Positions 1 through 64,000 of a DNA stretch of 64,000 nt are shown here, piece after piece; the first letter of the stretch is position 1; each line of letters starts with the position of its first letter. The notes beneath the pieces are model-generated. The model saw only the letters and a program-made list of their open reading frames with translations. It did no database searches and was not told where the DNA came from. The DNA is from Oceanibaculum nanhaiense. Its GTDB lineage: Bacteria; Pseudomonadota; Alphaproteobacteria; Oceanibaculales; Oceanibaculaceae. The DNA lies in the NCBI RefSeq assembly GCF_002148795.1, contig NZ_MPOB01000002.1:248001-312000 (forward strand). Direction: 5' to 3'. The translations under genes were made by a program, and so were the position numbers.

Positions 1-399
1 ATTCTGGTCGGACTGACCGCCCTGTTGATCGGCGTGGCCGCGCTGAGCGGGCCGGTGCGGGCGCAGACTGTCGCCGATGCCGTTTTCAGCGAGATCGAGC
101 GCCGGCTGGTGCTGGAGTATTTCGGGCATCCGCAAGGGGGGATGCCGGGTGGGGCGCAGGGCGGGAAAGGCGTACCTCCGGGCCTTGCGAAGAAGGGCGG
201 CCTGCCGCCCGGGCTGGCGAAGCAGGGCAAGATTCCGCCCGGCATCGCGAAGAAGGCACTGCCGGCGGATCTGCTGCGCCGCTTGCCAGCCGCGCGTCCG
301 GGGACAGAGCGTGTGATCGTGGACAATGATGTGGTGCTGATCGCCGCTGCGACCGGGGTTATTCTGGATGTGCTGACCGGCGCTGCGAAGCGACGCTGA
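1..399 (+). CDS. CigR/RcnB-like exported protein, 5' end missing
   Basis: The reading frame is open from the first base, so the true start lies left of the window and 132 codons are visible. The visible N-terminus is a hydrophobic segment ending in VRAQT, which looks like the end of a signal peptide. The centre carries three imperfect repeats of the form PPGLAKK/Q (GVPPGLAKK, GLPPGLAKQ, KIPPGIAKK), typical of proteins annotated as CigR-family anti-virulence regulators or RcnB-like periplasmic proteins. The C-terminus (VIVDNDVVLIAAATGVILDVL) resembles the short RcnB-type tail. The molecular function is not established. A TTG at 25 could be proposed as a start but would cut the signal peptide. 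Confidence 0.6.
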   Translation: MLVGLTALLIGVAALSGPVRAQTVADAVFSEIERRLVLEYFGHPQGGMPGGAQGGKGVPPGLAKKGGLPPGLAKQGKIPPGIAKKALPADLLRRLPAARPGTERVIVDNDVVLIAAATGVILDVLTGAAKRR

Positions 400-419
400 G
401 GTGAAGGCGCAGGAGAGGC

Positions 420-986
420 ATGACCATCGATCCCTACAAGCGGCGCCAGCAGCGCCTTGATGCGAAGCGCGGCGTCCAGCCGACGGATGAGGAGACGGAG
501 GCCGGCCTGCCCGGCCTGCCACGCTTCAGCAGCGGCGGCAAATTCCTGGTGGCCGCCAGCATCTTCGCGGCGGTCCTGACCATCGGCGCGGTGTTCTGGG
601 ACCGCGAATCGGTGAAGCTGGCCGATGGCCCCGATCCCGCCAATGCCGCCCAGGTGCAGCTCGGCCGGTCGCTCTATTTCGCCCATTGCGCCTACTGCCA
701 CGGCGACGCGCTGGAAGGCAAGCCGGGCTGGGAGCAGACCTTCCCGCAGGGCAACCGGCCGGCGACGCCGCTGGATGCGGACGGCCCGGCGCCGGTGCGC
801 AGCGACAAGGCGCTGTTCGACATCGTGAAATTTGGCGGCCAGCCGTTCTCGCCGCGCGGCTATCGCAACGACATGCCGGGCTATGAGCACCGGCTGACCG
901 ATGCCGAGATATGGGCCGTCATCGCCTATATGCAGAAGCAATGGCCGGAGCCGGTGCGCGAGGAACGAAAGGCGCTGAACCGCTAA
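420..986 (+). CDS. Membrane-anchored c-type cytochrome, single haem
   Basis: This 188-residue protein has a cytoplasmic N-terminus of about 40 residues, one membrane segment (about 42-60) and a periplasmic cytochrome c domain. The haem-binding CAYCH motif is at 90-94. Met152 in DMPGYEH is the likely sixth iron ligand, and the C-terminal helix (AEIWAVIAYMQKQW) is typical of class I cytochrome c. It probably carries electrons at the periplasmic face of the membrane; the partner oxidase or dehydrogenase is not in the window. It starts 20 bases after the CigR-like gene, so the two may be cotranscribed. Its stop overlaps the 3' end of the convergent DUF2125 gene by four bases. Confidence 0.85.
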   Translation: MTIDPYKRRQQRLDAKRGVQPTDEETEAGLPGLPRFSSGGKFLVAASIFAAVLTIGAVFWDRESVKLADGPDPANAAQVQLGRSLYFAHCAYCHGDALEGKPGWEQTFPQGNRPATPLDADGPAPVRSDKALFDIVKFGGQPFSPRGYRNDMPGYEHRLTDAEIWAVIAYMQKQWPEPVREERKALNR

Positions 987-2014
987 TTCCAGGCGATGCG
1001 CGGCAGCGGCGCGAGGCGCGCCGGCCCGATATAGAGATAGCCATCCTGCACCGTGACCGGGGCTTTCAGCACCGGCCTGCCCTCGGCGCCCGGCTTTTCC
1101 AGCAGGCCGAAGGCGACGCCGGCGATCCGGGCATCCTGCTGCCGGACCCAGCCCATCGTGACCAGCTTTTGCAGCAGCGGCCCATGGCCCGAGATTTCGG
1201 TGGTCAGCGCACCGATGGGCTGCAGCGCCTCGTCCAGCGCCAGCGTGCCCGATGCGCGGAGATCAAGCGGCGCCCAGTCGAGCGTCAGCCGTTCGATTTC
1301 CAGCGTGCCGCCATCGTCGCGCCAGGCGGCGAGGGTCTGGCGGTCCGGCGGCTGTGGCAACGCGCCCATGGCGCTGGCGCGGATCGACAGGCTGGCCGGC
1401 CCCTCGACCGGCAGCTTCTGGCGGCTGGCGACGACAAGGCCGCCGATATCGGCTTCGACGAACAGGCCGGGGTCGGTGTGCCGGCGCGGCGGTTCTTCCG
1501 GCAGGCGCATGGCGAGCCGCAACCTGTCCGCTGTCGCGCCGCCCATGCCTGCCCCCATGCCCGTTCCCGCGTCCGGTGCGAGGGCAAGGCGGAAGGCTGT
1601 TGCGTCGGCTTCCCGGATGCGGCCGCGTCCGTCCAGCCGCACCGTGCCCTCCAGCCGGTCGAAGGCGATCTGCTGGCCGGCGAGGCGGGCGGTTTGCGGT
1701 CCGTCGCCGGTGAAGCCGATGCGGGTGAGTTGCCAGGGCTGCGCTTCCAGCGTGAGGGAATCGGCCTGCCAGGACCAGGGCAGGGAGCCTTCCCGCTGGA
1801 TCAGCCGGGGGGCGGCGAAGCGGGCGCGCAGGCGCAGGGGGAAGCCATCGATGACGATATCGGTCCAGCCGGCCTGCAGCCCGTGGTCGCGCTGTTCCTC
1901 GGCCCAGCGTTCGATGCCCTGTTCCAGCCGGTCGGCCATGATGTGCCAGTAGGCGGCATAGGCAGTGCCCAGAATGACGAGAAAGGCGGCGATCAGAAAA
2001 GAACGGCTGGGCAT
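983..2014 (-). CDS. DUF2125 domain protein
   Basis: This 343-residue protein has an N-terminal membrane or signal segment (about 5-24, FLIAAFLVILGTAYAAYWHI). The rest is a long, mostly beta-rich region, with an early W..I.I.GFP.R stretch (TDIVIDGFPLRLRARF) characteristic of the alphaproteobacterial DUF2125 family. The family is anchored in the envelope and has no assigned function; an AsmA-like lipid-handling role is only a guess. It is convergent with the cytochrome gene and divergent from the chaC-like gene. Confidence 0.75.
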   Translation of the reverse strand: MPSRSFLIAAFLVILGTAYAAYWHIMADRLEQGIERWAEEQRDHGLQAGWTDIVIDGFPLRLRARFAAPRLIQREGSLPWSWQADSLTLEAQPWQLTRIGFTGDGPQTARLAGQQIAFDRLEGTVRLDGRGRIREADATAFRLALAPDAGTGMGAGMGGATADRLRLAMRLPEEPPRRHTDPGLFVEADIGGLVVASRQKLPVEGPASLSIRASAMGALPQPPDRQTLAAWRDDGGTLEIERLTLDWAPLDLRASGTLALDEALQPIGALTTEISGHGPLLQKLVTMGWVRQQDARIAGVAFGLLEKPGAEGRPVLKAPVTVQDGYLYIGPARLAPLPRIAWN

Positions 2015-2110
2015 GGATCATCCGGGTCGGTGGCAGGGGGGGCAGATGGGGCAGGCATGCCGGACAGGCTATTCCGGCGCGGTGTTGCATTCCATATAGT
2101 GGCGCACATC

Positions 2111-2782
2111 ATGCGCAACGATGATTTCCTGCAGTCGCCGCTGTTCCGCTCCGCCGACCCCGAGGGCCGGGCGCACCGCCTGTTCGATTACCGCGCGCCG
2201 TACGAAGGCGATGCCTGGGTGTTTGGCTATGGTTCGCTGATGTGGGATCCGGGCTTTCCCCATATCGAGGCGGTACCGGCGCGGCTGCAGGGCTATCACC
2301 GGCGGTTCTGCGTCTATTCCTACCGCTATCGCGGCACGCCGGAAAAGCCGGGGCTGGTGCTGGGGCTGGACCGCGGCGGGGCGTGCAATGGCATCGCCTA
2401 CCGGGTAGCGGCGTCGGACCTTGCCGATATCTCGACCTATCTGTGGCACCGCGAGATGGGCAATGGCGTCTATCGCGCCGCCCCCCGCCGGCTTCGCCTG
2501 GACGGCGGGGAGATCGACGCGCTGTGCTTTGTCGCCAATCCGGCGAACCCGCAATATGCCGGCCATCTCGACCGGTTGCAGGTGACCGCTATCGTCTCCC
2601 ACGCCGTCGGTGGGCGCGGGGCGTGCCGGGAGTATCTCCTCAACACGCTGGAGAGGCTACGGGCGATGGGGCTGCGCGACCGCTCGCTGCTGGCGGTGGC
2701 GCGGCTGGTCACGGCGCTGGATGAGGGCCGGATGGCGGTGCCGGCATTGCCGCCGGCGCCCGCCGATCCGGAGCATTTCTAA
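2111..2782 (+). CDS. chaC: ChaC-type gamma-glutamylcyclotransferase
   Basis: This is a cytosolic enzyme expected to split glutathione into 5-oxoproline and Cys-Gly. The substrate-binding YGSL motif is at 40-43 (VFGYGSLMWDPGF) and the catalytic glutamate is probably Glu115 in WHREMGNG. The length (223 residues) and the PEKPGLVLGL block fit the ChaC family rather than the short GGCT family. The open frame continues far upstream, but that part is antisense to DUF2125 and is not coding. I chose ATG 2111; an in-frame ATG at 2057 would add 18 residues. The gene runs convergently into the deacylase gene three bases downstream. Confidence 0.88.
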   Translation: MRNDDFLQSPLFRSADPEGRAHRLFDYRAPYEGDAWVFGYGSLMWDPGFPHIEAVPARLQGYHRRFCVYSYRYRGTPEKPGLVLGLDRGGACNGIAYRVAASDLADISTYLWHREMGNGVYRAAPRRLRLDGGEIDALCFVANPANPQYAGHLDRLQVTAIVSHAVGGRGACREYLLNTLERLRAMGLRDRSLLAVARLVTALDEGRMAVPALPPAPADPEHF

Positions 2783-2785
2783 CCG

Positions 2786-3811
2786 CTAGATGCTGAAATC
2801 ACTGCCGAGATGGAACAGGCAGTCGCCGCGTTCGGTGCGGCCGGGGATGCGCTTGCACACCACCACGCCGGATTCCTCGAAACAGACTTCGGCCGGTTCC
2901 TTCCAGGGTGTTTCCGGGAAGTGGATGAGGGCGGCGGGCTGGCCCTTCACCACCTCGGCGCCGAGATCGACCAGCGGCTCCCATAACCCGTCCTCGCTGG
3001 CATAGACGAACCAGGCCTGGCTCGGCGCGCGGGTCAGGCGCACCGGCAGCGGTTCCGACAGGTCCGGGGTCGGGTTGCGCAGGCTGCCGATATGGGCCAG
3101 CACCCGGCGCACGCCGCGCTTGGCGATTTTCAGGATATCCGGCATCACCGTGCCGCTGCCGCCCATCTCGGTCAGGATCGAGATCACATTCTGGCGCGCG
3201 GCGGCGGCGGTCGAGGTGCGGTCCTCGGTGCCGGGCGGGAACATGAAGCCGATCGGCGCGCCGAACACCTTCATCAGGTCATAGACCTTCTGGCTTTCCT
3301 CCGGCGTGCGGCCCTGCCGGCCGACGACGGTCGGCAGATAGTTCAGCGAGGAGCCGCCGGAATGCAGATCGACCAGATAGTCGCAATCGGCCAGCAGCAC
3401 CGATTCGATGTAATGCGCGATGATCGGCGTCGGCGTGCCATTGGCGTCGCCGGGGAAAGAGCGGTTGAGGTTGCCCTCGTCGATCGGCGAGGTGCGCAGC
3501 CCGGCATGCGCCGCCGGATAATTCGCCATCGGCAGGATGATGATGCGGCCCTTGATGTCCTCGGGCTGCAGGGTGCGGGCCAGTTCCGACAGCGTCACCT
3601 GGCCTTCGTACTCGTCGCCATGATTGCCCGACATCAGCAGCACGCGCGGACCGTCGCCATTCTTGATGCAGACCACCGGGATCGGCAGCCAGCCATAGGC
3701 GGAGCGGTGCACCGAATGGGGCAGCCGCAGGAAGCCGGTCTGCTTGCCGTCCTTGGAAAAATCGAGCGTGGTCGAGATACGGCTGGGCCGTGTGGCTGTA
3801 CTGGTTGTCAT
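2786..3811 (-). CDS. DoeB/AstE-like zinc deacylase
   Basis: This 341-residue protein belongs to the succinylglutamate desuccinylase/aspartoacylase superfamily of zinc hydrolases. The metal ligands are visible: His64 and Glu67 in GNHGDEYEG, and His150 in DLHSGG. The arginine motif NLNRSFPG (about 114-121) binds the substrate carboxylate. The GNHGDEYEG...RTSPIDEGNLNRSFPG pattern resembles DoeB, the N-acetyl-diaminobutyrate deacetylase of ectoine breakdown, but no other doe genes are nearby. It is divergent from a peptide-type ABC importer, so it may remove an acyl group from something that importer brings in. The exact substrate is uncertain. Confidence 0.78.
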   Translation of the reverse strand: MTTSTATRPSRISTTLDFSKDGKQTGFLRLPHSVHRSAYGWLPIPVVCIKNGDGPRVLLMSGNHGDEYEGQVTLSELARTLQPEDIKGRIIILPMANYPAAHAGLRTSPIDEGNLNRSFPGDANGTPTPIIAHYIESVLLADCDYLVDLHSGGSSLNYLPTVVGRQGRTPEESQKVYDLMKVFGAPIGFMFPPGTEDRTSTAAAARQNVISILTEMGGSGTVMPDILKIAKRGVRRVLAHIGSLRNPTPDLSEPLPVRLTRAPSQAWFVYASEDGLWEPLVDLGAEVVKGQPAALIHFPETPWKEPAEVCFEESGVVVCKRIPGRTERGDCLFHLGSDFSI

Positions 3812-4125
3812 GGCGGTTTCTTTCAGCCTCCAGGAAATCGGGAAATAATTTAAGACAGTAATACCAACAGCATGTCTGGTTAAGCGGCTTCAAGAGCCTA
3901 GGTACTGCGGTAGGTTAGGAGAGAGTCATAGACGTTCCGATGAAATCTGGTCGTTGAACAGCACAAAGTTTTGCCGGATTTGCATAGGTGACGTGTGTTG
4001 ACATCACGCCGCCACCCCTGCTTTGATCCCCGGTCTCAACGGCAATCACTTAAAACAGCTGTATCTAATTCAGGCAATCATTTGCCGTTGTCTGCGTTTC
4101 AGGGTTCCAAGGAGGCTATTTCAGT
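3812..4125. promoter_or_regulatory. Divergent intergenic region upstream of the ABC importer
   Basis: This 314-base region separates the deacylase (leftward) from the ABC binding-protein gene (rightward) and holds no convincing ORF. It is more AT-rich than its flanks. A TTGACA sits at 3998-4003 but has no good -10 box at normal spacing. A Shine-Dalgarno AAGGAGG lies about 10 bases before ATG 4126. The rightward leader also holds the repeat elements listed separately. Confidence 0.5.
4037..4090 (+). repeat. Direct and inverted repeat in the ABC operon leader
   Basis: GGCAATCACTT at 4041-4051 recurs as GGCAATCATTT at 4073-4083, start-to-start 32 bases, about three helical turns. The outer sequences CAACGGCAA (4037-4045) and TTGCCGTTG (4082-4090) are perfect reverse complements. 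Either a paired operator or an mRNA stem with a 36-base loop would fit. The regulator is unknown. Confidence 0.45.
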
Positions 4126-5715
4126 ATGCAACGACGACATCTATTTTCCACCGCGGCACTGGCTGCGGTGTTCTCGGCGGGCTTGCTCGCGGCACCGGCC
4201 GAGGCCAAGGAGCTGCGCTGGGCGTTCCAGACCGACACCACGTCCCTCGATCCAATGGGGCACAACGTCACTTTCACCTTCTCCGTGCTGGGCAATGTCT
4301 ATGAAGGCCTGGTGCGCCGCGGCGCCGATCTGGAGATCGAGCCGGCGCTGGCCGAGAAGTGGGAAATCGTCGAGCCGAATCGCTGGCGTTTCCATCTGCG
4401 CAAGGGCGTGAAGTTCCATAATGGCAATGATTTCAATGCCGATGACGTGATCTTCAGCTATCAGCGCATCAACAACCCGGACTCCAACGTGCGCGACCGC
4501 GTCGCCGGCGTGACGGAAGTCGTTAAGGTTGACGATTACACGGTCGATTTCGTGACCGAGGTGCCGAATCCCATCCTGATCTCCCAGTGGGAGAGCTTCT
4601 TCATGATGGATAAGGAATGGGCCGAGGCCAATGGCGCCACCGTTCCGACCAACACCACCAAGGGCATCGAGAGCTATGCCGGCCAGCACGCCAATGGCAC
4701 CGGCCCGTTCAAGATCTCCGAGCGCACCGTCGATGTGCGCACCGTGTTCGTGCCGAACACCGAGTGGTGGGACAAGGCCACGCATAACCTGACCAAGGTC
4801 ACCATGACCCCGATCACCCAGTCGGCGACGCGCGTGGCCGCGCTGCTGTCGGGCGAGATCGACATGATGTATCCGGCCCCGCTGCAGGATATCGAGCGCA
4901 TCAACAACAACCAGGGCACCAGCGTCGTCAGCGGTCCTGAGTTGCGCACGATCTTCCTGGGCATGGACCAGTTCCGCGACAAGGCGCTGGGTACCAACAC
5001 CGAGAAGAACCCGTTCAAGGATGTGCGGGTGCGTAAGGCGGTCTATCAGGCGATCGACATCGAGCTGATCAAGAAGCGCATCATGCGCGGCCTGGCCGAT
5101 CCGTCCTCGATCATGATCTCGCCGAAGCTGTTCGCCTTGGCGGATCAGGTGAAGCGCTGGCCGTACGATCCCGAGGCGTCCAAGAAGCTGCTGGCCGAGG
5201 CCGGCTATCCGGACGGTTTCGAGACCCGCATGGACTGCCCGAACGACCGCTATGTGAACGATGCACAGATCTGCCAGGCGATCACCGCCATGCTGGCGCG
5301 CGTCGGCATCAAGCTGAATATGCGGGCCTATCCGAAGGCGCAGTTCTTCGCTGACATCAACCGTGGCAAGCAGGATTTCGCGATCTACCTGCTGGGCTGG
5401 ACCCCGTCCAGCTTCGACAGCCACAATGTCTATTACAACCTGATGTCCACCTGGAACGAGAAGACCGGCCAGGGCCGCGTCAACTATGGCGATTTCAGCG
5501 ATCCGCGGATCGACGAGATCACCAAGCTGATCCTGACCGAGACCGACCAGGCCAAGCGTGACAAGCTGATCCTTGAGGGCTACCAGCTCGTCAAGGAGAA
5601 GGCCTATTACATCCCGCTGCACCAGCAGGCCGTCGTCTGGGCGGCGCGTGACAATATCGAGCTGAAGCAGCGCGCGGACAACCAGTTCCACTTCCGTCAT
5701 GTGACGGTGAAGTAA
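4126..5715 (+). CDS. ABC transporter substrate-binding protein, family 5 (peptide/opine type)
   Basis: This 529-residue periplasmic binding protein has an N-terminal signal peptide (about 1-27, cleavage near APAEA/KELRW). It then follows the SBP family 5 pattern: an early TDTTSLDPMGHNV segment, a YEGLVRRGADLEIEPALAEKWE block, and KGVKFHNGNDFNADDVIFSYQRI, which is diagnostic of DppA/OppA-like proteins. The ligand (peptide, opine, amine conjugate or glutathione-like compound) cannot be read from the sequence. It heads an operon with two permeases and a fused ATPase. A stable hairpin follows its stop codon, a common way to keep binding-protein mRNA in excess. Confidence 0.93.
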   Translation: MQRRHLFSTAALAAVFSAGLLAAPAEAKELRWAFQTDTTSLDPMGHNVTFTFSVLGNVYEGLVRRGADLEIEPALAEKWEIVEPNRWRFHLRKGVKFHNGNDFNADDVIFSYQRINNPDSNVRDRVAGVTEVVKVDDYTVDFVTEVPNPILISQWESFFMMDKEWAEANGATVPTNTTKGIESYAGQHANGTGPFKISERTVDVRTVFVPNTEWWDKATHNLTKVTMTPITQSATRVAALLSGEIDMMYPAPLQDIERINNNQGTSVVSGPELRTIFLGMDQFRDKALGTNTEKNPFKDVRVRKAVYQAIDIELIKKRIMRGLADPSSIMISPKLFALADQVKRWPYDPEASKKLLAEAGYPDGFETRMDCPNDRYVNDAQICQAITAMLARVGIKLNMRAYPKAQFFADINRGKQDFAIYLLGWTPSSFDSHNVYYNLMSTWNEKTGQGRVNYGDFSDPRIDEITKLILTETDQAKRDKLILEGYQLVKEKAYYIPLHQQAVVWAARDNIELKQRADNQFHFRHVTVK

Positions 5716-5731
5716 GACTGGGTAATTGAAG

Positions 5732-5760
5732 CGGGAGTGTTCCACCATGGAGCACTCCCG
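5732..5760 (+). terminator. Hairpin between binding-protein and permease genes
   Basis: A near-perfect 13-bp stem with a three-base loop (arms 5732-5744 and 5748-5760, one G-T pair) is followed by TTCCCTTTTATTT. It lies 16 bases after the binding-protein stop. It could act as a partial terminator or as a 3'-end stabiliser giving more binding protein than permease. Confidence 0.65.
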
Positions 5761-5817
5761 TTCCCTTTTATTTGGGCACAGCGATGTGTCCGCTCGTTTC
5801 GAGATTGAAGACGCCAG

Positions 5818-6801
5818 ATGCTAAAATTCATCGCCGGACGGCTCATGCAGTCCGTGTTCGTGATGCTCTTCGTCGGTGCGATCGCCTTCACGCTGTTCCA
5901 GTTCGTGGGCGATCCGATCAACCAGATGGTCGGCGAGGACGCAACCCAGGCCGAGCGCGAGGAGCTGCGCGAGCGGCTGGGCCTGAATGACCCGCTGATT
6001 GTCCAGTTCGGCCGTTTTGCCGGCAATATGGCGACCGGCGATTTCGGCTTTTCCTATCAGCACAAGCGCCCTGTGATCGACCTGATCGCGGAGCGGCTGC
6101 CGGCGACGCTGGAGCTGGCCGGCCTGTCCATCATACTGGCGCTGCTGGTCGGCATCCCGATGGGCGTCTATACCGGCCTGCACCGCTATGGTGTGCTATC
6201 CAAGATATTCATGACGCTGTCGCTGATCGGCGTCTCGCTGCCGACCTTCCTGATCGGCATCCTGTTCATCTACCTGTTCTCGGTCATCCTCGGCTGGCTG
6301 CCTTCCTTCGGGCGCGGCCAGGTGGTCGATATCGGCGGCTGGACCACCGGTTTCCTGACCTTGTCGGGCTGGAAGGCGGTCATCCTGCCGGCGACCACGC
6401 TGGCGCTGTTCCAGATGACGCTGGTGATGCGCCTGGTGCGCGCCGAGATGCTGGAGGTGATGCGCACCGACTATATCAAGTTCGCGCGCGCCCGCGGCAT
6501 CGCCAACCGGGCGGTGCAGTTCCGCCACGCGCTGAAGAACACGCTGGTGCCGGTCATCACCATCATCGGCCTGCAGCTGGGCACGGTCATCGCCTTCGCC
6601 ATCATCACCGAGACGGTGTTCCAGTGGCCGGGCATGGGGCGGCTGTTCCTGCAGGGCATCCAGTCCGTCGATATCCCGATCATGTCGGCCTATCTGGTGA
6701 TGATCGCCTTCTTCTTCGTGGTCATTAACCTGATCGTCGATATCCTCTATTACGTGGTCGATCCGCGCCTGCGCATCGACAGTGCGAAGGGTGCCAACTG
6801 A
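5818..6801 (+). CDS. DppB/OppB-type ABC permease
   Basis: This 327-residue inner-membrane protein is the first permease of the peptide-type importer. It has an N-terminal membrane helix, the conserved DPINQMVGEDATQAEREELRERLGLNDP periplasmic loop region (about 36-64), and the cytoplasmic EAA loop (YIKFARARGIANRAVQF, about 220-236) that contacts the ATPase. About six membrane segments are expected. The stop codon overlaps the start of the next permease by one base (TGATG), so translation is probably coupled. Confidence 0.93.
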   Translation: MLKFIAGRLMQSVFVMLFVGAIAFTLFQFVGDPINQMVGEDATQAEREELRERLGLNDPLIVQFGRFAGNMATGDFGFSYQHKRPVIDLIAERLPATLELAGLSIILALLVGIPMGVYTGLHRYGVLSKIFMTLSLIGVSLPTFLIGILFIYLFSVILGWLPSFGRGQVVDIGGWTTGFLTLSGWKAVILPATTLALFQMTLVMRLVRAEMLEVMRTDYIKFARARGIANRAVQFRHALKNTLVPVITIIGLQLGTVIAFAIITETVFQWPGMGRLFLQGIQSVDIPIMSAYLVMIAFFFVVINLIVDILYYVVDPRLRIDSAKGAN

Positions 6802-7760
6802 TGAGCGGCGCGATGACGAACAAGGGCGACAAGCCCGTGGCGCGATTCGGCGATGGCCTGAAGCGCGCGCTGGACAGCGACATCTTCCACAGTTTCCTGA
6901 AATCGCCGGTGACCATCGTCGCCAGCATCGTCACGCTGGTGATGATCCTGGCCTCGGTGTTCGCGCCGCTGGTGGCGCCGCACGATCCGTTCGACGTGGC
7001 GACGCTGAACCTGCTGGATTCCGAGCTGCCGCCATTCTGGGCTGCCGAGGGCGATGCGCGCTATCTGCTGGGCACCGACAATCTCGGCCGTGACGTGTTC
7101 TCCACCATCCTCTATGGCAGCCGCGTCTCGCTGCTGGTCGGCTTCACCAGCGTCGTGCTGTCGATGGTCATCGGCATCGCGCTGGGCCTGATCGCCGGCT
7201 ACAAGGGCGGGTTGATCGATGCCTTCATCATGCGTGTGGCGGAAATCCAGCTCTCCTTCCCGACCATTCTGGTGGCGCTGCTGATCAACGGCATCATGCG
7301 CGGCGTGCTGCCGCCGTCACAGCATGCCGAGCTGACGATCCTGGTGCTGGTGCTGTCCATCGGCCTGTCGAACTGGGTGCAGTTCGCGCGTACCGTGCGC
7401 GCCTCGACGCTGGTCGAGCGCAACAAGGAATATGTGCTGGCGGCCCGGCTGATCGGCGTGAAGCCGTTCTTCGTCATGCTGCGCCATGTGCTGCCGAACG
7501 TGATGGGGCCGATCCTGGTCATCGCCACGCTGGGCCTTGCCGGCGCGGTGCTGACCGAGGCGACGCTGTCCTTCCTGGGTGTCGGCGTGCCGCCGACCGA
7601 ACCGTCGCTGGGCACGCTGATCAATGTCGGCAGCGACTATCTGTTCTCCGGCGCCTGGTGGATCACGATCTTCCCCGGTGCTGCCCTCGCGATCCTAGTG
7701 CTGGCCGTGAATCTGGTCGGCGACTGGCTGCGCGACGCCCTTAACCCGAAGCTGAGGTAA
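6801..7760 (+). CDS. DppC/OppC-type ABC permease
   Basis: This 319-residue protein is the second permease of the importer. It has the DppC-type N-terminus with one helix (about 37-57), the LGTDNLGRDVFSTILYGSR motif (about 91-109), and the EAA loop YVLAARLIGVKPFFVMLRHVLPN (about 213-235). It is coupled by a one-base overlap to the DppB-like gene and is followed four bases later by the ATPase gene. Confidence 0.93.
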   Translation: MSGAMTNKGDKPVARFGDGLKRALDSDIFHSFLKSPVTIVASIVTLVMILASVFAPLVAPHDPFDVATLNLLDSELPPFWAAEGDARYLLGTDNLGRDVFSTILYGSRVSLLVGFTSVVLSMVIGIALGLIAGYKGGLIDAFIMRVAEIQLSFPTILVALLINGIMRGVLPPSQHAELTILVLVLSIGLSNWVQFARTVRASTLVERNKEYVLAARLIGVKPFFVMLRHVLPNVMGPILVIATLGLAGAVLTEATLSFLGVGVPPTEPSLGTLINVGSDYLFSGAWWITIFPGAALAILVLAVNLVGDWLRDALNPKLR

Positions 7761-7764
7761 GACG

Positions 7765-9474
<1,710 letters not shown>

Positions 9475-9497
9475 CGCCCTTCGAAACGCGCAAAGAA

Positions 9498-9526
9498 AAA
9501 CGCCCGGTGCAAAGCACCGGGCGTTT
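9498..9526. terminator. Bidirectional Rho-independent terminator
   Basis: A perfect 10-bp GC stem (CGCCCGGTGC / GCACCGGGCG) with an AAA loop is flanked by AAA on the left and TTT on the right. It lies between the convergent ABC ATPase and OmpA-family genes and can serve both strands. Confidence 0.9.
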
Positions 9527-9549
9527 CCTTTCGTGCGCCAGTTCCGGTT

Positions 9550-10416
9550 TTAGCGGAACAGGACGACCACGCGGCGGTTACGCTGTTCGCGCACACCATC
9601 GGCGGTCGGCACGGCAAGGTCACCCTCGCCCTGGCCGCTGGCGGTGATCCGGCTGACCGGGATACCATCGGCGATCAGCGCATCGCGAACCGCATTGGCG
9701 CGGCGCAGCGAGAGGTTCATGTTGTAGTCCGACGCACCGGCGGCATCAGCATGACCGACCACACCGATCGGCGCCTTCTCGGAACGCGCGGTGTCGGCGG
9801 CGGTACGCACGATGCGCAGCCCCTCAGCCGACAGGGTCGCGCTGTCGAAGGCGAAATAGACCGTGTACGGGCCGGCGGGAGCCGGGGTGCCGGTCGGCGC
9901 CGGAGCAGCGGCCTTGGGCGGGTTCATGCCCTCGTCGACCCTCTGCATCGCATCCATGAAGCCCTTGCGGCAGGCGGCGATATGGTCGAACTGCCAGTTC
10001 TCCTCCTGCTGCTCGGCCCAGCAGTCGAACATGGCCTGGGCCCGTGCGGCATCGGCCGGCAGCTTGGTGCGGGCGCTGCTGTCCAGCGCGGTGACCAGAC
10101 GCTGGCGAGCGGTCGTCAGCTCACCAACCTTGTCGGCGGGAACGTTCCAGTCGCCGACCTGCTCGGGCAGCACGAGCTGGTTGTTGGAGGCGGCAAGACC
10201 TTTCCGCGCCCAGGTCCCGGCATCGGGCCAGTCATACATCTTGTCGGCCTCGTACACCGCCAGCTCACGATATTCGTTGGTCAGCGCGACGTTGAAGGGC
10301 GATGCGCCGGCCGGCTGCGTGGTGCGGACCTGGTCGATGTCTGTGGTGCCGCATGCGGCGACCAGCAGAACAGCGGCTCCTGCGAACAGAAGTTTAACGG
10401 ACGGATAGAAAGCCAT
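9550..10416 (-). CDS. OmpA-family lipoprotein
   Basis: This 288-residue protein starts with a lipoprotein signal; the lipobox is LVAAC with the acylated Cys22. The middle region (about 35-170) has no domain I recognise. The C-terminal OmpA domain (about 180-288) shows the YTVYFAFDSATLS strand and the peptidoglycan-binding stretch NLSLRRANAVRDALIADGIP, ending in EQRNRRVVVLFR. It probably tethers the outer membrane to peptidoglycan, like Pal or YiaD. A good Shine-Dalgarno (AAGGAAT) precedes the ATG. Confidence 0.88.
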   Translation of the reverse strand: MAFYPSVKLLFAGAAVLLVAACGTTDIDQVRTTQPAGASPFNVALTNEYRELAVYEADKMYDWPDAGTWARKGLAASNNQLVLPEQVGDWNVPADKVGELTTARQRLVTALDSSARTKLPADAARAQAMFDCWAEQQEENWQFDHIAACRKGFMDAMQRVDEGMNPPKAAAPAPTGTPAPAGPYTVYFAFDSATLSAEGLRIVRTAADTARSEKAPIGVVGHADAAGASDYNMNLSLRRANAVRDALIADGIPVSRITASGQGEGDLAVPTADGVREQRNRRVVVLFR

Positions 10417-10618
10417 TGGGGATTCCTTTCTTCTATAACTTCACGCGCGAAAGCACAGGATTGTCATCCGGTCCGCGCGCTAATGTCTTTGTGCCATGAC
10501 GCCGATTTCGCCAAAGCTCGAGCGCACCTTATCACGATACCTCTTGCAACACTATGAACCTGCGGGACGGGCGGAAAGTTCCCAACTGATTCAGGGTAAC
10601 CTGATATATTCTGATGTA

Positions 10619-11266
10619 TCAGGCCAGCGTGACGATTTTACCGCGGTTTGCCGCCGATTCCGCATCCGCCGGATCATGCGTGACCAGCAGGACCGGCAGG
10701 CCGCGGCGCCGTGCATGATCGAACACGAAGGCGCGGAACCGCGCGCGCAAGGCCGCGTCCAGCTTGCTGAACGGTTCGTCCAGCAGCAAAAGGCGGGGAT
10801 CGGACAGCAACGTGCGCATCAGCGCCGCCCGCGCGCGCTGCCCGCCCGACAGGGTGGCCGGGTCGCGGTCGGCGAAGCCGGCGAGGTCGGCCTCCGCCAG
10901 CGCCTCCGCGATGCGCGCGATGCGTTCGCTGCGGCCGCGCACCGTGGGCGGCAGGCCGAAGGCGAGATTGTCGCCGACCGAGAGATGCGGGAACAGCAGA
11001 TCGTCCTGGAACAGGATGCCGATGCGCCGCCTCTCCGCCGGCAGCGGTGCCAGATCCTCGCCATCGACCAGCACCCGGCCCTCGGCGGTGAAGGCGGGCG
11101 GCAGCATGCCGCACAGGAAGGCCAGCAGGCTGGACTTGCCGGACCCGCTCGGCCCCATGATCGTCGCCACCTCGCCGGGGCCGACATCGAGGGTCAGCGG
11201 CCCGAGCAGCCTCTCGCCGTTCAGATGCAGCGCCACGCCCTGCAATTCCAGCCTGTAACCCGTCAT
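10619..11266 (-). CDS. ynjD: YnjD-type ABC transporter ATPase
   Basis: This 215-residue ATPase has Walker A GPSGSGKSS at 38-46, the Q-loop ILFQDDLLFPHL, signature LSGGQRARAALMR and Walker B RLLLLDEPFSKLD. The QDDLLFPHLSVGDNLAFGLP stretch is typical of the YnjD/ThiQ group. It is the last gene of a ynjB-ynjC-ynjD operon and overlaps the permease gene by four bases. The substrate of YnjBCD is not established; the binding protein resembles thiamine and iron binders. A short inverted repeat (CCTGATA...TATCAGG, 10600-10623) overlaps its stop but lacks a T run. Confidence 0.85.
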   Translation of the reverse strand: MTGYRLELQGVALHLNGERLLGPLTLDVGPGEVATIMGPSGSGKSSLLAFLCGMLPPAFTAEGRVLVDGEDLAPLPAERRRIGILFQDDLLFPHLSVGDNLAFGLPPTVRGRSERIARIAEALAEADLAGFADRDPATLSGGQRARAALMRTLLSDPRLLLLDEPFSKLDAALRARFRAFVFDHARRRGLPVLLVTHDPADAESAANRGKIVTLA

Positions 11267-12945
11267 ATGCTACCCCTGAGGCCCGCCCGGTGCCGATAGA
11301 GCCACGCCGGCAGCAGCAGCGCCAGCGCGAACCCGAGGAAGGGCAGGGCACCCTGCGCGAAGGCGAAGACGGCAACGACGCGCCGGTCGGCGCCGGCGGA
11401 CAGGCTGACCGCCTCGGTCGTCAGGGTGGTATAGCGCCCGGCGCCGGCGAACAGGGTCGGCAGATACTGGCTGACCGAAACGGCGAAGCCGATGGAGGCT
11501 GCGATCAGGATGGGGCGCAGCAGGATCGGCAGCTTCACCCGCCAGAAAACCCGTGCCGGCCCGGCGCCAAGGCAACGCGCGCTGCGTTCATAGCGCGCAT
11601 CGAGCGCGCGGTAGGGGGCGGCCAGCGCCAGATAGACATAGGGCAGCACGAACAGCAGATGGCTCCACACCAGCGCCACAGCGCTGCCGTCCAGCCGGCC
11701 GATCACCAGCAGCACCTGCACGCCGAACAGGAACCCCACCTGCGGCACCAGCAGCGGCAGGTAGAGCAGCCACAGCCCGCGCTGGCTGAGCGCCCGGCCG
11801 CGCCGCTGCTCATGCTCCAGGCAGGCCAGCACCAGGGCCAGCGCGATCAGCACCGCCGCCAGGCCGGCCCACAGCGTGGTCCAGAACGGCAGGGCCAGCG
11901 CCTCGCCCTGCCGCATCCAGGTCGAGAGGGTGAGGGTCTGCGGCAGCGCGTCGGGATAGCGCCATCGTCCGGCCAGTGACCACAGCCCCAGCCCGATCAG
12001 CGCCAGCACCGACAGGCAAAGCGCCAGGCAGCCGCCAAGCCCGGCGGCGCTGCGGATGCCAGCCCCGCCCTGCCCGCGCGATCCGGCGGCGATCCAGCGC
12101 CGGCCCAGCCAACCGGCCAGCGCCTCGATGCCCCGCGTCAGCACAATGACGAACGCCACCAGCACGCACAGCAGCACCGCCCCGGCAGCGGCAGGAAAGC
12201 GCATCGCAAGGTCGGGGTCGTTGAACCAGCGCAGCAGCTGCACCGCCAGCGGCGGCGGCGTGCCCGGCGCCAGCACGATGGCCATATCGACATTGGACAG
12301 CGCATAGGCCAGCACGGCATAGAGCGGCAGCCGGATCTGCTTTTGCACCAGCGGCAGTACCGTCTTCAGCCAGCCCACCGCCGGCCCGTAGCCCAGCGAG
12401 CGCGACACCGCCATCAGCCGGTGAGATGGCACCTGGTTCAGCGCGGCCAGCATCATCAGCAGCAGGAAGGGCGTTTCCTTCAGCACCAGGGCGGCGGTGA
12501 GCGCCAGCGCATGGGGATCGGCCACGGTGGCCAGTGCCGGCGGGCGGTCCCAGCCGGTCAGCCAGGGCGAGAGCATCCGCGCGATCCAGCCGCTGGGCGC
12601 GATCAGGAAGGCGAAGCCGATGGCCAGCGCGGCATGTGGCACCGCCAGCAGTGGCGCCAGCATGAGGCGCAGCCGGGTGAACCAGGGGCGGTCATGGAAG
12701 GCGGCGCACAGACCGACCGCCAGCGCGTAGGAGATCGCGGCGGACAGCAACCCGCTGGTCAGGGTGAGGGTCAGCGCGGTGCCGAGGCCCGGTGCCGCCA
12801 GCAGCATCCGCCAGGGGTCGAGCGGCGACAGGGTCAGGCCCAGCACCGGCAGATAGCCAAAGGCAGGCAGCAGCGTGCCGGCCAGCCCGGCGGCGATGGG
12901 GCCGAGGAACAGCAGCAGGGTCAGCGGCGGGACAAGGCGCAGCAT
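11263..12945 (-). CDS. ynjC: YnjC-type ABC transporter permease, duplicated
   Basis: This 560-residue inner-membrane protein contains two permease halves in one chain, as in ThiP, FbpB and YnjC. The first half covers about 1-280 and the second about 300-545, giving roughly 12 membrane segments. Each half carries a cytoplasmic EAA-type loop (RLMAVSRSLGYGPAVGWLKTVLP and RYERSARCLGAGPARVFWRVKLP). It overlaps ynjD by four bases and starts 25 bases after the ynjB stop. Confidence 0.87.
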   Translation of the reverse strand: MLRLVPPLTLLLFLGPIAAGLAGTLLPAFGYLPVLGLTLSPLDPWRMLLAAPGLGTALTLTLTSGLLSAAISYALAVGLCAAFHDRPWFTRLRLMLAPLLAVPHAALAIGFAFLIAPSGWIARMLSPWLTGWDRPPALATVADPHALALTAALVLKETPFLLLMMLAALNQVPSHRLMAVSRSLGYGPAVGWLKTVLPLVQKQIRLPLYAVLAYALSNVDMAIVLAPGTPPPLAVQLLRWFNDPDLAMRFPAAAGAVLLCVLVAFVIVLTRGIEALAGWLGRRWIAAGSRGQGGAGIRSAAGLGGCLALCLSVLALIGLGLWSLAGRWRYPDALPQTLTLSTWMRQGEALALPFWTTLWAGLAAVLIALALVLACLEHEQRRGRALSQRGLWLLYLPLLVPQVGFLFGVQVLLVIGRLDGSAVALVWSHLLFVLPYVYLALAAPYRALDARYERSARCLGAGPARVFWRVKLPILLRPILIAASIGFAVSVSQYLPTLFAGAGRYTTLTTEAVSLSAGADRRVVAVFAFAQGALPFLGFALALLLPAWLYRHRAGLRGSI

Positions 12946-12970
12946 CCGGACGGCCGGTCTCAGGAGGGCT

Positions 12971-14182
12971 CTAACGGCTGTAGCGCGTCAGCCATTCCTC
13001 CTCGATCCGCGTCATCCAGCTGGGATGCGGTTCGGGCAGGGCGGTGCCCAGCGCTTGCGGCGACAGGGTGGCGACGCCCAGCTCGATCGCCTCGAAGCGC
13101 GCCTTGTCAGCGGCGGGCAGGGCGGCCAGGTCCAGCACCGTGCCGTCGCCCCAATAGGCCGGGTCCTGCTTGCGGGCCTGCGCCTCCGGCGACAGCAGGA
13201 AATTGGCGACCGCCATAGCGCCTTCCTTCGCATTGGCATTGAACGGGATGGCGACGAAATGCGTGTTGCCGATGGTGCCGCCCTCCAGCACGAAGGTGCG
13301 CACGCTCTGCGGCAGCTTGCCCTCGGCGATCAGCGAGGAGGCCTCGCCCGGATAGAAGGACAGCGCCATGTCCACCGCGCCATCGTCCAGCATCTGGCGC
13401 AGGACCGGACTGCCCTTCGGGAAGGCCGCACCCTCGCGCCAGAGATGCGGATGCAGCGCCTCCAGCCAGGCCCAGAGCGGTGCGGTCGCGGCGGCGAAGC
13501 CGGCTTCATCCACGGGCTTCTGCAGCATCGCGCGATCCGGCGTCAGCTCGACCAGCGCCTGCTTCAGGAAGGTGGAGCCGATGAAGTCCGGCGGGGCGGG
13601 GTAGCTGAAGCGGCCGGGATTGGCTTTCGCCCAGTCCAGCAGGGCGGGGATGCTCTTCGGCGGGTTCTTCACCCGCGCGCTGTCCATCATGAAGACGAAC
13701 TGTGCCATGCCCCAGGGCGATTCCAGCCCCTCGGTCGGGATGGTGAAATCGACCAGCGTGGTCGGCTTGCCTTTCGTATCCACCAGCTTGAAATTGGGCA
13801 GCCTGTCGGTGAACGGGCCATACAGCATCTGGCCGCGCTTCATGGCGGCGAAATTCTCGCCATTGATCCAGATCAGATCGACCGAGCCGCCCTCGCTGCG
13901 CCCGGCGGTCTTTTCCGCCAGCACGCGGGAGACTGCCTCCGCCGTGTCGGCCAGCTTCACATGGCGCAGCGTCACGCCATGCTCGGCCTGCACGCGCGTG
14001 CCGACCCACTGGATATAGGCGTTGATGCGCTCGTCGCCGGCCCAGGCATTCCAATAGACGGTCTGGCCGCGCGCCTTGGCGAGCGTGTCGGTCCAGGTGT
14101 CGGCCTTCGCATCGAGGGCCTGCGCAGTGCCGATGCCGGCGGCCAGTACCAGCGCGGCCAGCATGATTTTCACGATACGCAT
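12971..14182 (-). CDS. ynjB: YnjB-type ABC transporter substrate-binding protein
   Basis: This periplasmic binding protein (403 residues from the chosen start) has a signal peptide MRIVKIMLAALVLAAGIGTAQA. It then has YnjB-like features such as VYWNAWAGDERINAYIQWV and the DLIWINGENFAAMKRGQMLYGPF segment. The frame also allows a TTG start nine codons upstream (14209), but ATG 14182 has a GGGAGAA/GGAAAG ribosome-binding region directly before it and gives a normal signal peptide. It is the first gene of the ynjBCD operon. Confidence 0.86.
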   Translation of the reverse strand: MRIVKIMLAALVLAAGIGTAQALDAKADTWTDTLAKARGQTVYWNAWAGDERINAYIQWVGTRVQAEHGVTLRHVKLADTAEAVSRVLAEKTAGRSEGGSVDLIWINGENFAAMKRGQMLYGPFTDRLPNFKLVDTKGKPTTLVDFTIPTEGLESPWGMAQFVFMMDSARVKNPPKSIPALLDWAKANPGRFSYPAPPDFIGSTFLKQALVELTPDRAMLQKPVDEAGFAAATAPLWAWLEALHPHLWREGAAFPKGSPVLRQMLDDGAVDMALSFYPGEASSLIAEGKLPQSVRTFVLEGGTIGNTHFVAIPFNANAKEGAMAVANFLLSPEAQARKQDPAYWGDGTVLDLAALPAADKARFEAIELGVATLSPQALGTALPEPHPSWMTRIEEEWLTRYSR

Positions 14183-14302
14183 CTTTCCGGTTCTCCCCCT
14201 TGCCAACAAGCTTCTCGATTACTAAGCCAGTCGGGACGGTCTGTCAGGCGCCTCGCGCCGCGTTCACGCAGCTTTGATGCCTGAAGAAGAGAGGAGGACG
14301 CC

Positions 14303-14860
14303 ATGATCCGCCTGTTCGTCGCCATCCCCCTGCCGCCCGATCTGCGCCAGCGTCTGGCCCTGATGGGCGGCGGCATTCCGGGTGCGAAATGGGTGGCGCC
14401 GGAGAATCTGCATCTCACCCTGCGCTTCATCGGCGAGGTCGATGAGGGCCAGATGGCGGATATCGATACGGCGCTGCTGGGCGTGGTGGCGCCGCGCTTC
14501 GATCTGACGCTGGCCGGCATCGGCCATTGGGAGACCAAGGGCAAGGCCACCGCGCTGTGGGCGGGGGTCGAGAAATCGCCGGAACTGCTGCACCTGCACG
14601 ACCGGGTGGAGGCGGCGCTGGTGCGTGCCGGCCTGCCGCCGGAACCGCGCAAATTCGCCCCGCATGTGACGCTGGCGCGGCTGAAGAAACCGCCGGCCGA
14701 CCGCGTCGGCGATTTCCTGCGCGGGCATGGGCTGTTCCGTGCGCCGCCCGTCGCGGTGGAAGAATTCGCGCTCTATTCCAGCACCCTCACCGCCGCCGGC
14801 CCGCTCTACCGGGAAGAAGCGTTCTATCCGCTGTCACCTAATGCACTGACAGGGCAGTAG
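14303..14860 (+). CDS. thpR: RNA 2',3'-cyclic phosphodiesterase ThpR
   Basis: This 185-residue protein of the 2H phosphoesterase family (also called LigT, 2'-5' RNA ligase) opens 2',3'-cyclic phosphates on RNA ends. Both catalytic HxT motifs are present: His37-Leu-Thr39 in HLTLRF and His121-Val-Thr123 in HVTLAR. An AGAGAGGAGG ribosome-binding site precedes the ATG. It is followed by cobB after about 60 bases on the same strand, so the three genes to 16217 may form one unit. Confidence 0.9.
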   Translation: MIRLFVAIPLPPDLRQRLALMGGGIPGAKWVAPENLHLTLRFIGEVDEGQMADIDTALLGVVAPRFDLTLAGIGHWETKGKATALWAGVEKSPELLHLHDRVEAALVRAGLPPEPRKFAPHVTLARLKKPPADRVGDFLRGHGLFRAPPVAVEEFALYSSTLTAAGPLYREEAFYPLSPNALTGQ

Positions 14861-14919
14861 GGCGCGGCTATTCTGACTGAAACAGACTGGGGCAGAATGG
14901 GCCGGAGCGGGGCGGTTGC

Positions 14920-15633
14920 ATGGCTGAATCCATCGTTATCCTGACCGGGGCCGGCATCTCCAAGGAATCCGGCCTCGACACTTTCCGCGACGCGGACGGC
15001 ATCTGGTCGCGCGTGCGCATCGAGGATGTCGCCACGCCGCAGGCCTTCCACGACAATCCGGTGCGGGTCCATGATTTCTACAATGCCCGCCGCAAGCAGC
15101 TGCTGGACTCCGACATCCAGCCCAACCCGGCGCATCTGGCGCTGGCGCGGCTGCAGCGCGACTGGCCGGGCGAGGTGCTGCTGGTCACCCAGAATATCGA
15201 CGATCTGCACGAGCGCGGCGGCAGCCAAGATGTGCTGCACATGCATGGCGAGCTGCTGAAGGCGCGCTGCACCCATTGCCATATCGTGGCGGCGTGGCGC
15301 CAGCCGATCAGCGTCGGTACCGCCTGTCCGTCCTGCGGCCATGCGGCGGGCCTGCGCCCGCATGTCGTGTGGTTCGGCGAGATGCCGCTGGAGATGGAGC
15401 GCATCTACAGTGCGCTGGATGCCTGCGGGCTGTTCGTCTCCATCGGCACCTCGGGCAATGTCTATCCGGCGGCGGGCTTCGTCGCGGAGGTGAGCCGGAA
15501 CGGCCATGCCCATACGGTGGAGCTGAATCTGGAGCCGTCATCCGGCACCAGCCTGTTCGACGAGGCGATCCACGGCCCGGCCAGCGAGATCGTCCCCGCC
15601 TTCGTGGAGCGGGTGCTGAAAGACGGATGGTAG
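14920..15633 (+). CDS. cobB: NAD-dependent protein deacylase (sirtuin)
   Basis: This 237-residue sirtuin removes acyl groups from lysines using NAD. The NAD-binding GAGISKESGLDTFR is at 10-23, QNID at 91-94, catalytic His109 in HMHGE, and a zinc site is formed by Cys117, Cys120, Cys136 and Cys139. Tyr54 and Arg57 (FYNAR) form the YxxR pair of class III sirtuins (SIRT5, E. coli CobB), which favours desuccinylase activity besides deacetylation. Its last codons overlap the uracil-DNA glycosylase gene, pointing to coupled translation. Confidence 0.93.
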   Translation: MAESIVILTGAGISKESGLDTFRDADGIWSRVRIEDVATPQAFHDNPVRVHDFYNARRKQLLDSDIQPNPAHLALARLQRDWPGEVLLVTQNIDDLHERGGSQDVLHMHGELLKARCTHCHIVAAWRQPISVGTACPSCGHAAGLRPHVVWFGEMPLEMERIYSALDACGLFVSIGTSGNVYPAAGFVAEVSRNGHAHTVELNLEPSSGTSLFDEAIHGPASEIVPAFVERVLKDGW

Positions 15634-16217
15634 GCGAACCCCTTCCGGCGCTGCTGCGGGAGATATCCGCCTGCCGGCTGTGTGAAGCGCATCTGCCGCT
15701 GGGGCCGCGCCCGGTGATCCGCGCGGCGGCGAGTGCCCGCATCCTGGTGATCGGCCAGGCGCCGGGCACGAAGGTGCACAGGACCGGCATCCCGTTCAAC
15801 GACCCCAGCGGCGACCGGCTGCGCGACTGGATGGGGATCAACCGCGACATCTTCTATGACGAGGCGCGCATCGCCATCATGCCGATGGGGCTGTGCTATC
15901 CGGGCCGCAATGCGCGCGGCGGCGATGCACCGCCCCGGCCGGAATGCGCGCCGCTGTGGCATCACCGGGTGCTGGCCCTGCTGCCGGAGATCGAGCTGAC
16001 GCTGCTGATCGGCGCCTATGCGCAGGCCCGCTATCTGGGCGAGAAGCGGGAGAAAACCCTGGCCGGCACGGTGGCGCGCTGGCGCGAGTTCGGCCCCGCC
16101 TTCATCCCGACGCCGCACCCCAGCCCGCGCAACCGCAACTGGCTGAAGACCCACCCCTGGTTCGAGGCTGAGGTGGTGCCGGAGATCAGACGCCGGGTGC
16201 GGGCGTTATTTTCATAA
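15627..16217 (+). CDS. Uracil-DNA glycosylase family protein with four-cysteine (Fe-S) pattern
   Basis: This 196-residue protein is a family 4/5-like uracil-DNA glycosylase for base-excision repair. The active-site motif GQAPG is at 43-47 and the second motif HPSPRN near the C-terminus. Cys16, Cys19, Cys90 and Cys107 have the C-x2-C ... C-x16-C spacing of the 4Fe-4S cluster in these enzymes. I start it at ATG 15627, which overlaps the cobB stop; the open frame runs further upstream only as a shadow of cobB. The GIPFNDPSGDRLRDWMG stretch is typical of the alphaproteobacterial subgroup. Confidence 0.85.
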   Translation: MVGEPLPALLREISACRLCEAHLPLGPRPVIRAAASARILVIGQAPGTKVHRTGIPFNDPSGDRLRDWMGINRDIFYDEARIAIMPMGLCYPGRNARGGDAPPRPECAPLWHHRVLALLPEIELTLLIGAYAQARYLGEKREKTLAGTVARWREFGPAFIPTPHPSPRNRNWLKTHPWFEAEVVPEIRRRVRALFS

Positions 16218-16242
16218 GACTTTACTTACTTTAGTAATCTGG

Positions 16243-17733
16243 ATGATTGTCGACGCACTGTATCTAACGAGAAATGCGATGCGGAATCTCCAGAATATTG
16301 TCGCTGAAATTGTCTCGGAGCTGGTGCGGATTCACGACCTACCGCGTCCGTATATGGACGAGGGGGATGAATTCCCAGTGGTCCGGGAACTTCCTGTTGG
16401 AAATGGGCGAGTCATAGCGATTTCGCGAAAGATCGAGCAACTCATCGCGGATGTTTCTCGCACAATGCATGATCGCCCTTCGCTTAAACAAAATTTTACT
16501 GCAAAGGACTACAGAGATCTGGTTCGGCGTTCCTTTGGGCCGTCTCTTGCTAAAATTGACCCCGCTGCGAATCCCGTTCAGCTAGCTAATTCGGTTTTGG
16601 CAGATGTTGAAGAAGAAGTTTCTAGGGCGGTTGACTGGATATTGAATAACGGTGCACAGGAATATGCCTTTGGGTGCACGCTTTTTACCTACAAGGATAT
16701 TGCTGCTTTCAGCATTGGCCCCGTAGGTTTTGAACCGCGCGAGACATGGCTGAACCGCAAGTCATCCGATGGCCGATCAGCCCGTATTGTCACTGACGGT
16801 CGAATTGAACGCTTTGACCGTCAGATCGCCAATGGAGCGATCTCAGAGGTTTCGAGGCGGCGAATTCTGCGTGTATGGCAGGGGCAGAAAATTCGGCCCA
16901 GGAAACAACATTCGGAGAGTTACTACGAAAAGGATATCATCAGGGCAATTGGCGATTGTCCCTATGTATGCACCGTCAAAATTCCTGGTCTTGGGAGTAA
17001 GTCAGGGCAGGATAAGGCATTGCTGGCGGCTCGCATCTCATTAACGACTATATCGCTACTTTGGGAGAAATCTTCAGATGCATTGAATGGAATTAATTTA
17101 ATATTCGATAAAGAGATGCGTATTGGGCACAATATATATTTCACTTCAGATGGTTTGATATTCGGTGGCGGCGAGAAAACTAATTTGCCTCATGCGCCTT
17201 ATGTGGAACGAAAAACGCTAGAAACATGCCTTCGTGACGCGGGGCTAATTTTCCAAGCTGCGGGGAATGTTTTGGACTGGTTTGTGAATCCAATGTCCGC
17301 GCATGGAAGACCGATTTTATCAAACGTTCTTATGCAGGCAATGTTGTGGTTCCATGAAGGATGCCGTGAAATTGTAGATATTAAAGCCGTCGTCAGTTTT
17401 GCTGCGTGTATGGATGTTCTAGCTGGTGGGGGTGGGCGCAACTCTATTTGCAAATTAATTAAATGTCGCCTCGGAGTTGATTCCGATGCGGAGATTCATC
17501 GTGACGGATTCACAGCGAAAGAAGTAATAGACCAAATATATGATAAAGGGCGCACTCGTTTCGTGCACGGGCCTATGAAAAACGGCGCGAATGTTTGGGA
17601 CGGGAAGCTTGGGCATGACTGGTCAGAAACGCGGAGTTTAGCTGAGCACCTAGCGCGTTTATGTCTTGTGAACTCTCTCGGGTGGGCCGCAGAGAATCCA
17701 AATACAGACGATCCGGGCTTGCTTTTAAAATAG
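16243..17733 (+). CDS. Apea-like HEPN domain protein, candidate defence RNase
   Basis: This 496-residue protein is clearly AT-richer in bases and codons than both neighbours, a sign of horizontal gain. Residues 1 to about 370 show no domain I recognise. The C-terminal part (about 375-485) looks like an Apea-type HEPN fold: a helix with AACMDVLAGG, then IDQIYDKGRTRFVHG, where Arg437 and His442 make the R-x4-H active site of HEPN ribonucleases. Many such proteins stop phage growth by cutting RNA; that role is inferred here. It sits between the uracil-DNA glycosylase gene (26 bases upstream) and the convergent uspA (8 bases downstream). The start is uncertain: ATG 16243 has no clear ribosome-binding site, and ATG 16279 is an alternative. 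Confidence 0.72.
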   Translation: MIVDALYLTRNAMRNLQNIVAEIVSELVRIHDLPRPYMDEGDEFPVVRELPVGNGRVIAISRKIEQLIADVSRTMHDRPSLKQNFTAKDYRDLVRRSFGPSLAKIDPAANPVQLANSVLADVEEEVSRAVDWILNNGAQEYAFGCTLFTYKDIAAFSIGPVGFEPRETWLNRKSSDGRSARIVTDGRIERFDRQIANGAISEVSRRRILRVWQGQKIRPRKQHSESYYEKDIIRAIGDCPYVCTVKIPGLGSKSGQDKALLAARISLTTISLLWEKSSDALNGINLIFDKEMRIGHNIYFTSDGLIFGGGEKTNLPHAPYVERKTLETCLRDAGLIFQAAGNVLDWFVNPMSAHGRPILSNVLMQAMLWFHEGCREIVDIKAVVSFAACMDVLAGGGGRNSICKLIKCRLGVDSDAEIHRDGFTAKEVIDQIYDKGRTRFVHGPMKNGANVWDGKLGHDWSETRSLAEHLARLCLVNSLGWAAENPNTDDPGLLLK

Positions 17734-17741
17734 GTGCCCCC

Positions 17742-18170
17742 CTACTCCCTGACCACCAGCACCGAGCAGGCGGCGTGGCGCACCACGCGCGCCGCGTTGG
17801 GGCCGAGCAGGTAGTCCTTCAGCTCCGGCCGGTGCGCGGCCAGCACGATCAGGTCGATCTTCAGCTTCTTCGCAAGCTCCAGGATGCGTTCATACACCGT
17901 ACCCTCGGCGACAATGCACTGGGTCGGGATGTCCTTTGGAATCTCCGTATCGATGAAGGCGCGCAGTTTGCTGTGGCAGGCCTCCACCGCCTTCTTCTCG
18001 AAGCCCTTGGGGAAGAACTGGCCGACCATGGTCATGCCGAAATCTGGCACCACGGTCATCACATGCAGCCGCGTGCCGAAGGCGCGGGCATGTTCGATGG
18101 CCACCGGCAGCGCCGATTTCCAGGAACTGTCCTGGTTCAGGTCGATCGGCAGCAATATGTCCTTGTACAT
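17742..18170 (-). CDS. Universal stress protein (UspA family)
   Basis: This 142-residue Usp domain protein has the N-terminal ILLPIDLNQDSSW strand and the C-terminal LLGPNAARVVRHAACSVLVVRE. The latter matches the G-x2-G-x9-G(S/T) nucleotide-binding region loosely: the usual second glycine and serine are replaced by NAARVVRHA, so ATP binding is doubtful. It follows the TRAP permease gene by 12 bases on the same strand; Usp genes often sit with TRAP transporters and may modulate them. Confidence 0.88.
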   Translation of the reverse strand: MYKDILLPIDLNQDSSWKSALPVAIEHARAFGTRLHVMTVVPDFGMTMVGQFFPKGFEKKAVEACHSKLRAFIDTEIPKDIPTQCIVAEGTVYERILELAKKLKIDLIVLAAHRPELKDYLLGPNAARVVRHAACSVLVVRE

Positions 18171-18182
18171 GGCGTGCCTCCC

Positions 18183-20777
18183 TTACGCGGTTGCGGCGGC
18201 GGGGGTATCTTCCCGGCGGCGGCGCTGGAGGGCCACGATGCCGCCCAGCAGGATCAGCGCCGGAATGAACATCCATTGCTTGTCCGGCGTCTCGACCGGC
18301 AGTTCGACCACCTTGATCTCCCAGTCGAAGTCGATGCCGGCCTTCTCGGCGGGTGAGCCGAACACGACGTTATCGACCAGCATCCTGCCGTCATCCTCAA
18401 TGACCTCGATGCCGGCAAATTGCAGCCTCGTCACGCCGTCGGCCTGTGGGCCCAGCGGCAGGCGGACGGTCTTGCTGACCTCCTTGCCGTCCAGCGTCAG
18501 CCCCTCGACGACGACACGCAGCATCGCGTCCGCCGGCTTGTCGTCCACCACCTCGACGATCTGCTTGGGATCGATGCGCTCCAGCGGCGGATAGATCATG
18601 TCCATCCAGAAGCCGGGCCTGAGCAGGGTGAAGGCAACCAGCGCCAGCGCCACCGATTCCCACAATCGGCTGCGCACCAGGAAGTAGCCCTGGGTCGAGG
18701 CGGCGAAGACCAGCATGGCTATCACCGCCGCCGATACGGTGAGGATCAGATGCAGCGGTCCGCCGATATTGATCAGCAGCAGCTCGGTATTGAAGATGAA
18801 GATGAAGGGCAGGATCGCCGTGCGCATGGAATAGTAGAACGACACCAGGCCGGTCTTGATCGGGTCGGCGCCGGAGATCGCCGCGGCGGCGAAGGAGGCG
18901 AGACCGACCGGCGGCGTCACATCCGCCATGATGCCGAAATAGAACACGAACAGATGCACCGCGATCAGCGGCACCAGCAGCCCGCTCTGCGCGCCCAGCT
19001 CGACGATCACCGGCGCCATCAGGGTGGAGACCACGATGTAGTTCGCCGTGGTCGGCAGCCCCATGCCCAGGATCAGGCTGATGACGGCGGTGAAGATCAG
19101 CATCAGCATCAGATTGCCGGCGGAGATGAACTCCACGAACTCGGTCATGATCAGGCCGATGCCGGTCAGCGACACGGTGCCGACGATGATGCCGGCCGCT
19201 GCCGTGGCGATGCCGATGCCGATCATGTTGCGCGCACCGGTGGCCAGGCCGTCGATCAGTTCCAGCCCGCCCTGGCGCACCGCTGCCACGATATCGGTCT
19301 TGCGGAACAGCGCGATCATCGGGCGCTGGGTCAGCAGGATGAAGATCATGAAGGCGGTCGCCCAGAAGGCCGACAGGCCGGGCGACAGCCGCTCGATCAT
19401 CAGACACCAGATCAGCACCACGACCGGCAGCAGGAAATGCAGGCCCGACTTCACGGTGGGCGCGGTTTCCGGCAGCTTCAGCAGCGGCGAATCCGGGTCG
19501 TCCATCACCAGTTCCGGCACGGTGGTGGAATACCAGACCAGCCCGATATAGGTCGCCAGAACCAGCACGGCGACGATGGCGCTGGCGGCGTCGCCGAAGG
19601 CGGTCTTGATCCAGCCGATGCCGAAATAGACCACGCCCGACAGGATGATGATGCTGGCGACGGTGACGGCAAAGCTAAGGAGCGCCATCGGCAGCGTCTT
19701 CGGGTTCGGCTTGTCCATTCCCTTCAGCCCCAGCTTCAGCGCCTCCAGATGGACGATGTAGAGCAGGGCGATGTAGGAGATGATCGCCGGCAGGAAGGCG
19801 TGCTTGATGACATCGACATAGGAAATGCCGACATATTCCACCATCAGGAAGGCGGCGGCGCCCATCACCGGCGGCATGATCTGACCATTGACCGAGGCGG
19901 AGACCTCGACGGCGCCGGCCTTCTCCGCCGGGTAGCCGACGCGCTTCATCAGCGGGATGGTGAAGGTGCCGGTGGTCACCGTGTTGGCGATGGAGGAGCC
20001 GGAGATCAGCCCGGTCATGCCCGACGCCACCACGGCCGCCTTGGCCGGGCCGCCGCGCAGATGGCCGAGCAGCGCGAAGGCGACCTTGATGAAGTAATTG
20101 CCGGCCCCCGCCTTGTCGAGCAGCGAGCCGAACAGCACGAACAGGAAGACGAAGCTGGTGGACACGCCGAGCGCGATGCCGAACACGCCTTCCGTCGTGA
20201 TCCACTGCTGGTCCATGGTGCGCTGGAGCGACGCCCCCTTATGCGCGATCACCGACGGCATGTAGGGGCCGGCGAAGGTATAGATCAGGAAGACGATGGC
20301 GACGATCATCAGCGGCGGCCCGAGGGCGCGGCGCGTCGCCTCCAGCAGCATCAGCATGCCGATGACCGCGACCGTCAGGTCAAGCTGCGTCGGCATGCCC
20401 GGCCGCGTGGAAAGCTCGCGGTAGAACAGGAAGATGTAGGCGGAGCAGAGGGCGGCCAGAATGGCGAAGATCCAGTCCTGGACCGGGATATAGCTGCGCG
20501 GCGAGCTTTTCAGCGCCGGATAGGCCAGGAATCCCAGGAACAGCGCGAAGGCGAGGTGGATCGAGCGCGCCTCGGTGTCGTTCAGGATCGCGAAGTTCAG
20601 CATGAAGGGTAGCGGCGAGGCATACCAGAGCTGGAACAGCGACCAGGTAACGGCGGTCACCAGCAGCAGCAAGCCGACCGGGCCGGTTGGCGAGCGGCCC
20701 CCGGTATCAGCCTGGGCGACCAGATCCTGCAGGTCGGCCTCGGAAAGACCCTTGCGGCTTTCGCTTGTATTGGACAT
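18183..20777 (-). CDS. TRAP transporter permease, fused small and large subunits, with C-terminal DUF3394
   Basis: This 864-residue inner-membrane protein joins the DctQ-like (4 helices) and DctM-like (about 12 helices) parts of a TRAP transporter, as in the TAXI-linked DctMQ family. Conserved DctM stretches are visible, such as GLISGSSIANTVTTGTFTIPLMKRVGYP and the GMGLPTTANYIVVSTLMAP block. After the last transporter helix a soluble C-terminal region (about 700-830, DUF3394 type, with a PDZ-like GSPAEKAGIDFDWEI loop) precedes a final membrane helix. It works with the TAXI binding protein upstream to import an organic acid, driven by an ion gradient; the substrate is unknown. Confidence 0.93.
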   Translation of the reverse strand: MSNTSESRKGLSEADLQDLVAQADTGGRSPTGPVGLLLLVTAVTWSLFQLWYASPLPFMLNFAILNDTEARSIHLAFALFLGFLAYPALKSSPRSYIPVQDWIFAILAALCSAYIFLFYRELSTRPGMPTQLDLTVAVIGMLMLLEATRRALGPPLMIVAIVFLIYTFAGPYMPSVIAHKGASLQRTMDQQWITTEGVFGIALGVSTSFVFLFVLFGSLLDKAGAGNYFIKVAFALLGHLRGGPAKAAVVASGMTGLISGSSIANTVTTGTFTIPLMKRVGYPAEKAGAVEVSASVNGQIMPPVMGAAAFLMVEYVGISYVDVIKHAFLPAIISYIALLYIVHLEALKLGLKGMDKPNPKTLPMALLSFAVTVASIIILSGVVYFGIGWIKTAFGDAASAIVAVLVLATYIGLVWYSTTVPELVMDDPDSPLLKLPETAPTVKSGLHFLLPVVVLIWCLMIERLSPGLSAFWATAFMIFILLTQRPMIALFRKTDIVAAVRQGGLELIDGLATGARNMIGIGIATAAAGIIVGTVSLTGIGLIMTEFVEFISAGNLMLMLIFTAVISLILGMGLPTTANYIVVSTLMAPVIVELGAQSGLLVPLIAVHLFVFYFGIMADVTPPVGLASFAAAAISGADPIKTGLVSFYYSMRTAILPFIFIFNTELLLINIGGPLHLILTVSAAVIAMLVFAASTQGYFLVRSRLWESVALALVAFTLLRPGFWMDMIYPPLERIDPKQIVEVVDDKPADAMLRVVVEGLTLDGKEVSKTVRLPLGPQADGVTRLQFAGIEVIEDDGRMLVDNVVFGSPAEKAGIDFDWEIKVVELPVETPDKQWMFIPALILLGGIVALQRRRREDTPAAATA

Positions 20778-20883
20778 GGAGCCCCCCGGTCCTGAATTCA
20801 GATGACGGGTAACTGTAAGAGAGCTGACGGCGAAATGAAACTATTGCGGGAAATGGCCCATTTTCGCCGGTCCGGCAAAAGAA

Positions 20884-20909
20884 AACGGGGCCGGTTTCCC
20901 GGCCCCGTT
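20884..20909 (-). terminator. Rho-independent terminator after the TAXI binding-protein gene
   Basis: A perfect 11-bp stem (arms 20884-20894 and 20899-20909) with a four-base loop is followed on the minus strand by GTTTTCTTTT. It lies 25 bases after the TAXI stop and upstream of the TRAP permease gene, so it should lower permease expression relative to the binding protein. Confidence 0.85.
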
Positions 20910-20934
20910 CCCTGTTCCGCCGAGGCGGGCCCGA

Positions 20935-21915
20935 TTACATCAGGCCAGCTTCGCGATAGTATTTGGCGGCACCGTCATGCAGCGGGGCCGACAGGGCGTT
21001 CATGGTCATGCCCTTCTTGTCGAGCACGCCGAAGGCCGGGTGCAGCTTCTTGAAGTCATCGAAATTCTCGAACACCGCCTTCACGGTCTGATAGACCACG
21101 TCCTCGGCGACGGTGGCGGAGGTCACGACCGTGGCGCCGACGCCGAAGGTGGTGGTGTCGTTCGCATTGCCGGTGTACATGCCGCCCGGAATGGTCGCCT
21201 TGGAATAGAACGGGTTCTCGGCCAGCAGCTTGTCGATGGCCGGGCCATCCACATTCACCAGCACGGTCTCGCAGGAGGTGGTGGCTTCCTGGATCGACCC
21301 GTTCGGATGGCCGACGGTATAGACGATGGCGTCAACCTTGTTGTCGCACAGCGCCTGGCTCTGCTCGGCCGGCTTCAGCTCCGAAGCCAGCGAGAAGTCG
21401 GCGGTGGTCCAGCCCTTGGCCTTCAGCACCACATCCATGGTGGCGCGCTGGCCGGAGCCCGGATTGCCGATATTGACGCGCTTGCCCTTCATATCCTCGA
21501 AATTCTTGATGCCGGAATCCTTGCGGGCCAGCACCGTGAAGGGTTCGGGATGCAGCGAGAACATGGCGCGGATCTGCTTGATCGGCTTGCCCTCGAACTG
21601 GCCGGCCGTGCCGTTATAGGCATGGTACTGCCAGTCGGACTGCGCGACGCCGATCTCCATCTCGCCCTGGGAAATAGCGTTGATGTTGTAGATCGAACCG
21701 CCGGTGCTTTCCACCGAGCAACGCAGACCATGCGTCTTGCGGTCGGCGTTCACCAGACGGCAGATCGCACCGCCGGCCGGGTAATAGACGCCGGTGACGC
21801 CGCCGGTGCCGATGGTGAAGAATTTCTGCTGCGCCTGTGCGGCCGTACCGTCGGCCAGTGCCAGCCCGCCAAACGCCAGGGCGGCGCCAAAGGACAGAAG
21901 TGTGAGCTTTTTCAT
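20935..21915 (-). CDS. TAXI-family TRAP solute-binding protein
   Basis: This 326-residue periplasmic protein has a signal peptide (about 1-28, ending [10 protein letters not shown]). It shows the TAXI pattern [25 protein letters not shown] (about 32-56) and [31 protein letters not shown]. It binds the substrate, probably a carboxylate such as glutamate or 2-oxoglutarate in known relatives, and delivers it to the fused TRAP permease downstream. A terminator separates the two genes. The ATG has a good GGGAGCA ribosome-binding region. Confidence 0.93.
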
Positions 21916-22122
21916 CTGTGTGCTCCCTTTTCATTGTACTGAGAAATTATGGCCTGGCGCGGCCTCTGGCGTCATCGCCTGTGGCTCGCGCGCCTGACTA
22001 TTGCTTGCGCCGTTTATGGCAGGCCGCAGCCGCCCAGCGCTTGCCCGGACTATGCCCGGTAATGCCGGTAGGGTCAACCGAGGGCCGGGAACCGGGTACC
22101 GCGCCCTCGCCATGGACCCCTG

Positions 22123-23478
22123 TCAGGCAACCTGCTTCGCCTCCGCCAGTACGGCTGTGAGCGTGCGGTCCAGCTTCTCGACAATCTCGGCGATATGGCT
22201 CTCGTCGATGATGAAGGGCGGGGCGAGCAGGATATGGGTGCCGTGCGTGCCATCGACGGTGCCGGCACCCGGATAGCACATCAGCCCTTCCTCCATCGCC
22301 TTCAGCCGGATCTTGTTGTGCAGCCCCAGCTTCGGGTCGAAGGTCTGCTTGGTCGCACGGTCGGCCACCAGCTCGATGCCGATGAACAGCCCGCGCCCGC
22401 GAATGTCGCCGACATGATGATGATTGCCGAAGCGTTCCTGCAGGGCAGCGCGCAGCTGCTCGCCGCGGACACGCACATTCTCCAGCAGATTGTCGTCGCG
22501 GATCACCTTCTGCACGGTCATCGCTGTGGCGCTGGCCAGCGTGTGGCCCATATAGGTGTGGCCGTGCATGAAGGCGCCGCTGCCCTCGTCGATGGCCTTG
22601 CAGATCTTGCCCGACACCAGCATGGCGCCGATCGGCTGATAGCCGGCGCCCAGCCCCTTGGCGATGCACAGCAGGTCCGGGGCCACGCCATCCTCCTCGC
22701 AGGCGAACAGATGGCCGGTGCGCCCCATGCCGCACATCACCTCGTCGAAGATCAGCAGCACGCCATACTTGTCGCAGATTTCGCGGATACGCTTCAGATA
22801 GCCAGCGACCGCCGGCACCACGCCGGATGTCGCCCCCACCACCGGCTCGCAGGCGAAGGCGGCCACCGTATCGGGGCCGAGTTCGAGGATTTTCGCCTCC
22901 AGCTCGTTGGCGGCGCGCAGGCCGTATTCCTCCTCCGTCTCGTCATGACGCTGCTCGCGGTAGGCGTAGCAGGGGGCGATATGGTGCGCATTCTCCGACA
23001 GCAGCGGCTGGTACAGCGCGCGCCGCGCCATGTTGCCGCCCAGCGACAGGGCCCCCAGCGTGTTGCCGTGGTAGGACTGCCGGCGCGCGATCAGCTTGGA
23101 TCGCTGGGGCTGGCCGATCTCCACGAAATACTGCCGGGCGATCTTGATTGCCGATTCCAGCGCCTCCGACCCGCCGGAGACGAAGAACACCCGCTCCAGC
23201 CCGTCCGGCGCATTATCGATCAGGTAGTCGGCCAGTTCCTCCAGCGGCTCGGTGGTGAAGAAGCCGCTATAGGCGAAGGCGATCTTGTCGATCTGCTCAT
23301 GCATGGTCTTGCGCACCGCCGGGTGGCTGTGGCCGAGGCAGGAGACGGCGGCCCCGCCCGAGGCGTCGAGATAGCGCTTGCCCTCGCTATCGACGATATA
23401 GCAGCCATCGCCGGAAACAGCGGTCGGCATCGGCTCGTTGGGCAGGCGGTGAAAGACGCGGGACGGGGTGCCGGACAT
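22123..23478 (-). CDS. Class III PLP-dependent aminotransferase
   Basis: This 451-residue enzyme has the class III fold: GGSEALESAIKIARQY (about 102-117), the RRQSYHGNTLGALSLGG segment, the LIFDEVMCGMGRTG cofactor aspartate, and PLP lysine Lys274 in IAKGLGAGYQPIGA. Relatives transfer amino groups from beta-alanine, gamma-aminobutyrate, taurine or similar omega-amines to pyruvate or 2-oxoglutarate. The substrate cannot be decided from sequence. It lies on the same strand as the TAXI/TRAP genes, about 200 bases upstream of the TAXI gene, so a link to the imported compound is possible but unproven. Confidence 0.88.
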   Translation of the reverse strand: MSGTPSRVFHRLPNEPMPTAVSGDGCYIVDSEGKRYLDASGGAAVSCLGHSHPAVRKTMHEQIDKIAFAYSGFFTTEPLEELADYLIDNAPDGLERVFFVSGGSEALESAIKIARQYFVEIGQPQRSKLIARRQSYHGNTLGALSLGGNMARRALYQPLLSENAHHIAPCYAYREQRHDETEEEYGLRAANELEAKILELGPDTVAAFACEPVVGATSGVVPAVAGYLKRIREICDKYGVLLIFDEVMCGMGRTGHLFACEEDGVAPDLLCIAKGLGAGYQPIGAMLVSGKICKAIDEGSGAFMHGHTYMGHTLASATAMTVQKVIRDDNLLENVRVRGEQLRAALQERFGNHHHVGDIRGRGLFIGIELVADRATKQTFDPKLGLHNKIRLKAMEEGLMCYPGAGTVDGTHGTHILLAPPFIIDESHIAEIVEKLDRTLTAVLAEAKQVA

Positions 23479-23531
23479 GGCTGGATTCCTGATGCAGGGA
23501 CGATAACAGTATGAAGGCGCGGCACGGCGCG

Positions 23532-23564
23532 TTCGTCAATGGGGCGCATTCGTCAATGGGGCGC
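23532..23564. repeat. Tandem 17-bp direct repeat in a divergent promoter region
   Basis: TTCGTCAATGGGGCGC occurs at 23532-23547 and again at 23549-23564, identical over 16 bases with a period of 17. It lies between the divergent aminotransferase and apt genes. It may be a recent small duplication or a tandem regulator site. Confidence 0.6.
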
Positions 23565-23638
23565 GGCGTATTTGCCCCCGGTCGCCGCGCCCGCTATAAC
23601 GCCGCAGCCGTAACGCCATGAGGGGGAGAGCAGAGCGC

Positions 23639-24154
23639 ATGGACATCAAGCAGCATATCCGCGAGGTGCCGGATTTTCCGAAGCCGGGCATCCTGTTCTA
23701 CGACATCTCGACGCTGCTGATGCATCCCGGCGCCTGGCAGCACACGGTGCAGCAGATGGCCGACGCCGTGGCGCCGCACAAGCCGGATTTGCTGGCCGGC
23801 ATCGAATCGCGTGGCTTCCTGGTGTCCGCCCCGCTGGCGCTGAAGCTGGGCTGCGGCTTCATCATGCTGCGCAAGAAGGGCAAGCTGCCCGGCGCCACGG
23901 TGCGCCATGACTATGATCTGGAATATGGCTCCGATTCGATCGAGATTCAGGAAGGCGCCATCCAGCCCGGCCAGAAGGTGGTGCTGGTGGACGATCTGCT
24001 GGCGACCGGCGGTACGATGGCGGCGTCGGCGGCGCTGATCCGCAAGGTCGGCGGCGTGGTGCCGGCGGCGGCCTGCATCATCGAGCTGACCTTCCTGAAC
24101 GGCCGCGACAAGCTGGACATGCCGGTCACCACCCTGGCGAAGTACGACCAGTAG
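23639..24154 (+). CDS. apt: Adenine phosphoribosyltransferase
   Basis: This 171-residue cytosolic enzyme salvages adenine with PRPP to give AMP. The PRPP-binding loop [13 protein letters not shown] is near 118-130, and the N-terminal [16 protein letters not shown] (about 14-29) is characteristic of Apt. I use ATG 23639, which follows an AGGGGGAGAG ribosome-binding site; a start seven codons earlier has less support. It is divergent from the aminotransferase gene. Confidence 0.95.
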
Positions 24155-24169
24155 GGGAGGGGTGTTTCT

Positions 24170-24343
24170 CCCCTCACCCAGCTGCAGCTAACTCACTTCG
24201 TTCGTAAGCTTCCGCATCCCTCTCCCCTTCCGGGGCGAGGGAACAGAAAAGAAGATCAAAAGAAGCTCCCTCGCCCCCTTGGGGGAGAGGGTTGCGCAGC
24301 CTTATCGAGCGGAACGCGAGATTAGGCGAAGCTGGGTGAGGGG
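24170..24343. repeat. Long imperfect palindromic extragenic element
   Basis: The outer arms CCCCTCACCCAGC (24170-24182) and GCTGGGTGAGGGG (24331-24343) are exact reverse complements. Inner arms such as CCCTCTCCCC...GGGGCGAGGGA and TCCCTCGCCCC...GGGGGAGAGGG continue the symmetry around an AT-rich centre (AACAGAAAAGAAGATCAAAAG). It fills nearly all of the gap between apt and the leftward acyl-CoA synthetase gene. It resembles dispersed palindromic repeats of Proteobacteria and could also end transcription on both strands. Confidence 0.75.
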
Positions 24344-24355
24344 GATTGCAGAAAC

Positions 24356-26164
24356 CTACCCCGCCTTGCCCTCGTACAGCGCGTCCAGCGTGTCCTGATA
24401 TTCCTTGCGGATGGTGTGCCGGCGGATCTTCAGGGTCGGCGTCATCATCTGGTTGTCGGTGGTGAAGGCCTCGGCCGCGATGACGAAGCGGCGGACCTTT
24501 TCCAGGTTGGAGAGGTCGCGGTTCACCCGGTCGAGCACGGCGCCGATGGCGGCGCGGAACCCCTTGTCGCCGGCCAGCGCGGCGAGGTCGGCGGCGACAT
24601 TGTTTTCCTTCGCGTAGCTCTCCACGAATTCCGCCGCCGGCACGATCAGGCCCACCAGATAGGGCCGCTTGTCGCCATAGACCATGGCCTGGCTGATTTC
24701 CGGCTGCAGCGTCACGAAGCCCTCGACACGCTGCGGCGAGATATTGTCGCCGCCGGAGATGACGATGATGTCGCGCTTGCGGTCGGTGATGCGGATATAG
24801 CCGTCGGCGTCCATCTCGCCGACATCGCCGGTGTGCAGCCAGCCATCGATAATGGTCTGCTCCGTCGCTTCGGGATCGTCCCAGTAGCCATCCATCAGCA
24901 ATTCGCCGCGCACCAGAATTTCGCCGTCCGGTGCCAGCCTCACCTCGACGCCCTTCAGCGCCGGGCCGACGGTCTCGATCTTGATGTTGCGCGGCCGGTT
25001 GCAGCTAATCACCGGGGCCGCCTCGGTCTGGCCATAGCCCTGGCAGAGCCGCACCCCCAGCGCCAGGAAGAAGATGCCAACCTCGTAATTCAGCGGCGCG
25101 CCGCCGGAGATGAAGGCCTTCAGCCGCCCGCCCATGCGCTGGCCGACCTTGCGCCGCACCAGCACGTCCAGCAGCAGGTTCAGCGCCTTCTCACCGAGGC
25201 TGAGGGAGCCGGGCTGCTCGATACGCTTGCGCCCCAGTGCCAGCGCCTTCATGAACAGGTCGCGCTTCCTGCCGCCGGCACGCTCCACCCCGGCGACGAT
25301 GCGGCCGTGCAGCACCTCGTACAGCCGCGGCACGGCGGTCATGATGGTGGGGCGTGCCTCCTGCAGATTGGCGGCCAGCGTGTCCGCGCCTTCGGCATAG
25401 TAGATCTGCGCGCCAATGGAGATCGGGAAGAACAGGCCGCAGGTATGTTCGTAGGAATGCGACAGCGGCAGGAAGGACAGGAACACCTCGTCGCCCAGCC
25501 CGAACTCCTGCAGCAGGTCGTAGGCGCTGTAGAGGTTGCAGAAGATCGCCCGGTGACTCAGCATCACGCCTTTCGGCGCGCCGCCGGTGCCCGAGGTGTA
25601 GATCAGGCAGGCCAGATCGTCGCGCGTGCGCCGGCTGGCCACATCCTCGACATCGTCGGGCATCTGTTCGCCAGCTTTCAGCGCGTCATCCCAGCCCTGG
25701 AAGCGGATCGTACATTCCTGTGCCGGTCCCTTGCCCTCCAGCGCGATGACGAACTCGCAATGGCTGGAATGAATGGCAGCGGGCAGGGCGTTGCGCAGCA
25801 GCTTCTCGGTGGAGCAGATCAGCCCCTTCGCGCCGCAATTCTCCAGAATGTAGATGTGGTCGGCCACCGTGTTGGTGATGTAGGCCGGCACGCTGACCGC
25901 GCCGGCGGCCATGATGGCAAGGTCGGCAATCGCCCATTCCGGCCGGTTCTCGGAGACGATCACCACGCGGTCGCCGGGCCGGATGCCCTGCGCGCGCAGG
26001 GCGCGGGACAGCGCGCGCACCTGGCGGTCCACCTCGCGCCAGCTCACCGGCTGGTAGGTGCCATCATGCTTGGCCCACAGGAAGGGCTTGTCGCCCAGGG
26101 CCGCCGCCTGCCCGAAGAACATCAGCGCAAGGTTCTGCGCCGCCGCGTAATCGATGATCGCCAC
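24356..26164 (-). CDS. AMP-dependent long-chain acyl-CoA synthetase
   Basis: This 602-residue enzyme activates fatty acids to acyl-CoA through an acyl-AMP. The P-loop YTSGTGGAPKGVMLSH is at 189-204. Other features are the QGYGQTEAAPVIS adenine-binding block, the DGWLHTGDVGEMDADGYIRITDRKRDIIV hinge region, and the late PTLKIRRHTIRKEY tail. The layout is that of the FadD15/FAA1-type long-chain synthetases. No fad genes are beside it. The convergent apt gene is separated by the palindromic element, and the pepF gene starts divergently 122 bases away. Confidence 0.9.
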   Translation of the reverse strand: MAIIDYAAAQNLALMFFGQAAALGDKPFLWAKHDGTYQPVSWREVDRQVRALSRALRAQGIRPGDRVVIVSENRPEWAIADLAIMAAGAVSVPAYITNTVADHIYILENCGAKGLICSTEKLLRNALPAAIHSSHCEFVIALEGKGPAQECTIRFQGWDDALKAGEQMPDDVEDVASRRTRDDLACLIYTSGTGGAPKGVMLSHRAIFCNLYSAYDLLQEFGLGDEVFLSFLPLSHSYEHTCGLFFPISIGAQIYYAEGADTLAANLQEARPTIMTAVPRLYEVLHGRIVAGVERAGGRKRDLFMKALALGRKRIEQPGSLSLGEKALNLLLDVLVRRKVGQRMGGRLKAFISGGAPLNYEVGIFFLALGVRLCQGYGQTEAAPVISCNRPRNIKIETVGPALKGVEVRLAPDGEILVRGELLMDGYWDDPEATEQTIIDGWLHTGDVGEMDADGYIRITDRKRDIIVISGGDNISPQRVEGFVTLQPEISQAMVYGDKRPYLVGLIVPAAEFVESYAKENNVAADLAALAGDKGFRAAIGAVLDRVNRDLSNLEKVRRFVIAAEAFTTDNQMMTPTLKIRRHTIRKEYQDTLDALYEGKAG

Positions 26165-26286
26165 GTCTCCTCCCGTTCTGTCGTCCCGTTCTGCCGGGGC
26201 GTCTTGTCACGTTGCCGGCAGTGTCGCTTGCGCTTGGCGATCCGGCAAGACTCACCATATCCCTGACAGCAACCATGGAGACGAAT

Positions 26287-28089
26287 ATGACCGCTGCCGC
26301 CAAAATCAAGGCCGATGCCGCTGCCAATTTGGGCAATCTGCCGGAATGGCGCCTTGCCGACCTGTATGACGGGATGGACTGTCCGCGCCTGAAGGCCGAT
26401 CTCGATGGCGCCGAAAAGGCTGCGGCGGCCTTCGGCAAGGCCTATGCCGGCACGCTGGCGGATATCGACGGCGCGGCGCTGGGCAAGGCGGTTGCGGAGT
26501 ATGAGCGCATCGACGAGGTGCTGTCGCGTGCCGCGAGTTACGCCCAGCTCGTTCATTCCGGCGATATGGGCGATGTCGAGATCGGGCGGTTCTACCAGTC
26601 CGTGGTGGAACGGGTGACGGACATCTCCACGAATCTGCTGTTCTTCACGCTGGAGCTGAACCGGCTGGAGGAGGCGGTCCTCGCCGAGAAGCTGAAAGCG
26701 CCGGAACTGGCGAAATTTTCCGCCTGGCTGCGCGATCTTAGGGTGTTCCGCGAGCACCAGCTATCCGACGATCTGGAGAAGCTGCTGCACGAGAAGGATG
26801 TTTCCGGCCGCTCCGCCTGGAACCGGCTGTTCGACGAGACGCTGACCGGGCTGCGCTTTCCCTTTCAGGACAGGGAACTGACTGTCACCGAGCTGCTGGA
26901 GAAGATGACCAGCCGGAAGCGCGAGGAGCGGCGCGAGGCGGCGAAGTCGCTGGGCGCCACGCTGCGCGGCCAGGCACGGCTGTTCTCGCTGGTCACCAAC
27001 ACGCTGGCCAAGGACAAGGAGACCGAGGATCGCTGGCGCCACTACCCGTCCCCGGTCTCGGGGCGCAACCGCGCCAACCAGATCGAGGACGAGGTGGTCG
27101 ATGCGCTGGTCAACACCGTACGCGACCATTACCCGAAACTCTCGCACCGCTATTACGCGCTGAAGGCGAAGTGGTTCGGCGCCGAAAAGCTGGATTACTG
27201 GGACCGCAACGCGCCGCTGCCCGACGATGCCGACCGGCTGATCCGCTGGGACGAGGCGCGTGACACTGTGCTTGGCGCCTATGGCAGCTTCGATCCGCGC
27301 ATGGCGGAGATCGGCGGCCGCTTCTTCCGCGAGGGCTGGATCGACGCGCCGGCGCGTCCCGGCAAGGCGTCGGGCGCTTTTGCCCATCCGACGGTGCCGA
27401 GCGCGCATCCTTACATCCTGCTGAACTATCAGGGCCGCACGCGCGACGTGATGACCCTGGCGCATGAGCTGGGCCACGGCGTGCACCAGGTGCTGGCGGC
27501 TGAGCAGGGCCATCTGCAATCGGGCACGCCGCTGACCCTGGCGGAAACCGCCAGCGTGTTCGGCGAGATGCTGACCTTCCAGGCGATGCTGAAGAAGGAG
27601 ACCGATCCGAAGCGCCGGAAGGCGATGCTGGCCGGCAAGGTCGAGGACATGCTGAACACGGTGGCCCGGCAGGTCGCCTTCCATTTCTTCGAGGCGAAGC
27701 TGCATGCGGCGCGCCGGCAGTCGGAGCTGACGCCGGACGAGATCTGCGACATCTGGATGGAAACCCAGATCGAAAGTCTGGGCCCGGCCCTGCGCTTCGA
27801 CGAGGATTACCGGCATTTCTGGGCCTATATCCCGCACTTCATCCATTCGCCCTTCTATGTCTATGCCTATGCCTTCGGCGACTGCCTGGTGAACTCGCTC
27901 TATGCGGTGTACCGGGAGGCGGAGACGGGATTCTCCGACCGCTATCTGGAAATGCTGAAGGCCGGCGGCACGCTGCGCCACAAGGAGTTGCTGGCGCCGT
28001 TCGGTCTGGATGCCGCCGACCCTGCCTTCTGGGCCAAGGGCCTCTCCATGATTGCCGGCATGATCGACGAGCTGGAAGCGATGGAGTGA
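26287..28089 (+). CDS. pepF: M3-family oligoendopeptidase (PepF type)
   Basis: This 600-residue zinc peptidase degrades short peptides in the cytoplasm. The HELGH motif at 393-397 (LAHELGHGVHQ) supplies two zinc ligands and the catalytic glutamate, with the third ligand in LAETASVFGEM about 28 residues later. The N-terminal half shows the PepF pattern (LPEWRLADLYDGMD). I choose ATG 26287, which has GGAGA at about 7 bases; an in-frame ATG at 26275 would add four residues. It faces away from the acyl-CoA synthetase gene. Confidence 0.92.
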   Translation: MTAAAKIKADAAANLGNLPEWRLADLYDGMDCPRLKADLDGAEKAAAAFGKAYAGTLADIDGAALGKAVAEYERIDEVLSRAASYAQLVHSGDMGDVEIGRFYQSVVERVTDISTNLLFFTLELNRLEEAVLAEKLKAPELAKFSAWLRDLRVFREHQLSDDLEKLLHEKDVSGRSAWNRLFDETLTGLRFPFQDRELTVTELLEKMTSRKREERREAAKSLGATLRGQARLFSLVTNTLAKDKETEDRWRHYPSPVSGRNRANQIEDEVVDALVNTVRDHYPKLSHRYYALKAKWFGAEKLDYWDRNAPLPDDADRLIRWDEARDTVLGAYGSFDPRMAEIGGRFFREGWIDAPARPGKASGAFAHPTVPSAHPYILLNYQGRTRDVMTLAHELGHGVHQVLAAEQGHLQSGTPLTLAETASVFGEMLTFQAMLKKETDPKRRKAMLAGKVEDMLNTVARQVAFHFFEAKLHAARRQSELTPDEICDIWMETQIESLGPALRFDEDYRHFWAYIPHFIHSPFYVYAYAFGDCLVNSLYAVYREAETGFSDRYLEMLKAGGTLRHKELLAPFGLDAADPAFWAKGLSMIAGMIDELEAME

Positions 28090-28104
28090 GGCGCTGGCCG
28101 GTTT

Positions 28105-28201
28105 GTCATTGCCGGGCTTGACCCGGCAATCCGGCGCCACAGCTTTGGACGTGACAGGCAGGGCACCGACCCTGGATGCCCGGATCAGGTCCGGGCATGA
28201 C
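28105..28201. repeat. Alphaproteobacterial extragenic palindrome, copy 1
   Basis: Two palindromic units face each other. The left unit starts GTCATTGCCGGG and pairs internally around CTTGA (28105-28132). The right unit starts GGATGCCCGG and pairs around ATCAGGT (28174-28201). The right unit matches the one at 55575-55602 at 27 of 28 positions. The element lies between pepF and the ABC1 kinase gene. Confidence 0.85.
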
Positions 28202-28223
28202 GCATAAAGAGAGTCAAAGCTTC

Positions 28224-29570
28224 ATGTCCGAAAACGAAGACAACAGGTTCGGCGGCCGGGCCCGGCGCTATGTCCAGGTCGGCAGCAAGGTCGGCGCGCT
28301 GGCGGCACGGCTGGCGGGCGAGCGCTATCTCGGCCTGAAGCTGAACCGCACCGAGCATGCCGAGGGGCTGAAGCAGGCGCTGGGCGGGCTGAAGGGGCCG
28401 TTGATGAAGGTGGCGCAGATTCTCGCCACCATCCCCGACGCGCTGCCCAAGGAATATGCCGAGGAGCTGCAGCAGCTGCAATCCAACGCCCCGGCGATGG
28501 GCTGGCTGTTCGTGAAGCGCCGCATGGCCGCCGAGCTGGGGCCGGACTGGCGCGCCCGTTTCGCCGAATTCGGGCAGGAGGCCGCGGCCGCCGCCTCGCT
28601 GGGGCAGGTGCATCGCGCCACCGGGAAGGACGGCGCGGAGCTTGCCTGCAAGCTGCAATATCCCGACATGCAGTCGGCGGTTGAGGCCGATCTGAAGCAG
28701 CTGAAGCTCGCCATGTCGGTCTATGAACGCTACGACAAGGCGATCTCGACCTCGCGCATGTATGAAGAGTTGTCGGCCCGGCTGCGCGAGGAGCTGGATT
28801 ACCAGCTGGAGGCCCGGCACATGGCGCTCTATGCCGATATGCTGGCCGGCGAATCCGGCGTGCATGTGCCGGTCGCCGTGCCGGAACTCAGCACGAAGCG
28901 GCTCCTGACCATGAACTGGCTCGACGGCGCGCCGCTGCTCTCGGTCACCGGGCACGATCTCGATTTCCGCAACAAGGTGGCGTTGAACATGTTCCGCGCC
29001 TGGTATGTGCCGTTCTATTTTTTCGGCGCGATCCATGGCGATCCGCATCTCGGCAATTATTCGGTGCGGCCGGATGGCAGCGTGAATCTGCTGGATTTCG
29101 GTTGCGTGCGGGTGTTCCGGCCGGATTTCGTCGCCGGAGTCATCGACCTCTACAAGGCGCTGCGCGATGGCGATGACGACCTTGCCGTGCATGCCTATAC
29201 GAACTGGGGCTTCGACAATCTGACGAAGGACAAGATCGAGGTGCTGAACCTCTGGGCGCGCTTCATCTATGCGCCGCTGATGGAAGACCGCCAGCGCCCG
29301 ATCCAGGAAACCAACAACGGCATGTATGGCCGCGAAGTGGCGGAGAAGGTGCATGCCGAGCTGCGCCGCATCGGCGGCGTTGCCCCGCCGCGCGAATTCG
29401 TGCTGATGGACCGCGCCGCCATCGGCCTCGGCTCGGTGTTCCTGCATCTGAAGGCGGAGATCAACTGGTACCGGATGTTCCACGAGATGATCGCCGATTT
29501 CGACGTGACGGAACTCGAAAAACGCCAGGCGAAGGCACTGACGGCCGCCCAGGTTCCGGCGGCGGCGTAA
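28224..29570 (+). CDS. ABC1/UbiB-family atypical kinase
   Basis: This 448-residue protein belongs to the ABC1 (AarF/UbiB/ADCK) family. It has the family-specific lysine motif region LKGPLMKVAQILATIPD (about 57-73, the KxGQ equivalent reads KVAQ), an alanine-rich nucleotide loop (AAAAASLGQVHRA), the lysine strand ELACKLQYP, the catalytic HGDPHLGN block and the metal-binding LLDFG. Family members support ubiquinone synthesis or lipid homeostasis by ATP hydrolysis. No C-terminal membrane helices are seen and no ubi genes are adjacent, so a ubiquinone role is unproven. ATG 28224 is just after the extragenic palindrome. Confidence 0.9.
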   Translation: MSENEDNRFGGRARRYVQVGSKVGALAARLAGERYLGLKLNRTEHAEGLKQALGGLKGPLMKVAQILATIPDALPKEYAEELQQLQSNAPAMGWLFVKRRMAAELGPDWRARFAEFGQEAAAAASLGQVHRATGKDGAELACKLQYPDMQSAVEADLKQLKLAMSVYERYDKAISTSRMYEELSARLREELDYQLEARHMALYADMLAGESGVHVPVAVPELSTKRLLTMNWLDGAPLLSVTGHDLDFRNKVALNMFRAWYVPFYFFGAIHGDPHLGNYSVRPDGSVNLLDFGCVRVFRPDFVAGVIDLYKALRDGDDDLAVHAYTNWGFDNLTKDKIEVLNLWARFIYAPLMEDRQRPIQETNNGMYGREVAEKVHAELRRIGGVAPPREFVLMDRAAIGLGSVFLHLKAEINWYRMFHEMIADFDVTELEKRQAKALTAAQVPAAA

Positions 29571-29659
29571 CCCAGCCCTGACGCATTGCCCCTTGCCAGC
29601 GCGGCCGCGCGGGGCTTTCCTGTGCGGCACTGCAAAAAAGCAAGAAGCAGGAGTGGGGA

Positions 29660-31405
29660 ATGGAGTCTTTTCCGGGCCTGGGATCGGGCGCGCACCGGCC
29701 GGTGACGCTGGGCAGCCGGCACATGGTCTCTGCCGGCCATCACGCCGCCGCGCAGGCCGGCCTCGCCATCCTTGAGGCGGGCGGCAACGCCGTCGATGCG
29801 GGCGTGGCCGCCGGCATCGCGCTGGGCGTGCTGCAATCCGACCTGGTGAATGTCGCCGGTGTCGCGCCGATCATGATCCGCATGGCGGACAGCGGCGAGG
29901 TGATCACGATCAGCGGCCTTGGCTGTTTTCCGAAGCAGGCCAGTTCCGCCTGGTTCCGCGAGAACGAGGGCGGCGAGATTCCGCCTGGCCTGAAGCGCAC
30001 CGTGGTGCCCGCAGCCCCCGACGCCTGGATCGCCGCGCAGTCGCGTTACGGCACAATGCGCTTTGCCGATGTGGCGGTGGCGGCCATCCGCTACGCCGCC
30101 GAGGGCTTCCCGACCCATGCGCTGCTGGCCGATTACGTCTCCGCCAATGCGGAAGCCTATGCCCGCTGGGACGCCAACAAGGCGATCTACTTGCCGAACG
30201 GCCGCCCGCCAAAGGTGGGGGAACTGTTCGTGCAGACCGATCTGGCCCGCACCCTGACCTATATGGTGGATCAGGAGAAATCGGCCGGCGGCAGCCGGGA
30301 GGATGGGCTGCGCGCCGCGCGCGACGCCTTCTACAAGGGCGATATCGCCCGCACCATCGCCCGCTACCATGCCGAGAATGATGGCTGGATGACGGAGCAG
30401 GATCTGGCTGATTTCTCGGTCACCTTCGAGAAGCCGGTCTCCGGGCGCTTCGGCGGCATGAGCGTCTATACCTGCGATGTCTGGTGCCAGGGGCCGGTGC
30501 TGATCCAGATGCTGAACCTGCTGAAGGGCATCGATCTGCGCGCACTGGGCCATAACAGCCCGGCCTATATCCATCTGCTGACCGAGGCGATGAAGCTGGG
30601 TTTCGCCGACCGCGAGGCCTATTACGGCGATCCGCGCTTCGTCGATGTGCCGATGGATGCGCTGCTGTCGGATGAATATGCCGATCTGCGCCGCGACCTG
30701 ATCGACCCGAACAAGGCCTGGCCGGAAATGCCGCCGGCCGGCGATCCGCGCAATCTGCGCGCGGTGCTCGGTAACAGCGGCAGCGCCGCGCCGGTCCGGG
30801 ATGGCGAGCCGCCGCTGTCGCCCGACACCTCCTATGTCTGCGCGGTGGACCGCTGGGGCAATGTGTTCTCCGCCACGCCCAGCGATACATCCAGCGATGC
30901 GCCGGTAATTCCGGGGCTGGGCATCTGCCCGTCCTCGCGCGGCTCCCAGGCCTTCACGCAAGCCGGCCATGCCAGCGAACTGATGGGCGGCAAGCGCCCG
31001 CGCCTGACGCCGAACCCGGCGCTGGCGGTGTTCGACAACGGCGCGCTGATGCCGTTCGGCACGCCGGGCGGCGATGTGCAGTCGCAGGCCATGCTGCAGG
31101 TGCTGCTGAATGTCGGCGTGTTTGGCATGGATACCCAGTCGGCCATCGACGCGCCGCGCTTCGCCACCTACAGCTTCCCCGATTCCTTCGCGCCGCACCC
31201 CTATTATCCGGGGCGCCTCACGCTGGAGGGCCGGATCGAGCGCAAGACGCAGGATGTCCTCGCGGCCCTTGGCCACGATGTCGTATCCTGGCCGGACTGG
31301 ACCTGGAAGGCTGGCGGCGTGTGCGCCATCGTCGCCGATCCTGTGACCGGGGTGAAGGCCGGCGGGGCGGATCGCCGTCGCCCGTCCGGCGTGGCGGGGC
31401 TGTAA
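29660..31405 (+). CDS. Gamma-glutamyltransferase-family N-terminal nucleophile hydrolase
   Basis: This 581-residue protein has the GGT fold: [26 protein letters not shown] at the start, the [12 protein letters not shown] block, and the autoprocessing site in [15 protein letters not shown], where Thr390 should become the N-terminal nucleophile of the small subunit after self-cleavage. The second glycine-rich loop reads GTPGGD. No signal peptide is visible, unlike classical periplasmic GGT, so it may be a cytosolic member acting on gamma-glutamyl amides or cephalosporin-like acyl amides. The ribosome-binding site AGGAGTGGGGA precedes ATG 29660. Confidence 0.88.
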
Positions 31406-31455
31406 TCTCCGACAAGGCCGTAAGGGCAAGGCTGCAAACAGCCGAGGACAGAGCA

Positions 31456-32292
31456 ATGAGCACACCGACCAAGGACCGCCCGATCGGCGTTCCCGATATC
31501 CGCGCCCGCAAGGGGAAGGAACCGCTGGTCTGCCTGACCGCCTATACCGCGCCCATTGCCAAGCTGCTGGACCGGCATGTCGATCTGCTGCTGGTCGGCG
31601 ATTCGCTGGCGATGGTGGTCTATGGCATGGACTCCACGCTGGGCGTGTCGCTGGACATGATGATCGCCCATGGCAAGGCGGTGACGCGCGGCGCCAAACG
31701 CGCCTGCGTGGTGGTCGATCTGCCCTTCGGCTCCTACGAGGAATCGCCGGAGGCTGCCTACCGCTCGGCGGCGCGGGTGCTGGCCGAGACCGGCTGCGCG
31801 GCCGTGAAGCTGGAGGGCGGATTGGCGATGGCGCCGACCATCCGCTTCCTCACCGACCGGCATATTCCGGTGCTGGCGCATATCGGCCTGACGCCGCAAT
31901 CGGTGAACGCCTTCGGCGGCTTCCGCGTGCAGGGCCGCGGCGAGGAACAGGCGGCGCAGGTGATGGCCGACGCGCATGCCGTGACGGAGGCCGGCGCCTT
32001 CGGCGTGGTCATTGAGGGGGTGCCGGAACCGCTCGGCCGCGCCATAACGGAAGCCATCGGGATTCCGACCATCGGTATCGGCGCCTCGCCTTCCTGCGAC
32101 GGGCAGATCCTCGTCACCGACGACATGCTGGGGCTGTTCTCCGACTTCACGCCGAAATTCGTGAAGCGCTTCGCCTCGCTTGGCGCTTCGGTGGAGGCGG
32201 CGGTGCAGGCCTATGCCGCCGAGGTGACGGCGCGCCGCTTCCCCGGCCCGGAACATTGCTTCGGCGCTGGTAAGCCGAAGGGGGTGGCATGA
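31456..32292 (+). CDS. panB: 3-methyl-2-oxobutanoate hydroxymethyltransferase
   Basis: This 278-residue enzyme carries out the first committed step of pantothenate synthesis, adding a hydroxymethyl group to 2-oxoisovalerate. Conserved PanB stretches are clear: [60 protein letters not shown] and [23 protein letters not shown]. Its end overlaps panC by four bases (ATGA), so the two are translationally coupled. Its substrate is made by the ilvBNC pathway encoded near the right end of the window. Confidence 0.96.
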
Positions 32293-33164
32293 GCGATCTG
32301 CCCAGCAGCGACCTTCCGCGCATCGTCCGCACCATCGCCGAGCTGCGCCAGCAGGTCGCCGCCTGGCGCGCCGAGGGGCTGAGCGTGGCGCTGGTGCCGA
32401 CCATGGGCGCGCTGCATGAAGGGCATCTGTCGTTGATGCGGCAGGGCGCGCAGATGTGCGACCGGGTGGTGGCGACGATCTTCGTGAATCCGACGCAGTT
32501 CGCGCCATCCGAGGATCTGGATGCCTATCCGCGCCGCGAGGCGCAGGATGTGGCCGCCCTGCACGCTGCCGGCGTGCCGCTGCTGTTCGCGCCGGGCGTG
32601 CAGGAGATGTACCCGCAGGGCTTCTCCACCACCATCACCGTGGCGGATGTCAGCGAGGGGCTGTGCGGCGGGCGCAGGCCCGGCCATTTCGCCGGGGTGG
32701 CCACCGTGGTGGCCAAGCTGCTGCTGCAGGCGCTGCCCGATGTCGCGATCTTTGGCGAGAAGGATTACCAGCAGCTTCAGGTGATCCGCCGCATGGCGCG
32801 CGATCTCGACATCCCGGTACGCATCGAGGGTGGCGAGACGGTGCGCGAGAAAGACGGGCTCGCCCTGTCCTCTCGCAACGCCTATCTGGAGCCGGAGGAA
32901 CGTGCCATTGCGCCGGCCCTGCACCGCGTGCTGGTCGAGGTCGCCGCGCGCATCGGCCATGGCGCCGCGCCGGCACAGGCGCTGGCGGATGGCATGGCGG
33001 TGCTGGAGAGCGAGGGGTTCGGCCCGGTCGAGTATCTGGAACTGCGCGATGCGGAGACGCTGGCCCCCATCTCCGCCCTGGATCCGGCACCGGGCCGGCC
33101 CGGCCGGCTGCTGGTCGCCGCCTGGCTCGGCAAGACGCGCCTGATCGACAATATCGCGGTATAG
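32289..33164 (+). CDS. panC: Pantothenate synthetase
   Basis: This 291-residue enzyme joins pantoate and beta-alanine using ATP. It shows the ATP-binding [15 protein letters not shown] (about 35-49), [32 protein letters not shown] and the KMSKS-like LSSRNAYL region. It overlaps panB by four bases. An N-terminal extension of about ten residues ([10 protein letters not shown]) precedes the usual start. It forms the panBC unit. Confidence 0.96.
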
Positions 33165-33196
33165 TCGCGGCACATAACAGGAGGGGAGTGGTCAGG

Positions 33197-34435
33197 ATGA
33201 GAGTTGGTATCCGTTGGGGTTTGGTCCTGTTCCTCGCCGCGCTGTTGCCGGCGGTCCTTGTCGGGACGCTCCCCGCCCAGGCGCAGGGGAAGGCCGGCGA
33301 CAAGCCCGCCATCATCTTCGTGCCGGGCTTCATGACCTCGGAAATCAGCGATGGCGGCCGGCGGATCTGGCCGCCGGAGAACGCCGCCAGCGGCGCTGCC
33401 GACTTCAAGCGCATGATCATCGCAGACGGCCCGGCGGCGCCCCGCGACGGGCTGACCGCCAACCGGATCATGCCGGATTACGATAGCTTCGTAACCGCGC
33501 TCGGCGCGCATGGCAGCGTGCATCCCTTCCCCTATGACTGGCGGCAGAGCGTCTTCGACAGTGCCGCCGATCTCGAGCGTTTCATCGAATCGCGGCCGGC
33601 GCTGCGCGATGCCGGGCGCATCGTGCTGGTGGCCCATTCGATGGGCGGGCTGGTCGCCACCGCCTATGCGCAGAACCCGGCAGGGGTCTTCCGGCACAGC
33701 GCGGGGGTGGTGAAGCTCATCACCATGGGCACGCCCTATCTGGGCTCGGTGCAGACCGTGCTGGATGCCCGCAACGGCATCGAGCTGGCGCCCGGCGACA
33801 TCATGCCGTCGCGTGCCTATCAGCAATGGACCAACAGCTTTCCCGGCTTCTACGAGATGCTGCCGGCCTATCTTGACGGGCCGGGCGGGCAGCCCTGCTG
33901 CGTCGATCTGAGTGGCGGCGAAAAGCGTCCGCTGGCGCTGTGGCGCTACGCCGACTGGCGGCGGCTGGACTGGCACGCCGGCACCTACGATCCGGCCGCC
34001 GTGCAGCACACGCTGGGCGATGGCGTTGGCGGTATCCGGCAGGCGGTCGGGCGCTGGCGTCAGGACATGCCGGCCTGGGTGTTCCCGATCGCCGGCCTGA
34101 CCGACTGGAAGGGCGATACCATGAAGACGACCTCGCTCTCTTTCGTCGCAAAGGACGGGCGGCTGTCGGCCGGCAAGGGCGACGAATGCACCAGCGACAC
34201 CGTCATCTGCGCGCCGGGCGACCAGGCGGTGGCGCAGTTCAGCGCCAGCCTGGGCCGGGCCTCGGGCGTGCTGGGCCAGCATGCGGGCAGCTGCTCGGTG
34301 CGCCTGGGCACGGGGCCGGACGGGCCGATCTTCCATGGCGACATCACCGATGATGTGAGCGTCCGCGCCTCGGTGTTCGCCGCGCTGAAGGCGAAGGATC
34401 ATACTGCGCGCTGGTGCCAGCAGGAGCGGAAATAG
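33197..34435 (+). CDS. Exported LCAT-like lipase/acyltransferase, alpha/beta hydrolase
   Basis: This 412-residue secreted or periplasmic protein has a signal peptide (about 1-30, ending PAQAQ). It begins with the VFVPG-type oxyanion strand (IIFVPGFMTSEI) and has the FPYDWRQSV segment typical of lecithin:cholesterol acyltransferase-like enzymes. The nucleophile is probably Ser148 in AHSMGG. Paired cysteines in the C-terminal half suggest disulfides. It probably hydrolyses an ester such as a phospholipid. It follows panC by 32 bases and could be read through, though it is not part of the vitamin pathway. The long open frame upstream is a panC shadow. Confidence 0.8.
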   Translation: MRVGIRWGLVLFLAALLPAVLVGTLPAQAQGKAGDKPAIIFVPGFMTSEISDGGRRIWPPENAASGAADFKRMIIADGPAAPRDGLTANRIMPDYDSFVTALGAHGSVHPFPYDWRQSVFDSAADLERFIESRPALRDAGRIVLVAHSMGGLVATAYAQNPAGVFRHSAGVVKLITMGTPYLGSVQTVLDARNGIELAPGDIMPSRAYQQWTNSFPGFYEMLPAYLDGPGGQPCCVDLSGGEKRPLALWRYADWRRLDWHAGTYDPAAVQHTLGDGVGGIRQAVGRWRQDMPAWVFPIAGLTDWKGDTMKTTSLSFVAKDGRLSAGKGDECTSDTVICAPGDQAVAQFSASLGRASGVLGQHAGSCSVRLGTGPDGPIFHGDITDDVSVRASVFAALKAKDHTARWCQQERK

Positions 34436-34476
34436 GTTTCCTGCTGGCAGGGTTGTCATGCCCTGCCAGCAGGTTT

Positions 34477-34896
34477 TCAGCCTGCGATGCGGAAGGCGAT
34501 GACGGGCAGGTCATCCATCTTAAGCGTTTCCGCCTGTGCTGGTACGGGCCCGCGCTCGAACAGCGCGCGCAGCGCATCCGGCTTGGCTTCGACACCGAGG
34601 ATGATCGCCTGCACGACTGGCCCCTCCTTCAGGACCAGGTGGCCATAGACATAGGGGGCGATCTTCTCGAAGCGGGGATGGCAAGCCGGACTGATATTGT
34701 GCGTCGCGAAGAGCAGTGTCGCCTTGCCGCTCAATTCCGTTCCCTCCACCTCCCAGCTGCCGCAATGCTCGCAGCAACCGGTCGGCGGGAAGGTGTAGCC
34801 GCCGCAGGAATGGCACTTCATCGCGCGGTACGTATTCTGGGCCAGCCCTTCATAATACCAGCGGAGGGCACTCGGCTGTTCGGTGACGTCTTGCAT
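34477..34896 (-). CDS. Zn-ribbon/OB-fold (DUF35) acyl-CoA-binding protein
   Basis: This 139-residue protein has an N-terminal helix, a four-cysteine zinc ribbon (Cys28, Cys31, Cys42, Cys45 in CHSCGG...CCEHCG) and an OB-fold domain (about 50-139). DUF35 proteins bind acyl-CoA and form complexes with thiolase-like enzymes, as in steroid side-chain aldolases or archaeal acetoacetyl-CoA thiolase. Here it follows a thiolase gene by only one base, so the two products most likely form such a complex. Confidence 0.88.
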   Translation of the reverse strand: MQDVTEQPSALRWYYEGLAQNTYRAMKCHSCGGYTFPPTGCCEHCGSWEVEGTELSGKATLLFATHNISPACHPRFEKIAPYVYGHLVLKEGPVVQAIILGVEAKPDALRALFERGPVPAQAETLKMDDLPVIAFRIAG

Positions 34897-34897
34897 G

Positions 34898-36187
34898 TCA
34901 CAATCCTCCCAGAACGATCACGGTGCCGATCATGGCGTACCCGTGTGTGTGGATGACAGAAATCTCGGGCCGGGCGGCTATCTGCCTAGACCCGGCCTTG
35001 CCTCGCATCTGCAGCACGGCCTCGTAGGTGTCGGTGCCGGCACTCGCTCCCCAGGCATGGCCGAAGGCATGCCGGCCGCCATGGGTTGACATGGGACGAT
35101 CGCCATCGAAGCGCAATCGCCCGCCGCGGGCTGCGTCCAGCCCCTTGCCCGGTTCCAGATAGCCCATCATTTCCGCGGTACAGATGCCGGAGATGTGCGA
35201 GCAGTCGTGCGTATGCAGATAGTCAATGTCAGCGGCGGCGATGCCGGCCATGTTGAAGGCGGTATCGGCGGCGCGCTTGTCAAACTCCCAATAGGTGGGG
35301 TCCTCGCCGTACCAGGGCAGGTCACTGTAGTTGATGCCGAATCCTTTCAGTTCCACAGGCTGCGACTTACCGCCTTTGGCGAGATCGGCGCGTGTCAGCA
35401 CCATGGCCGAGGCGCCGTCGGCCGTGGTGACGAGGCTGAGCAGCCGGGATGGCCAGGCGACGAACGGATTGTGCTCGTCCGACCGCCAATAGTCGAAAGT
35501 ATCTGTGAAGCCCTCACGCGCAGCGCGGTCTTCCAGTGTTTCCTGGATGTTGGCTTTCGGGTTCATCGAGCCATGGAGCCGTCGCGTGCGGCACAGCTCG
35601 AACATGCCCTGGTCGTAATCCTCGAGGGAGATGCCGTATTTGCGGCAATAGCCAAGGGCGACCAGACCGTTATAGGTCGAGAAGATATCGTAGCCCTGCG
35701 GCACGCCATAGGCTTGGTTGACCGCCATGTCGGTCCACAGCCAGGTCTGCTGGTGGGAGATCGGCTCGCGCTCGTAGGGGCTGTAGTCCTTCACCTTGGT
35801 CCGGGTCGTCTCCAGCCCATAAACCAGAACCGTATCGTACACGCCGGCGGCGATCGCCATTGCTGCGAGGGCGGCGCCGACATTCGTGGTCGAGCACTGC
35901 GCCTCGAAATGCACGCCTGCCTTGAATTGCGTGCCGGTCCATTTCGAAAGCTGTGAATATGTGCCGGGCACCTGCGAGCTGTGCACCATCGCGTTCCCGG
36001 CGAAGACGGCATCGACGTCCTGCCCGGTCAATCCGGCGTCGTTCAAGGCCTCTTTTACCGCCATGGCGGTAAGTTCCTGGATGCTGAGACCCTTGATTTC
36101 GGGGGTATTGAGCAAATCGCCGAAACGCGAGCAGCCCACCCCCGAAATGGCGACTTTCTCCCTCAATTTCCCTTTTTTCATGGCCAT
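34898..36187 (-). CDS. Thiolase-superfamily protein lacking the C-terminal cysteine
   Basis: This 429-residue protein has the thiolase fold with the first cysteine, Cys98 in EAQCSTTNVG, and the histidine motif GGRHAFGHAWGASAG. The last thiolase motif, usually C-x-G-GG, reads HGYAMIGTVIVLGG with no cysteine. It is therefore not a standard acetyl-CoA acetyltransferase and resembles SCP2-thiolase or Ltp-type aldolases that work with DUF35 partners. I chose ATG 36187, with GAGG six bases upstream; a second ATG lies two codons later. The promoter region upstream carries an FNR-type site. Confidence 0.82.
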   Translation of the reverse strand: MAMKKGKLREKVAISGVGCSRFGDLLNTPEIKGLSIQELTAMAVKEALNDAGLTGQDVDAVFAGNAMVHSSQVPGTYSQLSKWTGTQFKAGVHFEAQCSTTNVGAALAAMAIAAGVYDTVLVYGLETTRTKVKDYSPYEREPISHQQTWLWTDMAVNQAYGVPQGYDIFSTYNGLVALGYCRKYGISLEDYDQGMFELCRTRRLHGSMNPKANIQETLEDRAAREGFTDTFDYWRSDEHNPFVAWPSRLLSLVTTADGASAMVLTRADLAKGGKSQPVELKGFGINYSDLPWYGEDPTYWEFDKRAADTAFNMAGIAAADIDYLHTHDCSHISGICTAEMMGYLEPGKGLDAARGGRLRFDGDRPMSTHGGRHAFGHAWGASAGTDTYEAVLQMRGKAGSRQIAARPEISVIHTHGYAMIGTVIVLGGL

Positions 36188-36276
36188 GCCTTTCCTCAGT
36201 AATGCTCCAGCATTCCAAGGGCCGAATCCTGGTCTCAAGAATGCAGGACAGGCGCGGTATATCCGCGTATTTGTAT

Positions 36277-36318
36277 ATTAGAATATATAAAATTTATGCT
36301 GACATTGATCAGGATCAA
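36277..36318 (-). promoter_or_regulatory. FNR/FixK-type box with class II -10 element
   Basis: TTGAT-CAGG-ATCAA at 36305-36318 (symmetrical, so the same on either strand in its arms) matches the FNR consensus TTGAT-N4-ATCAA exactly. On the minus strand, TCTAAT at 36282-36277 lies where the -10 box of a class II FNR promoter should be if the site is centred at -41.5. That would put the RNA start near 36270, about 83 bases before the thiolase ATG. The surrounding DNA is AT-rich. The site implies oxygen- or redox-linked control of the thiolase/DUF35 operon. Confidence 0.65.
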
Positions 36319-36380
36319 TAAAGGAAGAAATAACAGGGAGAGGTGCTGTAGCGGCTGCGGCGGGGCGTGAAAATAAGAAA

Positions 36381-36410
36381 AGGGGCCAGGCCGGTGTGGC
36401 CTAACCCCTT
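36381..36410 (-). terminator. Rho-independent terminator after tRNA-Lys
   Basis: On the minus strand, GGGGTTAGGCC pairs with GGCCTGGCCCC (one G-T pair) around ACACC, followed by TTTTCTTATTTT. It starts nine bases after the tRNA 3' end. Confidence 0.85.
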
Positions 36411-36418
36411 GTTCTGAT

Positions 36419-36494
<76 letters not shown>

Positions 36495-36605
36495 CCAGGA
36501 TGTGGCCGGCGCCTCGCAAGGCCCGTCCACCGCAGGAAGGCGTGCGATATAGCAAGTCGGCTGCGGCTTGTCGAGCGTGAAGGTGCGGCGGCGGCGGTTT
36601 TTCCG

Positions 36606-37751
36606 TCAATCCTCGTCCACGCCGCGCCGGCTGATGCGGATGTCGCGGTGGACATAGGCGCCGATCACAAAGCCGAATCCCACCATCAGCGTCAGCATCG
36701 CCGTGCCGCCATAGGAGATCAGCGGCAGCGGAATGCCGACCACGGGCAGCAGGCCGGTCACCATGGCGATGTTGATGAACAGATAGAGGAAGAAGTTCAG
36801 CGTCAGCCCCAGCGCCAGCAGGCGGGCAAACTGGCTGCGGGCGCGCAGGCCGATGGCTGTGCCGTAGATCAGCACCAGCACGTAGAGGCCGATCAGCCCG
36901 ATGCCGCCGGCGAGGCCGAATTCCTCGGCCAACATGGTGAAGATGAAGTCGGTCTGCTTTTCCGGCAGGAAGTTCAGATGGCTCTGCGAGCCTTGCAGGA
37001 AGCCCTTGCCGAACATGCCGCCGGACCCCAGTGCGATCTTCGACTGCAGGATGTGGTAGCCGGTTCCGAGCGAATCATTCTCGGGGTTGAGGAAGGTGAG
37101 GATGCGGTTGCGCTGGTACTCGCGCAGCAGCCCCCAGGCGATCGGGATGCAGGCCAGGCCGGCCAGGCCGACCAGCAGGAACTTCCAGATTCTGACGCCG
37201 GCCAGGAACAGCAGCCCGCTGCCGGCGAACAGCAGCATCATCGCGGTGCCGAGGTCGGGCTGGCGCAGCACCAGCAGGGCGGGCGCCGCGATCATCAGCA
37301 GCGGCGGCAGCAGATAGGTGATGCGGCCGGTTTCCTCATGGGTCAGGCCGTGAAAATAGCGCGCCAGCGCCAGCACCAGGGCGACCTTCATCAGTTCCGA
37401 GGGCTGCAGCTGGAAGAACCCCAGATCGACCCAGCGTTGCGCGCCCATGCCGATCTCGCCGGCAACCTCGACCACGAACAGCAGCGCCAGCGCGCCGAGA
37501 TAGCCCACATAGGCCCAGCGCATCCAGAAGCGTATGTCGATCAGGGCAATCACCAGCAGGGCGCCCAGCGCCACGCCGAAGCGCGCCATCTGCCGCATCG
37601 CCCAGGGCTGCCAGTTGCCATTGGCCGCGGAATAGAGCATGGCGAAACCGACCGAGGCGATCATGATCAGCAGCAGCACCAGGAACCAGTTAATCTGCAG
37701 GATCTTGCGGCCTAGCGTCAGTTCGCGCTTGCCGTAGCTGCCGATGCTCAT
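36606..37751 (-). CDS. rodA: Rod-shape SEDS glycosyltransferase RodA
   Basis: This 381-residue polytopic membrane protein polymerises lipid II into glycan strands in the elongation complex. SEDS features include the aspartate-bearing loop MGAQRWVDLGFFQLQPSELMKVALVLALARYF (about 103-134), QPDLGTAMMLL, and the C-terminal LPLISYGGTAMLTLMVGFG. About ten helices are predicted. It is the last gene of mreB-mreC-mreD-mrdA-rodA, starting four bases after mrdA, its partner transpeptidase. Confidence 0.95.
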   Translation of the reverse strand: MSIGSYGKRELTLGRKILQINWFLVLLLIMIASVGFAMLYSAANGNWQPWAMRQMARFGVALGALLVIALIDIRFWMRWAYVGYLGALALLFVVEVAGEIGMGAQRWVDLGFFQLQPSELMKVALVLALARYFHGLTHEETGRITYLLPPLLMIAAPALLVLRQPDLGTAMMLLFAGSGLLFLAGVRIWKFLLVGLAGLACIPIAWGLLREYQRNRILTFLNPENDSLGTGYHILQSKIALGSGGMFGKGFLQGSQSHLNFLPEKQTDFIFTMLAEEFGLAGGIGLIGLYVLVLIYGTAIGLRARSQFARLLALGLTLNFFLYLFINIAMVTGLLPVVGIPLPLISYGGTAMLTLMVGFGFVIGAYVHRDIRISRRGVDED

Positions 37752-37755
37752 GGGC

Positions 37756-39645
37756 TCAGCTCCTGCCCGGCGGGACGAAGGCCAGCGGCCGGCCCTGGGC
37801 CGGGTCGCGGCGCTGCGTCTCGATCAGCAGATCGCGGGCGATGGGGGCGGCAACGGCCGAACCGCCGCCGCCATGTTCGACGATGACGGCACAGCAATAG
37901 CGCGGCGCATTCACCGGCGCATAGCCGACGAACAGCGCGTGGTCGCGGTGCCGCCAGGGCAGATCCTCATTCTTCCGGACGCCGGTCAGGCGCTCCGCCA
38001 TGGTAATGCGGCGCACCTGCGCGGTGCCGGTCTTGCCGCCCATCTCCATGCCGGCCTCGGCGATGCGGGCACGGTAGGCGGTGCCGCCATTCGGATCGTT
38101 GGTGACAGCCGCCATGGCGGTGCGCACCAGGCGCAGATGTTCCTGCGCAATGCCAAGCGACGGGAAGCCGCCTTCGCTGCCCGGTAAGGCTACGGTCTGC
38201 AGGCCACCCTGTCCCGGCAGGTGCCGGGTCAGATGCGGTGTCACCGCGATGCCGCCATTGACCAGCCGGGCGGTCATCACGGCAAGCTGCAGCGGCGTTG
38301 TCAGGATGTAGCCCTGGCCGATGCCGGCGATCAGCGTCTCGCCCTGGTGCCACGGCTTGCCCATACGGGCCTGTTTCCATTCGCGGGTCGGAATCAGGCC
38401 GGGCCGCTCGCCGGGCAGGTCGAAGCCGAGAGTCTGCCCAAGGCCCAGCCGTTCGGCCATGGCGGCGATACGGGCGATGCCCAGGCGCTTCGAGACCTCG
38501 TAGAAATAGACGTCGCAGGAATGCTTGATCGCGTCATGCATATCCATATGGCCGTGACCGGGCCGCTTCCAGCAATGGAAGCGGGTGTCGCCCAGCTCCA
38601 GATGGCCGGGGCAGAAAACGCGCTGGCCAGGCGAGATCACGCCGGTTTCCAGCGCTGCCAGCGCCACCACCATCTTGAAGGTGGAGCCGGGCGCATACTG
38701 GCCGGCGATCGCCTTGTTGGTCAGCGGGCCGCGCTCGTTGGAGATCAGTTCCTCCCATTCGTTCGGCGTCAGGCCGCGGTTGAAGGCGTTCGGGTTGAAG
38801 CCGGGGGTGGAGGCGAGGGCCAGCACGTCGCCATTGTGCACATCCATGATGACGGCGGCCGCGCTCTCCTCGCCCAGCCGGTTCATGGCGAAGCGCTGCA
38901 ATTCCATGTCGAGGGTGATCTCGATGCGCCGGCCGGGCTGGCCCTCCTCACGCGACAGCTCGCGGATCACCCGGCCCAGCGCGTTCACTTCCACCTGGCT
39001 GGTGCCGGCCTTGCCGCGCAGATGCTGGTCATGCACCTTCTCGATGCCGTTCTTGCCGATGCGGAAATCCGGCAGTTCCAGCAGCGGATCGCCGGTCAGT
39101 TCGGATTCCGAGACCGCCGCGACATAGCCCAGCACATGGGCGGCCTGTTCGGCATAGGGGTAGAAGCGGGTCAGGCCGACCTCGATGGAGATGCCGGGCA
39201 GGTCGGGCGCACTGACCTCGACACGGCTGACTTCCTCCCAGCTCAGATTCTCGCGCACGGTGATCGGCACGAAGGCGCGCTTGCGGCGCATATCGCGCAG
39301 CACCCGCCGCACCTCGCGCTCCGGCAGATCGATGATCCGACCCAGCCGTTCCAGCGTCACCGGCACATTGCCCGATTGTTCGCGCACGATGACGACGCGG
39401 TAGTTCTTTTCGTTGATCGCCAGCGGCACGCCGAGCCGGTCCACGATCTCGCCGCGCGGCGGCGGCAGCAGGCGGATGCTGATCCGGTTGTCGTCGGCCA
39501 GCACGCGGTAGCGGTCGGCCTGCACCACCTGCAGGTAATACAGCCTGCCGGCCAGCGCGCCGACGAGGCCAAGCTGCCCCGCGCCCAGCATCAGGGCGCG
39601 GCGGGTCAGCACCTTCTGCCGTTCCTGATCGCGGTCCTTCTTCAT
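37756..39645 (-). CDS. mrdA: Penicillin-binding protein 2
   Basis: This 629-residue transpeptidase cross-links peptidoglycan during rod elongation together with RodA. It has one N-terminal membrane helix (about 14-34), a pedestal region with RGEIVDRLGVPLAINEKNYRVVI, and a transpeptidase domain. Catalytic Ser321 lies in STFK (321-324), the second motif is SCD in KHSCDVYFYEV, and the third is KTG in GGKTGTAQV. It lies 12 bases downstream of mreD and four bases upstream of rodA. Confidence 0.96.
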   Translation of the reverse strand: MKKDRDQERQKVLTRRALMLGAGQLGLVGALAGRLYYLQVVQADRYRVLADDNRISIRLLPPPRGEIVDRLGVPLAINEKNYRVVIVREQSGNVPVTLERLGRIIDLPEREVRRVLRDMRRKRAFVPITVRENLSWEEVSRVEVSAPDLPGISIEVGLTRFYPYAEQAAHVLGYVAAVSESELTGDPLLELPDFRIGKNGIEKVHDQHLRGKAGTSQVEVNALGRVIRELSREEGQPGRRIEITLDMELQRFAMNRLGEESAAAVIMDVHNGDVLALASTPGFNPNAFNRGLTPNEWEELISNERGPLTNKAIAGQYAPGSTFKMVVALAALETGVISPGQRVFCPGHLELGDTRFHCWKRPGHGHMDMHDAIKHSCDVYFYEVSKRLGIARIAAMAERLGLGQTLGFDLPGERPGLIPTREWKQARMGKPWHQGETLIAGIGQGYILTTPLQLAVMTARLVNGGIAVTPHLTRHLPGQGGLQTVALPGSEGGFPSLGIAQEHLRLVRTAMAAVTNDPNGGTAYRARIAEAGMEMGGKTGTAQVRRITMAERLTGVRKNEDLPWRHRDHALFVGYAPVNAPRYCCAVIVEHGGGGSAVAAPIARDLLIETQRRDPAQGRPLAFVPPGRS

Positions 39646-39657
39646 GCCAGTCCGATC

Positions 39658-40167
39658 CTAACGCTGGATGTGGCGGTGCGCGGCGACGAAGAGGATCGCC
39701 AGGCACGGGAACAGCGCCACGGTAATGGCGTACTGGAACATCGCCGGCTGCAGGCCGACCATGGCGCCGTTCAGCACGGTGATCAGCAGCCAGATCAGCA
39801 GCGCCGCCATTGCCGCCAGCACGGCGAAGCCGATCCAGGCGATGTAGAACGGGCGCTTCAGGAAGGCGCGCCTTTGCCCCAGCGCCGTGCCATACACGAA
39901 CAGCAGGGCCAGCGCGCCCACCCCCAGCGGCAGCCCGGACAGCGCGTCTTCCAGCACGCCGATCACGAACACCATGCCCAGCGGCAACAGGTCAGGACGG
40001 TACACCGCCCAGTAGAACACCGCCATCAGCGTATAGGCCGGCGCCACGCTGCCGAGATAGGGGACGCCCAGCGGCACGGTGCCCAGCAGCAACAGCAGCA
40101 GCGTCAGCACAACAGGGATCAGCCGTCGTGCCCAAAGGTCCAGCCGTTGGGCAAGCGAGAGCTTCAT
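39658..40167 (-). CDS. mreD: Rod shape-determining protein MreD
   Basis: This 169-residue membrane protein has about five helices and is part of the elongasome, linking MreC to the membrane machinery. Typical features are the VPYLGSVAPAYTLMAVFYWAVYRPDLLP stretch and GVLEDALSGLPLGVGAL. The open frame extends upstream inside mreC, but ATG 40167 overlaps the mreC stop (ATGA) and gives a normal MreD N-terminus. Confidence 0.93.
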   Translation of the reverse strand: MKLSLAQRLDLWARRLIPVVLTLLLLLLGTVPLGVPYLGSVAPAYTLMAVFYWAVYRPDLLPLGMVFVIGVLEDALSGLPLGVGALALLFVYGTALGQRRAFLKRPFYIAWIGFAVLAAMAALLIWLLITVLNGAMVGLQPAMFQYAITVALFPCLAILFVAAHRHIQR

Positions 40168-41054
40168 CGCCGCCCCGGACTTTGCTGCGCTTCCTGCCGG
40201 ACGGTTTCGCCGCCCGCCGCTGCGGGCAGATGGAAATCGACAAGGCGCAGATATTCGATCTTGTGCCACTCGACGAAGGGCTTCACCCGGACCTCATAGT
40301 CGCTGACCGAGATCACGATGCCGACCGGCAGGCCCGGCGGCAGCGCGCCGGCATGGCCGGAGGTCACGATACGGTCGCCGGGCGACACCTTGGCGTTGCT
40401 GTCGAGATACAGCAGCTTCGGGCGCACCGTGTTGTCGCCGGCCAGGATCGCACGGTCGCGGGAATTCTCAACGATCACCGGGATGCGCGAGTTCAGGTCG
40501 GTGATCAGTAGCGCCCTTGCGTGCTGATAGCCGACCTCCGCGATGCGGCCGGCCAGCCCCTGGCCGGTCATGGCCGCCTGGCCTTTCTCGATGCCGTCGC
40601 GCGACCCCACATTCACCAGCACGCTGCGCACGAAGGGACCGCCGCTGTCGCCGATCACCCGCCCGGTGACATAGCTTGCCGCCGGATCGGGAATATAGCC
40701 GGTGAGCGCCCGCAGCGACCGGTTCTCCGCCTCCAGCAGCCGGGCGGCCTGTTGCCATTGCTGCAGCCGGGCATTCTCCTCGCGCAGCCGGGCATTTTCG
40801 GTGCGCAGGTCACGCAGTTCCCGGAATTGCTGGAGAAGATCGGATACCGTGGCGGCCGGCCGGGACAGCACGTCGAGGATCGGCGCGGTGGCATCGACGA
40901 TGGCCGTGCGCGTGCGCTCCACCAGCACGATATCGGCCTTTCCCAGCACCAGCAGGCCGAAGGCGGCAGCGATCAGCAGCCCATAGGAAAAGCGATGCCA
41001 GAAGCTGCGGAACGGTTCGGTGATGGTGGTGAACGAACCGGATCGACGCGCCAC
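40164..41054 (-). CDS. mreC: Rod shape-determining protein MreC
   Basis: This 296-residue periplasmic scaffold protein has an N-terminal membrane helix (about 24-42), a coiled coil (about 70-105, LLQQFRELRDLRTENARLREENARL) and the MreC beta domains with GRVIGDSGGPFVRSVLVNVGSRDGI and GDRIVTSGHAGALPPGLPVG. It joins MreB inside to PBP2 outside. It overlaps mreD by four bases and lies about 65 bases downstream of mreB. Confidence 0.95.
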   Translation of the reverse strand: MARRSGSFTTITEPFRSFWHRFSYGLLIAAAFGLLVLGKADIVLVERTRTAIVDATAPILDVLSRPAATVSDLLQQFRELRDLRTENARLREENARLQQWQQAARLLEAENRSLRALTGYIPDPAASYVTGRVIGDSGGPFVRSVLVNVGSRDGIEKGQAAMTGQGLAGRIAEVGYQHARALLITDLNSRIPVIVENSRDRAILAGDNTVRPKLLYLDSNAKVSPGDRIVTSGHAGALPPGLPVGIVISVSDYEVRVKPFVEWHKIEYLRLVDFHLPAAAGGETVRQEAQQSPGRR

Positions 41055-41119
41055 TTAAGATTCCCCCGCAAGCCTTTGTGTTAAAAGACTCTTGGCAATA
41101 TACAGAAAGTTTCCGCGAA

Positions 41120-42175
<1,056 letters not shown>

Positions 42176-42197
42176 TCACACCGTGGATTGAAAGGAG

Positions 42198-42221
42198 CCG
42201 GCGGGCTGTCGTGCCCGCCGG
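42198..42221 (-). terminator. Hairpin between leuA and mreB
   Basis: A perfect 9-bp stem (CCGGCGGGC / GCCCGCCGG) with a six-base loop lies 34 bases after the leuA stop on the minus strand. The following bases are CTCCTTTC, a weak T tract, so it may only partly terminate leuA transcription before mreB. Confidence 0.6.
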
Positions 42222-42254
42222 TAGAATCAAAATGCCGCGATGCGCCCTTCACGA

Positions 42255-43817
42255 TCAAGCCGAAAGCGCCTCCGGCGCCCGCTTCTCGCGCTTCGTCAGC
42301 AATTTATTGAGTGCATGTATATACGCCTTTACGGACGCAACGATGGTATCGCTATCCGCGCTCTGGCCGTTCACCGTTTTTCCGCTCTCTTCCAGCCGCA
42401 CGGTGACCTTCGCCTGGGCGTCGGTGCCCTCGGTCACGGCATGCACCTGGTAGAGCTGCAGCGTCGCCTCGTGCGGGAACAGCGCGCGCATTGCGTTGAA
42501 GGCGGCGTCCACCGGGCCATTGCCCTCGCAGGTGGTGCTCATCGGCGCGCCGTTCACCGTCAGCTCCAGCGCCGCGGTCTGCGGCCCCTTGGAGCCGCAG
42601 GCAACCTGCAGCGAGACGAAGCGGATATAATCGTTGGCGCGGGTCATCTCGTCATCGACCAGGGCCACGATATCCTCGTCGAACACCGTCTTCTTCTTGT
42701 CCGCCAGATCCTTGAAGCGGTTGAAGGCGTCGTTCAGCGCGTTGTCGCCCAGCTCGAAGCCCAGCTCCTTCAGCTTGGTGCGGAAGGCGTTGCGCCCGGA
42801 ATGCTTGCCCATGACGATGTTGGACTTGTTCAGCCCGACCGATTCCGGCGTCATGATCTCGTAGGTCTGCGCGTTCTTCAGCATGCCGTCCTGGTGGATG
42901 CCGCTTTCATGCGCGAAGGCGTTGGCGCCGACAATGGCCTTGTTCGGCTGCACCGAGAAACCGGTGATGGCGGAGACCAGCTTGGAGGCGCGGGTGATCA
43001 TCGTGGTGTCGATGCCGGTGTGGAACGGCATGACATCGTTGCGCGTGCGCAGCGCCATGACGATCTCTTCCATCGCCGCGTTGCCGGCGCGCTCGCCCAG
43101 CCCGTTCACCGTGCATTCGACCTGCCGCGCGCCGGCCGAGACAGCGGCCAGCGAATTGGCGACGGCGAGGCCCAGATCATTGTGGCAATGCACCGACAGG
43201 ATCGCCTTGTCGATGTTCGGCACCCGGTTCAGCAGCATGGTGATCAGCGCGGCGTACTCGTCCGGCACGGTATAGCCGACGGTATCGGGCACATTGATGG
43301 TGCGGGCACCGGCCTTGATCGCGCTTTCGACGCAGCGGCACATGAAATCATGCTCGGTGCGGCTGCCATCCTCGCAGCTCCACTCCACATCGTCGGTGAA
43401 GCGCCGCGCATGGGTCACGCTGTCCACCACGGCCTGGTGCACGGCGTCCGGCTCCATCCGCAGCTTGTACTTCATGTGCAGCGGGCTGGTGGAGAGGAAG
43501 GTGTGGATGCGCGGCCGCGCGGCCGGCTTCAGCGCCTCGGCGGCGCGCTCGATATCCTTCAGCCCGGCGCGGGCGAGGCCGGCGACGACGGAATTCTTCA
43601 CCCGCTTGGCGATCTCGTGCACCGCCTCGAAATCGCCGTTGGAGGCGATCGGGAAGCCGGCCTCAATCACATCGACGCCCATCTCTTCCAGCAGGGTGGC
43701 GATCTGCAGCTTCTCTTCGAGATTCATCGAGGCGCCGGGCGATTGCTCGCCGTCGCGCAGGGTGGTGTCGAAGATGATGACGCGGTTCTTGTCGCTGGCA
43801 GTATTGGTGGTGTTCAT
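42255..43817 (-). CDS. leuA: 2-isopropylmalate synthase
   Basis: This 520-residue enzyme condenses acetyl-CoA with 2-oxoisovalerate, the first committed step of leucine synthesis. It has the HMGL-like catalytic barrel (IIFDTTLRDGEQSPGASM at the start; metal-binding HCHNDLGLAVANSL), followed by a C-terminal allosteric LeuA domain (about 390-505) that gives leucine feedback control. The substrate comes from IlvBNC. The ribosome-binding site AGAGGAATT is at normal spacing. A leucine-rich short ORF directly upstream may control it. Confidence 0.96.
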   Translation of the reverse strand: MNTTNTASDKNRVIIFDTTLRDGEQSPGASMNLEEKLQIATLLEEMGVDVIEAGFPIASNGDFEAVHEIAKRVKNSVVAGLARAGLKDIERAAEALKPAARPRIHTFLSTSPLHMKYKLRMEPDAVHQAVVDSVTHARRFTDDVEWSCEDGSRTEHDFMCRCVESAIKAGARTINVPDTVGYTVPDEYAALITMLLNRVPNIDKAILSVHCHNDLGLAVANSLAAVSAGARQVECTVNGLGERAGNAAMEEIVMALRTRNDVMPFHTGIDTTMITRASKLVSAITGFSVQPNKAIVGANAFAHESGIHQDGMLKNAQTYEIMTPESVGLNKSNIVMGKHSGRNAFRTKLKELGFELGDNALNDAFNRFKDLADKKKTVFDEDIVALVDDEMTRANDYIRFVSLQVACGSKGPQTAALELTVNGAPMSTTCEGNGPVDAAFNAMRALFPHEATLQLYQVHAVTEGTDAQAKVTVRLEESGKTVNGQSADSDTIVASVKAYIHALNKLLTKREKRAPEALSA

Positions 43818-43860
43818 GGCTCAATTCCTCTGGTCAACCGGGACAGACGCTTCGATTGTT

Positions 43861-43906
43861 CCCCTGAACACCATTGCATTCCTATGTGCAGGCGGGCGTT
43901 CAGGGG
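43861..43906 (-). promoter_or_regulatory. Stem-loop in the leuA leader
   Basis: CCCCTGAAC (minus strand, 43906-43898) is a perfect complement of GTTCAGGGG (43869-43861), a 9-bp stem with a 28-base loop. The upstream arm contains the stop codon of the leucine-rich ORF. No T run follows, so it is not a simple terminator. It could act as an attenuation switch or be chance. Confidence 0.35.
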
Positions 43907-43980
43907 CTGATAAGTCGAAGCAGCCCGGCAAGGCCGAGGGTCAGGCCCAGCAGCAGGGAAAGACCGAACAGGCTGGTCAT
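43900..43980 (-). CDS. Leucine-rich short ORF, possible leuA leader peptide or small membrane protein
   Basis: The 26-codon ORF (MTSLFGLSLLLGL...) contains 11 leucines, with four CTT and one CTC codons where surrounding genes mainly use CTG. It ends 82 bases before leuA, and its stop lies in a stem-loop arm. Such a layout fits a ribosome-stalling leader for leucine control. Against this, no clear Shine-Dalgarno is visible, and the peptide is also a plausible membrane helix. The same frame can start at 44127 and would then give a 75-residue protein with a basic N-terminal part and one C-terminal helix. Confidence 0.4.
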   Translation of the reverse strand: MTSLFGLSLLLGLTLGLAGLLRLISP

Positions 43981-44186
43981 GTCGGCAGAACGCCCGGAAG
44001 CGGCAGGCACGGAAATGGCGACGGCACCCTGGCGGGTGCGCCGACGGTTATTCCGATCTGTGCCGTAATGGGCCACTGTCGAATCGTTCCTTCCCTTGCG
44101 CGACGGTGCGTTCTTTGCGGTTGGCATATTGCAAAACGCTACCGTGCTTTAAAAACTACGCGGCAAGGCCAGTGTATGCAACGTTT

Positions 44187-45092
44187 TTATGGTTTTTCCG
44201 TGATATCCGGCAGGACGGACTCGCGGGCAAACATATCCTTCGCCGCCAGCACCGCGCCGCCGACGATCAGCACGCAGGCCGCCGCCAGCACCCAGCTTGG
44301 CGCGCCCATGCCGAACAGCACCAGCAGGATGGTGGAGAGCAGGGGGGCTGCATAGCTGGCCGCCCCCAGCGCCTTGATGTCGCCGTGCTTCACGCCATGG
44401 TCCCAGGTGAAGAAGGCCAGCCCCACCGGTCCCAGCCCCAGCCCCAGCACGGCCAGCCATTCCAGCGCCGATCCGGGCAGCACGGTGTCCTCGAAGATCA
44501 GGTGGCAGACCAGTCCCAGCACGGCCGACGCGGCGCAGAACCCGCCCACCGTGTCGGTCGGCACAGATTTCACGAAGCGGCTCAGCACCGAATAGCCGGA
44601 CCAAGTGAAGGCACAAGCCAGCGCCGCCAGATAGCCCAGCGCGTAGTCCGCGCGGAAGGCGACCGCGCCGCCATTGGTCACCAGCAGTGCCGCACCCGCA
44701 AGACCGGCCAGCGCACCGGCCAGATGCCACCAGCGCAGCCTCTCACCCGGCAGCAGCGCAGAGAAGATCACGATCAGCAGCGGCCACAGATAGGCGATCA
44801 GCCCGGCTTCCACCGGCGGCGCGTTGCGCAGCGCCAGGAAGTAGAAGAAATGGTAGCCGAACAGCCCGCCGACCCCCAGCAGCCAGACCGGCCAGGCCTG
44901 CCGCAGATAGGCGAGCGGATTCTGCCGGTAGTACGCCCATTTCACGGCGATCATCGCGCTGGCCACGGCGAAGGCCAGCGCCACCAGCAGGAAGGGCGGC
45001 ACCTTGCCGGTCAGCGTGGTGAACAGCGCCAGCGTCGCCCACATCAACACCGCCGTGCCGCCAATCAGGGTGGCCTTCACGGTAGATGTCAT
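44187..45092 (-). CDS. EamA/DMT-family transporter
   Basis: This 301-residue membrane protein has ten predicted helices in two EamA repeats, as in YddG/RhaT-like exporters of amino acids or other metabolites. I start it at ATG 45092, which overlaps the stop of the upstream MFS gene (ATGA); the longer open frame is a shadow of that gene. The N-terminus reads MTSTVKATLIGGTAVLMWATLALFTTLTG, a normal first helix. YddG of enteric bacteria, an aromatic amino-acid exporter, has a similar start. The substrate is unknown. Confidence 0.88.
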   Translation of the reverse strand: MTSTVKATLIGGTAVLMWATLALFTTLTGKVPPFLLVALAFAVASAMIAVKWAYYRQNPLAYLRQAWPVWLLGVGGLFGYHFFYFLALRNAPPVEAGLIAYLWPLLIVIFSALLPGERLRWWHLAGALAGLAGAALLVTNGGAVAFRADYALGYLAALACAFTWSGYSVLSRFVKSVPTDTVGGFCAASAVLGLVCHLIFEDTVLPGSALEWLAVLGLGLGPVGLAFFTWDHGVKHGDIKALGAASYAAPLLSTILLVLFGMGAPSWVLAAACVLIVGGAVLAAKDMFARESVLPDITEKP

Positions 45093-46345
45093 GCCGGGTC
45101 TCCCGTCCGCAGATGGGCGCGCAGATGGCGTTGCGCCAGGATGATGCAGACCAGGCCCGCCAGCCCGGCCAGCACGATCAGCACATAGGAGGCGGCATAG
45201 CCGCCGGTCAGGCCGGTGCTGGCGGCGAAGGCGGCCGGGCCGCCGACCACGCCGGCAAAGGTCAGCACCAGCGAGCCGCCGGTGGCGGCGCCGATCTGGC
45301 CGGCCGGGGCGAGCCGCGCGACCGCCGCCATATAGACGCCGTTCCAGCCCACCGCCGTCGCGCCGATCAGCATGAACACGCCATAGATCGCGGCGACCGG
45401 CCAGTCGGGGGCCAGCATCGGCACTGTCGCGGCGGCCAGGATCAGCAGGCCGATCAGCAGCTTCAGCACCTTCAGGCTGTCGCCCAGCCGGTCGGCCATC
45501 CAGCCCCACAGCAGACGGGCAGCGACGCTGACCACCTGCGACAGCGACAGCACCAGCCCGGCGGCGACCAGCGTATAGGACAGTTCCTCCACCAGCAGCG
45601 CCACCAGGAAGGTGGTGAAGCAGAGCTGCGAGAAGGACAGCGTCATCGCCGCCAGCGAGATCAGCCGCAGGCCCTTCGAGCGCCAGACCAGCGCGATGGC
45701 CGCCAGCGGCGAGGTGAACAGCCGGATGCCGGGGTCGCGGTCATCGTCCCAATGCCGGCGCGAGAGCTGCAGCAGCAGCATGAGGACAAGGCAGAACAGT
45801 GCGACCAGCGAAATCCCGCCCTGCCAGCCGACCGCCAGCGCCGCGGAGGGGATCAGCAGCCCGGCCAGCATGCCGCCCCAGGGCACGCCGGTCTGCTTGA
45901 TCGAGAAGATCAGGTTGATGCGCGGGCCGGTGGCGAAGCGCGACAGCAGGTGCGAGGCGGCCGGGTTGGTGAAGCCATAGCCCAGCCCCATCACGAAGGC
46001 GCCCAGCGCCAGCGCCGGCAGCCAGCCGCCGGCGACCAGCAGAATGCCGGTGGCGCACAGCGCCAGCGCCAGCTGGCTGGCCCGGCAACCGCCCAGCCGC
46101 CTGACCACCGCGCCGCCGATCATCGAGGTGGCGATGGCGCCGGCATAGATCATCGTCACCAGATAGCCGATCAGCGAGGTCGGCAGGTCCAGCGACGCGC
46201 CCAGCGCCGGCGCCACGGTCGAGGGCGACATCGTGCTCATCGAGGCGAAGGCCTGCGTCGCCGTGGTGGCGAGCACCAGCCACCAGAGCGGGAAGGGGCG
46301 CGCGGGAGGGCCAGCAGGAGGGGCGGCGGGAGGGGAGGGCTGCAT
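45089..46345 (-). CDS. MFS transporter (CynX/YbfB-like)
   Basis: This 418-residue membrane protein has 12 predicted helices. It starts after a proline-rich cytoplasmic tail (about 1-17) with WWLVLATTATQAFASMSTMSPSTVAPAL, and has the MFS loop GGAVVRRLGGCR (about 77-88) in place of the classic G-x3-D-R-x-G-R-R/K motif. It overlaps the EamA gene by four bases, so the two transporters are cotranscribed. No enzyme gene nearby points to a substrate. Confidence 0.87.
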   Translation of the reverse strand: MQPSPPAAPPAGPPARPFPLWWLVLATTATQAFASMSTMSPSTVAPALGASLDLPTSLIGYLVTMIYAGAIATSMIGGAVVRRLGGCRASQLALALCATGILLVAGGWLPALALGAFVMGLGYGFTNPAASHLLSRFATGPRINLIFSIKQTGVPWGGMLAGLLIPSAALAVGWQGGISLVALFCLVLMLLLQLSRRHWDDDRDPGIRLFTSPLAAIALVWRSKGLRLISLAAMTLSFSQLCFTTFLVALLVEELSYTLVAAGLVLSLSQVVSVAARLLWGWMADRLGDSLKVLKLLIGLLILAAATVPMLAPDWPVAAIYGVFMLIGATAVGWNGVYMAAVARLAPAGQIGAATGGSLVLTFAGVVGGPAAFAASTGLTGGYAASYVLIVLAGLAGLVCIILAQRHLRAHLRTGDPA

Positions 46346-46463
46346 GATTGGCTGGCTGGATGCGGAAACGGATATCGCTCAACCCTAGAGCGAAGCTCAT
46401 CCGCCCGCCAGACCAAAGCGGGGTGAAAATGGGAGGAGGGGGCTAACGCGGGTAGAACAAAAA

Positions 46464-46489
46464 AAGAGGGCGCCCGCAGGCACCCTCTT
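46464..46489 (-). terminator. Rho-independent terminator after trcR
   Basis: An 11-bp stem (46464-46474 with 46479-46489, one G-T pair) and a CGCA loop are followed on the minus strand by a run of T residues (46463 downward). It lies 26 bases after the trcR stop and separates trcR from the transporter genes. Confidence 0.88.
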
Positions 46490-46515
46490 TTGCAAAATAG
46501 TATGAAGCCGTGTGC

Positions 46516-47199
46516 TCAGGAATCGTAGCGCCCGTCGCTGTCGTCACCGCTGTCGCTGCCGCTGCTGATGCCGAAGACGTCGGTCAGCGATTTCTCGGCT
46601 GGCGCGGGTTCCGCTGCCGTGGTCGCGTCAGCGGCGGCAGGGGTTTCCTCGACGGCCGGCTTGATGACCAGTTCCGGACGCTTGGCGCGCGCGGCGATCA
46701 GCGCGGCGTTCATGTCCTTCATGGTGCACAGGCCGAGCTGCACCGGATGCTGCGCGCGGATGCTGGACGAGTTCCAGTGGCTCTTGTCGCGTATTGCCTG
46801 GATGGTCGGCTTGGTAGTGCCCAAGAGCTTGCCGATCTGCGCGTCCGACAGTTCGGGGTGGTAGCGCAGCAGATAGGCGATGGCGTCGGGCTTGTCCTGA
46901 CGCTTGGAGATCGGCGTGTATTTCGGCCCCTTGCGCTTCTGCTCCGGCACTTCGACGGTGCGGGCCGATGCTTCGAGCCGCGCCTTGGTGTCCTTGGTGC
47001 AGCGTTCGATCTCGGCCCAGCTCAGCTGGCCGTTGGCGACGGGGTCGAGGCCCTGCATGCCGGTCGCGACCTCGCCATCGGCGATCGCCTGAACCTCCAG
47101 CGGATGCAGCCCGCAGAAAGCGGCAATCTGCTCGAAGCTGAGCGCAGTGTTCTCGACCAGCCAGACGGCAGTTGCCTTCGGCATCAACAATTCGGCCAT
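46516..47199 (-). CDS. trcR: DUF1013 cell-cycle transcriptional regulator TrcR
   Basis: This 227-residue protein is conserved in Alphaproteobacteria as DUF1013 and was named TrcR for its link to cell-cycle transcription. It has two helix-turn-helix-like stretches, LSFEQIAAFCGLHPLEVQAIADG (about 21-43) and LSDAQIGKLLGTTKPTIQAIRDK (about 118-140). The C-terminal 60 residues are Ala/Glu/Pro-rich and acidic, probably disordered. I use ATG 47199, which follows a strong AGGAGGAA site; an upstream start nine codons earlier would lose it. Confidence 0.9.
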   Translation of the reverse strand: MAELLMPKATAVWLVENTALSFEQIAAFCGLHPLEVQAIADGEVATGMQGLDPVANGQLSWAEIERCTKDTKARLEASARTVEVPEQKRKGPKYTPISKRQDKPDAIAYLLRYHPELSDAQIGKLLGTTKPTIQAIRDKSHWNSSSIRAQHPVQLGLCTMKDMNAALIAARAKRPELVIKPAVEETPAAADATTAAEPAPAEKSLTDVFGISSGSDSGDDSDGRYDS

Positions 47200-47361
47200 G
47201 ATTCCTCCTGATTGGCGACCGCTCAAAAGGTCGCCAGACGCGATATGTTGGTTGGAAATACCCTATTTCAACCGAATGGGTAAGACCGAATGGGTAAAGA
47301 TGGCGGGCGCACGACCGCCCCTGCGGTCGCCGCTGCCATCAGCTCTGTCTTGTCCCGATGC

Positions 47362-48387
47362 TCAGATTTCTAGCATGATTTTCCCGATATGGGTGCTGGA
47401 TTCCATGAGGGCATGCGCCTTCGCGGCATCCTCCAGCTTCATCGTCTCGTGGATCAGCGGCTGCACCTTGCGGGCATCCAGCAGCGGCCAGACCTCGCGG
47501 TACAGGTCGCGCCCGATCAGCGCCTTCTGCAGGACGCTGCGCGGCCGCAGGGTCGAAGCGGTGATGGTCAGCCGCTTCATCATCAGCGTCGGGATGAACA
47601 TCTCCGCCTTGGCGCCACCCAGCACGGCGATGATGACCAGCCGTCCCTCGGTGCGCAGCGCGTCCAGATTCCGCTCCAGATAGGGCGCGCCCACCATGTC
47701 GAGGATCAGGTCGGCGCCGCCGCAGCTGTCCTTCAGGATCTTGGCGAAATCCTCGGTCTTGTAGTTGATGCCGCGCTCGGCCCCGAGGTCCTCGCAGACC
47801 CGGCATTTATCGTCGCTGCCGGCGGTGGCGAACACCCGCGCCTCGAACTGCCGCGCCAGCTGGATCGCCGTGGTGCCGATGCCGCTGGTGCCGCCATGCA
47901 CCAGGAACACCTCGCCCGGCTTCAGCCGGCCGCGGTCGAACACGTTGGTCCAGACCGTGAAATAGGTCTCCGGCACGGCCGCCGCCTCGATCATCGAATA
48001 GCCCTTGGGGACCGGCAGGCACTGCAGCGCCGGCGCCACGCAATATTCCGCATAGCCGCCGCCGGCGACCAGCGCGCAGACCGCATCGCCGACCTTCCAG
48101 TCCGGCAGATCGCCGGAGAGGCCGGCAAGCTCCGCCGCGCCGTCAGGTTCGCCCATCTCGACGATGGTGCCGGCCACTTCCAGCCCCGGAATGTCGGTGG
48201 TGCCGGGCGGCGGGTTGTAGTTGCCGCTGCGCTGCTGCACGTCCGGGCGGTTCACGCCGGCCGCCGCAACCTTGATCAGCACCTCGCCGGGACCGGGCTT
48301 CGGCAGCGGGCGCGTCGCCGGGCGCAGCACTTCCGGGCCGCCGGGCTGCGCGATCTCGATGGCGCGCATCATCTCTGGCAAAGCCAT
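47362..48387 (-). CDS. NAD(P)H-quinone oxidoreductase, zinc-free MDR family
   Basis: This 341-residue protein has the medium-chain dehydrogenase fold without zinc ligands. It starts with a MMRAIEIAQPGGPEVL pattern typical of QOR/PIG3-like enzymes. Other features are the GEVLIKVAAAGVNRPDVQQRSGNYNPPPG block and the NADPH-binding LVHGGTSGIGTTAIQLARQF (about 148-167). It probably reduces quinones or enals. ATG 48387 has GGGGAGGA eight bases upstream; the open frame before it is not coding. It is divergent from the DUF1192 gene. Confidence 0.9.
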   Translation of the reverse strand: MALPEMMRAIEIAQPGGPEVLRPATRPLPKPGPGEVLIKVAAAGVNRPDVQQRSGNYNPPPGTTDIPGLEVAGTIVEMGEPDGAAELAGLSGDLPDWKVGDAVCALVAGGGYAEYCVAPALQCLPVPKGYSMIEAAAVPETYFTVWTNVFDRGRLKPGEVFLVHGGTSGIGTTAIQLARQFEARVFATAGSDDKCRVCEDLGAERGINYKTEDFAKILKDSCGGADLILDMVGAPYLERNLDALRTEGRLVIIAVLGGAKAEMFIPTLMMKRLTITASTLRPRSVLQKALIGRDLYREVWPLLDARKVQPLIHETMKLEDAAKAHALMESSTHIGKIMLEI

Positions 48388-48484
48388 ATTCTTTATCCTC
48401 CCCATTTCGGAATTCCCTTGTCCTCTATTATGCTCCTTGCGCTCTTGCAAGCACCGAAGCAACTGACATGAGGGAGGGTGTATC

Positions 48485-48667
48485 ATGGAACCGGAGGATA
48501 TGCTGCCGCGCAGCATGCAGCCGCAGCGCCGCAACCTCGACCCGATGTCGGTGGAGGAGCTGGAAGCCTACATCGCTGAGCTGGAGGCGGAGATCGCCCG
48601 CGTCCGGCTGGATATCGAGAAGAAGACGAAACATCGCAGCAGCGCCGATTCGCTGTTTAAACGCTAA
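48485..48667 (+). CDS. DUF1192 small protein
   Basis: This 60-residue cytosolic protein fits DUF1192, a short alphaproteobacterial family. Its core LDPMSVEELEAYIAELEAEIARVRLDIEKK (about 18-47) forms an amphipathic helix or coiled coil, and the tail HRSSADSLFKR is typical. The function is unknown. A GGAGGGTGT site precedes the ATG. The bdhA gene starts 58 bases downstream. Confidence 0.85.
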   Translation: MEPEDMLPRSMQPQRRNLDPMSVEELEAYIAELEAEIARVRLDIEKKTKHRSSADSLFKR

Positions 48668-48725
48668 CCGCATTCCCGTCCGCTCCCTTCACGCCCCAAC
48701 CGCCCCTTCAAGCGAGGAACACACA

Positions 48726-49517
48726 GTGACCGTAAAACTGAACGGAAAGCGCGCCATCGTCACCGGATCGACCAGCGGCATCGGCCTCGGCATTGCCCGC
48801 GCGCTGGCCGCGTCGGGCGCCGACATCATGCTGAACGGCTTCGGCGATGCCGGCGAGATCGAGGCGTTGCAGCGCGGGCTGGAGCAGGCCTATGGCGTGA
48901 AGGTCGGCTACAGCGCCGCAGACATGGCGCGGCCCGACGATGTTGTCGGGCTGATCGAGGATGCGGCCGGGCTGCTGGGCGGCGTCGATATCCTGGTGAA
49001 CAATGCCGGCATCCAGCACACCGCGCCGGTGGAGGAATTCCCGGTCGAGCGCTGGGACGCGGTACTCGCCATCAACCTGTCCTCCAGCTTTCACACCATC
49101 CGCGCGGCGCTGCCGCTGATGCGCAAGGGCGGCTGGGGCCGGATCGTCAATATCGCCTCGGCGCACGGCCTCGTCGCCTCGGTGAACAAGGCGGCCTATG
49201 TCGCGGCCAAGCACGGGCTGGTCGGGCTGACCAAGGTGGTGGCGCTGGAGACCGCCAATGATGGCATCACCTGCAACGCGATCTGCCCGGGCTGGGTGCT
49301 GACCCCGCTGGTGCAGAAGCAGATCACCGCCCGCGCCGAGGCTGGCGGAATCCCCGTTGCCGAGGCGGAGCGCAACCTGCTGGGCGAGAAGCAGCCGATG
49401 CACAAATTCACCAAGCCGGAACAGATCGGCGAGTTCACCGTCTTCCTGTGCTCCGACGCGGCGGCGACCATGACCGGGTCGAGCTACTCGCTGGATGGCG
49501 GCTGGACCGCGCAGTAG
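48726..49517 (+). CDS. bdhA: 3-hydroxybutyrate dehydrogenase (SDR)
   Basis: This 263-residue short-chain dehydrogenase oxidises 3-hydroxybutyrate to acetoacetate with NAD, a step in using polyhydroxybutyrate. The cofactor loop TGSTSGIG is at 13-20, NNAG at 92-95, and the catalytic residues are Ser145, Tyr158 and Lys162 (AAYVAAKHG). The CNAICPGWVLTPLV and NLLGEKQPMHKFTKPEQIG stretches are typical of BdhA. It begins with GTG 48726 after a GAGGAA site. Confidence 0.92.
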   Translation: MTVKLNGKRAIVTGSTSGIGLGIARALAASGADIMLNGFGDAGEIEALQRGLEQAYGVKVGYSAADMARPDDVVGLIEDAAGLLGGVDILVNNAGIQHTAPVEEFPVERWDAVLAINLSSSFHTIRAALPLMRKGGWGRIVNIASAHGLVASVNKAAYVAAKHGLVGLTKVVALETANDGITCNAICPGWVLTPLVQKQITARAEAGGIPVAEAERNLLGEKQPMHKFTKPEQIGEFTVFLCSDAAATMTGSSYSLDGGWTAQ

Positions 49518-49659
49518 CGTGGCCGGCATACGCAAGTACACCAGCCGGCGATGGCGATGGAAGCGAGGTGCGCAAAGTAATTCTCGCCACCAGATGCAAC
49601 TGCGAGTCAGTTGAGTCGTCAGTCGGGTGGCCGTAAAAATCTATATTTTAGTAATCTCT

Positions 49660-49787
49660 TGTTAACATCCTCAAAATATACTAATGTTCTATTGTGTTCT
49701 TGCGGTAATCAGGCCGATTTCGCGAGACGCATGGTGACTGTGAAGCCTCCCTTCCTTCAGCGCCGCCTTTCGAGGCGGCGCTTTTTT
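49660..49787 (+). ncRNA. Candidate small RNA ending in a strong terminator
   Basis: Between an AT-rich possible promoter (about 49640-49690) and the hairpin at 49759-49787 lies about 80 bases of non-coding DNA. It ends in GCCTCCCTTCCTTC (about 49745-49758) just before the terminator stem. A single-stranded CCUCCC run followed by a terminator with six T residues is common in Hfq-dependent small RNAs that pair with Shine-Dalgarno sequences. The 5' end is a guess, and the hairpin may simply terminate bdhA read-through. Confidence 0.3.
49759..49787 (+). terminator. Strong Rho-independent terminator
   Basis: A perfect 9-bp GC stem (AGCGCCGCC / GGCGGCGCT) around TTTCGA is followed by TTTTT. It is 240 bases beyond the bdhA stop. 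Confidence 0.9.
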
Positions 49788-50000
49788 CGGTTCAGGGACT
49801 GGCTGGTCCGCCCGCCCGAATAGCGCCGTCAATACCCGCCAGATCATGTAAAAGCGCCGGAATCCCTAGTGTTTTTCAGTGCCGAATCGAACGACTTGAC
49901 GAGTCTGTATGCTGATGACTACCCTTTGGCACACTTGTACTCGGCAAGTTGAACAGGGCAGACAAATCGAGGGCGGAACACCGCTCCGGTCATGGGAATG

Positions 50001-50027
50001 AAGGGCCGTCCCCCTGGGATGGCCCTT
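50001..50027 (+). terminator. Second terminator-like hairpin upstream of metY
   Basis: A 12-bp stem (AAGGGCCGTCCC with GGGATGGCCCTT, one G-T pair) and a CCT loop are followed by TCTCTTTGG. No gene lies between it and the previous terminator. Confidence 0.65.
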
Positions 50028-50135
50028 TCTCTTTGGCGGCCCTTTCCGTTTGTCCTATTTCCGTTGCCGCTCTTTGCCCCCGCATCCGTGGCGTGTAGAG
50101 TGCCGCCAAAGTGAGGGGAGAGGGACCGCACGACC

Positions 50136-51443
50136 ATGACCGACGCCAATGCCTTCCGGTTCGACACGCTGTCGCTGCATGCCGGGCAGCAGCCGGACCC
50201 GACAACCGGCGCGCGGGCGGTGCCGATCTATCAGACCACCTCCTTTGTCTTCAAAGACGTCGATCACGCCGCCGCGCTGTTCAATCTGGAACGCTCCGGC
50301 CATATCTACAGCCGCATCTCCAACCCCACCGTTGCGGTGCTGGAGGAAAGGCTGGCGGCGCTGGAGGGCGGTGTCGGCGCCATCGCCACGGCCAGCGGTC
50401 AGGCAGCGCTGCATCTCGCCATCGTCACGCTGATGGGGGCGGGCGGCCATATCGTCGCCTCCAACCGGCTCTATGGCGGCAGCCACAATCTGCTGACCCA
50501 CACCCTGCCGCGCTTCGGCATCACCGCCAGCTTCGTCGATCCGCGCGATCTGGACGGTTTCCGCAAGGCGATCCGCCCGGAAACAAGGCTGGTGTTCTGC
50601 GAGACCATCGGCAATCCGGGGCTGGAGGTCGCCAATCTGCCGGAACTCTCGAAGATCGCGCATGAGGCCGGCGTGCCGCTGATGGTCGATTCGACCTTCG
50701 CCACGCCTTATCTGTGCCGGCCGTTCGAGCATGGCGCCGATATCGTCATGCATTCGGCGACCAAGTGGCTGGGCGGGCACGGCGTGGCGATCGGCGGCAT
50801 GCTGGTCGATGGCGGCACCTTCGACTGGGAAAAATCCGGCAAGTTCCCGACGCTGACCGAACCCTATGCCGGCTATCACGGGCTGGATTTCGCCGAGGAG
50901 TACGGGCCGCTGGCCTTCATCATGCGCGCCCGCGCCGAGGGTTTGCGCGATTTCGGCGCCTGCATCAGCCCGCACAACGCCTTCCTGCTGCTGCAGGGGG
51001 TGGAGACGCTGCATCTGCGCATGGCGCGCCATGTCGAGAATGCCCGCGCGGTGGCACGCTTCCTGGAAGCCCATCCGGCGGTTGCCTGGGTGAATTATCC
51101 GGAGCTGGACAGCCATGCCGACAAGGCTCTCGCGGCGAAACTGCTGCCCAGGGGTGCGGGCTCCATCGTTACCTTCGGCGTGAAGGCCGATGCCGGGGGC
51201 GAGCGCGAGGCCGGCCGGCGCTTCATCGAGAAGCTGATCGTGTTCTCGCATCTGGCCAATGTCGGCGATGCCAAGTCGCTGGTGATCCATCCGGCCTCCA
51301 CCACGCATCAGCAGATGGATGCCGGCTCGCTGAAGGCGGCGGGTATCGGCGAGGAGCTGATCCGCCTGTCGGTCGGGCTGGAGGACAAGGATGATCTGCT
51401 GGCCGATCTCGACCAGGGCCTGAAGGCTTCCCAGAAGGGGTAA
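50136..51443 (+). CDS. metY: O-acetylhomoserine sulfhydrylase/aminocarboxypropyltransferase
   Basis: This 435-residue PLP enzyme of the Cys/Met metabolism family makes homocysteine (or methionine with methanethiol) from O-acetylhomoserine. The PLP lysine is Lys210 in MHSATKWLGGHG. The start FDTLSLHAGQQPDPTTGARAVPIYQTTSFVF and the GVKADAGGEREAGRRFIEKL region are typical of MetY. GAGGGGAGAGGG precedes the ATG. It is followed eight bases later by a hydrolase gene, forming a three-gene unit. Confidence 0.93.
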   Translation: MTDANAFRFDTLSLHAGQQPDPTTGARAVPIYQTTSFVFKDVDHAAALFNLERSGHIYSRISNPTVAVLEERLAALEGGVGAIATASGQAALHLAIVTLMGAGGHIVASNRLYGGSHNLLTHTLPRFGITASFVDPRDLDGFRKAIRPETRLVFCETIGNPGLEVANLPELSKIAHEAGVPLMVDSTFATPYLCRPFEHGADIVMHSATKWLGGHGVAIGGMLVDGGTFDWEKSGKFPTLTEPYAGYHGLDFAEEYGPLAFIMRARAEGLRDFGACISPHNAFLLLQGVETLHLRMARHVENARAVARFLEAHPAVAWVNYPELDSHADKALAAKLLPRGAGSIVTFGVKADAGGEREAGRRFIEKLIVFSHLANVGDAKSLVIHPASTTHQQMDAGSLKAAGIGEELIRLSVGLEDKDDLLADLDQGLKASQKG

Positions 51444-51450
51444 GTTAGGT

Positions 51451-52257
51451 ATGGAGCTTACGATAGACGGCAAGCGCGTCTTCGCCGCGACCGGCGGGCG
51501 CGATTTCGATCCGGCGCTGCCCGCCGTGATCTTCCTGCATGGCGCCGGCATGGACCGCAGCGTCTGGTCCGGCCAGCTGCGCTATTTCGCCAATCACGGC
51601 TGGGCGGCGCTGGCGCTCGATCTGCCGGGGCATGGTCGCTCGGAAGGCCCGGCGCTGCCGGACATCCCGGCGATGGCCGGCTGGGTCGGGCAGGTGATGG
51701 AGGCTGCAGGAATCGGGAAGGCGGCGCTGGTCGGCCATTCGATGGGGGCGCTGGTGGCGCTGGCGGCGGCGGCGCGCCATCCGGGGAAGGTCTCTGCCCT
51801 TGCCCTGTTGGGCGCGGCGCTGCATATGCCGGTGCATCCCGACCTGCTGGAAGCCGCCCGCACCGGCAAACACGCCGCCATCGACAGCATGGTGAACTGG
51901 GGCGTCGGCCGCCCGGCCCATATCGGCGGGCATATCGCGCCGGGCCTGTGGGTCGCCGGGGCGAGCCTGCGGCTGCTGGAGCGCGGCGATCATGCCGCGC
52001 TGGCCAGTGACCTTGCCGCCTGCAACGATTATGCGGAAGGCCGTGAGGATGCGGCGAAGGTGCTGGTGCCGGCCCTGGTGCTGATCGGCGCCGCCGACCG
52101 CATGACACCGCCCAAGGCCGGCCGCGCGCTGGCCGAGGCGCTGCCCGATCCGCGCACCATGGAGATGCCGGGCGCCGGCCATATGATGATGATCGAGAAG
52201 CCGGATGCGACGCTGGACATGCTGAAGGGCTTTCTCGCCTGGGTGCGGCCCGCATGA
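51451..52257 (+). CDS. Alpha/beta-fold hydrolase
   Basis: This 268-residue cytosolic hydrolase has the nucleophile elbow GHSMG with Ser97, an early LHGAGMDRSVW oxyanion region (about 29-39), the LDLPGHGRSEG strand, a late acid in LIGAADRMTPP and the histidine in PGAGHMMMIEKPD. The substrate is unknown; the adjacent thioesterase and metY give no firm hint. It overlaps the thioesterase gene by four bases. Confidence 0.85.
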   Translation: MELTIDGKRVFAATGGRDFDPALPAVIFLHGAGMDRSVWSGQLRYFANHGWAALALDLPGHGRSEGPALPDIPAMAGWVGQVMEAAGIGKAALVGHSMGALVALAAAARHPGKVSALALLGAALHMPVHPDLLEAARTGKHAAIDSMVNWGVGRPAHIGGHIAPGLWVAGASLRLLERGDHAALASDLAACNDYAEGREDAAKVLVPALVLIGAADRMTPPKAGRALAEALPDPRTMEMPGAGHMMMIEKPDATLDMLKGFLAWVRPA

Positions 52258-52688
52258 CTGAGATTGTTGAGACGCGCGACCGCTATCCGCATTTCCTGTC
52301 CATTCCGACGCGCTGGAAGGACAACGACATCTACGGCCATGTGAACAATGTCGAATATTACTCCTTCTTCGACACGGTCATCTGCACCTACCTGATCCGC
52401 GATGGCGGGCTGGACATCCACCGCGCCCCGGTGATCGGCGTGGCGGTGGAGAGCAAATGCACCTTCAAGCGCTCGCTCGCCTTCCCCGATGTGGTGGAGG
52501 CCGGCCTGCGCATCGCCAGGCTGGGCAATTCATCGGCGCGCTATGAGATCGGCCTGTTCCGCCAGGGCGAGGCGGAGATCGTGGCGCAGGGCTATTTCGT
52601 GCATGTGTTCGTCACCCGCGCCGAGCAGAAGCCGGTGCCGATCCCGGATCCGATCCGCGCCGCGCTGGAACGCATCGCGGTGGGGTGA
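52254..52688 (+). CDS. Acyl-CoA thioesterase, 4HBT/hotdog family
   Basis: This 144-residue hotdog-fold protein resembles YbgC/FcbC-type thioesterases. The active-site stretch is RWKDNDIYGHVNNVEYYSFFD (about 20-40), where an aspartate near 23-25 is the likely catalytic acid. Family members hydrolyse acyl-CoA or acyl-ACP. The exact substrate is not visible. Translation is coupled to the hydrolase by ATGA overlap. It is convergent with argE, five bases away. Confidence 0.88.
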   Translation: MTEIVETRDRYPHFLSIPTRWKDNDIYGHVNNVEYYSFFDTVICTYLIRDGGLDIHRAPVIGVAVESKCTFKRSLAFPDVVEAGLRIARLGNSSARYEIGLFRQGEAEIVAQGYFVHVFVTRAEQKPVPIPDPIRAALERIAVG

Positions 52689-52692
52689 GGGG

Positions 52693-53853
52693 TTACGCCG
52701 TCTGTTCCGCCCAGGCGAACAGCTTGCGCATGAAGGCGATGCCTTCCTCGACCTGTGAGACGGCGATGAATTCGTCGGGCTGGTGCGCCTGCACGATGGA
52801 GCCGGGGCCGCACATGACGGTGGAGATGCCGGCCTCCTGGAACAGCCCGCCCTCGGTGGCGAAGGCGACAACGCCGGTCTGATTCACGCCGGTCAGGTGG
52901 CGCACCAGCGCCTCGGCCACGCCATCGCTCTCCGGCTTCAGCGGCGGCACGGCGGCGAACAGCCGCATGGTCGCCCCGGCCTTCGGCGACTGCGCCTTCA
53001 GCTCCGCGTCCAGTGCTTCGACGGCGGCGCGCAGCTCGGCTTCCATCGCAGCACCATCATCCTCCGGCACGATGCGCATCTCGACCGCGAAATTGCAGTT
53101 CTGCGGGATGATGTTGCCCGCCGTGCCGCCCTCGATGCGGCCGATATTGAAGCTGGAATAGGGCGGCTCGAACGCCTCGGCGCTGGGCCGCTGCTTGGCT
53201 GCTTCCTGCATCGCCTTCACGGTCTGGATCAGGTCGGTGGCGGCGAACACCGCATTCACCCCGTTCTGCGGCAGGCTGGAATGGCCGGCCACGCCCGTTA
53301 CCTCGATGCGGTAGGCCTGCACGCCCTTATGCGCGGTGACCAGCTTCATCTCCGTCGGCTCGCCGATGATGACGGCGCGCGGCAGCGGGAAATTCTCGAC
53401 GATGTCGCGGATCAGATGCTTCACGCCGAAGCAGCCGACCTCCTCGTCGAAGGAGAAGGCGAAATGGATCGGCGTCCTCAGATCCATCTTCACCAGCTCC
53501 GGCACCAGCATCAGCGCGATGGCGATGAAGCTCTTCATGTCGCTGGTGCCGCGCCCGTAGAGCAGCCCGTCCTTCTGCACCACCTCGAACGGGTCGGTCG
53601 CCCAGATCTGGCCCTCCACCGGCACCACGTCGGTATGGCCGGACAGCACGATGCCGCCTTTGTCCTTCGGGCCGATGGTGGCGTAGAGGTTGGCCTTGCC
53701 GTGCGCCTCGTCGAAGGTCAGCCGGCTGTCGATGCCATACCCCGCAAGATAGGCTTTCACATCCTCGATCAGCGCCAGGTTGGACAGCGCCGAGGTGGTG
53801 TCGAAGGCAACCAGCCGGCGGATCATGGCGATGGCGCGTGCGGTATCGGTCAA
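52693..53853 (-). CDS. argE: Acetylornithine deacetylase
   Basis: This 386-residue M20-family zinc peptidase releases ornithine from N-acetylornithine in arginine synthesis. Metal-site residues are His73 and Asp75 in SGHTDVVPV, the GRGTSDMK aspartate (about 104-111) and the SFDEEVGCFG glutamate. The C-terminal histidine lies in VQAHQPDEFI. The dimerisation domain covers about 175-285. It starts 26 bases from the trkH stop-side neighbour on the same strand. Confidence 0.9.
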   Translation of the reverse strand: MTDTARAIAMIRRLVAFDTTSALSNLALIEDVKAYLAGYGIDSRLTFDEAHGKANLYATIGPKDKGGIVLSGHTDVVPVEGQIWATDPFEVVQKDGLLYGRGTSDMKSFIAIALMLVPELVKMDLRTPIHFAFSFDEEVGCFGVKHLIRDIVENFPLPRAVIIGEPTEMKLVTAHKGVQAYRIEVTGVAGHSSLPQNGVNAVFAATDLIQTVKAMQEAAKQRPSAEAFEPPYSSFNIGRIEGGTAGNIIPQNCNFAVEMRIVPEDDGAAMEAELRAAVEALDAELKAQSPKAGATMRLFAAVPPLKPESDGVAEALVRHLTGVNQTGVVAFATEGGLFQEAGISTVMCGPGSIVQAHQPDEFIAVSQVEEGIAFMRKLFAWAEQTA

Positions 53854-53879
53854 GGGGGATACTCCGGGTTAGCGGGAAA

Positions 53880-55331
53880 TCAGCCGCGCCAGAAGGAGGG
53901 CGCGAACAGGATGAGGACGGTGAACAGCTCCAGCCTGCCCATCAGCATGGCGATGGAGAGCGCCCATTTGGCGGCGTCGGGCAATGTCGAGAAATTGCCG
54001 GCCGGGCCGATGATCTCACCGAGGCCGGGGCCGACATTGCTGATCGCCGTGGCCGCGCCCGACACGGCGGTCACGAAGTCGAGGCCCAGCAGTCCGAGCA
54101 GCATGGAGAGCATCAGGAAGCACAGCACATAGGTGATCAGGAAGCCCATGACGGCGGTGGAGACATCCTCCGGCACCGGCTTGCGGTTATAATGCGGGAT
54201 GAACACGCCATGCGGGCGCAGCAGCCGCTTCATCTGGGTGCGCGCCGTGGCATAGGCGATCTGGATGCGGAAAATCTTCACGCCGCAGGTGGTGGAGCCG
54301 GCGCAGCCGCCCAGGAACATCAGGAACAGCATCAGCGACATGCCGAACCCGCCCCACAGGCCGAAATCGGTGGTGGCATAGCCGGTGCCGGTCATCACCG
54401 AGATGCAGTTGAAGGCGGCATAGCGCAGCGCGTCCAGCGGCCCGGTATCCAGCGTCAGGAACTGCCAGGCCGCGGCCATCACCACGGCGGTGCCGGTGAT
54501 CGACAGGAACCAGCGCACCTGGCTGTCCTGCAGCAGCATGCGGGCATCGCCGCGCACTGCCTTCAGATAGGCGATGAAGGGCAGGCTGCCGGCCAGCATG
54601 CCGGCGGTGATGATATAGTCGATCAGCACGCTGTCATAATGCCCGACCGAGGCATCCTTGGTGGAATAGCCGCCGGTGGCGATGGTGGTCATGGCGTGGG
54701 CCAGCGCGTCGAAGCCGCTCATCCCGGCGAAATACAGCATGAAGGTCCAGGCCAGCGTGATGCCGGCATAGAGCATGGCCAGCCCGCCGGCCAGCTTGGC
54801 GGTGCGCGGCAGCGCCTTCTCCGGCGTGTCGAACGCCTCGGTCTTGAACAGCTGCATGCCGCCGACCGACAGCATCGGCAGGATGCCCATGGCGATGACG
54901 ATGATGCCGATGCCGCCCAGCCATTGCAGCAGCGCGCGCCACAGCAGCAGGCCCGGCGGCGCGGTATCCAGCCCGACAATGACGGTGGAGCCGGTGGTCG
55001 TCACCCCCGACATCGCCTCGAAGAAGGCATCGGTATAGCTCATCTGCAGGTCGGAAAAGGCGAAGGGCAGCGCGCCGAACAGCGCCACCACCAGCCACAG
55101 CAGCGTGGTCAGTATGAAGGCCTGGCGCAGATTGAGCGCCACCGTGCGCGTGCCCTGCGTGGTCAGCATCAAGGACACGCCGGCGAACAAAGTGACCAGC
55201 GCGGAGGCGGCGAACACCTGCCAGTCCTCATGGCCGGTCAGCGCATCGACCAGTGCCGGAATCACCATCACCCCGGCCAGCAGGGCCAGCACAAGGCCAA
55301 CGATATAGAGAACGGGACCGAAGGCGGGCAC
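53880..55331 (-). CDS. trkH: TrkH/KtrB-type potassium uptake protein
   Basis: This 483-residue membrane protein has four pore repeats of the Trk/Ktr potassium transporter. Selectivity-filter regions are visible in MSGVTTTGSTVIVG, TTIATGGYSTKDAS, SVMTGTGYATTDFG and GGCAGSTTCGVKIFR. It usually works with the cytoplasmic TrkA, which is not in the window. The ATG has no close upstream neighbour on its strand; the 500 bases upstream are gene-free. It is followed by argE. Confidence 0.93.
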   Translation of the reverse strand: MPAFGPVLYIVGLVLALLAGVMVIPALVDALTGHEDWQVFAASALVTLFAGVSLMLTTQGTRTVALNLRQAFILTTLLWLVVALFGALPFAFSDLQMSYTDAFFEAMSGVTTTGSTVIVGLDTAPPGLLLWRALLQWLGGIGIIVIAMGILPMLSVGGMQLFKTEAFDTPEKALPRTAKLAGGLAMLYAGITLAWTFMLYFAGMSGFDALAHAMTTIATGGYSTKDASVGHYDSVLIDYIITAGMLAGSLPFIAYLKAVRGDARMLLQDSQVRWFLSITGTAVVMAAAWQFLTLDTGPLDALRYAAFNCISVMTGTGYATTDFGLWGGFGMSLMLFLMFLGGCAGSTTCGVKIFRIQIAYATARTQMKRLLRPHGVFIPHYNRKPVPEDVSTAVMGFLITYVLCFLMLSMLLGLLGLDFVTAVSGAATAISNVGPGLGEIIGPAGNFSTLPDAAKWALSIAMLMGRLELFTVLILFAPSFWRG

Positions 55332-55855
55332 GGCTCAGCCTGCCATGATTGTGGGCAGGGGGGCGGGCGTGGCGGGAGCCATTGCGCAGTGTGCTTTGGG
55401 GGCCAGCTTTTGGGTCGGGCGATTCATCGCGCGATCAAAGGCGATAACGCGGCATCTGTCCAGTGGGAGGGGGATGCCCCCCTCTTCTGTCGTCACCCTC
55501 GGGCTTGACCCCCATGGGCGTACTGGGGGTCCAGGGGCGGTGCCCTGCCTGAAACGCCTCAGCCCGTGGCCCCTGGATGCCCGGATCAAGTCCGGGCATG
55601 ACAGTTCTGAGAAGTAGCCACCAACCCGGTCATTGCGCACCGCCGGCTTCGAGAAATCTGAGACCAACTTCCAGAAACGGCGGCTGGGTGCGCGGAAAGA
55701 GAGGGGGGCTGGAGGAGGCCAAGAGTCCCTTTTTATCCAAAATTACACTCTATGATCGCATTTTATATATTTTATACTATCTTTAAACCTGACATAGGAA
55801 ATTTGATCAAGAAATAGGTTCCATGCGGTGTGCTGTTGGGCAGCGGGAGGGAAAT
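55332..55855. other. Gene-free region between trkH and the orphan gene
   Basis: The left part is GC-rich and holds the second extragenic palindrome (55492-55602). The right part (about 55735-55830) is strongly AT-rich, with TATACT at 55773-55778 as a possible -10 box but no good -35. No gene is supported. Confidence 0.6.
55492..55602. repeat. Alphaproteobacterial extragenic palindrome, copy 2
   Basis: The right unit (55575-55602, starting GGATGCCCGG and pairing around ATCAAGT) matches the unit at 28174-28201 at 27 of 28 positions. The left unit starts GTCACCCTCGGGCTTGACCC and is more diverged. The centre carries an extra hairpin (GACCCCCATGGG...CTGGGGGTC). It marks the left side of the region holding the orphan gene. 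Confidence 0.82.
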
Positions 55856-56848
55856 ATGGCGTACAGACCAATTCCGTGGAAACGCAACTTGAATAAGTTG
55901 CCGTCTGCGATCTCAAGATCTTTGGCTAGGATTGAGACTAACCTTGTGGCGGTAGCAGCGACGAAGTTGATTCGACCTTCCGAAATCGTCACAACGTATC
56001 GTCACCTTTCTTTTCCCGTACAGGTTGGAGAGACGGAAAACGTGCTGCCGCCTCTCGATATGGGAAAATACTCAATGCGTAACCAGCATGGCTGGGAGGT
56101 TGTGCGACGTGATCTTCCCATGATCACAAAGACTTACCATTGGGAGACTCCGAACTTCGGGGATGCGTCAACATATGGAACGCACTTGCACTACCAAGAT
56201 CGCGAAGTTTACCAGCGGGAATTCCACCAACCTCGAATGTACAGATTGACGGTTGAGATGCTTCGAGCGCGCACTGAAGGAGACAATCCAAGCGCCTATA
56301 GAATTGCCGTCGATCATCAGCTTGATCGCGCAAATCCCGTTTTCGAGCAGGAACTTATGTTCATGCTTAATCTATTGCAGGAGAACGTGGGTGCCGTCGG
56401 TGTGTTCGCGAGTGATGCCAGCAGAGAAGATTATCTAGGAACGCTTCATCTCGATTGGCAGATATTCCCTCCCGGCACACAGGCCGACCTAGTAAGAAGG
56501 TTGATCGGCGGACGCGCTGTTTCTCGAGAGGAAGAGGCAACTGTCACGGATCGTGTGGCACTCTTCTCGCGACTACAGCCTCGGGCCTTCCTGAAGGGAA
56601 CAGGTGGGCTTAATTCTTACGTTGGCGCACAGTACGCGGATGATCTGGTGGTGTTCGAGAACACCCGATACGGTAACGCGCTCTACATCCTCTACGACAA
56701 TTGGGAGGAAATTTCACAACGCTCACGACTAGAATTGCTACGCGGGACGGATGCGAATTTTGATCGCATACTCCACACGCAAGGATGGAAGAAAGCATTC
56801 CTTAAGGTTCTACAGCGTGAGAAGCGTCGTCGTGGAATTCGAGACTAA
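55856..56848 (+). CDS. Orphan protein of unknown function
   Basis: This 330-residue protein is not recognised. It is AT-richer than its neighbours, with mixed codon use, suggesting recent gain. It has no signal peptide or membrane segment. The middle (about 130-190) reads like a helix-rich domain with EQELMFMLNLLQENVGAVGVF. The C-terminal third has a dense, conserved-looking pattern: DDLVVFENTRYGNALYIL, YDNWEEISQRSRLELL, FDRILHTQGW and a basic tail. I choose ATG 55856, five bases after GGGAGGG; ATG 55823 would add 11 residues. No partner gene lies beside it. Confidence 0.7.
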   Translation: MAYRPIPWKRNLNKLPSAISRSLARIETNLVAVAATKLIRPSEIVTTYRHLSFPVQVGETENVLPPLDMGKYSMRNQHGWEVVRRDLPMITKTYHWETPNFGDASTYGTHLHYQDREVYQREFHQPRMYRLTVEMLRARTEGDNPSAYRIAVDHQLDRANPVFEQELMFMLNLLQENVGAVGVFASDASREDYLGTLHLDWQIFPPGTQADLVRRLIGGRAVSREEEATVTDRVALFSRLQPRAFLKGTGGLNSYVGAQYADDLVVFENTRYGNALYILYDNWEEISQRSRLELLRGTDANFDRILHTQGWKKAFLKVLQREKRRRGIRD

Positions 56849-57024
56849 CGCTAAGAGGAAGAAACATGGGCCCCGAAATTTAGTGCTCGGTCAATTTGAA
56901 AGCCTTTATTGGGAGGCGGGATGATTTTCAGGAAGTAATAAACGGGTTGGTGTGGTCGATATTTAGTGATCCGAATGAATATAGCTATCTATGATCTAGA
57001 TATTCAGATTAACTTGTCTTCCCC

Positions 57025-57921
57025 TCACCCCACCATCTCATCCTTCCTATACCCCTGATAATAGAGCAGGGCCGTAAGGTCGGTGTGGTCCACGCGGAAG
57101 CGGGCCTCGGCGGCCACGATGGGCTTGGCGCGGAAGGCCACACCCAGCCCGGCGGCTTTCAGCATGGCGAGGTCGTTGGCGCCGTCGCCCACCGTCACGG
57201 CGGCCTCCGTGCCGATGGCCAGTTCGGCGGACAGCTCGTTCAGCGCGCGCAGCTTGGCGTCGCGGTCGAGGATCGGCTCCGCCACCGTGCCGGTCAGCAC
57301 GCCATCCTCCAGGTTCAGCACATTGGCGCGGTCGAGGTGGAAGCCGCAGCGCTCCCGCACCCGGCCGGTGAACCAGGTGAAGCCGCCCGACACCAGCGCG
57401 GTGTGTGCGCCGTGCTGCCGCATGGTCTGCACCAGCGTGCGCGCGCCTTGCGTCAGCTCAAGCTGCGCATAGGTCTTGTCCAGCGCATCCGCCGACAGGC
57501 CCTTCAGCATGGCGACGCGCTCGCGCAGCGCGGTGGCGAAATCGATCTCGCCATTCATCGAGCGCGCGGTGATCGCGGCGATCTTGTCCTTCAGCCCGGC
57601 ATAAGCCGCCAGCTCGTCCAGCGTCTCGCTGGTGACGATGGTGGAATCCATGTCGGCCAGCAGCAGTTTCTTGCGCCGCCCGTCCGGCTTCTGTATCGCC
57701 ATATCGACAGGCGCACCGGCGAGGCGCGCGCGCAGGGCGGCTTCCGCCTTCGCGGGGTCATTAGCCTCCAGCGCGATGTCGAGGGCGGTGCCCTCGGCCA
57801 GCCAGTCGCGGGAGAGGGCGCTGGCGCCGGCTTCGGCCAGGGCGGCTTCTGCGGCGTCGATCAGGGCGGCGTCGAGCGACTGGCGGGCGGGGTCGGCAAT
57901 CAGGGTCAGGACGAAAGACAT
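57025..57921 (-). CDS. serB: Phosphoserine phosphatase
   Basis: This 298-residue HAD-family enzyme makes serine from phosphoserine. The catalytic DMDST is at 90-94 (nucleophile Asp90, acid Asp92), the second motif is ALVSGGFTWF, and the metal-binding GDGANDLAML is near 245. An N-terminal ACT-like region (about 1-75) precedes the HAD domain, as in other SerB proteins. I start it at ATG 57921, which has AGGA five bases upstream; the long open frame before it is the antisense of miaA. It is divergent from miaA. Confidence 0.94.
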   Translation of the reverse strand: MSFVLTLIADPARQSLDAALIDAAEAALAEAGASALSRDWLAEGTALDIALEANDPAKAEAALRARLAGAPVDMAIQKPDGRRKKLLLADMDSTIVTSETLDELAAYAGLKDKIAAITARSMNGEIDFATALRERVAMLKGLSADALDKTYAQLELTQGARTLVQTMRQHGAHTALVSGGFTWFTGRVRERCGFHLDRANVLNLEDGVLTGTVAEPILDRDAKLRALNELSAELAIGTEAAVTVGDGANDLAMLKAAGLGVAFRAKPIVAAEARFRVDHTDLTALLYYQGYRKDEMVG

Positions 57922-57987
57922 GGGGTTCCTCATTAAAGGCACGCGCTTATCTAGCCCCCCGCGCGCGACAGGAAAAGGGAAGATACG

Positions 57988-58956
57988 ATGACGGCTTCCG
58001 GGACTGGCCCTGTCATTGTCGTCGCCGGGCCGACCGCCAGCGGCAAGTCGGCGCTGGCCATGGAGATCGCCGAGGCCTTCCGGGGCGTCGTCATCAATGC
58101 CGATTCGATGCAGGTCTATGCCGATCTGCGTGTGCTGACCGCGCGACCCTCGGAAGCGGAGGAGCGCCGCGTGCCGCACCGTCTCTATGGCGTGCTGGAT
58201 GGCGATGAAAAATGCTCGGCCGGGCGCTGGCGCGAGCTGGCGCTGGCGGAGATAGCGCGCGCCCAGGCATCCGGCCTGCTGCCGGTGCTGTGCGGCGGCA
58301 CCGGCCTCTATCTGCAGACGCTGATGCGCGGCATCGCCCCGGTGCCGGCGGTGCCCGCCCATTTCCGCGCGGCGGCGACGGCGTTGCATGCGCAGCTCGG
58401 CGGCCCCGGCTTTCACGCCCGGCTGGCGGAGCGCGACCCGGTGATGGCGGCGCGGCTGCACCCCGGCAACACGCAGCGCCTGATCCGCGCCTGGGAGGTG
58501 CTGGAAGCCACCGGCCGCTCGCTGGCGGAGTGGCAGGAAGCACCGCGCACAGGCGCTGCGACCGGCCTCGACTTTCTCTCTTTCACCCTGCTGCCGGCGC
58601 GCGACGCGCTCTATGCCGCCTGCGACGGGCGCCTCATGCAGATGGTGGAAGCGGGTGCCTTGGAGGAGGTGCGGGCGCTGGTCGCGCGCGGGCTCGACCC
58701 GGCGCTGCCGGTGATGAAGGCGCTGGGCGTGCGCGAGCTGGCAGCCCATATAGCAGGGGAGCTAACGCTGGAGGATGCCATCGACCGGGCGCAGCGCGAG
58801 ACGCGGCGCTATGCCAAGCGGCAAATGACCTGGTTCCGGCACCAGATGGTGGATGCCATGAGGATCGAGACCGGTTATGGCGCGAAATATTCGACAAGCC
58901 CCAGAGATGAAATCTTTTCGAAAATTCGTCAATCTGGGTTGACCGCGCGGGTTTGA
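57988..58956 (+). CDS. miaA: tRNA dimethylallyltransferase
   Basis: This 322-residue enzyme adds an isopentenyl group to A37 of tRNAs reading UNN codons. The P-loop GPTASGKS is at 14-21, followed by INADSMQVYADLRVLTARPS, the GGTGLYLQTLMRG substrate region and the C-terminal YAKRQMTWFRHQ tRNA-binding motif. It is divergent from serB and lies 69 bases upstream of ilvB on the same strand. Confidence 0.95.
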   Translation: MTASGTGPVIVVAGPTASGKSALAMEIAEAFRGVVINADSMQVYADLRVLTARPSEAEERRVPHRLYGVLDGDEKCSAGRWRELALAEIARAQASGLLPVLCGGTGLYLQTLMRGIAPVPAVPAHFRAAATALHAQLGGPGFHARLAERDPVMAARLHPGNTQRLIRAWEVLEATGRSLAEWQEAPRTGAATGLDFLSFTLLPARDALYAACDGRLMQMVEAGALEEVRALVARGLDPALPVMKALGVRELAAHIAGELTLEDAIDRAQRETRRYAKRQMTWFRHQMVDAMRIETGYGAKYSTSPRDEIFSKIRQSGLTARV

Positions 58957-58961
58957 CGGTC

Positions 58962-59010
58962 TAGCTTCCGCCCTCCCCTGCGCCGAAAGCGTGGCGCGGA
59001 GCCTTTTTGT
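58962..59010 (+). terminator. Terminator- or attenuator-like hairpin between miaA and ilvB
   Basis: GCGCC (58980-58984) pairs with GGCGC (58993-58997) and an outer, imperfect pairing of GCTTCCGCC with GGCGCGGAGC is possible; CTTTTT follows at about 59003. It may end miaA transcripts or attenuate ilvB. No branched-chain-residue-rich leader ORF is visible in front of it. Confidence 0.35.
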
Positions 59011-59025
59011 GACCGCATCCATGGG

Positions 59026-60825
59026 ATGAGACAGATGCCGACCGACATGACGACGACCGAGCCCCAGGAGGAGATGAGCGGCGCTGCACAGCTGCTGCGC
59101 GCCCTTGAGGATCAGGGCGTCGAGGTTATCTTCGGCTATCCCGGCGGCGCGGTCCTGCCGATCTATGACGAGATTTTCAAGAACAACCGCATCCGCCACA
59201 TCCTGGTGCGCCACGAGCAGGCCGCCGTGCATGCGGCGGAAGGCTATGCGCGCTCCACCGGCAAGACCGGCGTGGTGCTGGTCACCTCCGGCCCCGGCGC
59301 CACCAATGCGGTGACCGGCCTGACCGACGCGCTGATGGATTCGATCCCCATCGTCTGCCTGACCGGCCAGGTGCCGACGCATCTGATCGGCAATGATGCC
59401 TTCCAGGAGGCCGACACCACCGGCATCACCCGCCCCTGCACCAAGCATAATTATCTGGTGAAGGATGTGCGGGACATGTCGCGCATCGTGCATGAGGCGT
59501 TCTACGTCGCCAGCAATGGCCGGCCCGGCCCGGTGGTCATCGACCTGCCGAAGGACATCCTGTTCGCCAAGAGCCCGTATGGCGGCAAGCCGGACGGAAG
59601 GCTGCACAAGAGCTACCGCCCGCAGGTGAAGGGCGATTCGGCGGCCATCGACGAGGCGGTGCGGCTGCTGGCCGGCGCCAAGCGGCCGATCATCTATGGC
59701 GGCGGCGGCATCATCAATTCCGGCCCGCACGCCTCCGAGCTGCTGACCAAGCTGGTGCGGATGACCGGCTATCCCTGCACACTGACGCTGATGGGGCTGG
59801 GCGCGCTGCCGGCCTCCGACCCGCATTTCCTCGGCATGCTGGGCATGCACGGCACCTACGAGGCGAACCTCGCCATGTATAATGCCGATGTGATGCTGTG
59901 CGTCGGCGCGCGCTTCGACGACCGGGTAACCGGCAAGCTGACCGAATTCTCGCCGAATTCGAAGAAGATCCACATCGATATCGACCCCTCCTCGATCAAC
60001 AAGAATGTGCGGGTGGACGTGCCGCTGGTCGGCGATGTCGGCAATGTGCTGGAGGATATCGTCGGCCGCTGGCAGAAGCAGAAGCTGGCGCCCGACGGCA
60101 AGGCGCTGGCTGCCTGGTGGAAGCAGATCGACAACTGGAAAAGCCGCGACAGCCTGAAATTCGGCCCGTCCGACACGGTCATCAAGCCGCAGCTGGCGAT
60201 CAAGCGTCTGTTCGAGCTGACCCGCGAGCACGAGGACGTGTTCATCACCACCGAGGTCGGCCAGCACCAGATGTGGGCCGCCCAGCATTTCCATTTCGAC
60301 AAGCCGAACCGCTGGATGACCTCGGGCGGCCTCGGCACCATGGGCTATGGCCTGCCCGCCGCGATGGGCGTGCAGATCGCGCATCCGGGCGCGCTGGTGG
60401 TCGATATCGCCGGCGAGGCGTCGATCCTGATGAACATCCAGGAAATGTCCACGCTGGCGCAGTATAATTTGCCGGTGAAGGTGTTCATCCTGAACAATCA
60501 GTGGATGGGCATGGTGCGCCAGTGGCAGGAGCTGATGCATGGCGGGCGCTATTCGGAAAGCTATTCCGAGGCGCTGCCGGACTTCGTGAAGCTGGCCGAG
60601 GCGTTCCAGGCGGTGGGCCTGCGCGCCGAACGGCCGGACCAGCTGGATGATGTCATCAGGGAGATGCTGGCGGTCGATCGCCCGGTCATCGCCGATATCT
60701 GCGTCGATCAGAAGGAAAACTGTTTCCCGATGATCCCCTCGGGCGCCGCGCATTACGAAATGCTGCTGGGGCCGGATGACCACGCCGATCAGAAAAACTC
60801 GGAGGAGGGGATGGTTCTCGTCTAG
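59026..60825 (+). CDS. ilvB: Acetolactate synthase large subunit
   Basis: This 599-residue thiamine-diphosphate enzyme makes acetolactate or acetohydroxybutyrate for valine, leucine and isoleucine. The ThDP-activating glutamate is Glu64 in RHEQAAVHAAEGYARS. GGLGTMGYGLPAAMGVQIA precedes the metal-binding segment, which reads AGEASILMN with Glu464 where many homologues have aspartate. NNQWMGMVRQWQ completes the ThDP motif. The first codons offer ATGs at 59026, 59035 and 59047; I keep 59026. It heads ilvB-ilvN-ilvC. Confidence 0.95.
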   Translation: MRQMPTDMTTTEPQEEMSGAAQLLRALEDQGVEVIFGYPGGAVLPIYDEIFKNNRIRHILVRHEQAAVHAAEGYARSTGKTGVVLVTSGPGATNAVTGLTDALMDSIPIVCLTGQVPTHLIGNDAFQEADTTGITRPCTKHNYLVKDVRDMSRIVHEAFYVASNGRPGPVVIDLPKDILFAKSPYGGKPDGRLHKSYRPQVKGDSAAIDEAVRLLAGAKRPIIYGGGGIINSGPHASELLTKLVRMTGYPCTLTLMGLGALPASDPHFLGMLGMHGTYEANLAMYNADVMLCVGARFDDRVTGKLTEFSPNSKKIHIDIDPSSINKNVRVDVPLVGDVGNVLEDIVGRWQKQKLAPDGKALAAWWKQIDNWKSRDSLKFGPSDTVIKPQLAIKRLFELTREHEDVFITTEVGQHQMWAAQHFHFDKPNRWMTSGGLGTMGYGLPAAMGVQIAHPGALVVDIAGEASILMNIQEMSTLAQYNLPVKVFILNNQWMGMVRQWQELMHGGRYSESYSEALPDFVKLAEAFQAVGLRAERPDQLDDVIREMLAVDRPVIADICVDQKENCFPMIPSGAAHYEMLLGPDDHADQKNSEEGMVLV

Positions 60826-60924
60826 GCGCACGGTCCCGCGCCTTCCGCCTTCCCCGACACGCCGCCTTCCGCCCGATCCTTTTACCTACCTGGCCGGACG
60901 GCGGCCCATTCTGGAGCCAGTTTC

Positions 60925-61464
60925 TTGGAAGCCATCGAACGCCATACCATCGCCGTGCTGGTGGATAACGAACCCGGCGTGCTCGCCCGGGTGATCGGCC
61001 TGTTCTCCGGCCGCGGCTACAATATCGAGAGCCTCACCGTCTCCGAGGTCGATGCCGGGCATGGCCTGTCGCGCATCACCGTGGTGACCAGCGGCACGCC
61101 GATGATCATCCAGCAGATCAAGGCGCAGCTCGACCGGCTGGTGCCGGTCCACCGGGTCGCCGACCTGACGGCGGACGGGCCGCATGTCGAGCGCGAGCTG
61201 GCGCTGATCAAGGTCGCCAATACCGGCGAGGACCGCATCGAGGCGCTGCGAATCGCCGATACCTTCCGCGCCCGTGTGCTGGACAGCACGCTGGCCAGCT
61301 TCACCTTCGAGCTGACCGGCACCGCCGGCAAGCTAGACGCCTTCATCAATCTGATGGTGGCGCTGGGCGAGGTGGAGGTATCGCGCACCGGCGTGGTCGC
61401 GATTGCGCGCGGCAGCAACATCGCCATGGGCCTGCAGCGCGATACCACGGCGAACGGCATTTAA
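60925..61464 (+). CDS. ilvN: Acetolactate synthase small (regulatory) subunit
   Basis: This 179-residue regulatory subunit has an N-terminal ACT domain (HTIAVLVDNEPGVLARVIGLFSGRGYNIESLTV, about 6-38) that binds valine, and a C-terminal domain that contacts IlvB. It appears to start with TTG 60925 (codons TTG GAA GCC), with GGAG nine bases upstream; no in-frame ATG lies near. This matches the usual IlvH/IlvN N-terminus. It lies 99 bases after ilvB. Confidence 0.93.
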   Translation: MEAIERHTIAVLVDNEPGVLARVIGLFSGRGYNIESLTVSEVDAGHGLSRITVVTSGTPMIIQQIKAQLDRLVPVHRVADLTADGPHVERELALIKVANTGEDRIEALRIADTFRARVLDSTLASFTFELTGTAGKLDAFINLMVALGEVEVSRTGVVAIARGSNIAMGLQRDTTANGI

Positions 61465-62544
<1,080 letters not shown>

Positions 62545-62576
62545 TCCCGGTCTTCCGGTCCGGTACGGAAAATGCG

Positions 62577-62602
62577 AGGGCCCGGGCACCGTTCCGGGCC
62601 CT
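62577..62602 (+). terminator. Terminator after ilvC
   Basis: A perfect 9-bp stem (AGGGCCCGG / CCGGGCCCT) with an eight-base loop lies 32 bases after the ilvC stop. Only TTG follows, so termination may be helped by other signals. Confidence 0.7.
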
Positions 62603-62711
62603 TTGCCGTTTCCGCATGGCCGGGTTTACTGGACAAAGCCGCGCCCGGCTTTAATTATTGAATGGAATGACGGTAGGCGGCGCCACGGATCGCCGTACCC
62701 GGAGATGAGCC

Positions 62712-63104
62712 ATGTACAAGCAGACCACCCGATCGATCAGCGTTACCGTGCGGCCGGTCTATCTGGAGGACCAGTCCACCCCGTCCGACAATCACTATGT
62801 CTGGGCCTATCAGGTGAAGATCGAGAATGAGGGCAGCGAGACGGTGCAGCTGCGCCGCCGCTTCTGGCGCATCACCGACGCGCTGGGACGCACGCAGGAG
62901 GTACGCGGCGACGGCGTTGTCGGCGAGCAGCCGGTGCTGCGTCCGGGCGAAAGCTTCGAATATACCAGCGGCACGCCGCTGGCCACGCCATCGGGCATCA
63001 TGGTCGGCGCCTACACGATGGAGGCCGGGGATGGCAGCCATTTCGACATCGACGTGCCGGCCTTCTCCCTGGACAGCCCGCATCAGCCGGTGCGGCTGAA
63101 TTAG
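62712..63104 (+). CDS. apaG: ApaG-family protein
   Basis: This 130-residue single-domain protein has a fibronectin-like beta sandwich. Family stretches are [66 protein letters not shown] and DIDVPAFSL. ApaG is linked to Co/Mg resistance and Ap4A metabolism, but its biochemical role is not settled. It stands between ilvC and folE on the same strand. Confidence 0.93.
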
Positions 63105-63293
63105 GCCATATACGCAGCGAACCATTCTTCGGTTCATGGGTTACTGAAAAATAAAAGTTTTTCTTCATGTGCGCTTGAAGGGCCGGGACAGGGCGCCATT
63201 TCGAGAGAATGTGAACGAGATGCCGTCTGCCAGCGTGCGTCATAGTGCGACTGCCCCGGCTCTAGCGGCGACCATGACCCGAAAAGGGATGCC

Positions 63294-63983
63294 ATGAACG
63301 AGAACAGCATGAAGCCGCTTCCGGGGGCATCCTCCGGCGCGGGGCCGTCTGGAGATGCCAGCCGGCTGGGGCTCAGCCCGTTATCCTCCGGGGAGGAGCG
63401 GCCGTCTCGCGAAGAGGCGGAGGCGGCGGTGCGCACGCTGCTGCGCTGGAGCGGCGATGACCCGGCGCGGGAAGGACTGCTGGATACGCCGAAGCGCGTC
63501 GCCAAGGCCTATGAGGAATGGTTCGGCGGCTATACGGTCGATCCGGTCGAGATGCTGAAGCGCACCTTCGACGAGACCGATGGCTATGACGAGATGGTGC
63601 TGCTGCGCGATATCCGCTTCGTGTCGCATTGCGAACATCACATGGCCCCCATCGTCGGTCGCGCCCATGTCGCCTATCTGCCGCTGAACCGCGTCGTCGG
63701 AATCTCCAAGCTGGCCCGCGTGGTGAACGCCTATGCCAGGCGCCTGCAGATCCAGGAGCGGCTGACCGCGCAGATCGCCAACACCATCAACGATGTGCTG
63801 GAGCCCAAGGGGGTGGCGGTGGTGATCGAGGCCGAGCATGGCTGCATGACCTCACGCGGGGTGAACACCCATGGCACCACGATGGTCACCAGCCGGATGC
63901 TGGGTGCCTTCCGCGACGATGCCAGCACGCGCCGCGAGTTCCTGACGATGATCGGCAATCCGCACAGCGCCGTCGCGCTGTAA
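63294..63983 (+). CDS. folE: GTP cyclohydrolase I
   Basis: This 229-residue zinc enzyme opens GTP to dihydroneopterin triphosphate for folate synthesis. Zinc ligands are Cys113 and His116 in HCEHHMAP and the cysteine in [11 protein letters not shown] (about 184). The C-terminal [13 protein letters not shown] is typical. A Gly/Ser-rich N-terminal extension of about 40 residues is probably disordered. The gene is intact and ends 17 bases before the right edge of the window. Confidence 0.95.
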
Positions 63984-64000
63984 ACGCGCTGACCGCATAA

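Follow-up and report, generated by a model that had tools for sequence, protein, structure and literature searches.

A likely class II FNR-type promoter in front of a mobile thiolase/DUF35 operon in Oceanibaculum nanhaiense

Described FNR-type promoters and DUF35-partnered thiolases

FNR-type sites are well-known bacterial switches that normally turn genes on when oxygen runs out. In Azoarcus sp. CIB, AcpR activates the anaerobic benzoate (bzd) promoter PN from position -41.5 (PMC6678401), and in R. sphaeroides FnrL binds at phbC (PMC2908626). The promoter described here, located in a 64-kb window of the O. nanhaiense genome (the whole stretch of DNA that was analysed), resembles bzd PN in that an FNR-family activator is predicted to act from -41.5 on CoA-dependent enzymes used without oxygen. 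It differs in that another enzyme is encoded, with no aromatic pathway around the operon, and in that no BzdR-like substrate-specific repressor was seen nearby. The R. sphaeroides FnrL regulon shares the motif TTGAT-N4-ATCAA, and its known companions hemN, cco accessory genes, usp and fnr also carry sites in O. nanhaiense; the main text of the regulon paper makes no mention of a thiolase, and the nearest metabolic target there is phbC-fabI (PMC2908626). Limited full-text searches, which do not prove absence, returned no earlier report tying FNR to a DUF35 thiolase. The promoter is of a known kind, since FNR-type control of CoA-dependent anaerobic enzymes from -41.5 has precedent in AcpR at bzd and FnrL binds at phbC; its novelty lies in the target, an uncharacterised thiolase/DUF35 pair that is mobile.

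Two enzyme complexes are comparable to this pair. The acetoacetyl-CoA thiolase/DUF35 complex of Methanothermococcus thermolithotrophicus (6esq) has the same fold (Z 44.0, rmsd 2.5, 379 residues) and shares both the Cys/HDC/GH active site and the DUF35 partner with the window enzyme; however, the two are only 23% identical, the window operon has no HMG-CoA synthase gene, and its thiolase scores far under the NCBIfam equivalog cut-off for the archaeal enzyme (120.2 against 600 bits). Benzoylsuccinyl-CoA thiolase BbsAB (7pxp), which serves anaerobic catabolism, is likewise a two-gene DUF35 and thiolase complex with a matching fold (Z 41.1, rmsd 2.4, 368 residues), but identity is 22-23%, the score is 69.4 bits against an equivalog cut-off of 750, and no bbs or bss genes were recognised near the window operon.

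Based on the site, its spacing and conservation, the regulator genes, the intact catalytic residues and the mobility, all read from the sequence, we consider it likely that this is a class II FNR-activated promoter which would switch on a mobile two-gene DUF35-type thiolase operon under low oxygen. When oxygen is low, a dimer of an FNR-type regulator, P0004 being the most likely candidate, would bind TTGATCCTGATCAA at -41.5 and contact RNA polymerase at the -10 element, thereby switching on the operon, an accessory and horizontally moving cassette that would bring an oxygen-responsive promoter with it. Because many distantly related bacteria keep the site in this position, the poorly known enzyme very probably works under oxygen scarcity.

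Table 1 Features of the operon and its upstream region (window coordinates).
Feature	Position	Strand	Basis
DUF35 partner, 139 aa, zinc ribbon zf-ChsH2 + OB fold	34477..34896	-	Pfam
Thiolase, DUF35-partnered (SCP2-type) clade, 427 aa	34898..36181	-	Pfam Thiolase_C_1 and Thiolase_N above cut-off; alignment; structures
Predicted transcription start	36270	-	Position and spacing of the -10 hexamer
Putative -10 hexamer TCTAAT	36277..36282	-	22 nt downstream of operator; sequence and spacing recurring in orthologs
FNR-type operator TTGATCCTGATCAA, palindromic, predicted to be bound	36305..36318	-	Exact match; kept upstream of orthologs
Terminator hairpin of the upstream tRNA-Lys	36380..36410	-	13-pair stem, then T-rich tail
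tRNA-Lys(CTT)	36419..36494	-	ARAGORN and Rfam

Operator, -10 element and their conservation

The operon consists of two minus-strand genes, the thiolase followed by its DUF35 partner. The next minus-strand ORF (32882-34459) matched no Pfam family, and ORF clustering found no conserved third gene in the proteobacterial operons. A terminator hairpin separates the operon from the upstream tRNA-Lys, and the operon must therefore be transcribed from its own promoter. A consensus search of the upstream spacer revealed no sigma-70-type promoter, as would be expected if the promoter is activator-dependent. That the palindrome controls the tRNA-Lys or a plus-strand gene was ruled out, because the nearest gene in the other direction, the tRNA-Lys followed by rodA, is likewise minus-strand, and a separate terminator closes off the tRNA upstream of the site.

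The exact FNR-type site (TTGAT-N4-ATCAA) named in the original prediction is indeed present and is the sole zero-mismatch match within the window, with its centre at -41.5 relative to the predicted start, which is class II FNR geometry. TCTAAT on its own is weak evidence for a -10 box, because the operator region is A+T-rich and TCTAAT is one of several -10-like hexamers there, being outscored in a matrix scan by the nearby TATATT (17 nt) and TAATAT (24 nt). The predicted class II spacing is independently supported by orthologous promoters. With hexamer weights hand-set on the E. coli pattern, the -10-like score across 16 non-redundant promoters peaks at 21/22 nt from the site, which ranks first among 41 spacings, and this peak was not reached in any of 2000 circular shifts, so that the predicted placing of TCTAAT at class II distance, 22 nt from the 14-mer, was likewise upheld.

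To see how widely the site is kept, the thiolase was used to query the genome_contigs collection (84,980 species genomes), which returned 48 loci at 63-91% identity; 39 with enough upstream DNA formed the promoter test set, and eight loci of anaerobic or deep-branching carriers were set aside. Relatives do keep the site upstream of the operon, as the original prediction implied (of 39 loci, 9 exactly, 17 when one mismatch is allowed and 22 when two are), compared with 0.01, 0.31 and 3.1, respectively, in shuffles and at most 0, 2 and 7 for 19 permuted half-site orderings. Among other ORFs in the same loci, only 4 of 336 upstream regions have a site with one mismatch or fewer. In the 16 non-redundant promoters the flanks are unalignable (identity 0.27) and site identity is 0.86, a value partly built in since the loci were chosen by their site, which leaves the counts against shuffles as the clean test. 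Shared descent accounts for some of the conservation, since the cassette moves with its promoter.

Two promoters found after the test also have the site, namely those on Paracoccus ferrooxidans plasmid pFER4 (exact) and in genome G208 (TTGACATGAGTCAA). A Thiomonas-like betaproteobacterial clade retains the 3' half-site alone, followed by a GCAT-type hexamer at 22 nt, and the promoter of the Advenella ortholog has no site. About half of the 39 orthologs are without a good site, although FNR homologs are present in most of those genomes. All searched carrier genomes in which the site deviates by no more than one mismatch encode a P0004 homolog (E ≤6e-25); neither homolog nor site was found in four anaerobic carriers (two Syntrophomonadaceae, Sinanaerobacter and one Anaerolineales), and the other deep-branching carriers have weak family members only and no site.

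Candidate regulators, oxygen regulon and enzyme

A PF00325 search of the genome gave two matches, the better one being P0004 at C7:66,169 (265 aa; gene L005:6098-6895, contig C7), and a second on C19 without an FNR-type recognition motif. P0004 has the features of FNR/FnrN proteins, comprising a C-X2-C-X7-C arrangement in the N-terminal cysteine cluster CNACQVRGLTIC, a fourth, central cysteine (ATVC, in ATVCRF) and an ETTSR recognition helix (IETTSRVF) of the E..SR type. Its cysteine positions are the same in Stella and Rhodospirillales homologs, and close homologs in other carriers have the same cysteines with ETVSR as the recognition helix. P0004 falls below the NCBIfam cut-offs for FnrL (172/300 bits) and Fnr (147/228 bits), and is therefore named FNR-like rather than FnrL. 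An FtrB-like CRP/FNR-family protein at C6:269,975 also has an E..SR motif (E-N-L-S-R). The expectation that the same genome encodes a regulator of the matching class was thus confirmed by the four cysteines and E..SR helix of P0004, but the attribution to 'FNR/FixK' cannot be narrowed to one protein, since a second E..SR family protein is encoded and FNR, FixK and DNR share a motif that does not tell them apart (PMC2908626).

Nine exact TTGAT-N4-ATCAA sites occur in the 3.84-Mb genome, against none for a reversed-pattern control, and 19 sites match the relaxed TTGAY-N4-RTCAA pattern, a few of which are presumably chance given three control matches. Exact sites are located at the FNR-type regulator gene (upstream of P0004 itself), a DsbD-like/FixG (ccoG) pair, a Usp gene and heavy-metal P-type ATPases, and relaxed sites precede hemN, a 931-aa fused NarK, Hsp20 and another Usp. 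These neighbours are those of an oxygen regulon. Two closely similar regions (G000:C8:137278-137291 and C18:2994-3007) each hold a YHS/heavy-metal P-type ATPase with an exact FNR-type site shortly downstream.

As a separate observation, TTGACCTCCGTCAA (G000:C4:142734-142747; L158:2735) lies ~100 nt upstream of a gene for acetoacetyl-CoA reductase (TIGR01829 above cut-off), which comes after a gene ending like phaA. Its half-sites are identical in 4/4 genomes of the genus and the central four bases vary; FNR-type control may reach polyhydroxybutyrate synthesis through this candidate site.

The window enzyme has an adjacent zinc-ribbon/OB-fold DUF35 gene (zinc ribbon above the Pfam cut-off, OB fold just under) and intact catalytic residues, as in DUF35-type thiolase complexes, with Cys96, His325-Asp326-Cys327 (HDC) and Gly374-His375 (GH) invariant in an alignment of 13 homologs. 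The structures closest to the predicted thiolase model (mean pLDDT 77.7, pTM 0.87) are a Pyrococcus thiolase (Z 44.2), the archaeal acetoacetyl-CoA thiolase noted above, PhlABC (~42), BbsAB and Sal aldolase (40.6), with ordinary thiolases further away (Z near 33). Solved relatives of the DUF35 partner are ChsH2, Shy and the DUF35 subunit of the archaeal thiolase.

In several anaerobes (L093-L097, L101, L102) the pair is followed by a phosphotransacetylase gene (pta) and in some by acetate kinase (ackA); L096, L097 and L101 have a divergent AraC-type regulator, and L093 has a second thiolase/DUF35 pair, 40% identical. Both pta and ackA consume acetyl-CoA, and these neighbours therefore suggest that acetyl-CoA is either a product or a substrate of the reaction. 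Most likely, when oxygen is limiting, the enzyme catalyses the formation or the thiolysis of a short beta-keto acyl-CoA, acetyl-CoA being on one side of the reaction. The anaerobic or micro-oxic role put forward in the original prediction thus gains from pta/ackA-linked homologs in strict anaerobes, but describing such control as unexpected was an overstatement, given the precedents for FNR-type control of CoA enzymes.

An alternative to activation by P0004 is that the site is real and is read by another CRP/FNR-family protein with the same specificity (DNR/NnrR- or FixK-like), such that nitric oxide or a two-component oxygen signal, rather than an FNR iron-sulphur cluster directly, would govern the operon. 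We regard this as rather unlikely while giving it some weight, in view of the indistinguishable FNR, FixK and DNR motifs, the best regulator homologs without FNR cysteines in carriers L110 and L117, and the FtrB-like gene, which is ~0.6 kb from a TTGAY-N4-RTCAA site that is also upstream of narK. The membrane-protein gene adjoining the FtrB-like gene is presumably nnrS, with no NCBIfam match. Against this, the four-cysteine P0004 is the strongest match in this genome, and the gene encoding it is itself preceded by an exact site. That the palindrome is instead a chance occurrence in an A+T-rich spacer left by integration beside the tRNA, the operon having an ordinary promoter, is hardly credible: for a genome of 65% GC the spacer has an unusually high A+T content and many -10-like hexamers, but it holds no recognisable sigma-70-type promoter, orthologous promoters contain the site far more often than shuffles or permuted half-sites would give, and a -10-like hexamer sits at class II spacing in these orthologs.

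With regard to the reaction, the enzyme could belong not to the thiolases but to the DUF35-partnered aldolases (Sal/Ltp2 type) or acyltransferases (PhlC type), with some CoA ester as its substrate at low oxygen. The Sal-Shy(DUF35) aldolase is its best PDB sequence match, and the top structural match is no more than a few Z units ahead of PhlC-type acyltransferases and Ltp2/Sal aldolases. This assignment nevertheless appears unlikely, since Cys96, the thiolase nucleophile, is invariant together with the HDC and GH motifs, whereas the nucleophile position is not Cys in the alignment to Sal, the anaerobe relatives adjoin pta and ackA, and Pfam detected no PhlA/HMG-CoA-synthase-like third gene in the operon.

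Mobility of the thiolase/DUF35 cassette

Three other members of the genus lack the operon, the best thiolase matches in their genomes being 28-29% identical, and it occurs in just 2/385 genomes of the class, the source genome included. In the gene tree, near-identical proteins are found across families, joining Rhizobiaceae with the Paracoccus plasmid, and Rhodovibrionaceae with G208, which is placed in another family. This indicates that the pair moves horizontally, together with its promoter, and clearly exemplifies how an accessory metabolic operon can spread along with a promoter that is predicted to be read by a regulator most recipients already possess. The predicted oxygen control also gives a physiological handle on a thiolase/DUF35 subfamily that fits no named family model, as its substrate can be sought in oxygen-free cells.

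More speculatively, this uncharacterised subfamily might travel among Alpha- and Betaproteobacteria as a minimal two-gene FNR-promoter cassette providing an oxygen-gated step that forms acetyl-CoA (or acetoacetyl-CoA) for carbon storage or energy in anoxia, with the same enzyme feeding phosphotransacetylase/acetate kinase in strict anaerobes; we offer this wider scenario as a tentative possibility.

The operon is dispensable, as four orthologs are broken by single stops (L058, L062, L079) or a frameshift (L105), and the upstream FNR site is exact or one mismatch off in the broken L058, L062 and L105. Reading the in-frame stops as selenoprotein codons was ruled out, because they are TAA, TAG or TGA at differing places and L105 is frameshifted.

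In the sibling genome G003, the counterpart of the window tRNA-Lys serves an integrase island as attachment site, a duplicate of the 3' half of the tRNA lying at the far end of the island, and the locus is therefore an integration hotspot. An intact island around the cassette in the window was ruled out, as no second tRNA-Lys end was found. The G003 island (L140:1422-7391) encodes a large P-loop NTPase-like protein that is KAP-like by eye.
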